Of a stretch of 64,000 nucleotides of DNA, positions 1 through 64,000 are shown piece after piece. The translations under genes and the position numbers were made by a program. Position 1 is the first letter of the stretch. The number at the start of each line of letters is the position of its first letter. The stretch comes from Pochonia chlamydosporia 170 (Eukaryota; Ascomycota; Sordariomycetes; Hypocreales; Clavicipitaceae): assembly GCF_001653235.2 (NCBI RefSeq), contig NC_035792.1:372001-436000 (forward strand), given 5' to 3'. The notes beneath the pieces were generated by a model. It did no database searches, was not told the DNA's origin, and saw nothing but the letters and a program-made list of their open reading frames with translations.

Positions 1-2
1 TC

Positions 3-1034
3 CTCATAGCGTTTCATCTCCGAGAGACTCTCAGCGACGCCAGCAAGTCAAAATGCAAACGTGGACGACGCGTATACACGTCCATGGTCCCTGAATGGGC
101 CAGGCGACTCTATGGTCGGTATTTCCAGCGGAAACAGCAGTATGAGTTACTTGAGAACCTGGAGCAAGAGATGGAGGAGAGGGGAGAATGCGAAACAGCC
201 GGAGCACCCAAGCTGGATGCGAAGAAACGATACGTTAGCATATGGACGCGGCGCTTGGGTTTGACGCTCGCTGCCCGCGCACTGCTGGTGATGCATATAT
301 TTTCGTATCCGGCACTTCTACTTGTCTTCACGTCGACACCACGGTACCAACCAGTCGATGCGTCTGCAACGACGACGACGGCTGCCTCAGCGGTGGCAGA
401 GGGCAACGTCAGGACCAACGGCACTTCGGCCTATATTCCTGTTCCTGCTGGCTACCATCCACACGCGCCATTCACCTTTACGGGCGGTCTTGCATTCAAG
501 CCGCATGACCTCGCTGCCGTGTTTGCGATCCGTGGCCTCGTGGGTCTGCTGCTGCAGCTCCTATTCTTCCCGTATCTGCGAGATGTCTTTGGCACCCTCC
601 GACTGTATCGCTACGCTCTGCTCGTCTTCCCCGTGACGTATTTTGTCACGCCGTATCTGGCCACTATCAAGTCCTCGACGCTGCCACCGTTGCCCTCATC
701 TGGCGTCTCGCTCTGGGTTATGGTGTCAGCCATTCTGGTGATTCAGTCAACAGCTCGTTCGCTTGCTCTGCCAGCCGGGTCGATGCTCCTCAACGCAGCG
801 TGTCCGGATAGGTCAGTTCTCGGTACGGTTAACGGCATCGGCCAGAGCGTCTCATCGGCGGCTAGGGCCATCGGTCAACTGATGATGACAGGTTGGCTGT
901 ACGGCGTTGGCCTGAAGGTTGGCATGGTCGGTATAGCGTGGTGGGCCATGGCGGGAGTGGCCACGGCGGCTGCGGTGGCAGCGGCGTGTGTTCCGGTTGA
1001 ACCCTCTAGTGAGAAGAGAGAATCGAGTACATGA
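3..1034 (+). CDS. MFS transporter, C-terminal half (cut by window edge)
   Basis: The reading frame is open from the first bases of the window, so the start and the N-terminal half lie outside. The visible 343 codons begin with a cytoplasmic loop (FHLRETL, then a charged stretch with ENLEQEMEERG). About five or six hydrophobic segments follow, with the motif GTVNGIGQS followed by SSAARAIG. This loop-plus-helix motif is typical of the second half of 12-TM major facilitator permeases of the ZIFL/multidrug type, which export small molecules across the plasma or vacuolar membrane. No intron is needed in this part. The substrate cannot be told from the sequence. A hydrophilic Thr/Ala-rich loop of about 50 residues follows the first visible helix. 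Confidence 0.8.
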   Translation, partial: LIAFHLRETLSDASKSKCKRGRRVYTSMVPEWARRLYGRYFQRKQQYELLENLEQEMEERGECETAGAPKLDAKKRYVSIWTRRLGLTLAARALLVMHIFSYPALLLVFTSTPRYQPVDASATTTTAASAVAEGNVRTNGTSAYIPVPAGYHPHAPFTFTGGLAFKPHDLAAVFAIRGLVGLLLQLLFFPYLRDVFGTLRLYRYALLVFPVTYFVTPYLATIKSSTLPPLPSSGVSLWVMVSAILVIQSTARSLALPAGSMLLNAACPDRSVLGTVNGIGQSVSSAARAIGQLMMTGWLYGVGLKVGMVGIAWWAMAGVATAAAVAAACVPVEPSSEKRESST

Positions 1035-1563
1035 TGTATGATGTGACATGTCAAAAGGTCATATGGTGTTGCAGGATGTGTCGTTGGTTTGCGATGCGTT
1101 AGGTGCGTTGTAGGATGGGGGGAAAGTCTGTCTCCAATGGTTACCATGAGTGATGAGAGAGACGCAGCGAGCAGAATTAGGTCTCATATGTCTAAGACTA
1201 AGCCGAATACATGTTTGAGAATTTGTGCATTTGAATGTAGGAGTTAAAAGCATAACATCGTGTGTGATCACGGCTTCGGATCGATGAATGCGACCAGACA
1301 GCCTTGAAGGTTTGACATCTTCAATGTTGGCATGAATGAAGATTGAACGAGACATTCGTAAATTTTTATCCAATCAGAGGCAGGGAATCCCTGGACGCCT
1401 GGGCTGGCTGTGACATGACGGGCCGCCCCGCTCGCCCAATGTTGCCCGCCTTGAAGTCTGGTGACATTCAACTTCGTCTCTTGGCACAATCGTCCAAATT
1501 TGAGATCCTAGTGGCCCGTTGCCCATTTGTTGGCCGAGGCGGCATTTATCCAAATTATTTGTC
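1035..1563. other. Intergenic, 529 nt
   Basis: This is the 3' flank of the MFS gene and the 5' flank of the NLR gene. I see no supported gene, RNA or repeat here. Confidence 0.5.
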
Positions 1564-4500
1564 ATGCCTACGCTGGGGGACACAAAACCAACAGACGAGA
1601 CAGACTCCAGCACCCTAGCCGCCAGCGAAGACGGTTCTGTTGCCGAGAAGCAGGGGAAATGGGCGGCAGCTCTCCGTGCCTTGAGCGACGAGGATCGTCA
1701 GTTATTTGAGAACCTACATCTAGATGCTCAGAAGCCTGCTTTGAGTGTGCTGCAAGATGTCCTCGCAGCAACTAATGAGAAGAAGGAGGAATGCGTGAAG
1801 AAGAGGATCAAGGTGAAGATCAAGGGCCGAGAGATTGTCATTCGTGATGTGCTCGACAAGATTTCTGCTTGGGTTACAAAGTTCATTGTACGCCGTCCAA
1901 ACATTTTACCTATTTCATGACCAGCTCACATGCTTACAATATGGTATTCTCTGGGTTTAGAGTATAGGTGATGTTATCGTTCAGTACGACCCTGCACATG
2001 CGGCGCTGCCCTGGGCTGCGGTGCGCTTCGTGCTGCAGATATCCGTCAACGATTTCGAAATGTTTGACTTTGCACTATCATCCATAGAACGTTTGGTGAA
2101 CTACATCACCATCTCCAGTATATTTGAAGTACAATATCTCCAGCCCAAGCATCACCAGTAAGTGAATTCCACTACAACGCCAACGCCGAGGGCCAGTTGA
2201 CAAACCTCCAATCCAGCCTCAAGGCTTACCCTCAGCTTTCTGAGGCAGTGGAGAGTCTCTACGCAAATGTTCTAAAGTTCCTTGGATACTTGCTACGCTA
2301 CTTTGGCTCCAGTACCATTGCGCGGCATCTCAAGAGCATAGTCGTATCGAAAAATGACATAGAATCCAAATTTCAGCCCATTGAAGCCGCACGGCTTAGG
2401 GTGGACGAGTTATCACGCTTGATGGCCGCGGAATATACTGAAGAAGAGTTTCAAGTCCTACAAGACAAGCTAGAAGAACTCTACAGACCCATCGCAAGAA
2501 CGGCTGACCACTTGGAAGCCATCAACGACGGCTTAGAACGAGATACTCGCGTGCGCATACTCAAAGCGATTTCTACGATTCCATATCCTGTTCACCACAA
2601 AACCGCAAGAAAAGGCCGCTTGGAAGGATCAGGTGCATGGCTGCTTCGCAGCAAGGCATTTCTGGACTGGAGGTCAGAGAGCATATCTTCAGTACTATGG
2701 CTTCATGGCATACCTGGCTCAGGAAAGACAAAACTGGCTTCACTGGTTGTGGACGAACTTGTGCAAACGAACAAGGTTGCCTACTTTTATTGCATTCGAA
2801 ACCCTGCTGAGCCACACCGAGGTCAATGTGACAAGGTCATGGCAAGCATTGTCCGGCAATTGGCAAGTGTCAAACCTGGTCAGCCTATACTCGACCCCGT
2901 CATCGAGCAATATCGCGAAGCGATAGATGGGTTTTCTGAGTTTGAAGATCAGGCCTGGTCTATTGAAGAGTCTGAAAGGGTGATGCTAGAGCTTCTGGCA
3001 GAATACCCCGCCGTCACCATCATTCTCGATGCATTGGATGAAGTCAATTACGAAGAAAGACAGACGCTTATGGATGTATTGTCAAGATTGATTCAAAAGT
3101 CTCCAAATCTGCTCAAAATCTTCATATCGAGCAGAGATAACTATGATATCGTCTTGCACCTGGCGGAATCGCCTAATATCTACATTGATGCTGATGAGAA
3201 TGCTGAGGATATTGCTTCCTTCATGTAAGTCTCTCTCTCTTTCTTCTTAGTAGCCCTATTGTTCAGTACCGCATAGCTAACCTATGATGAACTAAAGTAA
3301 CGACCGCCTTGACAATGCACGGCTCTTGCATGGAAAACTGCCGATCGAACTCCGTGACACTATTGCTCAAACCCTGAAGACCGGTGCTCGAGGCATGTAG
3401 GTTTGACCCAATCCAAATTGTCCAAGGCGACTGAAACCAAAGCGGAGAACTAACAAATAGTGTAGGTTTCGCTGGGTTGAGCTCCAGATTCAGTCCTTGG
3501 TGCCACTTAAAGTCGCGGCGGACATCCGTGATCGATTGGGAAAACTGCCACCCACTCTTGAAGGTTCTTATTGGGAGCTCTACAACACGATTTTAGAATC
3601 AGGCAAACACGCATCGAAGCTAGCCATATTCACGTTTCAGTGGCTTTTATATGCGCAGAAAGTCATTACAAAAGAGAACTTTGCCACCATCGCATCGGCG
3701 TCTTTTCAGATTGAAGAGCAGGATGGAGAAATAATGGACTCGGGTTCCCCAGAGGCTATCACAACGGGTGAGATCCTTGATGTCTGTGCCAATCTCGTTG
3801 TTCTGCGCAACGAGGTGTTCGTGCTGGCTCACTTATCCGTACGAGAATTCTTGGAAGGTCTTACTACGCGGAATGTTGATACCATGATGGCAACGAGGGG
3901 CAACGCTGCTATTGCTGCTGCGTGCCTTCGACTTTTTTTGTCGAGTGTCGAGTCCGCATACGGCGAGCTTCAACAGCCTGCTGTGGCAGACTCTGCACGA
4001 GACACCAAGCTGGCACAGACGTCAATTCAAGAGGTGACAGACACGCCTACCGAAGCAAATGAGCTATCCCAGTCCGGCCATGCTGCCAAGTCCGCCACAG
4101 CAGAAGCAGATTCGAAGGCAAATGGCAACAATTCCATCGATGATTCCTCTGTACCTGAAGCTGAAGACAACAAAACTGACCCATCTTCCGATACTTCCAA
4201 TAACGATACAATTAGGATTAGGATTCAAGACCAGAAAGTGGAAACTGAGCCGATCCAAGTCAAGATCGCTACTAAACTGCTCGGTGGCCAAAATCCGCAC
4301 GCATTAATCTACTCGTGCGTCCATTGGGTCGAACACGTTGCGGCATCAGCGGAGTTAAGAACCAGGCATCCTCTAGCATCACTACTCACCGGATTTCTCG
4401 TAAATGCCAAGGACTCTGAAAACGTGACGATGTCCTTTCAGGTCTGGCACGCAATGGCAGCTAATTTGAAGGACCGCAGCCAATTTCCATTCCACGGCAA

Positions 4501-5731
4501 GCTCCAAGAAGCGGCAGACCAACCCAGCCCCATCTGGGTGGCCTGCTTATACAATTGGCCGGAGCTGGTTCAACAAATATACCAACTCAATTGGTATGAC
4601 GGCATCAACAAGGAACGATTAATCGAAAGCATCAAAGCCCCGAAGGAGTGGGACATTGTGAGCGCACATGGTTATTATCGAAAGATGACGCCGCTGGTCT
4701 ACGCAGCTGTGTCGGGTGACGTAAAACTGACAACGCTGATTCTGGACAACACTGGAAAAGATATTATATGGGGAGATTTGTCAATAGGAACCCACCCACT
4801 CGTCGGTGCGGCCGCATCTGGCGACAGTGAGATGGTTTCCATGTGGCTCGAGAGAGACCATGATGGGCTCGAAACCGAGGCCGACGCTTTACGTGCAGCA
4901 GCCGGATCGGGGCGCAGGGAGACGATGACTCTTCTACTAGAGCACAATGCTGAGCTGATACTAAGAGGGGGTTATAAAGCGGTCAACTTTGCCTGTGCTA
5001 GAGGTCAAACGGAGGCAGTCGTCATGCTTGTCGAAGCTGGAGCACCAACAGTGCGTGGTGCGAACTTCGTCGCGTCTGCCACGTACTACAGGCATTACGA
5101 CGTGGTCAAGTACTTGCTGGACAAACAGATCGGGCTATCAGGTCGCGCCCAGGCACTGAACCTGGCCGTATCGCACGGCGACGACAAGGGAGCGGCTATT
5201 CTTCGTGAATATGGGGCCAAGAGAGAACCTGCTGCCGTAATTCGAGCCATCAAAGCCGGGACTCGCACATCTGCTATTCGACTGATTGAAGCTGGTTTTG
5301 ATGTCCAACGGCACTATTTCATCGAGCGGGATACGCCGCTTCACGTTGCGGCTCAACGAGGATATACGGACCTGGTGAGCGCATTGATCAAAGCTGGAGC
5401 TTGCGTGAATGCGAAGAATCGATCGGGACAGACGCCGCTTCATGTTGCAGCAGCGCAAAAAGGGTCTTACGATACCTGCAAGCTACTTCTCGATGGGGGA
5501 GCGGATACCTTGATAGAAGATCAGAATGAACACGTGCCTCTGGATATCGCAGAACAGGGTTCTGATGCGGTGGTCGAGAACCTGATCAGAGGCAAGATGG
5601 AAGACTTGTTCAAAGAGCTTCAAGATTGGGATAAGGCTCGCGGGCAGACCATCGCCACAGATGAAGGGTCCAAGGACCGGGAGCTTACTGTGATTGGAAA
5701 AGACGGCCACGAATTACATACGTGCGAGTGA
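1564..5731 (+). CDS. NACHT-ankyrin NLR-type STAND protein
   Basis: Five exons: 1564-1887, 1961-2157, 2217-3224, 3298-3396 and 3466-5731, giving 1297 codons plus stop with every junction in phase. Residues 1 to about 280 form the helical fungal NWD/NACHT N-terminal region (signature [12 protein letters not shown] after intron 1). The NACHT domain has Walker A GIPGSGKT (about 338-345) and Walker B IILDALDE (about 442-449). A winged-helix-like region ends in [11 protein letters not shown] and [10 protein letters not shown]. An acidic Ser/Asp-rich linker follows (about 720-805). At least eight ankyrin repeats span about 950-1260, with canonical TPLHVAA units at the end. Fungal proteins of this build are nucleotide-driven switches, some acting in allorecognition and programmed cell death (family knowledge). 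The N-terminus is not a recognised HET, Goodbye or PNP effector, so its output is unknown. No transmembrane segment or signal peptide was seen. Confidence 0.9.
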
Positions 5732-6393
5732 TATTTCTACCAGCCAGGTTCAACGAGTGAGCGCGGGTGAGAAATAGGTACGGTAGTGGTCCTGCGGGTG
5801 TGTTGGCAGCGGCCTGGGGTGACCGACACTGAGCATCTAAAGCCAATGAAGGAAGAGAACTGGCATACTGGGAGGATACCATCTAGAGCTCCTCTGCTCG
5901 TGAGGTTGTCATATCACTTCGTAAAGATCTGAATCAGAAACAATGTTGGCTCAGTACGCTTTTGATCATTTTCCAGTCGAGCGCAGCCACATTGCTGCGC
6001 GAGTTCAAGTGGTTCACATGGTGGGTGACCGCACTCCGAATTCGCTTGCTTCCAGGAGGATACCTCGAAGCCACACGGCGTAGCGACTCCTAGACAACTC
6101 GCAAGGCCGAGTGTATCTAAGGCCATCTGCTCAAGCTCAAAGCAGCAGGCGAAGCATTTGCTGATGGAGACTTTCCCATTCCATCCAGCTCGGGGAAGGC
6201 TAGGATTGCACGAGATGCTGGTATCGAGAAGGGTTTGGTCATGATTGCTGAGCAGCGCCGTGAGATGGCGAGTGAATGCAATGATCACCTTAGTGAGTCT
6301 GATAGTCAGTGGAAGTAAGAAAGATTGACCTTTCTTATGCTAATACAACCACACGCTGCTCTCACTATCAAGGCCCAGCACTTGTTGATTTTT
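5732..6393. other. Intergenic, 662 nt, convergent ends
   Basis: The NLR (plus) and the DUF7730 gene (minus) converge here. A 124-codon minus-strand frame at 5914-6288 has no recognisable domain or splice structure and is not called. Confidence 0.5.
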
Positions 6394-7670
6394 CTAGTTT
6401 GGCTGAAAACAATGTGACTCCCGCGGTATATAATCATCCACTCCTTGAACAATCCAGTATCCTGCAGCTTGCGTAGAGGGCGTCGCTGTCGCATCCTTTG
6501 GCGAAGGCGGCAGCATGTTGACAGCTCGCCAGAATCTGGGGCTGGGGTAATCGTGAGTTGATTGGTTTGACTGTCGGCTTGAAGCCTCCTGCCATCGACT
6601 GTAGACACACGATGGGAGAGGGAGATATAGATGCTTGAGTCGGCCGTCTGACGAGATTTGTGTCCATCTTTCCCCTGCGTCGTAAATCATCCGCTGCCGC
6701 TTCAGGTCGTTCTTGTCCATTTGTGGCTTCTTGTCAAGAGGTTTCAGATCGCCGCCGTACAGGGAAATATGCACCATCTCGACTTGAGACATGCTGCGCA
6801 GCAACACATCGAAAGGGGAAGCATCCTCCCGGGTCGTATCAGCGACTGTCTTGCCTCGCATGCAGTACCGAATCTCGACGTGTCTGAGAGACGCCCGTCT
6901 CTGCGGCAGGATCAGCTGGGGTAAGTAGCGAAGCATATCTGACCAGTCATCAAACTTGAAGATATTGCTGCTGTAGAGAAGTCCTATGGTCTCAGTATAA
7001 CTTGAACCAACACAATTTTGTTAGTTTTGCTCGGCACCTTATGATCACATGGATGAGATTGGGTGGCCGTGTGTTCAACGCTAGGCACTTACGACTGCCG
7101 ACAGGAGAGGAGCCAGCCCATGACGCCGACGAGGCATTTACCAGGCATAGGCTCTCCAATTTGCCAATATGCACACGACATAGGTTCACCTTGAAGGCAT
7201 CCATCTAAGGATATATGCATGGCAGACCATTTACGGGTGGGACGTTCCCGGTGACAAACGCAGCTTCGCCATTTCCACGTTTTAATTGAAGATGTGTCCC
7301 ATTCGACGTCTGACGATGGCCCACGAGCAGACTGACCGGGCCAGAAGCCGGCGTGGGACTGAAGGTTTCGTTGATAGGCCTGGCGATACTCCAGCACCAA
7401 GTGCAATCCACGGTCTCCAAAGGCGGCTGTGATGATTTTCTCACGAATATTCGCTGGAAGTTCAAAAAAGGAGCCGTTGTTGCGGGTCCAATCACTGTCA
7501 GGACGGAACTGAGCCGTAGGTGTTAAAGGGCGACGGTGCGTGTTGCTAGCGATGTTGCTCAGGCACAGCTCCTTGAGCGAGTTTTGTCGCTCATTGTGGG
7601 CGTTTTCCTTTCCATTGTGCTGGCGTTGAGCTGCTTTGCGGTGGATCCAGTCAGACAACTTGTTGGGCAT
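6394..7670 (-). CDS. DUF7730 / F-box-like fungal protein
   Basis: Two exons, 7670-7093 and 7000-6394, with a 92-nt intron and a GTAAGT donor; 394 residues. A longer upstream frame exists, but the ATG at 7670 is the natural start for the family. The N-terminal motif FFELPANIREKII resembles the F-box-like LPxEIR start of DUF7730 proteins. It is followed by Cys-rich WRSCVCHRE and GVMGWLLSCRQ, which runs through the intron into GLLYSSNIF. That is the usual core of these large fungal families (known pattern). They are suspected adaptors or structural proteins; no catalytic residues are visible and no role can be assigned. The C-terminal 90 residues are hydrophilic and less conserved-looking. The gene converges with the upstream NLR. 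Confidence 0.75.
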
Positions 7671-9260
7671 GCCTGGTGATTTGCAAATATATGTGAGAGT
7701 GGACTTAGGAATTTGTACAAGTAAAATAAGACGAAACGATGGGCTTGGGCTGTTGTGTCGTCCACGCGGCGATGGCGTTGAGTGCGAGTTGAGGAAATGA
7801 CGGTCTGATGTCCTCCGTAACCAAGCGCCTATGATTGAGTCGAGGTCGGGGCGGCGCCCACTGATATAGCCCGTGGTGGCCTGCATGTGTAGTATTGAGC
7901 TGGTTTGCTCCACCTGAAGCGCGACCCCAGCCTGCCTATGGCCCGCGGGGTGCCTTTTACGGGACATCGGACGCTATGCTCGATCTTATCCTCTAGAATT
8001 TAACTGATCAATGTCTGGTCTGGCGTGGTGCACTGCCGGAGAAAGTAATTTCCCGACATTGCCTCACCCCTTCCTTCCCAAAATCCGTCCTCGATACTCT
8101 AATCCTGTCGCTGCACAGATGCCATACGTTTTCATTCTTTCCATTTGTTGGTTGAGGCTTTGCTGAAGACAATAGGTGACTCAGACTACAATGTTCGCAC
8201 CCGAAGCTTTCAGATTATTTACCCATTGGCGCGGGACATCTGGCTACGTAACGGTTTACAGTTACTTGTCTGTTGTCCCACATGATGGATCAACAATTCC
8301 ACCAGGGTGCATGAATGGCAACGGCGATAGAGTAGTTGAGTCAGTCAACCACGTAATTTACACAATCCTGGCTTGGTAATGTTATCAGTTTAGAGCAGGT
8401 CGTCGTTGGCTGAAGAGCCCGGCTGAATAGAAGATAGCAGAGGAGTCTACTACACGGAGCAAGTTTGTAGACAAACTTGTCCCTTACTGGGCTAGACATA
8501 CTAGGTGGTTTGGTGGGCGTCTGATAGCCTGGTGCTAGATGACACTGCGACTTGCATAAGCTCTCGTCAACATCCATACCTTGCGGAGCATTAGTCCCGA
8601 CCAGTCCTTCTAGAAGGTTGGTCCCCTCAGGTTGCTAGTCCACATGGCGGTACATAATAACGGCTAGCACAGCATTGAGAGCAGCCGCAAACACCTTAAC
8701 CCCGGGGCACGCTGTTACCCATCATGTAGCTCTCCTTGTTTGTTACCTTGATATGGTTGTCTATTGATACCTGCCGCCCTGTGTGCTACGGTATATCCAG
8801 ACGGATAATCACAGGCGGTAAACTGTGACATGTACAGCTTGTGTCAGTGACTCAGCGGTAGGACTTGACATTTCCGAGACGGTGACACACAAAACTCAGA
8901 GCAAACGCTGGCCCAATTCTCTGCAAGTAGCCTCAGCAGAAATGCTTGTCAAACAGAGCACAAATTCCCGATCTCGTGAGTCCTCACCACTGCTCTTGTG
9001 GATATCGGGATGATGCATCACCTGATGATGCGCAAACGGTGACTGATTCAATTCTATTGGATTTTTGATTGCTTGACGAGGATTCTATGCGGTATATATG
9101 TTTATTCCCTGACACGGGAAATGAGCCGTTGAGCTTCTGAGGCCATGATCCAGCCAACAGACGACTCTATTTCACCCACCTGAGTCCGGTGGCTTTTTCT
9201 GGTTGGCTATTCTTTGGGGCTCCTAATTTCCTTATTTCTTTATCAAATCATCTGGAAATC
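7671..9260. other. Intergenic, 1.6 kb
   Basis: This is the divergent space between the DUF7730 gene and the trimodular gene. Small frames occur on both strands, but none has a start, splice site and domain that support a gene. Confidence 0.45.
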
Positions 9261-11871
9261 ATGGTTAATCATATCGAATCTGCCTCCCCGTTGGCAGAGT
9301 TGACCAACCAAGTACCCGTGGCACCGGAAAGCAACGTAGTAAAGAGTCCAGTTGCCCGCGCCCACCGTCCCGCCGCGATCGTCAAACCAAGAAGCATTTC
9401 ACAGGTCCAGACATGCGTCCGATGGGCGTTGAAGCACAATGTCGGCTTGACCATCCTGGGTGGCGGCCACAGCGGCCACTGCCTCCAGCCCAACGTTGTG
9501 GCAATCGACATGAGCGCCTTCAATCAAGTATACATTGTTACTGATGAGGAAAGTAAACGAGCATCCGGAAATGATATGGGGTTGATCGTGGCGGGCGGAG
9601 GTTGTAAGGCCGGGGATATTATCCGGCAAAGCTTGCAGGCGGGCATGACAGTCCCCCTCGGCAGTCGACCTAGTGTAGGAGCTGGACTCTGGTTACAGGG
9701 CGGTATCGGCCATCTGGCTAGACTACATGGGCTGTCGTGCGATGCTATCGTAGGCGCTGTGATGGTAAGTGTCAGATCGGGCGAGGTGTTCTTGGTTGGT
9801 CATGTACCGAGTCAACACCGTCCAAGACTTGGTGTACGGCCAGAAAATGATGGCGATTTACTATGGGCGTTGAAAGGTGCGGGGACGGACTTTGGTTTTG
9901 TTGTGAGCGTTACTTTCAAGGCCTACGCCGCTCCGTCGTACTCGGTTCGAAACTGGGTTATTCCGTTTGCAGATGATGCCCAAGCGAGTCTCAAGCTTAG
10001 AGCTTTCGATGAGCTTGTTACTACTCAGCTTCCCCAGAGCTGTTCAGCAGAGGCGCACATGTACTTCGAGGATGACCAGCTACGATTCGGTGTGCATATA
10101 TGTGAGTCGTCAACTACTGAAACTACACCCAGTCATGTCACAGGCATGTCGGCAGTTACGGAACTGGAACCGGACGAGGATGTCAAAGGCCTAGACGGTG
10201 TTGAGGTTTTTGAGCACGAAATGTGCGTGGTTAGACTCCGTGGCGGTTACGGCAGCAAAACCTCATCATTCAAGCGATGCATCTTCCTAAAGTACGTTGG
10301 ATCACCACATATCTCCACTCATCTTATCACGGCTCTAAAGACCCGTCCGACTCCGATGTGTTATCTTCAGCTTCGGCATGTTGGAGGAGCAGTCAAGGCT
10401 GTCTCAGCCGGCGCTACTGCGTTTGGCTGCCGAGATTGGAATTTTGCTTTCGTGATAAGCGGTGTCTGGCCTCGTCATCAAGACAACACTGAGACAGCTC
10501 GATCTGCGGTGCGGTGGGTTTACGATGTCACGGAGAAGTTGCTACCATTCTGCTCCGGCGTTTACGGAGCCGATCTCGGGCCGGATCCGAGAGACACGGC
10601 GCTAGCGGCAAAGGCTTTTGGACCGAACGGCCCGCGTCTTGCCCGGCTTAAGCGAAGCTGGGATCCGCACAATGTACTGGCCTTTGCTTGTCCACTGCCA
10701 CCAGTCTCGGCACCAAAGCTCATCATTCTTGTTACCGGGGAAAGTTGTGCTGGGAAGGACTACTGTGCCGACGTCTGGGTCTCCGTGTTTAACTCTCTCG
10801 CAACCGGACGTCTCGCGGCTCGTTCCATTGGCATTGGTGATGGAACCAAGCGGGCGTATGCGGCACCGGTGCTGACTTGGATCGCTTGATTTCGGACCGC
10901 CATTACAAGGAACGGCACCGGTTTGCTCTGACGACCTTTTTCCAGAATCAGGTGCAGCAGCGACCCCAGCTACCTGAGGAGAATTTCCTCAAGGCAGTGG
11001 ACTGTGGTCCAGACGTAGACGTGCTGCTGATTACTGGGGTGAGAGATGAATGGGCCACTGCAACGTTTGCGCACTTAGTGCCAGAGAGTAGACTGCTCGA
11101 GATTCGTGTCCAAGCTAGCACACAGACACGGAGCTTGCGTCGAGGCTGTCAAGGTTCCGATGATGTTGTCGACGATACACCAAGCGAAAGCGACTACACC
11201 TCCTGTCCCACTCTCATTTTCAACGACTCAGCCGACTCCGAGGCCGTTGAAGGATTCGCTAAAACCCATCTAACTCAGTACTTTCACCACGACTTGCATC
11301 GGCTAGCTGCTATGGTCACCCCCATCGCCAACTTTCCAAGTCCCGGCATCACGTTCCAGCACGTGTTCGACATCTCACAGCAACCAGGAGGGTTAGCCTT
11401 ATGTACGTCCTTGCTACAAAGTCATTTCGTCGGTGACTGGCGCAAGATTGATAATGTGGTATGTTGCGAGGCGGGTGGCTTTATTTTTGCCGCTCCACCG
11501 GCCGCGCGATTGGGAAGCCTTTGGCCCTGGTTCGTAATGCTGGTAAACTTCCACCGCCAATCGTGTCAGCGAGAAAATCTACGTCACATATTTCGTCTTT
11601 GCTCGCTGATGGTGCCGGAGACAAAAGATTTGAGATGGAATGGAATGTGGTACCCATGGGTGCGTCGGTCGTCATTGTGGACGATGTGCTTGCCTCGGGA
11701 CGGACGCTCTGTGCTGTGCTGAGGTTGTTGGGCGAGGCTGGGATCGGTGCTGATCTTGTGAGTGTTATGGTTGTGGCGGAGTTTCCTGCTCATCGGGGAA
11801 GAGATCTGTTGCATTCGTGTGGGTTTGGTAAAGTTCGTGTTCAGAGTTTGTTGGTGTTTGGTGGTGTTTAG
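9261..11871 (+). pseudogene. Berberine-bridge oxidase / PMVK-like kinase / APRT-like fusion, frame broken twice
   Basis: Three protein modules follow one another on one strand. Residues 1 to about 490 (9261 to about 10720) are an FAD-linked oxidase. It has a PP-loop region with GGGHSGH, where His is the usual 8-alpha FAD attachment site, and a C-terminal BBE segment (RSWDPHNVLAF). The Cys expected for a second FAD link is Gly (GGIGHLAR). About 10730-11280 is a P-loop kinase with GESCAGKD, then LISDRHYKERHRF, closely resembling human-type phosphomevalonate kinase. About 11310-11871 resembles adenine phosphoribosyltransferase (FPSPGITF and the PRPP loop VVIVDDVLASGRT). The frame drops by one base near 10861-10866 and again near 11514-11521. 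No intron of suitable phase restores it without removing conserved residues. Adding two bases would make exactly 871 codons including stop. It is either a recent pseudogene or an assembly with two base losses. Confidence 0.8.
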
Positions 11872-13341
11872 TGTGAAAGACAGAGCCAGATAGCATGTGC
11901 CACAGCTTATGGACAAGACAAAGAGGAGATACATTTTTTTAGAGTCCGTACCTACCCTTGGCATGGGCCGACGCTTTGGTATAGCAGTTGGAACTCTGCT
12001 CATTCTGCAGGCAAGATGGACATGCGGGCAGTTGCGGGTGTCTTAAACAATCTCATCGCAGTGGGCCGAGTCAAAACATTACACCACATTATACATCTGT
12101 AAATCCAACCATACATTGGTCGCTTTTACGCCGTGTCTTTTCCCGCGCCAATAATACTTACTGTGGCGTCAAAACCATTATGATATCGGAATTTCGTCCC
12201 CAGAAGCCTGAATCTGGGTGACATCAACGGTCTCGCTGAGGTATTGCGGGCATTATAGGGCGGAATGCTGGCGGGGACTAGACCGAACTTGTCTTGGAGC
12301 GTAGTTCTAGACTGCATATATATCTTACAACCTGCCCAAAAGATCGGAAAAATGAGCCTGTTGTTAAAGTACCTGGCCTGGAGATTGATGTGACAAATCT
12401 TAACTGCAAGAAAGGTATGTTTTCTCTTGTTATTTAATACGATAGTTCTTTTACTCTACTCTGTGTTTCCTAAAGTATTTATTGCTAATTTACCAAACAG
12501 TATTATCTGCCAAAGACCTGGGCAATCTCCAGAAGTCTTGCCGTTGTTCTTATCCTCTTATTGAGGTCGGAGTACAGTACAATATACTGGGAATTGATAA
12601 TAGCATCTGTGTTGCCACCTGTAGATAGCCTCAAATGCCACCATCCAAAAATCTACATGGTAGTGTGTGGAGGATTTACGCGTACGTGGCTGCTGAGAAG
12701 GAAATCTAGCCTCGCAAGCTGCAGCGGAATTGCCTATGTAGCCATGCTAAGCTAATCTAGCCTAGGTTACATATTTAATCACATACAGACGTACTCTTCC
12801 TGAGTGGATATCACTGTCATGAAAGCACAACCTGGGTCATGATTCACATGATTGAGAACCACTCCAGTCATGTACATGCACGGTGTATCACTTTCGAAAT
12901 CCGTGGTTCTGCTGGGGCCTCCTGATTAATTTTGCCTTTGGCAAACACAGCCGCGGCGTGGCTCGCAGTGGCGGTCTACTCAACTTGCCAGCTGGTGTAG
13001 TCATTATGGAAAGCGCAGGGAACTATGAAATTGGAAGTACCCGAGTAAAGAGAGGAGGGATGAGAGGAAAAGCAAGAATTCCCTGGCACAGATGATAAGT
13101 ACAAAAGCCTCAGTGTAGCAGCCTCGGTGGCGGTGGTTCAGCATCACCATCATTATCAACAATATCATCATCGTCATCATCATCACCGGCAGCCGCAGAA
13201 GAAGACTGGCCACACTCTCTCATTCTTCCTGTATTACTAGATCGACAGAGTCCGCTGCTCAAATGCACTTTTAGACCGTACCGGCGGCGTACCAAAGTTT
13301 AGAACGGTAACAGCATCCCATATACCTCGTGCCACTACTTC
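11872..13341. other. Intergenic, 1.5 kb
   Basis: No gene is supported. Several splice-like motifs (for example near 12415) lead nowhere. A trinucleotide repeat at 13142-13188 is listed separately. Confidence 0.45.
13142..13188 (+). repeat. Imperfect ATC trinucleotide repeat
   Basis: About 47 nt of CAT/ATC units with a few interruptions. It lies 3' of the putative secreted-protein gene. Simple-sequence tract, no function implied. Confidence 0.7.
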
Positions 13342-13743
13342 TCATCTCCCGCAGGATGCACCACCTCGCACCCGATAACACCTAGTGTTTTTGCTAAATT
13401 CTGGAGCGTCGGGACACTAGAAACGTAAATTCCTTAGTATTTGATAGATGAAAGAAAGCCAACATCTTGCCTGTTGACTTACAGGCGTCTCAGAGAGGCA
13501 AGGGAATGTCCCTAAGATAGGAAGATCACAGGTACCGTGTGGATGAGCGCGAGAATGTCTGTTACCGCGGCGAAAGCACCACTGGCGGAGCATAGTTTAG
13601 TTAGTTTATTACTTAACCGTCGGTTCTGGTCTGTATTTCTCGTCAAGATTGTTGGTACGAACCCCTGGTACAGCTTTGCCAGGGTGCAAGCTGATTGCGC
13701 CGCATGCGGATAGGGCACTGACAAAAGCCGCGGTAAACTTCAT
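13342..13743 (-). CDS. Putative small secreted cysteine-rich protein
   Basis: Proposed exons are 13743-13618, 13581-13483 and 13416-13342; 99 residues, all junctions in phase 0. The N-terminus MKFTAAFVSALSACGAIS looks like a signal peptide. The mature part has about six cysteines. Intron 2 (13417-13482) has a perfect GTAAGT donor, a CTAA branch and a TCTAG acceptor. Intron 1 is weaker: with the donor at 13617 it is only 36 nt, but in-phase upstream donors (for example in GGGGTTCGT) would give a longer intron and a slightly shorter protein. No known family is recognised. Small size, secretion signal and cysteines fit an effector-like or antimicrobial peptide, but this is inference. The frame is too fragmented for an ORF caller to see. 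Confidence 0.4.
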
Positions 13744-15786
13744 CTTGGAGAAGCGAAATAGGGATTTAAATACACAGAATGGTAGGCAAATATTAATTAA
13801 TTAACACAACAGTCAGAGGGAAAGAATAAGAACAGAGACTCAAAACAGAGGGAATTAGTTTATTTTATGGTTGACAGGTCTAATTGTTGTGCTCACTAAA
13901 GCGGGTAGTATCAACGGCCAAACAGGTAGAAACTATTGTTCAAATTGTGTATACCATCGCTTAGTGAGACATACAGATGGGGTTTTTAACACTGTTTGAG
14001 ATAGCTTACGTGGCTCCAAGAACAATAGTTGGCTATTAAAAGCAGCAGGTTTATTCCGTGCTATTGTGCTGAACCGAATTAACCAAACCCACACATTGCC
14101 ATCACCGGCAGGATAGCCATGGACACCATTCATTGACACACGGAATCAATCGATTGACTTGACTATCCGAAAGAATGCAAATGGTACTTCTTTATAGTGA
14201 TATTCGTGAGTTTTATCTTCTTGAGCGGACTTTTAGTAACGGTGCTGGATCTTTTTTAGCGAGAGTCATGCTCACAGCCATAGGAAGAAGGTTAGAAACA
14301 AGGTTAGACAGAAGGCTAAATCAACTCCCGTTGACGTATTCCCATCAGCCTATTTGGGAAACTTGCATTTTCTTCGCGACACTTAGGCTAAACCCCAACT
14401 TCTGGTAGACCAGATTTCTGCAACATTACCGCCACTTAAGACACTTTGAAGTCAATACAGCACAAGCGTCCGTCCGTACCTCGGGTATAAAGATATCAAA
14501 AGCACTTGAGAATCCCATGTGCACATTTCCTTCACTTCTTCAACACAGCCATACCAGTGGGCCAGTCATCTTTTCAAGCTTCCCCTAGGAAGTCGGGGTT
14601 GAAAGTTTCCTAACCCACCCGACACTACCCTTGTTGTTACATTTTGTCGTAGGCGAGACTGACGCACTCTGAATGTCACTGCGGAGTATCCCATGTCCAC
14701 ATACTCGGGCATTTCCATTATTCATAATGACCCGCCCTTGTGCTCCGAGTCAGTCCCACGGGGAATATGCTTCCTGGACCCAGCCAGCCTACTTATTGTG
14801 CGTTGTTTTGAATCTGGGGTTATCCCAGTATTACGACTCGTCACTTCCATGTTGCGCTGTTGCGGCGCCAGAGCCCGCCTTGACAGCATAAATTGAGCTC
14901 AGTTTTTGTGCCTGGTCAGAGCGTTTTAATCGAACGACTTTGAAAACCCTTACCCTACCGACATGAAGTTTCTCATAGATGGGATGGAATTTCTGCCAAG
15001 CTTCGTTCCTAGACTTAACATGCAAGGCTACTCTGCACTGAAGAAGGTTTGGCACTCTTTAAGTAGCTGGTCGCCTGATCACACGGCAGTTCCACCAGGA
15101 GCGGACCGAATTGCCACTTGAGGTTCTCTCCCCCTGATCCCGCCATCTCGTGAACTTTTCTCTTTCCGCTCTGGGAAGTATTGCCGGTCAATTAAATCGC
15201 CAAAAGGTTGTACCCGCTTGCGAACATGGATAACTACAGCTGGGGTTGGCAAACCTGCAGGAAGTGGCCGTTTCGACCCAGATATCATTGGATCCATCAT
15301 ATGCCCGTTGTTCTTTTTAGCTCGTTATACTCCCATAGTGTTGAATACATCTTAACATGCAGCGTATAGGATGTGGGGCGTGTGATTGATTGCGACTATG
15401 TCTTTGCATGTCTACCGTTGTGGGGGAACGGTGACAATGCGAGACGAGACTGAGAGATGTTGCATATCCACTCGTATCCGCGTACGCAGAAAGGCCAAGC
15501 ATTCAAATTCAGTTCGTCCTGAGTTATTGGCTTCCTACGCTCCTGCCACGCTTAGGCGGTAATATCTCAATGAAGCAGCCGGCACATCAACTAGTCTATG
15601 GGCCGAGAAACTCGCAACAAGGGAGGTAAATCGTATAAGAAGCGCTCTGTTTCCTCCCAAGATGACGCGTAAGGGCAGCAGACGAGTCAGCTGTTCCTTC
15701 GAGACTTGTTCTTGCCTGGTTTGTCTGCTGGTTCAGATCTGGGATTATAATCTTGTTTTTCATCTTGCGTTGTTGGATTCTTCAAG
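13744..15786. other. Intergenic, 2.0 kb
   Basis: No gene is supported. There is an A/T-rich tract near 13780-13860 and a TATAAAG-like motif near 14486 on the plus strand, with no convincing reading frame downstream. A 73-codon minus frame at 15079-15300 is basic and Pro-rich but has no other support. Confidence 0.4.
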
Positions 15787-16987
15787 ATGCTGTTCAAGGC
15801 TCTTCTTGGGTTTGTTGCCATCGTGGCTGCAAACCCGGTAGACATGGCTAAATATACCAAGGCATTTGATACGAGAGGTACGTCTGAGCATTGTGGACTC
15901 TATCGCACCGTATTCTAACGAGCAACATATCTCTAGATGTGGGCTATGGCGTCTCTAATGGGGTCTTTAACAATATGAAATTCTACACCCAGCATGCTGC
16001 CGCCGCATACTGTAACTACGATAGACCCCCGGGCCAAATGATTGAGTGCACCAACAATGCCTGTCCTCTAGTCACCCAGAATAAGGCTACTATTGTGGAT
16101 TCCATGGTGTGAGTTCTCATTTTCAACCATTAATCCCTGTACAAATTCTCAGCCGGAGTCTTCAGTGGCTTCGGTGGACAAGTGTTTGGACTTCAAATTC
16201 TAACAAAACGCTCGCTATCAGTGGCTTGTTCACCGGAATTGGCGCCTACGTAGCCGTCGATGAAGTCCGTAACGAGACTGTTCTTTCCATCCGCGGCAGT
16301 AGCAACATCCGTAACTGGATTACCAACGTGGTAGTCTTGTTTCGCGACTGCAGTTTCACAAGTGATTGCAAGGTTCATGCTGGCTTTGCTACAGCCTGGG
16401 ACGAGATTGCCAGTGAAGCTGTTACTGCTATTCTAGACGCGCATAAGAAGAACCCAAACTACAAGATTGTTCTAACGGGTCACTCGCTCGGAGGAGCAGT
16501 AGCAACTATTGCCGCTGCCACCCTTCGTAAAGCGGGTGTTCCACTTGAACTGTACACCTATGGCAGTCCTCGCGTTGGCAATGATAGGTTTGCTACGTGG
16601 TTCTCTGAACAACAAGGCGGCCACTGGCGGGTTACTCACGGAAACGACGCTGTGCCTCGTCTTCCTAGTATCTCATTTGGCTATCGTCATACCACGCCCG
16701 AGTACTGGTTGCCTGGGTTCTGGTTGTATCCTTGGAGGACTGACTACACCGCTGGGGAGGTCCAAGTCTGTCATGGCATTGCCAACAACCAATGCAACGG
16801 TCAGAATACGCTACTTCACAGCATTGTGGCTCACTTGCATTATCTTGGCAGCACAGCAAGTTGTGTTAATCCTCTTATAGGGATGAGGGATACGTCAGAG
16901 ACGGAGGAGTTGTCCCAGGAAGTCCAGGAGCAGCTGATCAAATTGGCCCTGGAGGATGAGAAATATTTGAGGGAACATGATCTCTAA
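15787..16987 (+). CDS. Secreted class 3 (fungal) lipase
   Basis: Three exons, 15787-15877, 15937-16108 and 16222-16987, giving 342 residues. Both introns have CTAAC branch sites, and the second (113 nt) is needed to join DSMV to GLFTGIGAYVAVD. The protein starts with a hydrophobic signal peptide (MLFKALLGFVAIVAA). The alpha/beta-hydrolase nucleophile elbow GHSLGG places the catalytic Ser at residue 176. The expected Asp follows in NDAVPRLPS and the His in the LHSIVAH region. The upstream motif SIRGSSNIRNWITN is the lid-side conserved block of class 3 lipases. It should hydrolyse acylglycerols outside the cell. The C-terminus is an acidic helix (TEELSQEVQEQLIK), unusual but within family variation. 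Confidence 0.92.
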
Positions 16988-17478
16988 ATCGACCTGTTTA
17001 TTGTAGGAAGACGGTGTTTCCAGCGGAGGAGATGAATGCGAATGAACCTACTTTTCGCTGCACTTATACCCAAATTTACGTTTTCTATCAATTTTACAAT
17101 CACATTCATATCGCAGTATATACGAAATGTAGGACTGGAGACGGATGCTATTAATACATATTTGGAAGTATAGCATATAGCTCCTGGTTGTGTAACCTAA
17201 ATATCAGAGGCCGCGTCGTGCAGCGCCGTATCAGTAGCCCATTCTAAATCTATGGCCAGATGTCATGTCGAGCAGAAGAATGCGATAGATCTTCAGAGTT
17301 GTATTAGAAGCGGTAGCTCCGCGCCCAGGTCTGGCATTAGATCAACCGAAGCACGCCGTAGTTTACAACGGCTTCTTATAGGATCACCATCTACTGGAAG
17401 TCCTATGGGATTTCTAATTTACTACATTTAACACTTTTACGTTCTTTTTTGGAAGTCGGGAACTAGTCTTCTAGTGAA
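16988..17478. other. Intergenic, 491 nt
   Basis: 3' flanks of the lipase and of the minus-strand gene. Nothing else is seen. Confidence 0.5.
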
Positions 17479-17963
17479 CTACTTCCTTTTCAATCCCGTG
17501 CTGATGAACCACCTGTCCAGGGTCCCATCACCATTCAAACCTTGATAATAAGTATCGTCCTTTCGAATGCGGGACAAGTTATGGGAAATATGCTCTCCAC
17601 GGAATGGACTACCAGAATTTGATGGATTTTGAATTGGTTCGGGTCGCATCGTACGGATACCATACAAACCATGTTTTCCAGTTTGCAAATGGATTGACTC
17701 ATATGGAGTAATGTTTGTCCAAGACGTATCAAAGTAAAGGTGAATATGAGCGTGGCTACGCGAGGAGAGACTTTAGCAGGTGCTTGGATATACTCACCAG
17801 TCTCAATAAGTTTCAGTCTTAGCGGATATCGTTTGACCACAAGGTGAACGCGAGGTGACAGTCCAAACAGACCAATGTAACAACTGTTGTGCACCTCTTC
17901 TATTGACCCGGAGAACAATGCACACCGAGTTACATAACCACTACAAACTGCATCTTCATCTCT
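17479..17963 (-). CDS. Protein of unknown function, 5' end unresolved
   Basis: Two coding-looking blocks join in phase: 17963-17794 and 17755-17479. The junction uses a GTATAT donor and GCGTAG acceptor around a 38-nt intron, short for this genome. The joined frame reads smoothly through LIETG into HAHIHLYFDTSW and ends in DRWFISTGLKRK, about 148 residues. I do not recognise the family. Upstream, the same frame meets a TAG at 17966-17968. A possible first exon ends at a GTGAGT donor near 18078 and could begin at an ATG at 18140, only 16 nt from the divergent gene's ATG. With that exon the TAG would be a premature stop; without it the start is missing. It could be a decayed gene or one whose first exon I cannot find. 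Confidence 0.4.
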
Positions 17964-18027
17964 CTAATTGAATCCATTTGACAGCTTTGCATCTCTGAAA
18001 AAACGTAGTGCTGCCCACGATGTGCCA

Positions 18028-18070
18028 CCGTCAACAACTGGCCGTCAACAACCCTCAACGGCCCTCAACG
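18028..18070 (+). repeat. Short degenerate tandem repeat (CCGTCAACAA-like)
   Basis: Four imperfect copies of a 10-14 nt unit built on (GG)CCNTCAACAA/G lie in the interval between two divergent genes. Confidence 0.5.
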
Positions 18071-18156
18071 AGACTCACTCCATTTCAACAACCGAGAGAT
18101 AAACGCCCTTGAGCAACGTATCCTTCCCGACAAACCGCATCCCGTTTACGCATGCA

Positions 18157-19073
18157 ATGACCCGTGGAACCGCTTCCAGAGCCGGCAGCTCTGCCCGATC
18201 AACACAGCAGTCCCAGCCGCGATCCATCAAACGAAATCGACGATCCGAATCCCCAATATACCTCTCATCGCTTGCACTCATTGCACCAGAAGACGCAAAA
18301 CAGGCTCGTCAACGATTCTTCGACGCCCTCGGGTCTGGTGACGAGCACCCAGGCATGCCAAGGGTAATTTCGAGCGCAAACCAGCTGATAGAGGTGCAGC
18401 TCAAGAAGCTTTTTGACATTCTTCATGCTTGCGGAACAGCGACAGAAACTCCATCTACGCTGCTGACTACACGTGGAAGCATAGATGGGTTCTTGGATGC
18501 AGTTTTTAATGACTGGACTAGCGACAAGGAAAGTGGGCTCGTGAAGCCTGAGTTGGAGTTTTTGGTGGAAGCTGACGTTGTCGCTGGGACAGTATGCGGT
18601 ATGTTTTGGGCCGTATTTATGATCTACTACGAAGCAGGATATATACTAACGATAATGCAGCCATACCAGAACACCATCACGATTTAGAGGCGTGTAAAGC
18701 AAACGACACTTGCAACGCTGTTGTTACCGCCGCTGTGTCGTTTAGCAGTAACCCTGCCATGTTCAAAATGGAATTCACAATGACTGATCCCTTCACTGGA
18801 CAACCGGAAGCCTTTTGTCCTCTGGGGAGGAATGATATACGGTGGGCGCGATCAAACTGGAGGGACTCGCTGCGACAGTCGCTGAAGGCGAGGCTCGTCG
18901 CCAAAGTGCATCGATATAATAAGCATTTGGCAGTTTGGCACGCGCGAACTCTCATTCACAATTGGAGTAAAGGGGGTGTTTCGCTGGGACCGGACACGAG
19001 TCTATTGGGGTTTATGGGACGAGATGATGTTGCGCTGGGTTTGGTGCCTTTGGGACTGGACTCGGAGTCATAG
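18157..19073 (+). CDS. Hypothetical protein, 284 residues
   Basis: Two exons, 18157-18598 and 18661-19073, with a 62-nt intron (ACTAAC branch, ATGCAG acceptor). The in-frame stretch before 18157 has no ATG, so 18157 is taken as start. The N-terminal 40 residues are basic and Ser-rich (SARSTQQSQPRSIKRNRR), which could be a nuclear signal. A helical, acidic-to-neutral region follows, with SPIYLSSLALI and a Cys-containing middle (LEACKANDTCNA). No signal peptide, membrane span or known domain is visible. A fungus-restricted family is likely, but I cannot name it. Its start lies very close to a possible start on the opposite strand. Confidence 0.65.
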
Positions 19074-19679
19074 ATACGGGGTCGAGGTTGGTGGACTGCT
19101 GGTGATATATTTCTTTCTGGGGGTCAGTACGCATTTCCATAGCGATTGCTGGGTTCGGCTGTTGCCAATGTTGGTTGAAGCCCGGAGACTAGATTCGGTG
19201 ATAGCTTGCAAAAAGTACCCAATGCATTCGGAGTAACATTATGACGTCTTACATCGGAGGGCGGTTGACAGCACCGCCGACCACGAACGACTGGATCATT
19301 TTAACGGTTAGTCAATTGAATTATAATACATTTACTGAGATGAATTAAAACCCTCATATAACTCTACGATTTGAGCAATTAAGTCGAGGTTTAATCCAAC
19401 CTTGTAATCATAGGGCGCAATCCACCATCACAAGAAGTCAATTGGTAAGCAGCTGCGGGGATCTGGAGCAGTAAGGCAGAAAGCAAGCCAATAGTTAGCT
19501 AGTTCCAATCCGTAAGATATCTACAGAATAGAGACATTTAGAGACCAGATCTCTCATGTTCAAACAGGCCACGACTTACTTCAGATCACTCATAGCTAGC
19601 CTTCACATCTTCAAGCACACGGCTGTCTCTTATAATTCTCTTAATAGAACTTAACCTAAATAGTCACACAGATCTCAAC
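19074..19679. other. Intergenic, 606 nt
   Basis: Promoter side of the GST-like gene. A TTATAATT element near 19630 lies about 50 nt before its ATG. Nothing else is recognised. Confidence 0.45.
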
Positions 19680-20578
19680 ATGTCGGCCGGACAAATTACG
19701 TTGTTTGACCTGCCCAGCAAGGAGCCATGCTCAACCTGGTCGCTGAATCCATGGAAAAGTACGCAATTACTCACACAATTCAGTGTCCCTGCTGACGATC
19801 AATGCAGCTCGAATGCTCTTCAACTTCAAAGGCATCGACTACAGAACAGAATGGGTGCGTTTAACACCAGACTGAATTTGACCTGAGGTTGATGCTGATG
19901 GACTGCAGACTGAGTACCCAGACATCAAACCCAAGTTCCAGCCTCAGTAAGTCCAAATTATTCCTCTCCTTACCAATCTTGCATGGCATCTCATGCAATA
20001 TCCAATCCAGCCTCCCTCCCAATGAAACCGGCACTCCATACACCATTCCCACCGTCAAGCTCCCAGACAACACCTGGATCATGGACTCCCGCAAAATCGT
20101 CGATCACATTGAGAAGTCACACCCCGAGCCCTCTATGCATCTTGAATCTCCGTACCTCGCCAAATTAGAAGACCTTCTCCCCAACGTCTTTCAATACATG
20201 CGTGCGATTTGCTACGCCCGCGTCCCAGTCAATTTACTCAACGAAGTCAGCATCGACTACTGGTACACAACTCGCGCCGAAAGGATCGGCATGTCCGTTC
20301 AGGACTTTGAAAAGAATCACGGAGGGGAAACTGCATATTCTAGCGCGGAGCCGCACCTCCAACAAGTAACCGCTCTTTTGAGGGAGAATAGCGATGGGCC
20401 CTTCTTTATGGGTAAGACGGTGTCGTATGCTGACTTTGTTTGGGTTTCTGCATTGGTTTTCTTTAAGAGGGTAGATGAGACAGTTTACCAGGAGGTTTTA
20501 AAGAGAACTGGAGATGAGAGCATTCACATTAAGCTCGTGGAAGCTTGTCAGCCATGGTTGAAGCGCCACGACCATTGA
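19680..20578 (+). CDS. Glutathione S-transferase-like protein
   Basis: Four exons, 19680-19758, 19808-19854, 19909-19946 and 20011-20578, giving 243 residues with all phases consistent. The N-terminal half has the thioredoxin-fold pattern of fungal GST/UstS-type proteins: ITLFDLPSK, then NPWKTRMLFNFKGIDY, TEYPDI and YTIPTVKLPD, followed by MDSRKIVDHIE, where the cis-Pro/glutathione-binding edge sits. The C-terminal half is all-helical with FMGKTVSYADFVWVSAL, a standard GST C-terminal motif. The enzyme should conjugate or lyse thioether or ether bonds using glutathione in the cytosol, and some relatives act in secondary metabolism. No biosynthetic backbone gene is nearby. The two central exons are very small (47 and 38 nt). 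Confidence 0.85.
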
Positions 20579-20818
20579 ACAGTATGGACCGTTTGACCCC
20601 AGCGTGGGTAAAGTCACATCAGAATTGTGGAATGGTTAACAACCACATTATAAATGCGGTTTGAGCTAAGCATCTTAAAGCGACAAATAGGAGGGAACAC
20701 CCTTCATATACTTAGGGTTAGATCAGCAATAGAATGACACAATACTATGACTGTGCATAACCCCATGCCAACGGCGTTACTGTCGTGAGGTAGCAAATAT
20801 GCCAGTCAGCATACATCG

Positions 20819-23450
20819 CTAGACATTCCAGTTCCATATTGACGCCCTGGCCTCCCTCTTTTTCTTCTTGCTCTTCGTGCCCCGGGATCCCCAGGCGTCA
20901 TTTTCATCCTTCTCAGCTGACAAGGCGTTGAAGCCTGAGAACACTTCCTCAGGGACATTGAAACAATGAACATCCTCATCCTTGGCGGCTGGCGTCGTGT
21001 CTGCGTCCGGGGACGTCACCTTAGCAGCAGCGGGAGACGGAGCATCCTAAGCAATCCATCCCTCATTTTTGACAGCTTCCACTGGTCTAACTAACTCAGG
21101 CTCAAAGACACGAATGGATGAACGAGAAGATCTGGCGGGGGACAGACGTTCCTCACTCGATGGTCTAGAGCTAGCTTCGTAACTGTCACTTCGGGTGTCC
21201 GATTGTGCCGATTGAGAAACTAGATAGCATTAGCATCACTGAAAAGTCCTATATGGAAAAGAGGTAATTTACCAATGTTCAGAGACCGATGAGTGTCCAG
21301 GCGCCTAAGTTCACTTTTACCAGCCTCCAGAACGACGAGCTTTTCCCGGCACCTGGCTCGCTCCGTGGAAGTTGCTTCACTTTCTCCCACTAACTGAGAT
21401 ACCTCTTCGTCTTTCAGATCCAAAATTACTTCGGAATGGAATAAATCGGGAAGATGTAATACGAGACATTGCTCGACTGCAAGTACTGCGACGTCATCGA
21501 TGAATTTCTTGAGAGCCACCTACGAAATAGTCAGCACTCGTTCTCAAATTTCGTCTTCTAGTGGATATTGGTTACATAATAGTAGCCCTGTTAACATTAT
21601 GGCTGGTTGACTTGACTTACCTGGTAATACGCAAGTGTGTAGTCGATTGCCAACTCGCCAGCAAATCGTTCCATATCAACCTCGGTGTGGCTCTCAAGCG
21701 ATTGGAAGAAACTCGACGGAAAGATACCTATCTGTATTTCGTTCTCGAAGTTATGGGGCCCCACAAGTTCCTTGAACTGCTTCTCCAAGGTGTGGCGTCT
21801 TCTTTCAGACTGCCTTTTCTGCACCGTGTCGGTCAAGTAGTGGTTGTAGGTGATGGGATGACCCTCCATATGTGGTTTCAGAAGCTCTTTGCACTTGACG
21901 CCGAGATCGCTCTTCAGTGCGTCAATGCCCTTGCTGATGAGATAGAATATTCCCCTGGTGGTTTCATCGACGGCCACATAGTCAACGACAGACTGGGCAA
22001 CCTCATAAACTATCCCCAAGATTTCTTCTTCCGCATCCTTTGCGATAGTCTGCCAAGGCTGGCATTGTGCGGCGAAAAGCTCGCTGACGATCAGAGGATT
22101 AAACGTCCCGGGAAGTTCGCGAGCTCTACTCCGTTTCATGAGATCGATGACCTCGCCGAGGTATTCCGATCGCCGCACAGTACTGTTTCCAGAGAGGGCA
22201 ACTCTTTCGCCGTTGGAGTCATCAACGATACGCTGGCTTTGTCCATTCAGTCTCATATCTCTCTCAAAATCAGAGAGAGAGTTTTGGATGCGAGCTCTTA
22301 GGCGTTTCTTGTACCCATCTTCAGACTTGGCGCTGCCGAAGAACCTGTTGCCGTATTCACCATCCACAGCGGCTTTCATAAGGGTGGTGAACTCTCGGCT
22401 GACTTGCATAAGGTATCTGCGTTGCTCCAACAGCGAGCTGCGCGGAGTTCCCAGTCGTTCTAATCTTGCCCTGCAAGCTTCAACTTCATAATCAACATCT
22501 TCAAGAAGGCTTGGAAGCTGGTGCAAGATTTGATCTTTGAGAACGTTGCTTAGCCTGGGTTTCAGCGACTCAACACCAAGATGATTAGGATCCAGAGTTG
22601 CCCAAACTCCCTGAGAAAAGAATTTCGCCTCAGCCTCATCTCGCTCTGATGATGATGCATCGCGCATTTTGTAATCCCTGTTCTTGAGGACATGCCAGCC
22701 AAGACGGAAAGCCACGTCCTTGTTTTTCGCGAGCCGTACATACGCTGCCTCGCTATCGGAACCCGCATCGAGAGCATCTGGCTTAGTTATCAGGCCAAGC
22801 GTGCGGATTCCGTCAGGGTCGAGTTCACGAGCTAGTTCCGTGATTTCTTGCAATGCAAAATCGCTCTTCGCTGAGACAACGGCTAGAATTATACTTCGCG
22901 GCCTTTTCACATAGCCCCGAACCATCTTGCTGACAATTTTGGCATCTTTCACTGACTGGTCCCGATTTCCAGCCCGAAATAGGCCAGGCAGATCAACCAT
23001 GGTGAGGTGTGGTTGTGTTGGTCCGCAAAGCTCGACACGCAAGATGTCGGTGCTAAATACCTTTGTATCAGACAAACCCATTGCATCTTTGGCCGTTTCA
23101 ACAACGCTTCCAATGTCGGGTGAGTCGAGGTCCATTTCTGCAGCAAAGCTGCTCAATCGGTCTTTTTCGTCGGCAGATCGATCCGGGCCGGGATTGATGG
23201 ACACCTTGACGGCAACTGTATCCTGTCGGCGCAGAACCAGTTCTGTCGCAAATCGGGTACAAAGGTTATCTTTCGTTGGAAATGACATACCAGAGATGGC
23301 TTCGAGAACAGAACTTTTGCCTGCGGATTGGTCTCCGCACACGATGATTTCCGGAAGATCGACATAGCTGCTGATGCCAATAGAGCGAAGGTTGTCAATG
23401 ATGTCCAACAGATCGCGATGATCTTTGGATTGAAGCTCCACGAAGCCCAT
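20819..23450 (-). CDS. Dynamin/Mx-type large GTPase
   Basis: Exon 1 is 23450-21621, exon 2 is 21519-21273 and exon 3 starts at 21219. The ATG at 23450 is preceded by ACAAAA; the longer frame lacks an upstream ATG. The G domain shows G1 GDQSAGKSS (39-47), DLPG and TKPD. A stalk follows, and the GTPase effector domain straddles the first intron (LAYYQ to VALKKFIDDVAVLAVEQCL). Members bend or sever membranes or act in organelle division; the Mx-like build is common in fungal multigene families. At 21047-21049 the frame meets TAG, giving 749 residues. A 45-nt GTTAGA-GCTTAG segment (21091-21047) could be spliced out in frame. That would extend the protein to 810 residues with an acidic tail ending in a KSKKKKR basic patch (stop at 20819). 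The end therefore depends on splicing. Confidence 0.88.
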
Positions 23451-24338
23451 TTTTGTCAAGATTTGGTGGCTCAGCGGGGACAGTCTGGAACTGAAATTGT
23501 CAGTGAATGTGTTTTCTCAAGTATTGCGGGTTGATAGATACCGTCAGCCTCACTGTCGGATTGAACCAGGCTTGAGTCCCAGCCAGCCCAGTTATTCGAC
23601 CTTGGCGCTTCTCATCTGGTGCTTGTGCATGAAACAAAACCGCTGATGGTTGCAAATCTTGCTGCCCAACTCAGAGAATATGTGGCAACAGGCCCTTGAC
23701 ATACAAGGCAACCAATAAACGCCTTGCTCCTGCGAAGCTGATATGCAGTGAGCCAAACGTGATCACTTGGTGAATTATGACCGCCAAGGAAGGTGTGAAG
23801 AGAGAAAACGGGGGAAATCTTGTTGTGTTGTGATCAAGAGAAAAGCTGAAAACGCTGCAGAGGAATGGTTCCGGGCTTATAAGGTGAGGTCAGGAACCAG
23901 TGAATGTGTCCACCGAAGGAAGCTGTGAATGTGCGCATCAAATCACTGGCCCTTCCTCAACAGAAACGCCCACTCGAGCGTAAACAAATAGTGAGATGGT
24001 CCCTCGGTGGAGCGCCTATAACGCATCTCATTCCGATAGACAAATCGCCTCATGGAGGGTTTCCCTACCAACAGAGCTCATTGTATGTATTAGCGTTGCC
24101 AGGTATAGCTGCACGCTCTTAGGTGTAAAAGTCTGGGGACAGGTAAAATATAGTGTCACGCAGTCTTGTTTAACGAGCGACAAATTTGTCTTAAGGAAAG
24201 AGACTGTACCCTTTAGACTTGATATGCAGTGGACCAAGGTAGCAGGACGATGAGACTCGGTAGATGTTGATAGCGCAGACAGAGTTTAAGCAGAGATCTC
24301 AAATGTTATTCAAGAATGCCTATTGATGTTAATACCCG
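23451..24338. other. Intergenic, 888 nt
   Basis: 5' flank of the dynamin gene and 3' flank of the aminotransferase-IV gene. No further gene is supported. Confidence 0.5.
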
Positions 24339-25154
24339 TCATTCTTTGCTCACCCTTGACCTTCGAATTTTGCCTGGGAAGAAGCCGTCACTGGCATGGC
24401 TAAGCCACACCTCTTCTCCCTCAGCTAACTCGGACACATCGACTGCTTCTTCAACACATAGCCCTTTACTTAGAGCATAGCGCCTCGTTGAACTGGCGTT
24501 ACATCCTGTACTCAGTGGCGGAGTAGCCAGATAACCATTTTCAGTACCATTCCTCCCTCGCCAGACATACACAGTCGTGATGCTTCCCTCCGTCACTTGG
24601 CCTTCCTCGTTCCAGAGCAGCGTCTCCCTGGGTTCCTCGTAAGACACAAGCCCGGCCCTGTCTCTAGCCTCATTATACATGCCTCTAACGGAGGTCTTGT
24701 GACCCGTAAACCTTGATCTTGGCGTTGCAACGGTGTCGACCAGGACATCCCAAATGGGGAGATTGCGAGCCTCGCGTTCACCCTGAAGAAATTGGACGAG
24801 GTCGTCCGCAGTCCGTCCACTGGGTAACTTGACAATTTCGTGCGATAACGGTTTCAACTGTGTTGTCATGGTAGATATTTTGCAGTCGGGGTGTATTTTG
24901 ACATTCACACGCCATGACTGTGTGCGATCTGTAACGGCGTCATCCACGGCAGTTTTGAGGAGTTGAATACCAGCTTCGTCGTCTTGTAGTAGCTGTTGAA
25001 CATGGACAAGCTGGAATTCTGCAGCGGCGTCGCGAAGACGGAGCAAGTGAAACGGTAAGAGGTAGTATGGGAGGTTTACATCGTCCTCTGTGAGATTTGG
25101 CTCAAAGCGAATAGAAGTAAATATGAAAAAGTCGGATGGGAGATTTGCACTCAT
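24339..25154 (-). CDS. Aminotransferase class IV, aminodeoxychorismate-lyase-like
   Basis: A single-exon 271-residue protein. The ATG at 25154 is chosen (MSANLPSDFFIFTSIRF), because the longer frame adds 16 residues without family support. The layout matches fold-type IV PLP enzymes of the PabC/ABZ2 kind: N-terminal FTSIRFEP, a central RFTGHKTSVRGMYNEAR block with the presumptive PLP-lysine, and the glycine/threonine loop EEGQVTEGSITTVYV that contacts the cofactor phosphate. It then has LSTGCNASSTRRYAL and VSELAEGEEVWLSHA. Such enzymes release pyruvate from 4-amino-4-deoxychorismate to make p-aminobenzoate for folate. Some fungal paralogues act on other amino acids, so the exact substrate is inferred. 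No targeting peptide is seen. Confidence 0.8.
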   Translation of the reverse strand: MSANLPSDFFIFTSIRFEPNLTEDDVNLPYYLLPFHLLRLRDAAAEFQLVHVQQLLQDDEAGIQLLKTAVDDAVTDRTQSWRVNVKIHPDCKISTMTTQLKPLSHEIVKLPSGRTADDLVQFLQGEREARNLPIWDVLVDTVATPRSRFTGHKTSVRGMYNEARDRAGLVSYEEPRETLLWNEEGQVTEGSITTVYVWRGRNGTENGYLATPPLSTGCNASSTRRYALSKGLCVEEAVDVSELAEGEEVWLSHASDGFFPGKIRRSRVSKE

Positions 25155-25558
25155 GGTATAGCCTTTTTGTCCTGTGGTATACTGAGATATAATACGTTTC
25201 AATTTGGATATTCTCTGACAAGAAAATGGGTTTACTATTGAGGGAAGCGTGTTTTATAGCCGGTTTGGTCCTTGGCGGGATTGGGGAGCTCCGCACTGAA
25301 TTATTAATCACACCACTTGTTTGCACCGTAATGAGTGTCGTATTCTATCTATATATACGACTAGTTCTTGGTTTTCCACCTGGTCAACATTTAATGGTTC
25401 AGCCACCAAACCGAATAAATCTCGTCAAGCCCTCCTGCACTGCTTTGACCTATTAAATACCAGACATGTATGTAACAGTCGCTCAATCGGGTCGTGCCTG
25501 CCCTAACCCTGAGAACATCTATTGGCACCGTGCTCCCATACCGCCCTCTTGCCGAAAA
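25155..25558. other. Intergenic, about 400 nt, divergent promoters
   Basis: Separates the minus-strand aminotransferase gene from the plus-strand conserved protein. Nothing specific is seen. Confidence 0.4.
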
Positions 25559-26415
25559 ATGTCAAATCAGGTGATGCATTTGACCAGACCTCGTTCCATT
25601 TTCTCTTCTCCCCATCGATTTCGAATCCTTCCTTTCAATGTTGGGGTCAGCAGCCAATCTGGCCGAACTTGACCTTCGCTACCGCAACAATTGCAAGCAA
25701 ATATCCGCCGTATCGTAGCTTGCCGAGAGACCAAACCTACAGCATTACCATTATAACCACGACGTCGCAACCAGCCCGAGTTCTTGCCATCTCTTTGCGC
25801 AAACAACCATTCTTTGACGAGATGTACGCCACTCTTCTGGCGGCCCTCAGGTCAAAAGCTGAGCTTCAGCGGGCTGAAAACTCCACGTCAGCAATTACGC
25901 TTTTGTCACAGCGACCAGAGCCTTTGGCCGTACTAATTACAGACGAAGCCTTGACTCTCGGGGCTAGTATTTCTGTTTGGGAATCGGTTCTCGCATATGT
26001 CCGCGGCGGAGGCACAGCAATCGTCATGGGCCACTTCCCCTCCTTCGCACGGCTGAACAACGTAGAGCCATTTTTCTCTCGAGCAGGTCTGCCGTGGGGA
26101 GCTGGATCTTACCACAGGACGACGTTGGCATTGAACCAATCTGCGGTTGGTGTGGCCAACGCCCAGAAGCTACCACAAAAGTACAGCCAGAAGGCCGTGT
26201 TTGTGAAGAACGTCGCACCAGAGGATATGTGGTACAATACCGACAATGACTCGGTGGTTGAGTCTTTGGTCTTTGCTCCAACAAGCGCAAAAGTGGTTGG
26301 AGTAACTGCCGTGGCATTGGCCAATATCGGCGAAGGAAAGCTGGGCTATGTCGGTGACGTAAATGCAGAGGAAGGGTCGAATGCGGTCGTCCTTGCCATG
26401 TGCGGACTCCTGTAA
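25559..26415 (+). CDS. Conserved fungal protein of unknown function (5' exon tentative)
   Basis: The body of the protein is clear from PARVLAISLRKQPFFDE (about 25755) to the stop at 26413-26415. It contains VLITDEAL, the block YVRGGGTAIVMGHFPSF, AGLPWGAGSYHRTT, and a C-terminal LGYVGDVNAEEGSNAVVLAMCGL. The fold resembles a flavodoxin or glutamine-amidotransferase-like alpha/beta sheet, but no catalytic Cys-His pair is obvious. The family looks conserved in ascomycetes and has no role I can name. No in-frame ATG precedes this body. A plausible start is the ATG at 25559 (four codons), spliced from 25570 to 25651 across an 80-nt intron with a pyrimidine-rich 3' part, giving 258 residues. The 3' three quarters are certain and the start is not. 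Confidence 0.7.
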
Positions 26416-26749
26416 TCAGGCACTGGGCCAAGTGTAATCTGTCAATATGAGAAGCAGCCGGAAGTGGGATACATGTGTTGACGCTCTCGCCGCAGTAATT
26501 CAACCAGTATGGACCTTGACCTTTGCTATACCACACGGGGTGCTCTCTTTCATAGGCATCCTTTCAGACTTTCAGGAGTTTGTAGACATCGGAGCCGAAG
26601 AGGAGCCGTTTACCCCATCGCTTGAACTAAGAACCTTATCTCGGAATGGTCGAATCGCAATTTCACACTCATCCAACTCCCGTCATTCCAGAAACTTGCC
26701 CAGCAACATCAACTCCAAAGTGAAAGGAGAGAGCCATCAAGATATCAAA

Positions 26750-27187
26750 ATGTCAGCTCCAATGCAGGATCCAGGCGAGAAGTCTCTCTCAAAGTTGCTT
26801 GCGACCCTGACCACAATTCTCCACCCCACGACATTTGTCTTCGCGACGCTCAAAGACGAAGCACACGCGCCGCCAATGTCGGAGGTCCAACTCTTCTTTC
26901 GCGAATCAGAAGGTATTACAGTCATCACAAGCCTCTATTGCGCCAAGCTACATAATCTGGAGTACTTCTTCCCGTGTAAGATGATTACTCTCAATGTTAC
27001 TTCGAGTTTGGAGGCGGTGGGGTTCATGGCGGTTATTGCGACGAGGTTAGCGACCAAGGAAATGGGTGTTAATCCAGTTAGTGGATTCTATCATGACCAT
27101 TTGTTTGTTCCGCTTGGGAGGGAACACGAGGCGATTGAGACGCTGGCCGAGTTGGCGGAGGAGAAGAAGAGGGAAGCTGGCTTGTAG
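26750..27187 (+). CDS. ACT-domain protein (DUF2241/ACT_3 type)
   Basis: A 145-residue single-exon protein starting MSAPMQDPGEKSL. The frame is open upstream to 26447, but the ATG at 26750 sits after an A-rich context (ATCAAA) and matches the family start. The first half (LHPTTFVFATLKDE, then SEVQLFFRESEGITVITSLYCA) and the second half (CKMITLNVTSSLEAVGFMAVIATRLA, GVNPVSGFYHDHLFVP) are the two ACT-like units found in this family in bacteria and fungi. Such domains usually bind amino acids and regulate enzymes, but stand-alone members have no established substrate. It follows the conserved protein in the same direction with a 334-nt gap. The gap contains an open frame, probably 5' UTR. Confidence 0.85.
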   Translation: MSAPMQDPGEKSLSKLLATLTTILHPTTFVFATLKDEAHAPPMSEVQLFFRESEGITVITSLYCAKLHNLEYFFPCKMITLNVTSSLEAVGFMAVIATRLATKEMGVNPVSGFYHDHLFVPLGREHEAIETLAELAEEKKREAGL

Positions 27188-28866
27188 GGTTGTTGTGGAT
27201 TGAGCAGCGACCGTGTCTGTTCATCAAGTTAGCTGTGACAAAGCAAATGATTGAAGAAAAGTAGCCTCCAGTAGAACCTTTTCGTCAGGTGTATTCGCAA
27301 TAAGCGCCTCTGTGAAGATGAACTGTTCATTCTAACCTGACGGGTTGCGGACCACTACCACACATGAGCGCTAATGTGCCGTTGTGCAACTGATAGTCTT
27401 ACTTGGGGCCGGTTTTTCGTTGTTACTTAACGTCGTATATTAGAAAATGAAGTTATGCTCATTCTTTCGGTATCATTATTGCATGCCCGCTGTGCCAGAG
27501 TTCAGCAAAGTCTATTGTACGGAAGAGGCATCAAGGATTTGTTAGACTCTTGCAGAAGTGCTGAGCGGAGAGACATGCGACGCCCGTTTGTTAGACGACG
27601 TTACAGTAAGTATATGGGACATAAAATTGTGCTTTCTCTTTAACGTCAGACCAAACTGAGCAATGCAGAGCGAAGGGTATGTAACCCGACATTTTGGTTG
27701 CGTGTTACAGCGTTGATCAACGACACAAGAACTGCCGAGGCTCACCAGCTGCCATTTACCAGCGCAGCTTTAGTCGTCCGTCAATTCCTTACCAGGTAAT
27801 TTTGCGAACCAAATAGGGTCAAGTTGCGGTCTGCGCAGGGGTTTTGTTGAACCGGACTTCATGCATCGGTAGTTGGTCCGGACTGCCGTTGTCAACCACA
27901 GTGACAAGGCAGATGTGTCTCTGAGTCACTAGAGAGTATACACAAAGAAGAAAACACGCCTTGCTGACGTACTAACTTTCGTAATCGAAAATGAGATTTT
28001 GAAAACTTGTGGTAGCATTGGTTCATGGCACTCACATCGGGATTGCGTGGTGGGCTGATTTGCTCTGTCAGTGTTTTGACCGGAGATTTTATGCAGGGTG
28101 CTTTTACAGTAAACAGAATAGTAGTACCACTTGAATACCCTTTCATGTGAATTGTCTACTCTGCTCTATCAAGACACAAGTTGTTTCCAAGCCGTACAAC
28201 ACTACCGCAACCCAATGAAGTGCAAAATTGTCTCATCTGCTATCTAGTGGAAACTATTGTTCTATTCCTATTAACTTCTGCTACATTATTAACCTGTTTG
28301 TTGACAGCTGAGGTGTTGGCAAAAATCTCGCCAATGACGCCAGTCATAACAGGAGTGGAACCTATGAACACTGCGATCACGCTACACAATTGAACTGACA
28401 TAACCTTGGATGACATGTGAAAGCTGTGCGTTCTGAAACTTCCTTCGAGGACTAGGCATCGAATACTCGTTGCCACAGTGTCTGACGTAGATATGACCAT
28501 GACATTGTCAAACTGCCCATGTGCCCAGCCGTAGGGCAAAGACCCCTGTATTGCACATGTAAGGGACTGAGTGATCAGCGCTCCCAACAAAAATGTATCG
28601 AATTCCCAGGTTTCTAGCCATTACTTCAGCATTTCTAAATAAAATATTGTAGGTAGAGGTCAGGCTTACGTAGCAATGTACGTAGCAACATGCGCGGTTG
28701 TCTACGCAGTAAACATCTGATGGTGACCAAGAACTGCCTCCGATTCCGTCTCGAGCGCAATTGACAATGCAACTATCGTCAGAGCTCTTTTATAAAAAGG
28801 CCAGCTAGGCTCTCGATCTGTATCTTGTTTCGCATATCAAAAACTAAATCGACAAAGTCAGCCAAA
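27188..28866. other. Intergenic, 1.7 kb, with possible decayed coding traces
   Basis: No intact gene is supported. On the minus strand, 28240-28590 is open for 116 codons without an ATG and looks partly protein-like. An adjacent block upstream (28600-28770) is open in another frame and interrupted by TAG. This may be a gene relic or chance. The last 80 nt form the promoter of the DUF3712 gene. Confidence 0.35.
28791..28799 (+). promoter_or_regulatory. TATA box of the DUF3712 gene
   Basis: TATAAAAAG stands 76 nt before the ATG at 28867, a usual distance for a fungal core promoter. Confidence 0.55.
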
Positions 28867-29676
28867 ATGAACGCCATTACTCAAGCTATTTTGAAACAGT
28901 CGAAGTTGGAGGTGGAGCATATCAAAATCACAAAGGCAACGAAAGAGTGAGCACCCCAAAAATTACATGCGCCAAGACGATAACTAACCATGTGTAGCAC
29001 TTTTCTCATGTCTATAAAGTCCAAACTCACCAAAATTGGAATAACCACGGCTCACATGTCCGAAATGACAGTCGACATGGTCGGACCAGGCGGCGTGTTT
29101 GGACGTCTCGACATTCCACCTGCCAAGATTGGCCGTACGGGAGCTGATATTATTATTGCCGACCAAGTCGTCCAGATTCTAGACATGAATGCTTTCAAGG
29201 CATTTGTAACGTCTATTATGCAGGATGATGAATTAGTCCTCCGCCTTGACAATGGACATTGCACTATTAAGGCACTGGGTCGAACTGCGAGCATTGTCTA
29301 CGCCAAAGACATACCTCTCAAAGGACTAAAGAGCCTGAAGGTGAATGTCATACAAACGGAGCCTGAAGATGGTGGATACAAGAACACGATGCTCATGGTT
29401 AATTCATCCCCGTTTGAGATTGACCTCGGTACAGTGCAGTATGAGGTTCTGGGCGAAGATGGGGCGGTAATAGCCAAACAGAAAGGGTCGAGCTATATCA
29501 GTCGCGGGGAGTCAAAAGCGAGTGTGACAGGGCCCATCACAGGCAAGACGTCCAAGAGCCAAGTTCGGTTTATTGGTGTGGATGTGGACGAGGACAATTG
29601 GTACAAGGAGATCATCAAGGCGGTTGATATCACGGTTGGAATACCACGCCAGTCGACTGCCTGGCGTACTAGTTGA
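28867..29676 (+). CDS. DUF3712 / LEA-like fungal protein
   Basis: Two exons, 28867-28946 and 28998-29676, with a 51-nt intron (ATAACTAACC branch); 252 residues. The N-terminus has no signal peptide or transmembrane helix, unlike many DUF3712 proteins that are anchored in the vacuolar or plasma membrane. The core includes a repeated beta-rich pattern: DTFLMSIKSKLTKIG, MVGPGGVFGRLDIP, then LVLRLDNGHCTIKALGRTA and NTMLMVNSSPFEIDLGTVQYEVL. This resembles tandem LEA14-like immunoglobulin folds. Function is unknown; such folds are linked to lipid transfer or stress in other proteins (inference). A TATA box lies 76 nt upstream, suggesting a well-regulated mRNA. Confidence 0.8.
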
Positions 29677-29867
29677 TCAACAGGCAGATCTTGACAGACG
29701 ACTTTGCAATGCTTCTTTTATAGAGTTTAATAGAATGTAATACTGTTTTATGGTTACGCGAATATACATCGTTATCTGTAGAGGTACTCTTACATCATGC
29801 TGTACATCAATTTCCAACCTTAACACCACCTGTTCGATTTTCCTAACACTGCCACTTCATACTGTGT

Positions 29868-30329
29868 CTAAACGTCAAAGTAACAAATAGCAGTCTGACT
29901 GCTCGAAAAAGCCTGAAACCCACCACCCTCATGCCCACACTTCGGCTGCTTCTTCGACGTATCATAATGATACCCCTTATACTCAAAGTCGATGTTACAT
30001 GTCCCCGCAACCGGGAAATGACAGGCATTCACCTCAATCTTGGACGGCAGACCATCCGACAATGTGCATTTCACGCATACACCATCGCTCTTCTCGCATT
30101 TAGCGCCGTGATTCTTGCCGTCTTTGTCGATGAAGCTGAGTGATTGGGTGAAGATTCCGCTGCCGCCTTCGCCTTGGCCCTCTGCTCCGCCGGGGTTAGG
30201 GATGGTGAGGTCTTCGCAGTCATATGCGATTTTCTCTTTGCCAGATTTGTCGCTGGGAGTGCGGCCGTGGAGTGTTGGGGAGGCAATTGCGGTGGCGGCG
30301 AGGAGGGAGAGAATAGCTGCGGATTTCAT
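29868..30329 (-). CDS. Small secreted protein, 153 residues
   Basis: A single exon from the ATG at 30329. Residues 1-16 (MKSAAILSLLAATAIA) are a clear signal peptide. The mature part starts SPTLHGRTPSDK, which could be trimmed further, and holds six cysteines (DCEDL, KCEKS, VCVKC, HFPVAGTC and others) plus a Gly-rich acidic loop (GGAEGQGEGGSG). No known domain is recognised. It reads as a small secreted, disulfide-stabilised fungal protein of the effector-candidate kind. It ends tail-to-tail with the DUF3712 gene, 191 nt apart. A TATA box sits 119 nt upstream of the start. Confidence 0.75.
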   Translation of the reverse strand: MKSAAILSLLAATAIASPTLHGRTPSDKSGKEKIAYDCEDLTIPNPGGAEGQGEGGSGIFTQSLSFIDKDGKNHGAKCEKSDGVCVKCTLSDGLPSKIEVNACHFPVAGTCNIDFEYKGYHYDTSKKQPKCGHEGGGFQAFSSSQTAICYFDV

Positions 30330-30447
30330 TGTGGAGGGTATTCTTGATAAGACGTATAGAAGTTTTAGATAGTAGTTGATAATGCTTGAATTGCTTGGAA
30401 TGAGTTATTGAGTAGTTCAAGTCGAAAGCACGGAGACATTCCACGAA

Positions 30448-30454
30448 CTTTATA
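30448..30454 (-). promoter_or_regulatory. TATA box of the small secreted protein gene
   Basis: On the minus strand TATAAAG lies 119 nt upstream of the ATG at 30329. Confidence 0.45.
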
Positions 30455-31560
30455 CTTCTGCAGCAGTGCGTCTTCTCCTCAGTGAATACTATAAAATCCT
30501 CACTAGAATCCTGATAAAGTCAAAACTAAACAGTTGAAGAAACCATCGACATACCGATTTAGAAACTTTTGTCCAACTTTGAGGTAAAGTGCTATGATTG
30601 GCCGGTATTTTGATGCCTGCTGTGGATGTCGTCAAGATCGGCATAAGGGAGTAAGACAGCTGATGCGTGCCGAGACGATCGCAAAGGATGAGTATGCATG
30701 TCACCTAGTTCGGTGCATATCGTTCTGGAAGGATGGGAATAGATCCAGAAGCTGTCCGGTCGGTGCGCTGTGACTTCGTAAAGACATCAGCCTACTCACT
30801 ACATTGGACAGTTTACAAGGTTAACATGCTTCATCTTGGGCATTGCTTCACCCGTTCACACCGGACGATGCTGGGAACCGACTGGAAATATCAGTGGAAT
30901 TGAGAAGGTCAAGTCTCTACTGGCACGTACGAATAACTGCAATTGAGATTCTCTAAGAGTTGAGCCAATACTGGCCCTTCGAATCTTTCGTCCCATGATG
31001 CAATCACCTCACAGATGCAAACAAGACATGCGACTAGCACTTGTGGTGGGAATAGAGCCAACACCAGAACGCGCACCATTTTACCTGTTTGGTATACGCT
31101 AACAAATCAACCTACCAACTACATTCCATCGGAGGAATCAGTCTGCAAAGGTGTGTCTGGTATAAGCTTTCTGATCCGGCTAGCATATTGTGGATCCTCT
31201 ATACTTCTCTTCTAACTAAGTGAACTGCTTGGAGATGATTACTTCTTACAAAGATGGTACATGGGGAATAGAATGCCTCTCTTCCACGTTTTCGCCAGGC
31301 TCCATCAACTATTGAACGACAAATGCATTAAGCCCAACTTTATTAACAATTGATCATGCTGCTTGCTGGTCGAAGGAAGTTCTACGTCAGTGACGTGCAT
31401 CGGCCTATCCGTAGCTGTCGATCGAATCCTTCGTGGCGATTGGGTCCACCACGTAGCGCAGATGATCCTTGAGATCTCACTACAGCTGAAAAAAAAGCAT
31501 CTTACAAAGTCCGAGGGATTCCTAGTCACAAATTCCCCTTTCCACGTACCGTTGGTCGAC
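30455..31560. other. Intergenic, 1.1 kb
   Basis: 5' flank of the secreted-protein gene and 3' flank of ERG4. No gene is supported. Confidence 0.5.
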
Positions 31561-33128
31561 TTAAATGATGTACTGTCCAGTGTTAGTAAATGAGAACTAC
31601 CCCGAATATTGAGGCACTTACAGGGATAAAGAGGTATGGGACCTCCTTCTCATACTGCGTCCAAGCATCGCCATACTTTCGACGGCAACGCTCAATGTCT
31701 CTCATGGCACGGTGAATGATCATGACCATGAAAAATACCGAGTAGAACCACGGGAATGGACTCCTGTAAGAAGTGTTAGCCAGCTCATACTGTTTCATCT
31801 TATCACGGCAGAACATACTTGAAGCCCGTGATCAAGCCCCATGAAAATGAAAAGAACATGTCGGGTACATAGTTTGGCTTTCTGATGATACCGAACCATC
31901 CATCTACCAAGATGCGCTCCCCAGCCTGCGTCTCCAGAGTACGGGGGTTCTTGACAATCTGCCACGGCAGTTGGGGGAACGTGTTGCGCTTGGTGAGCTT
32001 GCCTTGGCGCTCCATCTGACGGAATCCATTCTTCTGGCTATTGGATGTATCCCACATCCAGTACATGAAGAGGTAGACAACGACTAGCCCGACTAGAGCG
32101 TATCGATTCCAGCGATATTCGGAAGGGTGGTGGTTGGCAAGGTAAATTGCGCAGTGGCAATAGCTGAAGGGGACGCCCGCCATGTTCCAGAATGTGAGCA
32201 TAAATCCGAGCTTCTCAAAGTACATGTCCCTGAATTAGGTTAGCAATGGCGCTCTTTGACGTCACTCCCTAATAACTTACCAACTAGACGTAATCAACTC
32301 TTCTCCCTTGGCACATGCATTCACGTACAAGTAATGAGCCATAACCAAAAACAGCACCTCTGCGGAGACATATCCATACGTCTCATACTGCTTTGCCGCG
32401 GTGCCACATGAAATGAAGAACAAGATGAACCACGGAATGCGAACTTCATAAAACATCTTGAAGTCAAGAATACCAATACGGGGATTCAGCTCTGCGCCCA
32501 TGAAGAAGTCGTAGATGGGGTATCCGGTAAGGCGATGTGTGCGGTTGCGAATGATGGCTTGGAAATATACAATGAAGCTGTTGATGAAGCCAGAGAAAAT
32601 TGCCACCGTCATGATTGAGCCAAACTCGTCCACAACGGTGTACAGGGGGAAAACCTTAGTAAAATGCAGAGCGGCAACAATGATCAGGGTGGCGTAGAAG
32701 CTGGTGTAGGCCGAGCAATAGTACGGTAAGCGTTTGAAGTTTTCATGAGGCAATGGACGGCCCTGCAAGGACACACCAGGCATGAAGCAGTACATGAGCA
32801 TCTCAACAACGAACCATACCCAGTAGATTACCCAGGCCTTGGCGGTTGGATAAGCACCTTCATACACCAAGTTGACTAGATGGTGCGCGAATTCGGTCAA
32901 AGTCTCGCCGTCCTTGGGCAATGGGATTTTGCCGTTGTAATAGATTGCTCCAATCCACATGTACCACATGAGGATAGGAAACCCAATCATCAAGGCGAGG
33001 ACACCAAGAGAGCCGCCAAATTCGAATTCTTCGGAGTGGCCATCATTGAAGACCGCATTCTCCTTTTCGGATTTCTCAGTGGCCGCGGCGCTGCTGGACT
33101 GGCCGTTCGTTCGGGCGCGTACAGCCAT
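31561..33128 (-). CDS. ERG4: Delta24(24(1))/C-24(28) sterol reductase
   Basis: Four exons, 33128-32281, 32229-31819, 31763-31622 and a 12-nt last exon 31572-31561, giving 470 residues with consistent phases and CTAAC branch sites. It is a polytopic membrane protein with about eight hydrophobic spans. It carries sterol-reductase family signatures: [20 protein letters not shown], then [27 protein letters not shown] (split by residues here), and the C-terminal [21 protein letters not shown] that binds NADPH in the ERG4/ERG24 family. The enzyme reduces the C-24(28) bond in the last step of ergosterol synthesis at the endoplasmic reticulum. The hydrophilic N-terminus (first 35 residues) is typical. 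It is transcribed divergently from a Zn2Cys6 factor, with 468 nt between the start codons. Confidence 0.93.
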
Positions 33129-33596
33129 AGTGATGACGACGTATATGCTTGGGGTAATGAAAGAATGCCAAAAACAAAAAAAGAATGAATCAATTTATCG
33201 ACTGCCACAGAAATGTTTATCTACATGGTTGGGTATAAATAATTCCGAGACAAAAACCAGCGCCCAACTCAGCCATCTGTGATGAAGAAATTGCACACCG
33301 GGAATCATCAATCGTAGAAATATGAAGCGAGCCGTTGAAAGTCGAATGTGGGTATGGGAATGTGTAGCGAACCAATCGGCATCGAATACTCTCAGTCTTG
33401 GGATTTCGTCACATTGAAAGGGAAATCACAACCGAGCGAGACAAGAGGTGGGTCGTTCCTGGACCGGTTAGCGCCCTCGCTCCTTCCTGCCGTTCTGCAT
33501 TTGCACAACGAGAGGGAAAATCACGGCGAGCAGGTTTGCCGTGCACGACTTTCATCCCTCCTCCGGGTCGATGCTGCTGACAACTGCACAGCACTT
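33129..33596. promoter_or_regulatory. Shared divergent promoter region, ERG4 and Zn2Cys6 gene
   Basis: 468 nt separate the two start codons. I can point to no clear TATA box or named operator. The arrangement itself suggests possible co-regulation. Confidence 0.4.
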
Positions 33597-35479
33597 ATGA
33601 AATCGTCAGAGAAACGCCGCACGAAATGCTTCACAGGCTGCTGGACCTGTCGTATGCGCCGTGTGAAATGCGATGAGTAAGTGATATCTCGAGGGACCAG
33701 TGTGCTGCAATGAAGTAGATTCACAACCTGACTACGAAAAGGGAAACGCCGTCCTGCAGACGATGTCGACAGTTTGGGATTGGCTGCGAAGGATATGGCG
33801 TACGGTTAAACTGGATTCATCTCAACTCATCGACCATTTTTAGCGAGGACCACGAGGACGTCGGCGATGCTTCAGCGACGAAGACGCCTCGGCGTTCGTT
33901 GGCCAATTTAGGTGTCTCGTCTAATCCGCGGCTGCCTTCTCCCGAAATTGACGTGGCCCTTTCAAGCATCGACGAATGGGTTCCCGAAGAAAGGAGACGA
34001 TTTGACCAAGGAGGTTTCTCTGTGTTTTGCATCAATTCTGTTGAATCCGGCGTGTCCAATATCGCCCCTCCAACGCCATCAGACTCAACGTTTCGGGACA
34101 ATGCAAATCAATCCATTGATGTAGAAAGAAATTGGACTCTATCACCGACTGGATTCAGCCCGTCAGCGACCGAAAGCCGCAGTACAGTCGATGCTCTTCC
34201 CGTGGCGCAAACACTGCTAAGTCTCTGCAACAATGACTACAGTTCGCCTTCAACGCCAGTCTACACGACCATCGAAACACGCCGAAAAGAACCCAACAGG
34301 CCAGCCCGCCATCTAGACATTCTCTCTATGCCATCCAGCCAGAAAAGGCTCATCCATCACTGGGTGACTTTCACTAGCCGTAAACTCGTCCTTATTGACG
34401 AGGCACATAACCCCTGTCGAATCATGATGCTTCCTATGGCTCTCAAGGGCCTAATGTCAAGTTCGGAAGAGTCGAATTCCAATGTTGCCATATTTCATGC
34501 CTTGTGTGCTACCGCCGCGAGCAACCTCTACGAACTTGGTGGGAGAACCAACGACGAAGATCGTGTCCTTGCTCTGGGCCATGAACAGCAAGCCATCAGT
34601 CATTTACGAAACAACCTCGCCCAAGCAGACAATCATCAAGATCAATCGTTCGCCATGGCCATTATGGCATGTATTATGGCGGATGCCGTGTCTGGAACCA
34701 CTCAACGATGGCGGACGCACGTCACTGGTGGGCTGGCGTATCTCGCAAAACTCCACGCCCGAGGATTAGATGAGACCGTTGTGGCTGCGTTCCAAAGGCA
34801 TATGGTCTCTATGGCGATTTTATGCGAGATTCCCGTTCCTGATGACCTGAAAGACTTTCTGGAAGACGAAAGTACCTCCCAAGGTCTAGAGTTTACCTTT
34901 CCATACTACGGGGTGTCGAGATCATTCTTAAGAGCGTATGATCGCATGAATTCTCTAGGCGAAGCAGTGAATAACCCAACACCAGAGCTTGAACGGGAAC
35001 TGGACGCATTCCAGCTACAGCAGTATCTCAATTTCCCTACCATGCCGCCACAGGAGCTACTGGCGCCTAGCCAAACCCATGGGGTGGTGCTTCACCACAC
35101 AGCCAAGGTCTTTTATTATGCAGGGCTGGTTTTCTTCCAGCGTAGTATACGTCGCGAGGCGTTAGATTTGGTTCAGTCCCTCGTTGAGCTTGGAATACAA
35201 GAACTGGAGTCGATTGAGAGGGCGGGTAAAGGCGAGCTAGGTTGCATGATGTTGTGGCCTGTGGTGGTACTAGGTGCAGAGTGTGCCAAGAGTGCAATGC
35301 AAAGTAGAATGCAGGCATGGTTCAAGAATCAGCGCAAGCTCGGGTTTAGGAACTCCGTAGTGTTGCAAGAGATGATTGAATCGATTTGGACGGCGAGAAA
35401 GGCTGCGGCCGGGGGTGGAAGACACGTGGACTGGCGTGATATTATTGTATTGCCACAGTTTGATGTATTTAGACTATAG
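33597..35479 (+). CDS. Zn2Cys6 fungal transcription factor
   Basis: Two exons, 33597-33676 and 33742-35479, with a 65-nt intron (CCTGAC branch) that splits the zinc cluster after CDE; 605 residues. The cluster has Cys15-X2-Cys18-X6-Cys25-X6-Cys32-X2-Cys35-X6-Cys42, the exact binuclear Zn2Cys6 spacing, preceded by a basic KRRTK. A Ser/Pro-rich linker follows. The helical middle homology region (about 235-600) resembles Fungal_trans_2, with HWVTFTSRKLVLIDEAHNP and LFHALCATAAS-like blocks. It would bind CGG-type half-sites as a dimer. The target is unknown. Being head-to-head with ERG4, it may regulate sterol genes or respond to sterol-linked stress, but nothing in the sequence proves this. Confidence 0.92.
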
Positions 35480-36119
35480 TATAGCAGAAACAGCAATGGT
35501 ACGAGTGTTACGAGGTGTTTTTAACTTTGATAAGCGTTTGGCGAATTAAACTGTTCCAAACATGGACTGAACATTAAATCTTGGCTCCCCCAGCGATCTC
35601 TGGACACAGGTGCAAGAATGGATTGATGCCCTGTGGGAAGAATATGTAACATCATGGAAAGATCGTTCGTGTAAAAACTACATTAAGGCGCGATCAGCTT
35701 TATATCCCTTTGTAAACTCGCTTTTTACCCCAATTTTTCCACACGCCTTCTGAATGATTCCCAATCCCTCCGCTATGCTTCACCGATCACACGTGTTCAT
35801 AGCCCATCCGTTGGGAGCTGACAAGAACTTTGACTACATTGTTCTACTCAGGTCAGACACTTCTGCCAAGTAGCCAACGTCGCAAATGCTCGCCTTGCAG
35901 TGAGTGTTTAGGTTCAAAGGCTGTGACCTGATTAATTTACGGAAACTAAGCATTATGAGACCTTACGGGGATACTTACCATCCGAAAAGTGTCGGTATTC
36001 TTACAAAGTCTGACACATTGCTGCTCACAGCCCCCAGCTTTCCTTGGCCGCCATGTGCTTGTTGGTTGCGCGCTCCAAGTGAAGCTCGATGGAGCAAGTT
36101 GCACTTGGAACTTTGGTTC
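35480..36119. other. Intergenic, 640 nt
   Basis: 3' flank of the Zn2Cys6 gene. Nothing further is recognised. Confidence 0.5.
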
Positions 36120-36287
36120 CTAGTGACCTGTATCTTTCTTATGCTGATGTAGTGCATCCCTGGTGCGAAACTTTTTAGTACAAATCCAACATTCGAGTCG
36201 CGGTCCCCAGTGATGCTTGTTGGTCATGTGCTGCTCGCAGGACCGATGGGTGTTGAACCGGCGAGTGCACGTGTCACACTGGTGCAT
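36120..36287 (-). CDS. Tiny two-finger C2H2 zinc-finger protein
   Basis: A 55-residue ORF missed by length cut-offs. Two back-to-back C2H2 fingers fill it: Cys4-X2-Cys7, then X12-His and X4-His, followed by Cys-X2-Cys-X12-His-X5-His (CWICTKKF onward, ending in DTGH). The first finger begins MHQCDTCTRRFNT, where ATG opens the frame. The preceding bases read TTCAG, so this could also be an exon of a longer gene whose other exons I cannot find. The spacing DTCTRRFNTHRSCEQH resembles fungal proteins with tandem CxxC...H fingers that bind nucleic acid or proteins. Expression is unproven, but the double zinc-binding pattern is unlikely to arise by chance. Confidence 0.55.
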   Translation of the reverse strand: MHQCDTCTRRFNTHRSCEQHMTNKHHWGPRLECWICTKKFRTRDALHQHKKDTGH

Positions 36288-38960
36288 TCTGAAGTTGAGA
36301 TATGAAGTTCAGACGGCATTTAGGGCGTAGTACGGAACAAGTTTCCGTATTTTCCAGACGAGCGTGAGAAACGAACCTCCGGAACGAACGGGGAGGAATC
36401 GTCAACAATATTCAGGCAAGTGTAGGGACCAAAGTTTTGTGGCAGACGAGGAAGAATCACGAGCACAGACTATTAGACACGACATGGTGGAACTGATCAG
36501 AAGGATAAGACGACGCTTCCTGTTTGAATTGATGTTCACAGCTTCAAAGTTGCGGCTGTATTGAGGTGACCCAGCATGTGTCAGTGAATAACAATACCTC
36601 GTGCTCTCATCCCGAACCTGGGGATAGCCTAGGTTTGTGGGGTGTCAAGGAAGGAAGTTACGATAGCTACCTAGGTAGAGAAGTTCTAGCACAGTAAGAA
36701 ACGCAGAGCTGTTATCAATGATTATTAAATCTTGGATTGTCAGTTCTGAGCCACCTTTTCACAGAAGGCATCACCAACTTGATGACCAAAAGTCAACACC
36801 TACGACCCCAAGACGACGGGTGGGGGCAAACTACTCCGTACGGACTCCGGAGTACGACTGTGCTTGCACGAAACCAAGTGATACCAGTCGCCCGGGCCAA
36901 TAATCCTTCCGTCTCTTGTTGACGTGGCATCCGTGCGTGTCTGATTATCTGCCAAGTGGAGAAATGTTGGGTAACCCGACATTCCGGGATCCATGTCCAG
37001 ACTCCAGACTCGAGACTCCAGACTTAAAATGCCTGCCTGCCTGCCTGCATGGTGGAGGAGTGCGTGGCGTCGAGATTCTTTCAGAAATGCAAATGGGGCA
37101 AGTAATGAACAGCACCAGACGCTTCTTGATGGCAACATTGAAGGTTGGGCTGAACAAGGCTACCGGTGCCAGGCCTAAAACATCAGACATGGATATGGTC
37201 ATATGGATGCCTGGCACTCGGACTCGTGTGTTGTGTAGGGCTGCAACCAGACCAAAATTGAAACTGGTTGTGCCATTCATGTGCACTTGATGCTGCATGG
37301 GCTGCGCCTTGTATTGCAACATCAATCAGCCTTATGGTGTCTGGTGTCTCCATGCCATGGACAAGCCACCAATGCATTGCATCCCTAAAACCCCCGTTAA
37401 AATATAAAAAGCTCCATTTCCCAACTTCCCACACTTAACAATATTCCCCTTTGGAGCTTTCTTTTGTCTCCAATCATCATCTCTCCCGGGCGCATTATAT
37501 TATATAATACATACACATTTACACCTTTAAACTTTGTTCCTATAATCCCGACATCACTCATCTCGTCTCTGTATTTCTGCCTGAACATCAATATCTCATT
37601 TTTGTTGCACACTTCATTGGAGCTGGATCAGCGTTTGCTTCCTGTTTTGTCTCTTGCTCAAGTTTATTGAATCTCGACTTCCAATCCATCGGCCCGACTA
37701 TTCCGCCGAACTCTCACACGAAACTGACGACACTGCCCATTTCGAAATGACATTCTCAGACACCAAGCAACGCACCTCAACCACACCACGACTACATCCA
37801 TCTGCTTCACTTTGACGAAAATGAGGCGATTGAAGAGTGAAGCGGACGAAATGAAGCGAACAAAGTGAGGCGGACACAAAATTGTACACGTCACACCGCC
37901 ATGTCGACAGCCTCACTTTCATGCAGTTCGGAAATGCTGACGACGCACTGCATTTCAACGAGGCAACCACGGCTTTGACTTGGATTTCGTTGAGCAATTT
38001 CGAGTGACGACGGCACATCTGACACTTGTTGATGGCTTATTGGTTAGGACAACATGCGACCTGCGGAATTTCACCGACGGATGCATCAAGCCTGAACGGA
38101 ACCTACGTATGATGAGATACCTGGTTTTTTCACTACGGAATTTGCCGTTAATCTGAAGCTCACAGGCACCCTTTGAAACTTCCTGAAAAATGGAATTTCC
38201 ATGTGAGAATGGCAAATTTTGCGACGAAACGGCCCCCTAGGCGCTGGATCATTGGGAGATCAAACTGGCAACAAGCCATGGCCAAAGGGAAAACCCTCCG
38301 ACAGAAAGACAACTTCGCAGCGAAGTTTTCTTCCCGAAGCCAAAAGTCCCCAGTTGAGGACAGCCGGGCCCGCCATGTTTAGGGGTGGGTAAGGCTTGTC
38401 ATGTGCATGCGGCACAAGAAATACACCCGCCATGCACGCCCACCAAGCATCCCAGAGGTTCCCACAGCTGTCCAGGAGACGAATTCATTTGCATGGCCCA
38501 ACGCCAATCGAGAAAACAAGGCGGACAGCGGCAACGGTCACCAGCACAGACTTGCACAGATCGATTGACTCCGTTACGCCTCGACAAACGGCCAACGGCC
38601 AATCGACAAGGGACTTCGTTCGTCATGTACGTACCTTTGAGCCTCGACTGGCGCTACTCTAGGGGCCAGCATCTTTGTGATGCTGGTGAGGAAAGGTCGC
38701 CTTGCATGGAGTGTTTCGGGTTGCCTCTAGCTGGCTAGCCAAAGTCAGAAGCAAGGGCTTCAAATGGATTTTGCGTTACTGAAGTTCGCTGGGACCGATG
38801 TGCTGCTGGTTGATTTTGCTGTCCTCAACTTTGCCCTCTTGTAGCCTGTACGGTTTTACATCGTTCGAAACCCTTTGACGACTCGTTGACATTATCCTCG
38901 TCATTGTTAATCTACGAATTGTACGACATTGGCGACTTCTTGATCATTGAAGTTGGCGAA
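36288..38960. other. Intergenic, 2.7 kb
   Basis: No gene is supported. It contains a GCCT microsatellite (37030-37048), a run of repeated CCAGACTC motifs just before it, and a pyrimidine-rich stretch near 37440-37660 that looks like an untranslated leader or non-coding transcript start. Repeated GAAGCGRAC motifs lie near 37830-37875. Confidence 0.45.
37030..37048 (+). repeat. (GCCT)n microsatellite
   Basis: Four and a half perfect GCCT units, adjacent to two copies of CCAGACTC. Confidence 0.7.
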
Positions 38961-39269
38961 ATGACTCAATCACAAGACTCTACCGCTGCACCATCTTCAA
39001 CCGGAGCTGTGTATGACGGGTAATGCGGCATGGATTGCATCCTCGCACAACTGACGAGCTAACATTGTTGCCTCAGATCGGCTGCGCATAAGCCTGACCA
39101 CACGTACTCAAACCACGGAATGTCCTCAGGCGCACAGAACTCTGGGAACGATCGCATGTCGTATCTGTACGACCGCGGTCCGGGCTCTGCGCCGCAAGAT
39201 GTGGCCGCCCGCCAGGCACGCATTCTGGCCGAGATACGGTCTGCTGAGGCTATGTTTAGCCGACGCTGA
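38961..39269 (+). CDS. Small hypothetical protein, 83 residues
   Basis: Two exons, 38961-39019 and 39077-39269, with a 57-nt intron (GCTAAC branch, CCTCAG acceptor) in phase 2. The protein starts MTQSQDSTAAPSSTG, is Ser/Asn/Gly-rich and disordered in the middle (DHTYSNHGMSSGAQNSG), and ends in a predicted amphipathic helix with RQARILAEIRSAEAMFSRR. No signal peptide, cysteines or known domain. It is too short for common ORF filters, but the splice sites, in-phase join and non-random C-terminal helix support a real gene. Function unknown. Confidence 0.6.
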
Positions 39270-39966
39270 AGAGCAGGAAACGAGATTTACGGACTATCAT
39301 GCGGACGACTCTGAAAAAGGCTTATGGTGTTGAAGGGACTCGGGTGTGACTTTATGGGACAATGTGGACATTTGGATGTGAGCCAAAACGAATCACGGAG
39401 AAGGATGGTACGGCGGGACGCATTTGAAGAATATTCGCTATCCAAAGCAAATATGCGACAAGGATGCCGGAATTCATGGGTACTGTAGCTAAATGCTGGT
39501 ATTTGAGTTTTTGTCCAAAGCCGGACATATAGATTAGATGTCTTTACGCTAAATGAAGAAGCATGTATCAGATGTGTTGTGCATCAGCATGTCCCTGCAG
39601 GCTCGACTTACACTACACGCCAGGCCATGACTTGATTCTCGGTTTCCGAAGCTCGCTTATGTGTGCCGTCCTACTATGTTTTTCAGGGCGACGGAATGAG
39701 TGGCCAATGTATAATTCTAACTTTAACGTTATGCACTATAGCTTACATCCTAACTCCGGGGAGCGAAGCAGATGTGTTCCACAGTGCAGCACCACTGTGT
39801 TCGGCTCGCTACTTCGCCCTCGCGACGCTATTCTTAATTCCGGATACTCGGAAAGATCATCCAGACTTATTCAGGATTACAAGGTTCACTTATAAAATAA
39901 TGTGACTTCGTTGGGTGTCATTTTTGTGATCTCACGACTTCGGCCGACAATCCACCAACCGTCACC
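39270..39966. other. Intergenic, 697 nt
   Basis: 3' flank of the small gene and 5' flank of the amidohydrolase. Short frames at 39563-39905 overlap each other and show no support. Confidence 0.5.
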
Positions 39967-41546
39967 ATGTCTCTACTCTTAACAGGCGGCACAGTTCTCA
40001 TCCACGATGATCAAGACAAGATATCACCTATCCGCGCTGATGTGCTCATCAGTAGCGGTAGGATCGTCAAAATTGCGCCCGAAATTTCGACTCCCAACGG
40101 CGGTGAAGTGATTGACTGTACTGACAAGATCATCTCACCTGGTTTTGTCGATACGCATCATCATGTTTGGCAGACGGCATTGAAGGGTCTATTTGGCAAT
40201 GCCCCTTTCTTCCCTTACATGGCTACCAGTTCGTGACCACAAATTCATCCAGCCCATGATGCACTTTACTAAACTCGCCATAGTGACCGCTGCTGGAATG
40301 GTATTCACCCCCGAGGATGTGTTCTGGGGCAACCTCGCGGGGAGCATGGAGGCCATTGACGCTGGGACAACGACCACCTTGGACCATGCTCATTTGAACT
40401 GGTCTGAGGATCACAGTACGTACACATTCAGATGGCCATCTTCATTACAGCTCTAACACCTCTATAGGCAAGTCGGCCATTGCGGGGAGTATTACCTCTG
40501 GCATCCGCTCAATATTCGCTTATACCCCAGTCCTCACACTCAAAGAAACCCAGCCACACATCAAATTCGCATCTGAATTAATGCCAAACTGGGTCATGGA
40601 AGCACTTGAGCGACTATCTACATCCAAATCACTCACAAGCTCAGACTCCCGCGTCCAGCTAGGCTTCGGCTTCGACTTCTACTTCCTACCCCAGCAAATC
40701 GTCCAAGGCATCTTCGCCAAAGTGAAATCCCTAGGCGTCAAGATCATCACATCCCACTTCGTCCGACAATTTGACCACGGCGAAGGTCTCGTATCTAAAC
40801 TCAAGTCCTACGGACTTCTTGACAAGGGCATCGTCCTTTCCCACGCTGGCGTTGCCACAGCCGAAGACGCAAAGCTGCTTCATGAAGCGAAAGTGTATGT
40901 TTCTGCGACGCCCAACACCGAACTAGCAATGGCAGTTGGGCCGCCTGTACCATTTCGCCAGGATCTCCCTCTTATGGATGAGGTTTGCTCGCTGGGAATT
41001 GACTGCCATTCAGCTACCAGTGGCAGCTTGGTGAATGAGATGCGGTTCGCTTTACAGGTTGCAAGAGGGCATGACAGTGCGGCGCACTTGAAGGATGGAC
41101 AGATTCCAAGAAAGATATATCATGCGACGGCGGATGTATTCAACATGGGTACCATTCAGGGAGCGCGTGCTTTATGCTTGGAGCACGAAATTGGGAGCAT
41201 GAAGGAAGGTAAGAAGGCGGACTTGGTCGTGTTCGATGCTCTAAGCCCTGCTATGATTGGCGTTGCGCAACAGGATCCCGTGTCTGCTATAGTGCTGCAC
41301 TCTAGCATTGGGGATGTGAATACTGTGATTGTGGATGGGCGAGTGAGGAAGAGAGCCGGAAAGTTGCTGCCTGTTAGGGCGGCAGAGTGGCGAGGTGAGG
41401 AAATTGATGACAATGGCAGTGATATTACTTGGGCGGATGTCTGTAAACAGGTTCTTGGGACTCAAAAGAGGTTTTTGGACAAGATGGACGAGTTGAATAT
41501 TGAGGGTATAGAGGCTAGTCTGCGGCAGATGTATGGTAAGCCTTAG
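39967..41546 (+). CDS. Metal-dependent amidohydrolase (deaminase/chlorohydrolase family)
   Basis: Three exons, 39967-40228, 40284-40415 and 40468-41546, giving 490 residues. Intron 1 (55 nt) has a TTACTAAAC branch before CATAG and explains the frame change there. The N-terminus is the beta-sandwich seen in cytosine deaminase-like enzymes. The metal motif HxH is at His64 and His66 (DTHHHVWQT), with DHAHLNW. The catalytic His comes next (VLSHAGVATAEDAKLL), and Asp of IDCHSATSG is the last metal ligand. The C-terminal strand has KKADLVVFD. These enzymes hydrolyse amino groups, chlorides or amide bonds of purines, pyrimidines and triazines; the substrate here cannot be told. A polyadenylation hexamer lies 58 nt past the stop. 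Confidence 0.9.
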
Positions 41547-41603
41547 TGTATGCTTATAGTAAACATGAAGCTTTCACTATTTGTCGGACTTTACACTCAG
41601 ATT

Positions 41604-41609
41604 AATAAA
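41604..41609 (+). terminator. AATAAA polyadenylation hexamer
   Basis: AATAAA, 58 nt after the amidohydrolase stop codon. Confidence 0.4.
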
Positions 41610-41816
41610 GGAGCTGTTTTGTGTTCTATTTCTGACGAAGTTCTTCAGTTGCGAGGTGGTCCTCGGAAGCGTATACCAAGCACTAAGAACATCGCCATCA
41701 AGCAGCCGCAGAAGAAAAGAAATAGAACCAGTTGCCAAGCCGATGAAGTCTAGCGTCCCCTGTTCTAGTGTTGAATCAACGAAGCAGTAGTCCAGTAAAC
41801 ACGGCAAACTGACATC

Positions 41817-42297
41817 TTACTTCTTGGACACTCCCACACAAGCATAGGTGTTTGCCCAAAGAGTGCGGCAATCTGACCCAGCGCCAGGATTCCACTTGAG
41901 GAAGTCGGCGAGCGAGATATGGTTCTCCATAGCGACCTGGAAGCACTTGTTGCCTGTCTGGACCCAGCAGAACTTGTTGCAGTTGTTGACCATGCCGGGC
42001 TGGGTTGGAAGTGGTGTCTCAACAGCTGTGACGTGTTAGTTGGTCCTCTCGTCACGGATCATGGGGCTTGAGCTTACGGCCGCGTTTGACGGTTGGGGTG
42101 CGTTCGTCGAGGACTTTGGTTGGCTTGACGCAGACGGGCCATTTGGTGGTGAGTTCGTTGTCGTTGTTGATAGTTGGCTTGAGAGCTGGTTAGCATGTCT
42201 GGTGTGCTTGAGACTGTAAGTGTGGAAGACTCACTGTTGCGACGACAACTGCAGTCAGCTGCGAGGCAAAGATCAATGTTTTGGCAAGGCCCATCAT
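41817..42297 (-). CDS. LysM-domain secreted effector
   Basis: Three exons, 42297-42235, 42177-42078 and 42025-41817, with introns of 57 and 52 nt, giving 123 residues; all phases fit. The N-terminus MMGLAKTLIFASQLTAVVVAT is a signal peptide. The mature protein holds a single LysM-type domain: PGMVNNCNKFCWVQTGNKC, then LADFLKWNPGAGSDC and LWANTYACVGV. The WNPG..C motif and the spaced cysteines that give two disulfides are typical of fungal LysM proteins. These bind chitin oligomers, and some shield hyphae or block host recognition (family knowledge). This one is shorter than multi-domain effectors. A TATA box lies 117 nt upstream. It converges with the amidohydrolase. Confidence 0.88.
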
Positions 42298-42413
42298 TTT
42301 GGCGTTGGTGAGGAGTTTAAAGGTAACTGGGTGTTGATATTGCTTTGTGAGTTGGCTTCGTTGCTTGTGTTGATGAGTTTCTGAACAGACTCATTTTCTC
42401 AGCGAGGGAGTGT

Positions 42414-42422
42414 ATTTTTATA
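42414..42422 (-). promoter_or_regulatory. TATA box of the LysM gene
   Basis: On the minus strand TATAAAAAT lies 117 nt upstream of the ATG at 42297. Confidence 0.5.
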
Positions 42423-44044
42423 CTTTTCCGTCTCTAATATCACATGGCGGCCACTTTTATCTCTGTCCTTCTTGAATTGGTATATCCCAAAAGTACGCAG
42501 TGAGTTCAGGTATCCAGCATCTCCTTGATGTCCATGTCGTGTCAGTTCCCTCACCTATTCAGTCCAAGGAGACGCGTCCAGCCGCACGCCGTCGTTCAGT
42601 GCGACGTCTGATGCACTCTTCCAGCTTACACAAGTTTCCTAAGTCTGACTACGTGTCTCGGCACTCCGTAGTTCTGCGTCGCTCAGGTCGCCATGGCAGT
42701 TGTAAAGAGGCCAAATCGGGACTGTGTTAAAATGGTGGTCAGCAGATGTGGAGGGCTGAACCGTCCGGTTTCAATCAGCTCCGGGTTGACTATACTTTGT
42801 ACAACTCTCTGCAAGACATGAACGAGATGATAGTGCGGAGCTTGTCGTGGAAATGCCGATGGGCTGAGCAGTTACACAGAGCTTGGTGCCGCCCAGTTAC
42901 AGCATCAAGGTTGACTACGTCGCCGAGACAGTCCTGCAAATGGGGAACAAGATGCATTTCGAGCTTCAACAGAGTAATTTGCTCAGACCAACCAAATACA
43001 TGGCCGCATCATTTCCGTCAAATTGCCTCATTGCTGGTACACCGAGCCCAATTGGCAAGAGCCGGATGTGACGATATGCAACTCAACTGCTGGATATTCC
43101 AGATCACATCCCCTTTATGCCTAATGCATTCGGTTCAGGTTCCAGATGTCAGTGAGTCGCGGCTGACATGCAGGTGATCACTGCTGATTCCGGAGTTTCT
43201 CTCCTTACCTCACAATGGCACTCTGTGATAGGATATACCATCGCAACGCCTGACACATCGGCCAATGTGAATGCACTATCTCGTTTAGATGTCCCTTTCC
43301 GTCTCAGACAATGCAGCATTAATAAGGGAAGCCCATATTCCCTGGCCCAATGCCAACGGCCGCTCGGCGAAAACACGGTCCGGTGAAATGCAGGTTGGTC
43401 AGCATCGACCAAGCAAACCGCCCAACAAATTAGAAAGGATGTGGACGGAACCGGCGAAACTTGACACTTCTCGTATCGTCAGAAGTCTGTGCATCTTGGC
43501 GACACAAGAGCATCTACATCAAGAAAATTGGAGGTCCGCGGTCTCTGGGCATGATTGTTGCGATTCCGAGCCGGATGATGTTTTCAAGCTCAGCACCCCA
43601 TCAATTGCACATCAATTGACATGGACTTCAGCAATTACTTGACCTATATCAGTGAAAATGGAAGGACCGCTGCTAAAATGTTAATTCGATCGAAGGCATG
43701 GCAAACTCTCATATGCATTAGGCCGTACGGCTTCCCACAGGCCCAACGCACTTGTGACGATCACAATTCACAACAAACAACAGAACAAAGAGCAAACATT
43801 TCCTGTACCGACTCATCAGATATACGCAAGACATGGAAATTAAACTTTTGCTTATTGATTGCACGGTCCAGCTTCTCCAAGTTAGCAAAGGTAGGAATAA
43901 CTGTGTCCGCTGCGTCCTCACAAACATAAAAGGCACATCAATCCAGCAGCAATTCTCAAAAGACACATCCAAAAGCAAAACACGCAGTCTTTTAGCAAGA
44001 ATACCCAGTAACTACACCTCCTGTTTCCTATCATACTTCCCACA
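42423..44044. other. Intergenic, 1.6 kb
   Basis: Divergent space between two secreted-protein genes. Open frames are short, mutually overlapping, and without splice or domain support. Confidence 0.5.
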
Positions 44045-44438
44045 ATGCGCTTCACTTCCGCAACACTCGTTCTCGCCATGGCCGCTGGCATCCAATCCGC
44101 CGCCATCGAGACCAGGCAGAAATTCGTCGGAACTTTTGACACATTCACAGACCGGGACTGTCACCAGGGAGGGAAAGGAGTTACCGTTTTCTCCCCGAAC
44201 AGACAGGACGAGCTTGCGAAGGGGATCAAGGCCATCAGGTCTTACTTCCCGAAATGCACTTGTAAGTCTCTACATGACATTATTTCACCATTGCTGGTAA
44301 ATGACTGACTCTGATCTACGTCCGACAGTGGAAATAGTGTATAAAAACTCCTGGGAGTTCTTCAAAATTCCTCCCGGCAATTCTCAGTGTCATCAGCTCC
44401 CATATGAATCTTATTGGTGGAAGGCTGTTTGCCCTTAG
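44045..44438 (+). CDS. Small secreted protein, 108 residues
   Basis: Two exons, 44045-44261 and 44329-44438, with a 67-nt intron (GTAAGT donor, GACAG acceptor). Residues 1-19 (MRFTSATLVLAMAAGIQSA) are a signal peptide. The mature part has four cysteines (RDCHQ, PKCT, QCHQ and VCP), which could form two disulfides, and is rich in aromatic residues at the C-terminus (SYWWKAV). No known family is recognised. It sits 1.7 kb from the LysM gene, divergently arranged. Size, signal and disulfide potential fit a secreted effector candidate. No evidence of activity is available from sequence. Confidence 0.75.
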
Positions 44439-44847
44439 GGCTCTATTACAGTCAAGGGATTGACGTGGGCGTCACAGTCTGTTGAGGTCTGAGGATGCGC
44501 CATTGTTGTTGGATTGTTTGTGTGTATACAAATGCCGAGTTATGTAAATGTTGACCTACAATTCGTGGCCAGTCAGGGGATGGCGCGGAATGTATCTGTA
44601 TCTGAGTTATATATGTAGAGCACAACGAACACACTTAACCCACTTGAAGCCTCGGGCGATTGTGAAAAGGAATGAAGCATGATGGAAATGCCAGAGCTGT
44701 GAGCTACATGTACACTTGGACTTCAACACAATTCATAGCTCATGACGAGTAAAACATGCACTTTCAAATCAGTTCAAGTTATTCGCCAAGACTTGCATAT
44801 CTCCTCCTTGACACTTACAAACATGCCATCTTCCCTTGCACTAGCAA
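44439..44847. other. Intergenic, 409 nt, convergent ends
   Basis: 3' flanks of the secreted-protein gene and of the SDR gene. Nothing else is recognised. Confidence 0.5.
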
Positions 44848-45636
44848 TCACATCTTTGAAAACATATTCTCCTTCTGAGACCGCACATCCAACTCATGAG
44901 TCCACGTACTCCTCGGCTGCGTATGCAAATACCAATAAATCCCAGCCAAATCAGCCGGCTGCATCAAATGCGCCTCAACATCCCCCAACTTCTCCCTATC
45001 GCCAACCCGTTCCCACTGCCTCCTCACAACACCCCCTATCAAAACCCCATCAACCGGCCCATCAATAATCAGATGCGCCGCATGTATCCCACGACTCTGG
45101 TACTCCCGCGTAACAATCTGCGACAACGACCGAAGACCAAACTTCCCCGGCGAGAAGCTGCTCAGTCCCGGCATGCCGCGCAACGAACCCGTCGCGCCGG
45201 TGTAGATGATGGTGCCGTGGCCAGCGTCCAGCATATCCGGCAGGACGCACTTTGTCGACCAAAACGCGCCGAAGAGATTAATCTTGGTGAAGCCCTCGAA
45301 CTCTTCGGTCGTGGTGTCTAGGATTGAGCGGCCGTTGACGCGGCGCGCACCGGCGTTGTAGACTAGTACGTTGACGGGGCCTAGTTCGTCGCGGATCTTT
45401 TTGAAGCTGGAATTGACATCTTCTTCGACGCGGAGATCAGTGCTGTAGTATCGGGCTGTGCCTTTTCCGTATGTTTCTTCAATGGCGGTACGGATGGTTT
45501 GGAGCTTTTCTTCGGTCCGCGCAATGAGAGCTACGACGAAGCCGTGCGAGACAAATTCACGGGCAACAGCTTCGCCAATCCCGGGTCCTACGCCGGCGAC
45601 GGCAACGATTGGTTTCTTCTGTGGGTTATATGACAT
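44848..45636 (-). CDS. Short-chain dehydrogenase/reductase with atypical active site
   Basis: A single-exon 262-residue protein. The N-terminal Rossmann fold has GVGPGIGEAVAREF, which differs from the usual TGxxxGIG, and a VALIARTEEKL adenine-binding turn. The NAG motif is VYNAGARRVNG. In the active-site helix the expected YxxxK is FSPGK (LSSFSPGKFGLRSL): the catalytic Tyr is Phe while Lys remains, with GATGSLRG giving a Ser. Some SDR subfamilies share this change and may use other chemistry, or be weak or non-catalytic. The C-terminal part (SRGIHAAHLIIDGPVDG) matches the classical SDR fold. Substrate unknown; no signal peptide is visible. Confidence 0.82.
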   Translation of the reverse strand: MSYNPQKKPIVAVAGVGPGIGEAVAREFVSHGFVVALIARTEEKLQTIRTAIEETYGKGTARYYSTDLRVEEDVNSSFKKIRDELGPVNVLVYNAGARRVNGRSILDTTTEEFEGFTKINLFGAFWSTKCVLPDMLDAGHGTIIYTGATGSLRGMPGLSSFSPGKFGLRSLSQIVTREYQSRGIHAAHLIIDGPVDGVLIGGVVRRQWERVGDREKLGDVEAHLMQPADLAGIYWYLHTQPRSTWTHELDVRSQKENMFSKM

Positions 45637-46494
45637 TTTATGTGTTTAGAATGATGTTAATTGAGTTACAATTGCTTGCTAGATGAGAGGTGATTGGAGT
45701 TGTTGTATTTACATGGAGGCTGGATGGGTTGCCGAGGGCCGACTGATTAGTGATCAAACCGAACCGATGGTGATATCACGCAATACGACGTTTGTAAGCC
45801 AGTATCGACAACTTCGCACAAAAGCGTCCTTCTCGAGTATTTGCGCTGAATACTGTGTGGTGATTGTGTTTCCCGACGCTCAGAACAGTTTTGCCATGTA
45901 TACAAGTGATGCGAAAGAAGCTCCGAAGTGTCCGTTAGATTGAGATGAAGGGGCCTGTCTTATGAATACCGAAGTACCAACAGTCGGACATTTTTGCAAC
46001 ATCATGCATAATGTGACATGCACAAGCTTTAGATCTATTCAAATAGCATTTACATAAAATTTATGACGGACTTTTTACACGGTATCCTTAAACGATGCTT
46101 TGTTTGGAGCTGAAGGAATTCCTGGAGTGAGCAGTTCCAGCCGTGACCTACCCTATAGAAAATCGCAAGTTGGTAAACACTCATGGAATAAACGTTGTGT
46201 ATCGCAAACGGCACAATGACAACTACAGTAATATCGCTTTTGTGTTTAAAACACGATGCGAGCTCTTTAACTCGTGCTGTTAAAGTATCTGGACTATAGT
46301 TGATGAAGACTGTGGTGAATTGTCCAGTGTACGAGTACAACAGTAGGGTATGTTCTTATCGCTCTACTTCTCGAATGATGCAAAGACCAGGGCAATACAT
46401 TGAACACTCACATCCAGATCCATTGCCAATTGCCCCAGACGCACGAGATGTTTCATCAGCTTGTTCTCGAAAGTGCATATCGAAGCTTTCACAG

Positions 46495-46770
46495 TCACCG
46501 TGCGGCAGTGTTTGATACCGGCATCTCGATATTTTGCTTTTGCAACATTCCAAATGTTGTATCCCTTGGCCCACTGGCAGTTTTGCCGCGGAGCAACTCT
46601 CCAAGGACGGACTCAGACATAGAAATTGATGTCTCACGACGTACTTTCACACGCTTCGACAACGATTTTGACTCTGGAGTGTTTAAACGTCCCCATGACT
46701 CGGGTAGTGACAGTCCCGGCACGTCGGAACCTTGGGCGATGCCGCTCGGACGTTTTGTCAGTGAAGCCAT
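46495..46770 (-). CDS. Possible small protein, 91 residues (weak)
   Basis: The frame starts MASLTKRPSGIAQG and is Ser/Arg/Glu-rich without cysteines or hydrophobic segments. It contains VKVRRETSISMSESVLG. The composition looks more like a regulatory or disordered protein than chance, but there is no splice, domain or promoter support, and a longer frame runs on the opposite strand. Confidence 0.2.
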   Translation of the reverse strand: MASLTKRPSGIAQGSDVPGLSLPESWGRLNTPESKSLSKRVKVRRETSISMSESVLGELLRGKTASGPRDTTFGMLQKQNIEMPVSNTAAR

Positions 46771-49200
46771 TTTTCTAGCCCCTCCTCTTTGGCAAACTCC
46801 TCAATACTGGATCACGACCGCCGATCTTGTCCGATCAGACGGTGAGCTGGGTCTCAGAAAGCAACGGTAATATTACGGTCTCAGTTCTCCTCGGCGCTCA
46901 AGCTTGTCAATAGTAGAAAGCTTAAGGCGTTATGTAGTGACTATGTATGGTGACAAATCGATAGCGTGCGACGACTGCATAGTGGCCTAAAAATGGACAG
47001 CTTTGCCTTCTTGCTCAAGAATTGTACCAGTCCGTCAAGCCTGTCAGGTTGTCATGAGGTCGAATCTTCACAAGGGGTTCACACCAACTGCCTGCCAGGT
47101 GTTTCATGTTTGACAGGAAGGTTTTGACAGCAAGCCGGCTTCGGCAAGGAATTACGGCCAAGTTTGATGGCAGGCATCGGATGCCCTCGTTCTTGCAGGA
47201 GGGAGCATGCCAGCCACCAGCCACCACATGGCAATGATCGTGGTGGAATCCAGCGTGAAACGGACTCCGCCAGCACACGAGGAGCGAATCAAAACTATGC
47301 ACAAGCGGGAGTATTGAGCTGGCCAACTATCAATCAACGGCCAGCGGACCTCAAGTCGAATTTCCTCTGTCCAGTTGTGGTGTTTAGCCTTCAGCCCTGA
47401 CAGGGATGAAGTCGCGCTAGTCTGGCCCTGTAGAATCTGCGTGAGGGGAAAGGCGTAGGGAGGGCAAAAGCTTATTAGCTTTGACACCTCGTCCAAGTCC
47501 ACCATCAGCTCTTTGTCACTTTGGCGGTCAGTAGAAATCGGCTGAGAACTGAAAACTTGAAGCTGTCGCTCTAGGAGCCAGCCAATAGTTCTCATGGTGG
47601 CGGTTGGAAGCAACTTCAGCCTCTCCAACTTCGTCTGAAAACTGCATTCTATATCTTCGCGTTATTGCTGCATGGCGGGGTTTCCAACATAACAGTCAGA
47701 GTATTGTCAGGGTTTCAACTGTGATCTGTCCAACAAATTCCAGCTTTGAGACAGTTCATGTCGTAGTTTGCGGAAAGCTGGTTGGCCATATGCGCCATAT
47801 TGCCTGGGTAAATGATCATGCTGGTTTGTCAGTTGATCTGCGAACCCGTCTGTTCAACCATGCAAACAGAATGCCGGAAGATAGAGTACCCGGTGGCAGG
47901 CAGTCTTCAAATTGGCAATTATCATCTGTCGCAAACTGGGTCGATATCAGGTTCGAGAGATTGGTCTGAGTTCATTCCCACTTGGGTAGCGTTTGCCACT
48001 GGAGGACAGGACCCTTTTGTCACACTTCCAGCCAAAAATGGCGAGAACCAAAGTTGCTAGCCGGTTTGCCTTGCCTTGCATGGCCATGTGTGGGATGAGA
48101 AGCAAGGGTTGCGAACCTCGGGCTGGGGTTGAGTTGATTTCGATCGCCAACAGCTATCTTGGAAAGAGCATAGGCCATAACCTGTCCCAAGCACTCCTCC
48201 GAAAGACTGGATGATCGTCGTGAGGGCTGTGAACGTTTCCATTCTCGGGATCGTTGGACGCCACCTCATGTCCCCCGATGGTGTGTTGTCTTGGTCCCTG
48301 GCGGTGCATAAGTTTGCATTGCTAGATGCTTCATTAAACACCACCGCTATGCACGGTCGGACACAGGCCCCGAATTCATAAAATGATGTGTTCAGTTCTG
48401 CAGCTAAGGAATCGAGACAATGGTCTCACTTGAACATTGGCACAAGAGTGACCCGCCATTTCCAGAAGGCGGTCGGGGTGGCTTCGAAACGAAGATTTGA
48501 CACGCTGACGTGCCTGGGTTGCGGGCGGAATTTTGATCCGCAAGGAGCTGCGAAAGGATGGTCCGTTTCAGTGTCACATCCGACGTCACGAACCCCGAGG
48601 ATACAATTCTGGGTGGTCTGTAACTGGGGTAGAGACAAACCATGGTGATTCGCTGTCCAAACCCCCATGTCGTCAGTTGGAAAGACTGATGCCAACGATG
48701 AGCGAATATTTCAAATCATGGTGGATGTGGATGATCAAAATCACGATATCGGGCGACCGGCAATTTCTCATGAAGGGTTGTTGAATCAAGTCTTCTGAAG
48801 CACATGCCATTTTCTGCAGAGATCAGGCTATTTTGCTCAACCTTCCTAAGTTGTACCCATTTCGTCGGGCAACGGGCAAGGCGCACAGACAACGGAGATT
48901 ATTGTGGTCGGCACATCGAGCTGAGCTAACGGAGGCATGCAATATATTAGGCGGGCCGAGACGGTGACCAGACTCTGTAGATCATACACCAGCGCAGAAA
49001 ATGTTTCGATTGCCGAGAGCAGAATCATGAGCAAGTGTCTCGAGCATGGTCGAAATGCTCCGGAGGAGATGATGCCAACAGGTTGACCCGTGCGTCCGTT
49101 GTTGAGACTAGGCTGGAGAGATGATGAGATGCGAGATGCGAATCAATGCGAGATGGGACATGGCAGAGAATTGAAGAAATCGGAATGCCATTTGATGTGT

Positions 49201-49238
49201 GAGACCAGCATGAGGCCAGCTTGAGGCCAGCGTGAGGC
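49201..49238 (+). repeat. Short tandem repeat, GAGGCCAGC unit
   Basis: Three to four imperfect 11-nt copies (GAGGCCAGCNT). The flanking 49120-49165 also repeats GCGAGATG. Confidence 0.6.
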
Positions 49239-51382
49239 TTGGTCAATTTTGACACCACGGAAGGAGCTGGTTCACAGAGGCTGGTGGCTCCTTCCTGGGC
49301 AAGTGGTAGAAACTCATTTGATGGATTACTCACACAATAACCGCCTGCCATTCACCAGACTTGACTGTTCTGCTTCCAACCCCAACCACCATCACCAGTT
49401 TCGTCTTGTGACTTTCATTTCATCATATCCTGCAGTTCTGGGCAAGGCTAATACTGCAACACTGCATACCCGCCATCCCCGCGCAACCCATCCAGTGCAA
49501 ATCCCCCGGCCTTAGAATGTTCGGACCAATATCCCGGCCTCGCTTGATCATACTCGCCCTCTCCTAATGCCACACATGTTGGTGTTGGTACCTCCTCTCT
49601 GGCCGCAGATGAAGCCTATTGGTTGTCTTGCCTGTGTTTGTGCGATTGGTCGTTGGACACCATCCTCAATATGCTCCATGAGGCTTTTCCCCATTGTAAA
49701 ACAGTTACGACACACTAACTTGAAGACAGGCCTAACCTCAAAGCAGAACTGTGCGCCGGACAGCCACGCGGCGAGGGTCCTTGTTTTGGAGACTCGACGG
49801 CAACCATGTACCAACAGACCCCTTTCTCGATCGAACCAGGGTGCCATTCAAATGCGGACGATCTGCCATGCCGCTCTGATCCAAGAGTATCATTTTCGTC
49901 ACGAGGCTCGGACACACATGGCTATTAGCTTTGTGCAGCTGTAGTTGCCAGAATTTTTCGTCCCATCTCTGTACATGTAAAATTGACACGGGCTTGGCAT
50001 GAGGGACACCAGCCGTTCGCTCCATACGTCGCCTGTTACGGACTACGCCAATAGTCCAACATGGCTGACCTTGGCCATCTTTCTGGAAAATGACCAAGAA
50101 AAAAGTCCAAGCAAGGCACGAATCTCCCAACAGGGAGTGCTCGTTGTTCGCGTGGCTGGATATTAGGTTTGGCACGTCCACATCAGCCCACCAATGTGCG
50201 ATATTGCGTAACGGACTGTGGGTTTAAACATGGCTAGGGTACAACTTCGCCCTTTGACTTGATTTACATCATTCTCAAAAGCTGCGCTGATATGCACATC
50301 CGTCATCCAAATTGTGCACAACGGGGCATCTATACCGAGACTGTTATGGTGTCGAACATCCAACATGACGACCTGTTACCACTGTTCTGCCTGTTCGTGT
50401 TTGTGCTTTACATACATCCTGGTTCTGCCAAGTTGGGCTGGGCTTGGTCTTGTGGCTTCTCTTGTCTCGGCTTCATGCCACCCATTTCGTGGAACAACGC
50501 CTTTTCTTGGAATACGCGGAGAAGACGCCTAGTGTGTCACATTTGTCTCCCGTACCTGCGCACCACACCAGCTCGAGGCATTTTGAAGAGCCACAAAATT
50601 CAGAGCCAAGACAGTCCCGACTCGACTCAATATGGGGCACTCCCTACCCAGGTACATCTGCATGAGGTGTGTGCTCGTTCCTGGTGGTTGTCACTTCCTG
50701 TGGTGCGAATGAACGCATCTTCACCATTCTTCATCATATGCAACTTACAAACGAGGGTGTTGACCAAAGAGTGCAAGGCTGATCTCGACACCATCCAACA
50801 CATCTCATCATTGTGACAGGCTTCAAAAATTTCCGCCCACCGATCATGATCTTGGCGTTTTATGATCCCAGGAAAAGGCAAGGTACTATTGCCTTTGGTG
50901 AACACTTGGCAATGAGTTCCTCACGCTGCCATGTACTGGGGCATCGTGTCTCGGCCAACAATCCTTGACTCCATCCGCACCTTGACGGTGGAAGTGGCGC
51001 TCGACCCTCTACAACTAGTGCCTGAGAATCCACTTTGACGGCTCGATGAGAAAAAGTGGTGCGGGTGTCAAAGAGAGCACCGCAGAATCATGTGCTATTT
51101 GGAAGCCAGAAAGGAACAAGAGTCTCCTCCCGAATGGGTCTTGGGAAAGGTGAGGAAAGTCTTTATTTTACCTCTTGGTGTGGCTGCGCACGCTCCCCCA
51201 GCAGAATCTGGGGCCATCCCAGGCAGTTCCCCATTCGGGCCACTTTCTTATAGATACCTGACCCGCTGTCTGTACAAGACATAGCCTGTCCAGTTTAGTC
51301 CCTGGAGTTAAATATTGATGGTTCCCCTTGTGCATCCCAGAAATCAGGAACACGCTGTTCTGGGTCAACAACATCGGACAAC

Positions 51383-52956
51383 ATGAAGGCGTGGCATTAC
51401 ATCATCACGGCACTTGTGGCACTGCCAGCCGTCCTGGCTGAGCAGTCGTCTTTGACTGCTGTTCTTGACAAGTTTCCTAGCTGTGCTGTAAGTAACTCTG
51501 TATTTCTTAATAACCGAGCATGAGTATCAGCGCTAATTGTCATTTCCATCAAGATTTCCTGCCTTGGCCAGTCCCTTCCTCAGTCGCATTGCTCGATGAC
51601 TGACCAGAAATGCATGTGTACGGACATGCAACTGCAAGAGAGCATGACAGGCTGCGTCATATCAAACTGTACCATTAAGGAGGCGATATGTATGTTAATG
51701 AGAACTTCCTTGGGAAGTAAGGGAGCCAGATAAAACTGACCTTTTGACACAGTGGTGAAAAACTTGACCTCGACAGGCTGTGGAGAACCTATTCGAGACA
51801 AGTCAAGCCAATATGTCGTTGTTTCCAACACATTTGGAATCATTTCCGCAATTTTTGTCATCCAGCGCTTTGCATACAAGTATTGGGCCAAGTTGGAGTA
51901 CGGCCTGGACGACTGGTTCACGCTGCTTACCATTGTTGTTGGCGTGCCTACTACGGTGATTAATGCCCACGGAGTGGCACCAAACGGAATGGGCAGAGAC
52001 GCTTGGACCTTGACGTACGAAAACCTTACCAACTTTGGACGATACTTTTACATCCTTGAGATCATCTACTTTGCTGAAGTGTCACTAAGCAAATTGGCCA
52101 TCTTGTTCTTCTATATCCGAATCTTTCCTAGTGCTGGTGTCCGACGAGTCCTCTGGGGCACGGTCGTCTTCGTGGCCCTGTTTGGCGTCGCTTTCATTTT
52201 CAGTGCGATATTTCAATGCACGCCTATCGATTACTACTGGTGGAAGTGGGACGACGGGCACCATGGTCGTTGCCTTGATATAAATGCGATCGCTTGGTCT
52301 AATGCCGCCATTAGCATTGTTCTGGATGGATGGATGCTTGCAATTCCGCTATGGCAGCTAAAAACTTTGAACCTAGACTGGAGGAAGAAGGTCGGAGTCG
52401 GCCTGATGTTTAGTGTCGGTACATTGTGAGTTTATCTTGAAGTTTGATCTATCGTTCTTGTGTAGGGCTAACTCTTCTTGCTAAAAGCGTCACCATTGTA
52501 AGCATACTCCGGCTCAAGTCTCTGGTCACGTTTGGATCGGACTCCACCAATCCTACATGGGACTTTTTCGACGTTGGCATTTGGTCGACAGTTGAGATTA
52601 ATGTGGCCCTGATCTGTGCATGTCTACCATCCCTTCGACTGCTTTTGGTTCGTCTCTTCCCGCAGTTGCTCGGCACAACACAGCGATACTATGCCAGATA
52701 TGGTTCCAGAACCCAACCCAAATCAACAATGAGACGTGCCAGTCGACCCTTAGGGACGACGTCAGTTTCGCACGTCGAAAGGTCGCAACATCGGCCAGAG
52801 CCACCATCGAAACATATCACCTTTCAGAAGACGTTTACCGTCGAGTATGGCGAGACGGATCGTGAGCACGACGAAGCCCACCTTGTGTACATGAAGGATT
52901 TGGAAATGAAGAGTTGTCGGTCCGACTCACGATCTGGTGGATCCTTCACATCATAA
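51383..52956 (+). CDS. CFEM-domain PTH11-type seven-helix receptor
   Basis: Four exons, 51383-51487, 51554-51689, 51753-52425 and 52488-52956, giving 460 residues in consistent phase. After a signal peptide (cleavage near residue 19), an eight-cysteine CFEM domain spans residues 34-90 (Cys34, 38, 48, 55, 57, 69, 74 and 90). The rest is a seven-helix Rhodopsin_N/DUF3328-like membrane core with [38 protein letters not shown] (split here), and a helix bearing [15 protein letters not shown] long cytoplasmic Ser/Thr/Arg-rich tail ends at 460. Fungal PTH11-type receptors sense host or surface cues and act through G proteins in appressorium formation. The ligand is unknown. Confidence 0.9.
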
Positions 52957-53439
52957 CTGGGCAAAAAGTTGATGGCTGGTCTGGTTCCGACATCAATAAC
53001 AATTTGGAGTTTCCAACGGCGACGGCGTTTGGCGGATTTCACTTGAATAATATTCACGACGAGCAAACGAAACTGTATATCACTTTGTAATACAAGACGG
53101 ATACCCCTAGGATATTTTAATAGCTTCAATTCTACCTAATTGATCATTTCGTATCAGATAATGCATCATGCCATCTGCTCGGGGATCGTCGCCCATGTCA
53201 TTGGAGCGGTTGGTCCGGCGGCTGCGGGGTATCATCCGGGATCGGGCCCAAGATTGCGGGAAACGCACCGCAATTCCGTCAATGTCATATAAGCACTTGT
53301 TATCCACAACGTTGAACTTTTCACATCTTGTCTTTTAACTACTCCTCGTAATGGCAGAGCACTGTGTCGTGGTCTAGTATTTTATATTTGTGACAAGAGA
53401 ACGCAACATACACCAGTTGCACTCTAGGACGACACCATC
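52957..53439. other. Intergenic, 483 nt
   Basis: 3' flank of the receptor and 5' flank of the permease, both on the plus strand. Nothing else is recognised. Confidence 0.5.
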
Positions 53440-55034
53440 ATGTCCCAAACAGCTACCATCACGCAGGAAGCTCACGCATCTCCCAGCGATGGCATTGAGT
53501 TGACTCGTTTCCCGTCAACTGCCTCACATGGGCGCAGCATAGGCTCCCAAGCCAAAGATAGTGTCCGAACTCCTGCCGAAGCAGAAATTGGACCATCTGA
53601 CGGCGATGGTGAGCCGCCCGCGGATGCGCAAAGTCAAGTCGAGCGGTGGAACTATCCAAGATCGAATGTATTCAAGTTGGGATTTGCATTCTTGTCGTTT
53701 GTTATTGCAGGAATGAATGATGGCGCAGTTGGCGTACGTATTTATCCTTCAAGTGCCAAAACTTCATACTAATTACTCCACAGGCATTAATCCCATATGT
53801 ACGTTTACTTACCACCCCCTTATCAGATTAATCTCTCATGATATACAGCTCGAAAAATACTACGACCTAAACTACACCGTCATATCACTCATCTTCCTCA
53901 CCCCCTTCGCAGGGTACTCCCTCGCCGCATTCACCAACGCCCGCATCCACGTCGCTTTCGGACGCCGCGGCGTGGCCATCATGGCTCCGTTATGCCACAT
54001 CATCACGTACGCGGTTCTTGCGTCGCATCCGCCGTATCCTGCGCTCGTGGTTGCGAACGCCATCAGTGGTTTTGGCAACGGACTTACTGATGCGTGTTTC
54101 TGCGCGTGGGTCGGCGCGATGGATAAGGCGAATGCGATTCAGGGCTTTTTGCATTCGTGTTATTCCCTGGGTGCGTTGTTTGCGCCTCTTATTGCGACGA
54201 GTATGGTTGTTACGGCTGGATTGCCATGGTATAACTACTATTACGTCATGGTGAGTTATATTTCTCTGGATCTAGGGGTATGAAGTTGGCTAACTATGGT
54301 AGATTGGGATATCGTTCCTGGAGTTGGTTGGTTTGACGGCTGCGTTCTGGGATAAACCTGGTTCAGTGTACAGAGCTGAGCATACGAATGATAGTGAAAG
54401 CTCTGGCGCAGGGACGAGGGAGGCGATTAAATCCAAGGTTACGTGGTTATGCGCCGCCTTTTTCTTCACATACATGGGCGTGGAAGGTAACATCCCCCTG
54501 TAACCCCAACCAACAAAATAACTAACGAGTGCAGTCGGTCTCGGCGGATGGGTAGTCACATTCATGCTCAAAGTGCGTCACGCAACGCCCTACGCCTCAG
54601 GAATATCCGGCTCCGGCTTCTGGGCAGGCATGACACTCGGCCGCGCGGCACTCGGATTCGTAACAGAGCGCTATGGCGAGCGCATCTGTCTGACCATCTA
54701 TCTGGCAATTTGTCTGGGACTAGAACTGCTGTTCTGGCTGGTGCCGCAGTTTGTGGTCTCAGCTGTGGCGGTTGCTTTTCTGGGCTTCTTCCTTGGGCCG
54801 ATGTTTCCGGGGGCGGTTATGGTTACGGCGAAGTTGCTGCCGAAGAGGATTCATGTGAGTGCTATTGGGTTTGCGATGGCGCTGGGCGGGACGGGGGGAA
54901 CGGTGTTTCCGTTTATTATTGGGGCGGTGGCGAGTAGTGCGGGTGTGAAGGTGTTGCAGCCGATTGTGTTGGCGTTGATTGTGGTTGTGACGGTGGTGTG
55001 GTTGAGTTTTCCGAGGATTCGGAAGAGGGAGTAG
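53440..55034 (+). CDS. MFS permease (fucose-permease/BSC6-like) with microexon
   Basis: Five exons, 53440-53733, 53784-53798, 53849-54250, 54303-54486 and 54535-55034, giving 464 residues. Exon 2 is only 15 nt (ALIPY), flanked by GT-AG introns of 50 nt each, and is in phase. The N-terminal 80 residues are Ser/Glu-rich and cytosolic. Twelve transmembrane helices follow in the FucP-type pattern: AFLSFVIAGMNDGAVG then ALIPYLEKYYDLNYTV, with ISGFGNGLTDA, the central charged loop, GLGGWVVTFML, GSGFWAGMTLGR and GFFLGPMFPGAVMVTAKLLP. Relatives carry sugars or other small neutral compounds by proton symport; the substrate is not known. It follows the CFEM receptor by 483 nt on the same strand. Confidence 0.9.
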
Positions 55035-57450
55035 GGGAGGGAAGAAAGGAGGGTTATGGGATGGATTGGTAGAGATAATTAGAGGAAAATGGGAAATACT
55101 ATGGGAGTTTGGCAGGCTAGATAACAATATTTGTTTGCAGGTAGTCTCATGCAATATTGGACGGCCATCCCTTGATTGACGTCACAACTTGGCTTTGAGT
55201 GGCATTTGACGAAGTAATCTGATCATTTCAATATCTCAACGTTTGCTTATAACGACTTACATGATACGTTCTGGAGATGGTGAAATTGGGTGACCAACGT
55301 TTGTCTTTGCTCGTGCGACAGGCTAGATGATCAGAAGTGTTTGAAGGACAACTACAACAAAAGCATTGTGACTGGGCAATGTTTTACGCGGCAGAAGGAC
55401 AAGCATGACACTGTTTCTAGGCTGCGAAGGGACCGACAATGGGTAACTTGTCCAAGCTCCGAATCTGGAGCGACTCGTTGCAGCTCTTCAATTAGCACAT
55501 TTTATTGACGTCGGTCTTGCCACACAGGTGCTGCTGTTATACACTGAGTTAGAATCATGGTGTTCACTTCTCATGGGTTTGGTCCTGTCTGCATGTTTAT
55601 TGTAGCAACTGGCTGCTGCAAATATTGACCTCTTGGCAACACAAGACTTTTCGCAAGCACTGGTCATGTATTTACGAGTTTAGGGAAACGATTAGTTTAT
55701 TTTGTTGACCTAGATGTTAATATGAGCCCATCAGTAAGTATCTAGACAACTCTGCCCGCAATGGGAGGCCAGGCTTCCGCAGAATGATGCGACCTGGGAC
55801 TGCTTTAATGCAAGCGCCTGGCAAGGACGTCCAGATAAATATGATGCGGCTTCACCTCATCACAGCAGCTTCAAATTCCGGGCGCAGGTCAGTTATGTAA
55901 GGAATGGAACGATTGAGTTGGCTTGGAAACTTGGGACGTCTGGGCCTGGTGTATGTTGTTAGTTACCTCCAGGCGAAACGATGAAAACACCACGGCTCAA
56001 CATGACACAACCGAATCTTCTGCTAATTGACCATCATAGCGTTTTGTAAAGAAAATGAAACTGTCGTTGTTTGCAACTTCAATCGTTCCCTCGTAATATG
56101 CCGGAATCAAGGACTCCGCGCGCTTAACTACGCCTGGAATCGGAATTGAGGGCGACGAAACTATTTCGCTGGGGCTGAGAGACTAAAGTCATGACTCCAG
56201 TGACACAAGAACTATTGGAACTAAACACTCTTATTGCACCTCTCAATCGACGAAGTTCCCCAAGGTTGCGAGCTTCATGGAACTGCTCGCCCAGAAACTG
56301 GGTCCTCACCGCTAAAATGGTCAGAGGAGAAGTTGTCAACTCGCTTTTGGGCGAATCAACGAGTATTTATGCATTGTGCTCCCTTGTAGGGCTTCCCCAA
56401 GCAACAGGGGGTTCCAACTTGTCGGGCACACCAGTATTGCAAAAACCTCCTGTTCATATGATAAAGTCCGACGTGGTATGTGAGGAGTACCTGGTGAGAA
56501 TAGCTTCGCCCCGCGTCTTCCAGTGTTGATTCTGTCGTGTCTCCGACGCTATCGATTGACAGCTAGAAACTATCGAGTGGCACGTGGCCTTGTGTCAGTT
56601 TATTCCCGGTCCAATTTGAGTTGTTCCACTCCGTCACGGAGTTGGCGACAACCTGGTATCAATCTGCGGGTCTAAACCCGATTATTTTCTTGGCCGGGCT
56701 CAACTCTTATTATAAATGCAATCACCGAGGCCATGCTTTTGTTTGTTCATCAGCCACGCATTGTTAGCATGAACGAACAATGAGGTGGGCCATTTTCTGC
56801 TAAACGCAAATCATCGGCGCAGCTGAAAACTGCTGGACGAACTAGACGGGGGTTCAGGGAAACGCCACAACGGAGTCCATTTTTGGTAATTTAGACTTAC
56901 AACAGGCAATGCCTAGACCAAAAAGGACAAGCGGTGGCTTGAATATTGCTGCGAGTGAGCATTCCAGGCTGTCAAAGCCCCAGAAACGGGGTTCTCTAGG
57001 CCTTTGTGGCAAACGGTAGTGCCGTCATGGTGCACCGTTTTCGATCAAATGAGGTTCTTGCTACTTACTCGTTGACGCTGATTTGATTTACCCCTGGATG
57101 GCGCGAACAGGGTATGACGGCGGGCTAGACCGACCAGGAACCATTTCGAACCACATTGATCGCGTGTTGTGTGAGGAAACGCATGACAACACATCATGGA
57201 AATAACCAGGGCGGAGGAGACCTACCGGGGAGAGACCCGCAGTTTAGTCTAGAGTTATCGTCAGCTCCGGTTCATGGTGTTGTGGTTTTGTATGTGAGAC
57301 ATGAGAGAAAACGCTGATTGCTTCTCCTGATGTAAATACTATATAGCGGCGCAGAAGATCACCTTGCAGCTTGTTCTTGAGCGGCCTGGTTCCTTCTTGT
57401 CTGTTGGCTACGATCTTTACGGTTCCGGTCACAGGGTAGAATCGATCACG
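55035..57450. other. Intergenic, 2.4 kb
   Basis: No gene is supported. The last 110 nt are the core promoter of the surface-protein gene. Confidence 0.5.
57340..57346 (+). promoter_or_regulatory. TATA box of the Thr-rich surface protein gene
   Basis: TATATAG, about 105 nt before the ATG at 57451. Confidence 0.5.
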
Positions 57451-59649
57451 ATGCGGGCGGCAACTCTGTTATTGTCCTGGGCAGTCGGCACGGCTTTTGC
57501 CTTGCCGTCACCACAGCCACACCAGGATTACGATAACCATCATGATCATCATGATCACCATGGGGGTTCGTGTAACGCACCTGATGATGCCATTGTGAAG
57601 CTGTTGAAGGGTCTACCAGGAGCCCAGCCCTTTTGCTCTGCCCTGCTTCACATCCCCTGCGATGTTGTGACCAAGACAAAGACCTTCACTCCCGCGCCTA
57701 CCACTGTCAAGACCACCGCTACGGTTACCAAGAACCCAGAGACACGATGCTCGAAGACGGAGACGCTCACAACAAGGGTCACAAACTCAATTACCAAGAC
57801 TACCACCGACTTTGTCACCAGCTCCCCCGAGGCGGTGACAGTTACGAACCATCGAACTGTAACAGTTACCGACGTACAAACTCAGGACGTGACGGATTCC
57901 ACCTACCTCACCGTCACTCGATACGTTACTGGATACATCACAAACACTGTCTTCAATACCGTTACAGATGTTGCTGCTCAGACATCTACCGACGTGGCCA
58001 CTCAGATTGTAACCGTAACCAAGTATGCTACTTCGTTCGTTACTGCCACCGTGTCGGACATGGTGACCAACTTCATCACCAACACGCACACCAACTACAT
58101 TACAGACAGCGTCACAAATGTCCACACGGCAACTGTCACTCTCTCCTTTACCAACACGGTCACAGCTACCACAACCAACGAGGTTGACCTTACTACCACG
58201 CAGACTGTGGGAGCTACGGCCACGGAAACTACTACCGTTACCGACCACGAGACTGGTTACGCGAGCGTCACGACCACGCATGACATCACGGCGACGGACT
58301 ACATAACTGCCACTTATACCACTGTACTGACGGATGTTTCTACCGTTGTCACCACTGCCATTGTGACAATTGTTCCACCACAGAAGCGTGATCTCTACAG
58401 AGGGCAGCCCATCTATACACCCAGACCATTGGCAACTATTGCTGCTAAGAAGTTGTCGAGTGCGTGCTCCAAATTGCACATTACTCCATCTACAAAGACC
58501 ATCACCGCTACCCGGACAGCCAAGCGGCCGACTTTTACAAAGACCGTCACCACGTATGTTCCTGGCAGAAAGGGTAGTTACTATGTCACCAAGACTATAA
58601 CCGACTACGTCACTACCGTTACCGGCGTTGTCTCAACCATTGTCGCCCCAACCGCTACAACTACTCTCGACGCAGTTGACTCTATTACCCAAGTTGACAC
58701 TGCCACGAGACGACTGCCGCTGACTTACACCGTCACGGATGATGAGACCACCACAATCAATGACGTTGTAACAAACTATGTCACCAGAGTTATTACATCT
58801 GTTGTTGTTGTCGATGTGACTCAGACAGCCACTCAAACTGAGGACCAGACAACTACAATGACTGAACTCAACACCGTTTCTGTCACAAACACTCAAACAG
58901 AAGATGTCACTATCTCACCAACCGTGACTGTCACAGACGATGTCACCACCACGGCTACAGACTTGACCACAGATACCGCAACTCAAGTCAAGACCGTTGA
59001 TGTAACCAACGTTGCCACCGCTCTCGTCACCTCCTCTACCACTGTCACTATCACCCAGCCAGCAACCATCTACACAACCATCACAAGCACCATTGACGCC
59101 ACCAATACCAAGCACATCACCAAGACCGTCGACGTGACCATCACCAAGACTGTGTCAACGACAACAACTACCACCGTCACCGCCACAACTACTCAAGCCG
59201 CCCCAACGTGCAACGTCAACGTGATCAAGAACGGCGGCTTCGACTCCACTTCCCTCCCTCCCTGGACATGGTCTCCTGGTCCAAACGGGAGGTACTCCTA
59301 CGTCCAAGGCCTAAACAGCTATGCTGCCTTAAATATTTACACCAACACTCCTGGGCAGGGCGTGGCATCCATCTACCAGGCATTCACTACCACTCCCGGA
59401 AAAATATACACCGTTACATTCGATTACTACGCGCTCGGCGGCAACGGAGCCTCGGCTATCACCTGCAGCGTTAATAACTCGATTACAAGCGGTGTTACCT
59501 TCCCCTTAGCTGCGTCAAGGGGCTATTGGCGGACTGGTGTATTTGCTTTCCCTGCTACGTCGTCGACTACCACGATTACGTGCAGGTTGACTACCGCCGT
59601 TTCTGCAAGTGTGTATCTGGATAATGTTGTGGCCAAGACGCCGTGTTAG
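57451..59649 (+). CDS. Thr/Val-rich secreted cell-surface (adhesin-like) protein
   Basis: A single exon of 732 residues. The ATG at 57451 is chosen because it opens a signal peptide (MRAATLLLSWAVGTAFA); the 29 codons before it lack ATG. A His/Asp-rich spacer (HDHHDHHGG) follows. Two long Thr/Val/Asp blocks in short TVTxT-like steps lie on either side of a central cysteine-bearing segment. Each block is headed by a CSxxLHI motif (Cys62 and Cys339). Between them is a dibasic KR site at 312-313, suited to Kex2-type cleavage. The C-terminal module (about 587-732; NVIKNGGFDS to YLDNVVAK) resembles a carbohydrate-binding jelly-roll of the CBM4/9 type. No GPI signal is seen. The dense Ser/Thr stretches suggest heavy O-mannosylation. 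A wall-bound or shed adhesin is the likely role (inference). Confidence 0.8.
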   Translation: MRAATLLLSWAVGTAFALPSPQPHQDYDNHHDHHDHHGGSCNAPDDAIVKLLKGLPGAQPFCSALLHIPCDVVTKTKTFTPAPTTVKTTATVTKNPETRCSKTETLTTRVTNSITKTTTDFVTSSPEAVTVTNHRTVTVTDVQTQDVTDSTYLTVTRYVTGYITNTVFNTVTDVAAQTSTDVATQIVTVTKYATSFVTATVSDMVTNFITNTHTNYITDSVTNVHTATVTLSFTNTVTATTTNEVDLTTTQTVGATATETTTVTDHETGYASVTTTHDITATDYITATYTTVLTDVSTVVTTAIVTIVPPQKRDLYRGQPIYTPRPLATIAAKKLSSACSKLHITPSTKTITATRTAKRPTFTKTVTTYVPGRKGSYYVTKTITDYVTTVTGVVSTIVAPTATTTLDAVDSITQVDTATRRLPLTYTVTDDETTTINDVVTNYVTRVITSVVVVDVTQTATQTEDQTTTMTELNTVSVTNTQTEDVTISPTVTVTDDVTTTATDLTTDTATQVKTVDVTNVATALVTSSTTVTITQPATIYTTITSTIDATNTKHITKTVDVTITKTVSTTTTTTVTATTTQAAPTCNVNVIKNGGFDSTSLPPWTWSPGPNGRYSYVQGLNSYAALNIYTNTPGQGVASIYQAFTTTPGKIYTVTFDYYALGGNGASAITCSVNNSITSGVTFPLAASRGYWRTGVFAFPATSSTTTITCRLTTAVSASVYLDNVVAKTPC

Positions 59650-60155
59650 ATGTGGGGTTTGATAGCTCTTTAAGATTCTGTGTATATATTTGGGATATTT
59701 ATTATGTGAAGATATGTTAAGAGACATGTATGTTTATGTGCTCTAATTGCATATTTCCTTTTGATGAGTTGTGTGCGTTGGGGACACCATGGAATTGGTG
59801 ATGCTGTAACTGTGTCTTGCCATTGGGAAATGTGTAGAGTGCAGCGTCAAAAGAGCTTGTAGGTTGCGAGGGACTTCATTTTGGAACGGTTTCTTTGTAT
59901 CGAGGCCGGTTTTCGGATGTTAACTTCGTGTTAGGCACTACCCAATATATCATTACGGATCTCATCCTTTTGGTTTTAGGGGCGAGTGGAAATGTCTGTT
60001 GTAACTTATTGATAGCAAGTTCGATGGGTTAGATACATTGATGAAGTACGATGATGTTTGTTCAGCTTGATAGAAGTTTCGTTTCGCAATTACCAGAGAG
60101 TTGTTAGTGAGCATTGAATCGGCGCGAATGGAGATTGGACTCGAAGCATCGATTT
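59650..60155. other. Intergenic, 506 nt
   Basis: 3' flanks of the surface-protein gene and of the minus-strand small gene. Nothing else is recognised. Confidence 0.5.
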
Positions 60156-60866
60156 CTAGCTTGACAACGGCGATAAACGCAATTTGAACTCAAAAGAAGT
60201 TTCGCGATACAACTGTTCAGATTGTGCGGAAGTCCTATTGCCAAGGGTACGCCGAGTTACGAGATACATCGTGTCAGTCGTCTGTACAACATCGTTGTCC
60301 AACTCCTTCACTTTGCACCAAGGAGGGCTCTGAGAGTCGCCAATACTCTTCTCGTACATGTTCCTTGCGGCGTTGTTGACGTCAAAGTCGGCCGCATTCT
60401 CCAAGCCTGCTCCAAGAAGTGCCTTGTCGCGATAGTTATGGAGGTCCGCTCCGTCGTACGGCTCGCCCTTGAGGTGTCCTCCCTTGTTGCCGCTGGTGTG
60501 GCTCAGGAACTCGCGCAGGCCGCAAAGTGTCTACATTAAATAGTCCCTTGAATGGATAAAAGAAAGAATCTGAAAGATTGAAGGCGAAGAACCAACGTCG
60601 GTTCCAAGAGTGCCAAGTGAAGAGGAAGGAAAGGAATGAAGGGCAACTCCGAGCAGGCCAATGCAAAGGTGTAGAGAGACCACACAGAGCATATGGGAGT
60701 ATATCTTGCATAGTCGGGCGACGACAGCCTTGCCGGCAATACTATGTTATAACTAGTTACCATATCAGGAATAGTTCATGCCCCTGCCAAGTGTGGATGG
60801 CTTACGGGTCGGCTCCTCTGCAGCCACATTCTTAGTGCCGACGCTATTCTGTCGAAACCATGACAT
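60156..60866 (-). CDS. Unknown protein, middle of gene unresolved
   Basis: The 3' exon (60530-60156) encodes about 124 residues in one frame after a TGTAG acceptor. It contains LKGEPYDGADLHNY and AADFDVNNAARNMYEKS, then runs to the stop. A convincing first exon begins at the ATG at 60866 (MSWFRQNSVGTKNV) and ends at a GTAAGC donor at 60805 in phase 1. The exon between them cannot be placed uniquely: acceptor options near 60745 give several frames. The family is not recognised; no signal peptide or membrane helix is visible. Residue patterns are protein-like and strongly non-random in both terminal exons. Function unknown. Confidence 0.45.
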
Positions 60867-61221
60867 ACCAGTCATGTAGATGGAGTACTCGGAAACAGGA
60901 GAAGGTGATTCGATTTTTTTTCAGGTTTCCTAACGTGGTGGTGCTCCGAATGACACCTCCTGCCTTGACTTACACCCGGCGATTGGGTCGTGCAATAAAG
61001 CTCTGCCCACTTTCAGCTGGCTTTTGGGTCTTCCATAGGCTGGTTCCACATACTTTGGCGCGAGTACTACGGTCTTTTCAGATATGCGGACGACTTTTCT
61101 CTCCGCATCCTCTCAAGAGCTCCGTATGACTTGTAGTTGCTGTTACACGGCAAGGCTCCGTGCTTCTATTAGCTTCTGTCACGCGCACAAGTGCCGAATG
61201 ATATTGTTCTTGTGTACTCTT
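60867..61221. other. Intergenic, 355 nt
   Basis: Between two minus-strand genes: the promoter side of the unresolved small gene and the 3' flank of the 2EXR gene. Nothing else is recognised. Confidence 0.45.
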
Positions 61222-62172
61222 CTAGTCCCAGAACGGCCGATGTTTCGCAAAAAAATCGGTGGGGTTCTCCAGTTCTTCGTCTGTGGCCTCGACAATAGAT
61301 TTGGTCCTTTGGTCGACAATGTGGTCTTTCCAGTTGGGACCAGGAAAATACGCCTGCAAGCGCTTCTGGTGGAACTTCTTTTCGACGCGAAGGTAGTTGG
61401 TTGGCGTCAACCACTCCCTCTCCGTAATACCATTCTCGAGAATAATGACCCGTGCATAATAAGGGGCAGGCTTTTCTACCTCGGACCAGTTGTACCATTG
61501 CTGAAAAACTCGAAACCAATCCGCGCAGACTTCGCGAACTGCGTGGTCAAAGTCACTACGGCGGGCATACGCCATCTCGAAAGTGATGTCCTTCAGTGAT
61601 GGCAGGTTCTTTTCTATCCAAAAATGGTCCTTGTCTTCCATGTACTCTTCTGTGTAGAATCCGGTGTATCCATGTATTTCATATTCTATGACAACATGAA
61701 GATGTTGTGTTTGGGTGAACCAAGGATGGCGGGCGACGATGTAGAGGAGCTCATCTGTGAATCGAATGGTGTCAATGTCGAAGCGGAACCAGCTTGGCAA
61801 GCCTCCTCCTGGCTTCACTGGTTCTGCAAATATGAATTTCAAGAATTCTCGCGACTCCTTGCACGCCCGGTAGGCTGCAGATGCCTTGACCACAAAGTGT
61901 AAGCAAGAGCTTCCGTCGGATAGCTTAACATAGCCATAGTACCGGCGAAAGTTGGAAAACAGTGGTGGAGTAGTGTAGTATGCCACTTCCTCTGGAGTGC
62001 ACCATGACATGTCCTCTGGAAGGTCTTCGGGGAGCTCCTCGTCTTCGCGTGGGGGCAGTCCTTTGTCAAATGTGAGTGTCATCGGCCCGAGCGTGGCAAG
62101 CCATATCCTGCGCCTAATGTCCACAGGAAATTGAGAAAACAGCGGAAACGCCGTCATTGGTTGCTCATCCAT
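61222..62172 (-). CDS. 2EXR-domain fungal protein
   Basis: A single exon of 316 residues from the ATG at 62172; the longer frame starts only with GTG. The N-terminal FPLFSQFPVDIRRRIWLATLGP is the 2EXR signature of large fungal families. Spaced further blocks follow: SCLHFVVKASAAYRACKESREFL (split here), FRFDIDTIRF and ENLPSLKDITFEMA-like segments. No catalytic or membrane features appear. The family is common in dothideomycetes and sordariomycetes and often lies in genome regions with lineage-specific genes. Its role is unknown. It ends with FFAKHRPFWD. Confidence 0.85.
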   Translation of the reverse strand: MDEQPMTAFPLFSQFPVDIRRRIWLATLGPMTLTFDKGLPPREDEELPEDLPEDMSWCTPEEVAYYTTPPLFSNFRRYYGYVKLSDGSSCLHFVVKASAAYRACKESREFLKFIFAEPVKPGGGLPSWFRFDIDTIRFTDELLYIVARHPWFTQTQHLHVVIEYEIHGYTGFYTEEYMEDKDHFWIEKNLPSLKDITFEMAYARRSDFDHAVREVCADWFRVFQQWYNWSEVEKPAPYYARVIILENGITEREWLTPTNYLRVEKKFHQKRLQAYFPGPNWKDHIVDQRTKSIVEATDEELENPTDFFAKHRPFWD

Positions 62173-64000
62173 GGCGGGCACATTTATCTCGTGATGTAAT
62201 CAAGTCTGCGAAGCAATGCCGGAGCAGCAGTTAACTGCACAAGCCCACTATCTGGACCAAGGTTGAAGAAAAAAAACTCACAAGGCTGCAGGGGTGCTGC
62301 GCGAAAGAAACAAGCTTGGTGTTAAGAATCCTGGCTGAATTTTTCATCTGCAATGTAACGCTCGCCAAAGGTCCCATGGCCTCTGACTGAGAAGACCGGT
62401 CTCTAGCGTCAAAACTATCCAATATAAGCTCGGCGGCAGTGCAAATATGGCAAGTGGAACAAAGCGATTTTCCCAGATCCCAGATCCCGAAATGCCAATG
62501 CTATGGGTCTCCGGCCTGCTGTGGGAGACGTTGCAGGATCAAACAGACCACGCCGTTTGAAGCTTATCTGCGAGAAAAAGACAGCATGGCTTTGCAGGAG
62601 CAGAAATTTGAAGGAGGCTATGGTGAATTTCTATGTTTCGCGAGGCCGCCAAACACTGCAGTTTGGGCGACGGCCTTGTTTCCATGACGGAGTTCAGTGG
62701 AGCAGCTTCATGCGCATGTCAACATTGAAGTCAGGGCACGATCTGAGGTCGCCGAGACTCCTCGTTTGCTCGTTGTGAAGCACTACAGCTGCAGCCCTGG
62801 TTCTGGTAACCGTTTGCTGACTCATCCGCTCTCGGGACGCAGCTCTTCAACGTTGGTCCCCATTTTTGCATCCAAGTAGTGCGGCCAATGAGGCTTACCA
62901 AAACCCTCTCCATTGATTCTCGACCCTGTTTCGCTTGAGACCCCAGCAGCAGCCCCTAGACAAAAATCTCCCCGTCATAACGAAAAGTGGACCAAATGTA
63001 CCTGGTGGGCCGACTTTCTGTCCTCCCCATCGCACCATGTCCAGTCCATGGGCAACTTGATGAATTGTATAAATTTCACTGACATAGCTCCCTGGCCATT
63101 TGGTAATTCCTCAGTCTCCTCACTTTCTCAAAAATAATATTCCCAATACACATACACGACTCTTGCCTTTAAGGTAAGTGTGATCTTTTATTACAGTATG
63201 TGTGGAAAACTTCGGCGTACAGTTCTAACCGCGACATAACAGCTATAACCCGGTTAATTGTGGCAATAAATAACACTAACAGACTAACTCTTGATCCGTC
63301 TACTGCTGTTGGTATTGCCTTTGGCATTTCTAGCGCCGCACTTACGCTGTTTACAATAATTATTTTATAGCGCTAATTAAAGCTCTTAGCTCTTATAACT
63401 TGTGCTCTTCCCACATTCTAGCCTAATATAAGCAGTAGAATTTATACTACTTTACATTTACCACTCTGCGTAGAGGTTTTAACTGACGCATCACAGCCGC
63501 CCACCGCACTAGCCAGAGCCCGCCCCAGCCAACCCCACAAATCCGTCGCACCCAGGTTTCTTTTAAAGCAGGAGGTGAATTGGAGGAGGCGAGGACTTAG
63601 ACAACAGCGTGTTGCCTGGCTGTGTTTATTCGTTCTTTATTTTGGAGCAGATGGCCATTATCTTTTATTTTATTCAGTTTATACTATCGGCCCACTACAT
63701 TCCAATCCAGTCATGCCACGAAACCACGCATTATACCACGTCCTCTGTGCTTACCTTTAGCCACAGAGGTGGTATGGCGGGTTTGGCGGGCTTCACCACA
63801 GGGAAAGGAGCCGTTTCACCCAATACATCAGAGAACCCGCCTTCGAATAAATATTGACCTGCATCTCCCATCCAGAAAGTCTTGCTGCTCGAATTCTCTT
63901 CCCACCCACTTCCCACAAACGAGTCTGCTGCGAGCACATCTCACACTGGAGCATCCACTCCTGCCCACCCCAACGAGAATGAGACAGGCTCCAATGTGGG
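62173..64000. other. Intergenic, 1.8 kb, to window end
   Basis: No gene is supported. An A/T-rich patch lies at 63171-63480. The last 500 nt hold short frames only. A gene could begin beyond the window. Confidence 0.45.
63171..63480. repeat. AT-rich patch, possible decayed repeat
   Basis: The patch is markedly A/T-rich compared with its flanks, with repeated CTAAT/TTAGC-like words (for example near 63365-63395). Such patches often mark old repeats worn down by RIP-type C-to-T change. No open frame or terminal repeat is visible, so the identity is unproven. Confidence 0.35.

What the first reader, a model, noticed from the sequence alone, without database searches (positions are those of the whole stretch)
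9261..11871. Oxidase-kinase-phosphoribosyltransferase fusion gene
One strand encodes, in order, a berberine-bridge-type FAD oxidase, a P-loop kinase resembling human-type phosphomevalonate kinase, and an adenine-phosphoribosyltransferase-like domain with a clear PRPP loop. Fusing an oxidase to a nucleotide-salvage pair suggests a path that oxidises a small base or ring and attaches it to ribose phosphate. It could belong to nucleoside-analogue or cytokinin-like chemistry, but no neighbour supports either. The modules are seen in the sequence; the joint reaction is inference.
Basis: partly seen in the sequence, partly recalled or inferred. Interest (0 to 1): 0.75.

Follow-up and report, generated by a model that had tools for sequence, protein, structure and literature searches.

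The report
Decayed copy of four-enzyme fungal fusion
This stretch is the damaged remainder of a large fungal gene that elsewhere joins four enzymes in one protein (a methyl-adder, an oxidase, a kinase and a ribose-phosphate-adder); the fusion is real and recurs in related fungi, but the only copy found in this fungus has lost its first part and its reading frame is broken twice.

Summary
The window is Pochonia chlamydosporia 170. Homologues show that the fusion is no artefact: of 317 fetched proteins 221 hold oxidase and kinase in one chain, 188 oxidase, kinase and phosphoribosyltransferase. It occurs across Pezizomycotina, lichens included. The one copy found in Pochonia lacks the methyltransferase, changes frame twice and has lost a family-typical oxidase motif, so I read it as a relic. 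The deposited 708-residue model bridges the frame changes with two 'introns' that lie on conserved coding sequence. Two family members from different classes carry GTP cyclohydrolase I at their N-terminus, which points to a pterin- or GTP-derived heterocycle. My mechanism (methylate and oxidise a small N-heterocycle, attach ribose 5-phosphate from PRPP) is inference from the domains. Kinase and PRT fail the curated tests for true PMVK and APRT. My searches of the held open-access library brought up no description of the family.

The parts
9192..9260 (+). Weak trace of the methyltransferase-oxidase linker, upstream of the ATG; the methyltransferase domain itself was not found
   Evidence: tblastn (liberal settings) of 12 full-length members: alignments of 11 begin at 9192-9222, that of the twelfth at 9255; the alignment shows the trace with a short insertion in the window. 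Methyltransferase profile in 3000-9400: best E 1.2. The genome search with P0144 gives no match to its residues 1-277.
9261..10868 (+). First frame: FAD oxidase (FAD_binding_4 at about 9369-9791, flavin-His motif from 9459, BBE at about 10608-10685) running into the kinase P-loop (from about 10731)
   Evidence: Pfam; motif; open frame 9141-10889; 57% identical to P0144 residues 278-822; 21 of 177 family-conserved positions differ.
10859..11512 (+). Second frame: rest of the PMVK-like kinase and about the first third of the phosphoribosyltransferase
   Evidence: 59% identical to P0144 residues 821-1040; P-mevalo_kinase 34.1 bits, Pribosyltran 18.4 bits, the latter below its cut-off.
11467..11871 (+). 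Third frame: rest of the phosphoribosyltransferase; PRPP loop at 11668-11709; stop at 11869-11871
   Evidence: 59% identical to P0144 residues 1027-1158; Pribosyltran 38.6 bits; loop and stop checked.
10869..10945 (+). First intron of the deposited gene model (P0001); lies on conserved kinase coding sequence in the second frame
   Evidence: The deposited protein is reproduced exactly with introns 10869-10945 and 11459-11627; median identity 72% to 66 members in the second frame against 4% in each of the two other frames.
11459..11627 (+). Second intron of the deposited gene model; lies on conserved phosphoribosyltransferase coding sequence; the model stops before the PRPP loop
   Evidence: second-frame part 56% and third-frame part 50% median identity to 64 members, against 7% in the wrong frames for the third-frame part; downstream of the deposited stop the third frame is 67.5% identical to 60 members.

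Best explanation
The locus is a relic of a conserved Pezizomycotina gene whose complete product is one chain of about 1160 residues with four domains: SAM-dependent methyltransferase, FAD oxidase of the EncM/berberine-bridge type with a His motif for covalent flavin, PMVK-like P-loop kinase, and APRT-fold phosphoribosyltransferase. Most likely the complete protein methylates and oxidises a small nitrogen heterocycle, probably derived from GTP or a pterin, and attaches ribose 5-phosphate from PRPP, the kinase phosphorylating an intermediate or the product. In Pochonia the methyltransferase is gone and the reading frame is broken twice, so at most an oxidase with a kinase stub can be made by plain translation. 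Shown by tool results: the domains, the recurrence, the missing methyltransferase and the frame changes. Inferred: the reaction, the substrate, the order of steps, and that the copy is dead.
Against: Each of the three frames is open and still 57-59% identical to P0144, so the decay is recent or parts remain under selection. The conserved positions were defined on the members, which favours them; even so two members are more deviant in the oxidase (P0104, P0110) and four in the kinase (P0085, P0110, P0088, P0104). GCH linkage rests on 2 gene models, whose GCH domains are only 59% identical to each other. Methyltransferase kinship to histamine N-methyltransferase is weak (E 0.022). No reads or transcripts were seen and no substrate is demonstrated.
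Confidence: 0.7

Rival explanations
1. The deposited gene model is right: two introns (77 and 169 bases) are spliced and a 708-residue protein is made, with an oxidase, a kinase lacking a stretch of conserved residues, and a cut-short phosphoribosyltransferase without PRPP loop.
For: The model reproduces exactly with introns that begin GT and end AG; the second donor GTATGT is a typical fungal one (recalled).
Against: Both 'introns' are conserved coding sequence in the shifted frames: 72% median identity for the first (66 members), 56% and 50% for the two parts of the second (64 members), against 4-7% in wrong frames where tested. The product would lack the DRxYKExHR stretch and the PRPP loop.
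Confidence: 0.12
2. The oxidase part (9261 to the stop at 10889) is still a working enzyme; only the downstream parts are dead.
For: Open frame over 542 codons with the flavin-His motif kept; 59% median identity to 60 members.
Against: 21 of 177 conserved positions changed, third highest of 61 rows, among them the MHxGH motif just before the conserved FKRC. No obvious partner gene among the 20 window ORFs scanned.
Confidence: 0.2
3. Sequencing or assembly errors cause the frame changes; the real gene is an intact three-domain fusion.
For: The frames are otherwise clean and well conserved.
Against: High-coverage Illumina-based assembly (passages of PMC5773674); two independent errors in one gene would be needed; by reading the sequence neither site lies in a long homopolymer; the missing methyltransferase is not an error of this kind.
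Confidence: 0.07
4. The family works on purine-type bases (salvage or inactivation of a cytokinin- or adenine-like base) and not on pterins; the GCH neighbours are chance.
For: The nearest solved phosphoribosyltransferases are APRTs; FAD oxidases and APRT both inactivate cytokinins in plants (recalled).
Against: APRT equivalog cut-offs not reached (101.1 of 125, 86.4 of 185.85 bits in P0144); APRT flexible-loop EYG in 0 of 221 (motif recalled); the oxidase resembles 6-hydroxynicotine oxidase and EncM. GCH is the foreign domain in 2 of the 3 fetched proteins whose listed Pfam domains include one.
Confidence: 0.3

Closest known systems
EncM / 6-hydroxy-D-nicotine oxidase / berberine-bridge-enzyme-like FAD oxidases
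   Different: The second, cysteinyl flavin link of true BBEs is not visible (recalled motif in 3 of 204); fused to three further enzymes
Animal phosphomevalonate kinase (PF04275, TIGR01223)
   Same: P-loop and the first 87 of 211 profile positions align with solved phosphomevalonate kinases 7xnd (E 9.1e-5) and 3ch4 (E 0.0088); Pfam above cut-off in the window and seven members
   Different: NCBI equivalog far below its cut-off of 188.15 bits (22.9-34.3 in four members; 15.9 in the window); Pochonia has an ERG8-type kinase elsewhere
Adenine phosphoribosyltransferase
   Different: No EYG flexible loop (0 of 221); (E/D)xRG(F/V) in 2 of 221, a CEAGG-like motif in 212 of 221 instead (motifs recalled); equivalog cut-offs not reached
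Histamine N-methyltransferase and other class I SAM methyltransferases
   Same: SAM motif I in 132 of 132; the best solved-structure hits are histamine N-methyltransferase
   Different: The match is weak (E 0.022); not found in this window's copy
GTP cyclohydrolase I (PF01227)
   Same: Stands N-terminal of the four domains in P0132 and P0199
   Different: Not found in the other 122 four-domain proteins; the only GCH found in Pochonia lies on another contig

Membership tests
Intact member of the four-domain fungal family | All four domains (MT, FAD, KIN, PRT) | tested here: not met
   No methyltransferase found upstream or elsewhere in the genome
Intact member of the four-domain fungal family | One translatable reading frame | tested here: not met
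   Three frames without room for introns; deposited introns lie on conserved coding sequence
Berberine-bridge-like FAD oxidase | FAD_binding_4 plus BBE domains above cut-off | tested here: met
   Window: 60.3 and 22.6 bits, cut-offs 26.4 and 20.6. In the seven members scanned FAD_binding_4 passes, but BBE scores only 12.3-20.6, at or below its cut-off
Berberine-bridge-like FAD oxidase | Second flavin link through cysteine | tested here: not met
   Motif recalled; found in 3 of 204 proteins and not in the window protein
Animal-type phosphomevalonate kinase | Pfam P-mevalo_kinase above cut-off | tested here: met
   34.1 of 33.8 bits in the window's second frame; 70-80 bits in seven members
Animal-type phosphomevalonate kinase | TIGR01223 equivalog cut-off | tested here: not met
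   22.9-34.3 of 188.15 bits in four members; 15.9 in the window
Animal-type phosphomevalonate kinase | Phosphorylates phosphomevalonate | not testable with these tools
   Needs an assay; an ERG8-type kinase is present in the genome as one 481-residue open frame, matched in three pieces, each below the family cut-off
Adenine phosphoribosyltransferase | APRT fold and PRPP loop | tested here: met
Adenine phosphoribosyltransferase | apt equivalog cut-offs | tested here: not met
   86.4 of 185.85 bits (TIGR01090) and 101.1 of 125 (NF002636) in P0144; P0222 and P0110 also below
Adenine phosphoribosyltransferase | Flexible catalytic loop with EYG | tested here: not met
   0 of 221 (motif recalled)
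Histamine-N-methyltransferase-like methyltransferase (family, not this copy) | Significant sequence match to HNMT | tested here: inconclusive
   Best E 0.022 with a six-sequence profile
Pterin pathway | Genetic linkage to GTP cyclohydrolase I | tested here: inconclusive
   2 of 124 four-domain proteins; I had no fungal contigs of relatives to look for neighbours

The most novel reading that the evidence does not exclude
The complete four-domain protein is a one-chain synthase of asperopterin-type compounds, that is N-methylated, oxidised, ribosylated pterins: GTP cyclohydrolase I supplies the pterin, the HNMT-like domain methylates a ring nitrogen, the EncM-like domain oxidises the ring, and the APRT-fold domain adds phosphoribose. 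A gene for the asperopterins, blue-fluorescent pteridine compounds reported from Aspergillus oryzae in 1969-1972 (passages of PMC6208954; methyl and ribose details recalled), would then be at hand, and Pochonia would be a natural loss case. An Aspergillus flavus protein of the family exists (P0222).
Probability: 0.1. Interest if true: 0.75.

Novelty: new variant of a known kind. Interest (0 to 1): 0.42.

Why it matters
A chain of about 1160 residues joining four catalytic domains, one of them of a kinase family best known from animals, is conserved across several classes of filamentous fungi, and my searches of the held library brought up no description of it. Its domain set makes a concrete, testable prediction (a methylated, oxidised, ribosylated heterocycle, perhaps a pterin). 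The Pochonia copy shows how automatic annotation can turn a broken gene into a spliced one, and gives a natural loss case.

Tried and rejected
Looked for the methyltransferase upstream with the family profile and tblastn and in the whole genome: none found. Looked for relatives of kinase-PRT in the prokaryote and viral collections: 48 and 11 pattern matches, none confirmed. The methyltransferase profile found three weak bacterial relatives (L022-L024); I listed the ORFs of L022 only and drew nothing from it. Asked whether the 5' break comes from a repeat: 8000-9200 matched only itself. The tree of 88 oxidase domains (quick method, LG+G4 without mixture, 39 of 85 inner branches open, class labels recalled, two short rows P0103 and P0120 left out) clusters partly by class and puts the Pochonia copy on a lone branch; it neither shows nor excludes horizontal transfer. 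The structure lists are filled by one domain (oxidase, APRT), so methyltransferase and kinase folds were not tested by structure; that no kinase or methyltransferase chain is listed there says nothing. Cytokinin: one paper search, one unrelated paper listed. Of the other paper searches, searches listed only papers that I judged unrelated by title and abstract start and did not open, searches listed none, and (gene tags, one of them a guessed Pochonia tag) found no paper.

Limits of counts: searches list 120 of 351 and 120 of 1016 hits, all 83; the length windows of those searches bias the architectures. The window's own P0001 is among the 317 proteins and among the 204. Domain profiles were built from 12 full-length sequences, GCH from one. 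In one search the third-frame PRT count (9 of 55) includes five positions before the frame change, where that frame is not the coding one; four remain, and the second-frame PRT part has 2 of 24. In one search the residue-to-position map is approximate after any insertion.

Full report
What was checked. The window lies in a 44,215,803-base genome of 49 contigs. The oxidase frame is 100% identical, over 99% of its length, to P0001, a deposited protein of Pochonia chlamydosporia 170, whose published assembly is 49 scaffolds and 44.2 Mb (passages of PMC5773674); the species is in Clavicipitaceae, Hypocreales. The oxidase and the kinase P-loop are in one open frame (9141-10889), so that junction is present in the DNA itself.

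The frame is broken twice. A complete relative, P0144, matches the genome at 9255-10868 (its residues 278-822), 10859-11512 (821-1040) and 11467-11865 (1027-1158) (converted to window coordinates). The pieces abut in the protein, so no intron can lie between them. The deposited model is reproduced exactly with introns at 10869-10945 and 11459-11627. Those stretches, read in the shifted frames, are conserved coding sequence: median identity 72% to 66 members for the first, 56% and 50% to 64 members for the two parts of the second, against 4-7% in wrong frames where tested, and the third frame beyond the deposited stop is 67.5% identical to 60 members. The deposited introns are therefore most likely annotation devices. 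The assembly rests on about 210x Illumina and 32x PacBio reads, which makes two errors in one gene unlikely, though I did not see reads.

The family. The three protein searches gave 317 proteins, P0001 included. With profiles for each segment, 122 have MT-FAD-KIN-PRT, 2 GCH-MT-FAD-KIN-PRT, 64 FAD-KIN-PRT, 63 KIN-PRT, 27 MT-FAD, 26 MT-FAD-KIN, 7 FAD-KIN, 4 PRT, 1 FAD and 1 KIN. Per search, oxidase and kinase share one chain in 92 of 120, 114 of 114 new proteins and 15 of 83 (where only short proteins could be found). The median length of the 122 is 1159 residues and 102 of them are 1050-1250 long. Some models are split at the oxidase-kinase border: Endocarpon P0026 (MT-FAD) and P0253 (KIN-PRT) carry neighbouring tags, GJ744_006071 and _006070. 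The species names that I read in the listings are, by recalled taxonomy, Pezizomycotina; I looked up three taxa, and many proteins carry no species name. A tree of 88 oxidase domains is partly ordered by class (23 label changes against 47 shuffled; class labels recalled) and puts the Pochonia copy alone on a branch of 0.47.

What is lost here. No methyltransferase is found in 3000-9400 (best E 1.2) or in the genome; a weak trace of the linker before the ATG remains. Kinase and PRT were found in one place only. In the oxidase 21 of 177 positions conserved in at least 90% of members are changed, against a member median of 2.3%; only P0104 and P0110 of 60 members are more deviant. In the kinase 8 of 58 are changed, and four members are more deviant. 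The positions were defined on the members, which favours them. The MHxGH motif, in 174 of 204 proteins, is missing. In the PRT few conserved positions are changed once those before the frame change are discounted. The decay thus looks recent or uneven, and the oxidase alone might still be made.

Mechanism (inferred). The set methyltransferase, oxidase, kinase and PRPP transferase is that of an enzyme that modifies a small heterocycle and puts phosphoribose on it. GTP cyclohydrolase I sits in front in Aspergillus glaucus P0132 and Rutstroemia P0199, which belong to different classes. The joints differ between the two, so they may be two neighbouring genes merged by gene prediction; either way the genes would lie side by side. 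Among the Pfam lists of the 317 proteins the only other foreign domain that I saw is an aminotransferase in P0302. The two GCH domains are 59% identical to each other, while the four-domain parts are 76% identical. Fungi are reported to make pteridine glycosides: asperopterins of Aspergillus oryzae, asperopterin A being an isoxanthopterin glycoside (passages and reference titles in PMC6208954; PMC9781283 passages; the N-methyl and ribose details are recalled). This fits but is no evidence that the gene makes them.

Novelty. Ten paper searches, of which one search was on the genome and on asperopterin, brought up no description of this fusion in their listings; subscription journals are mostly not held. 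The finding is a relic of an apparently uncharacterised fusion family: each fold is known, the combination is, as far as I could search, undescribed.

Noticed in passing
window 2128-5728 (+): NACHT/NPHP3_N domain with DUF7708 (2128-3225), followed by an ankyrin-repeat ORF (3461-5728): an NLR-like fungal gene pair or one gene with an intron.
   Followed up: partly
window 54001-60000: Local GC skew of opposite sign (+0.194 at 54001-56000, -0.165 at 58001-60000) around a 772-codon ORF (57331-59646) without a Pfam match.
   Followed up: no
P0132 and P0199 (homologues, not in the window): GTP cyclohydrolase I N-terminal of the four domains in two fungi of different classes; the joints differ, so probably neighbouring genes merged by gene prediction.
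   Followed up: partly
L022 4914-5867: A proteobacterial methyltransferase-like ORF (317 aa) distantly like the family's N-terminal domain (26% identity).
   Followed up: no
window 24342-27184: Aminotransferase class IV ORF (24342-25253, -) next to an ORF without a Pfam match (25513-26412, +) and an ACT-domain ORF (26438-27184, +).
   Followed up: no
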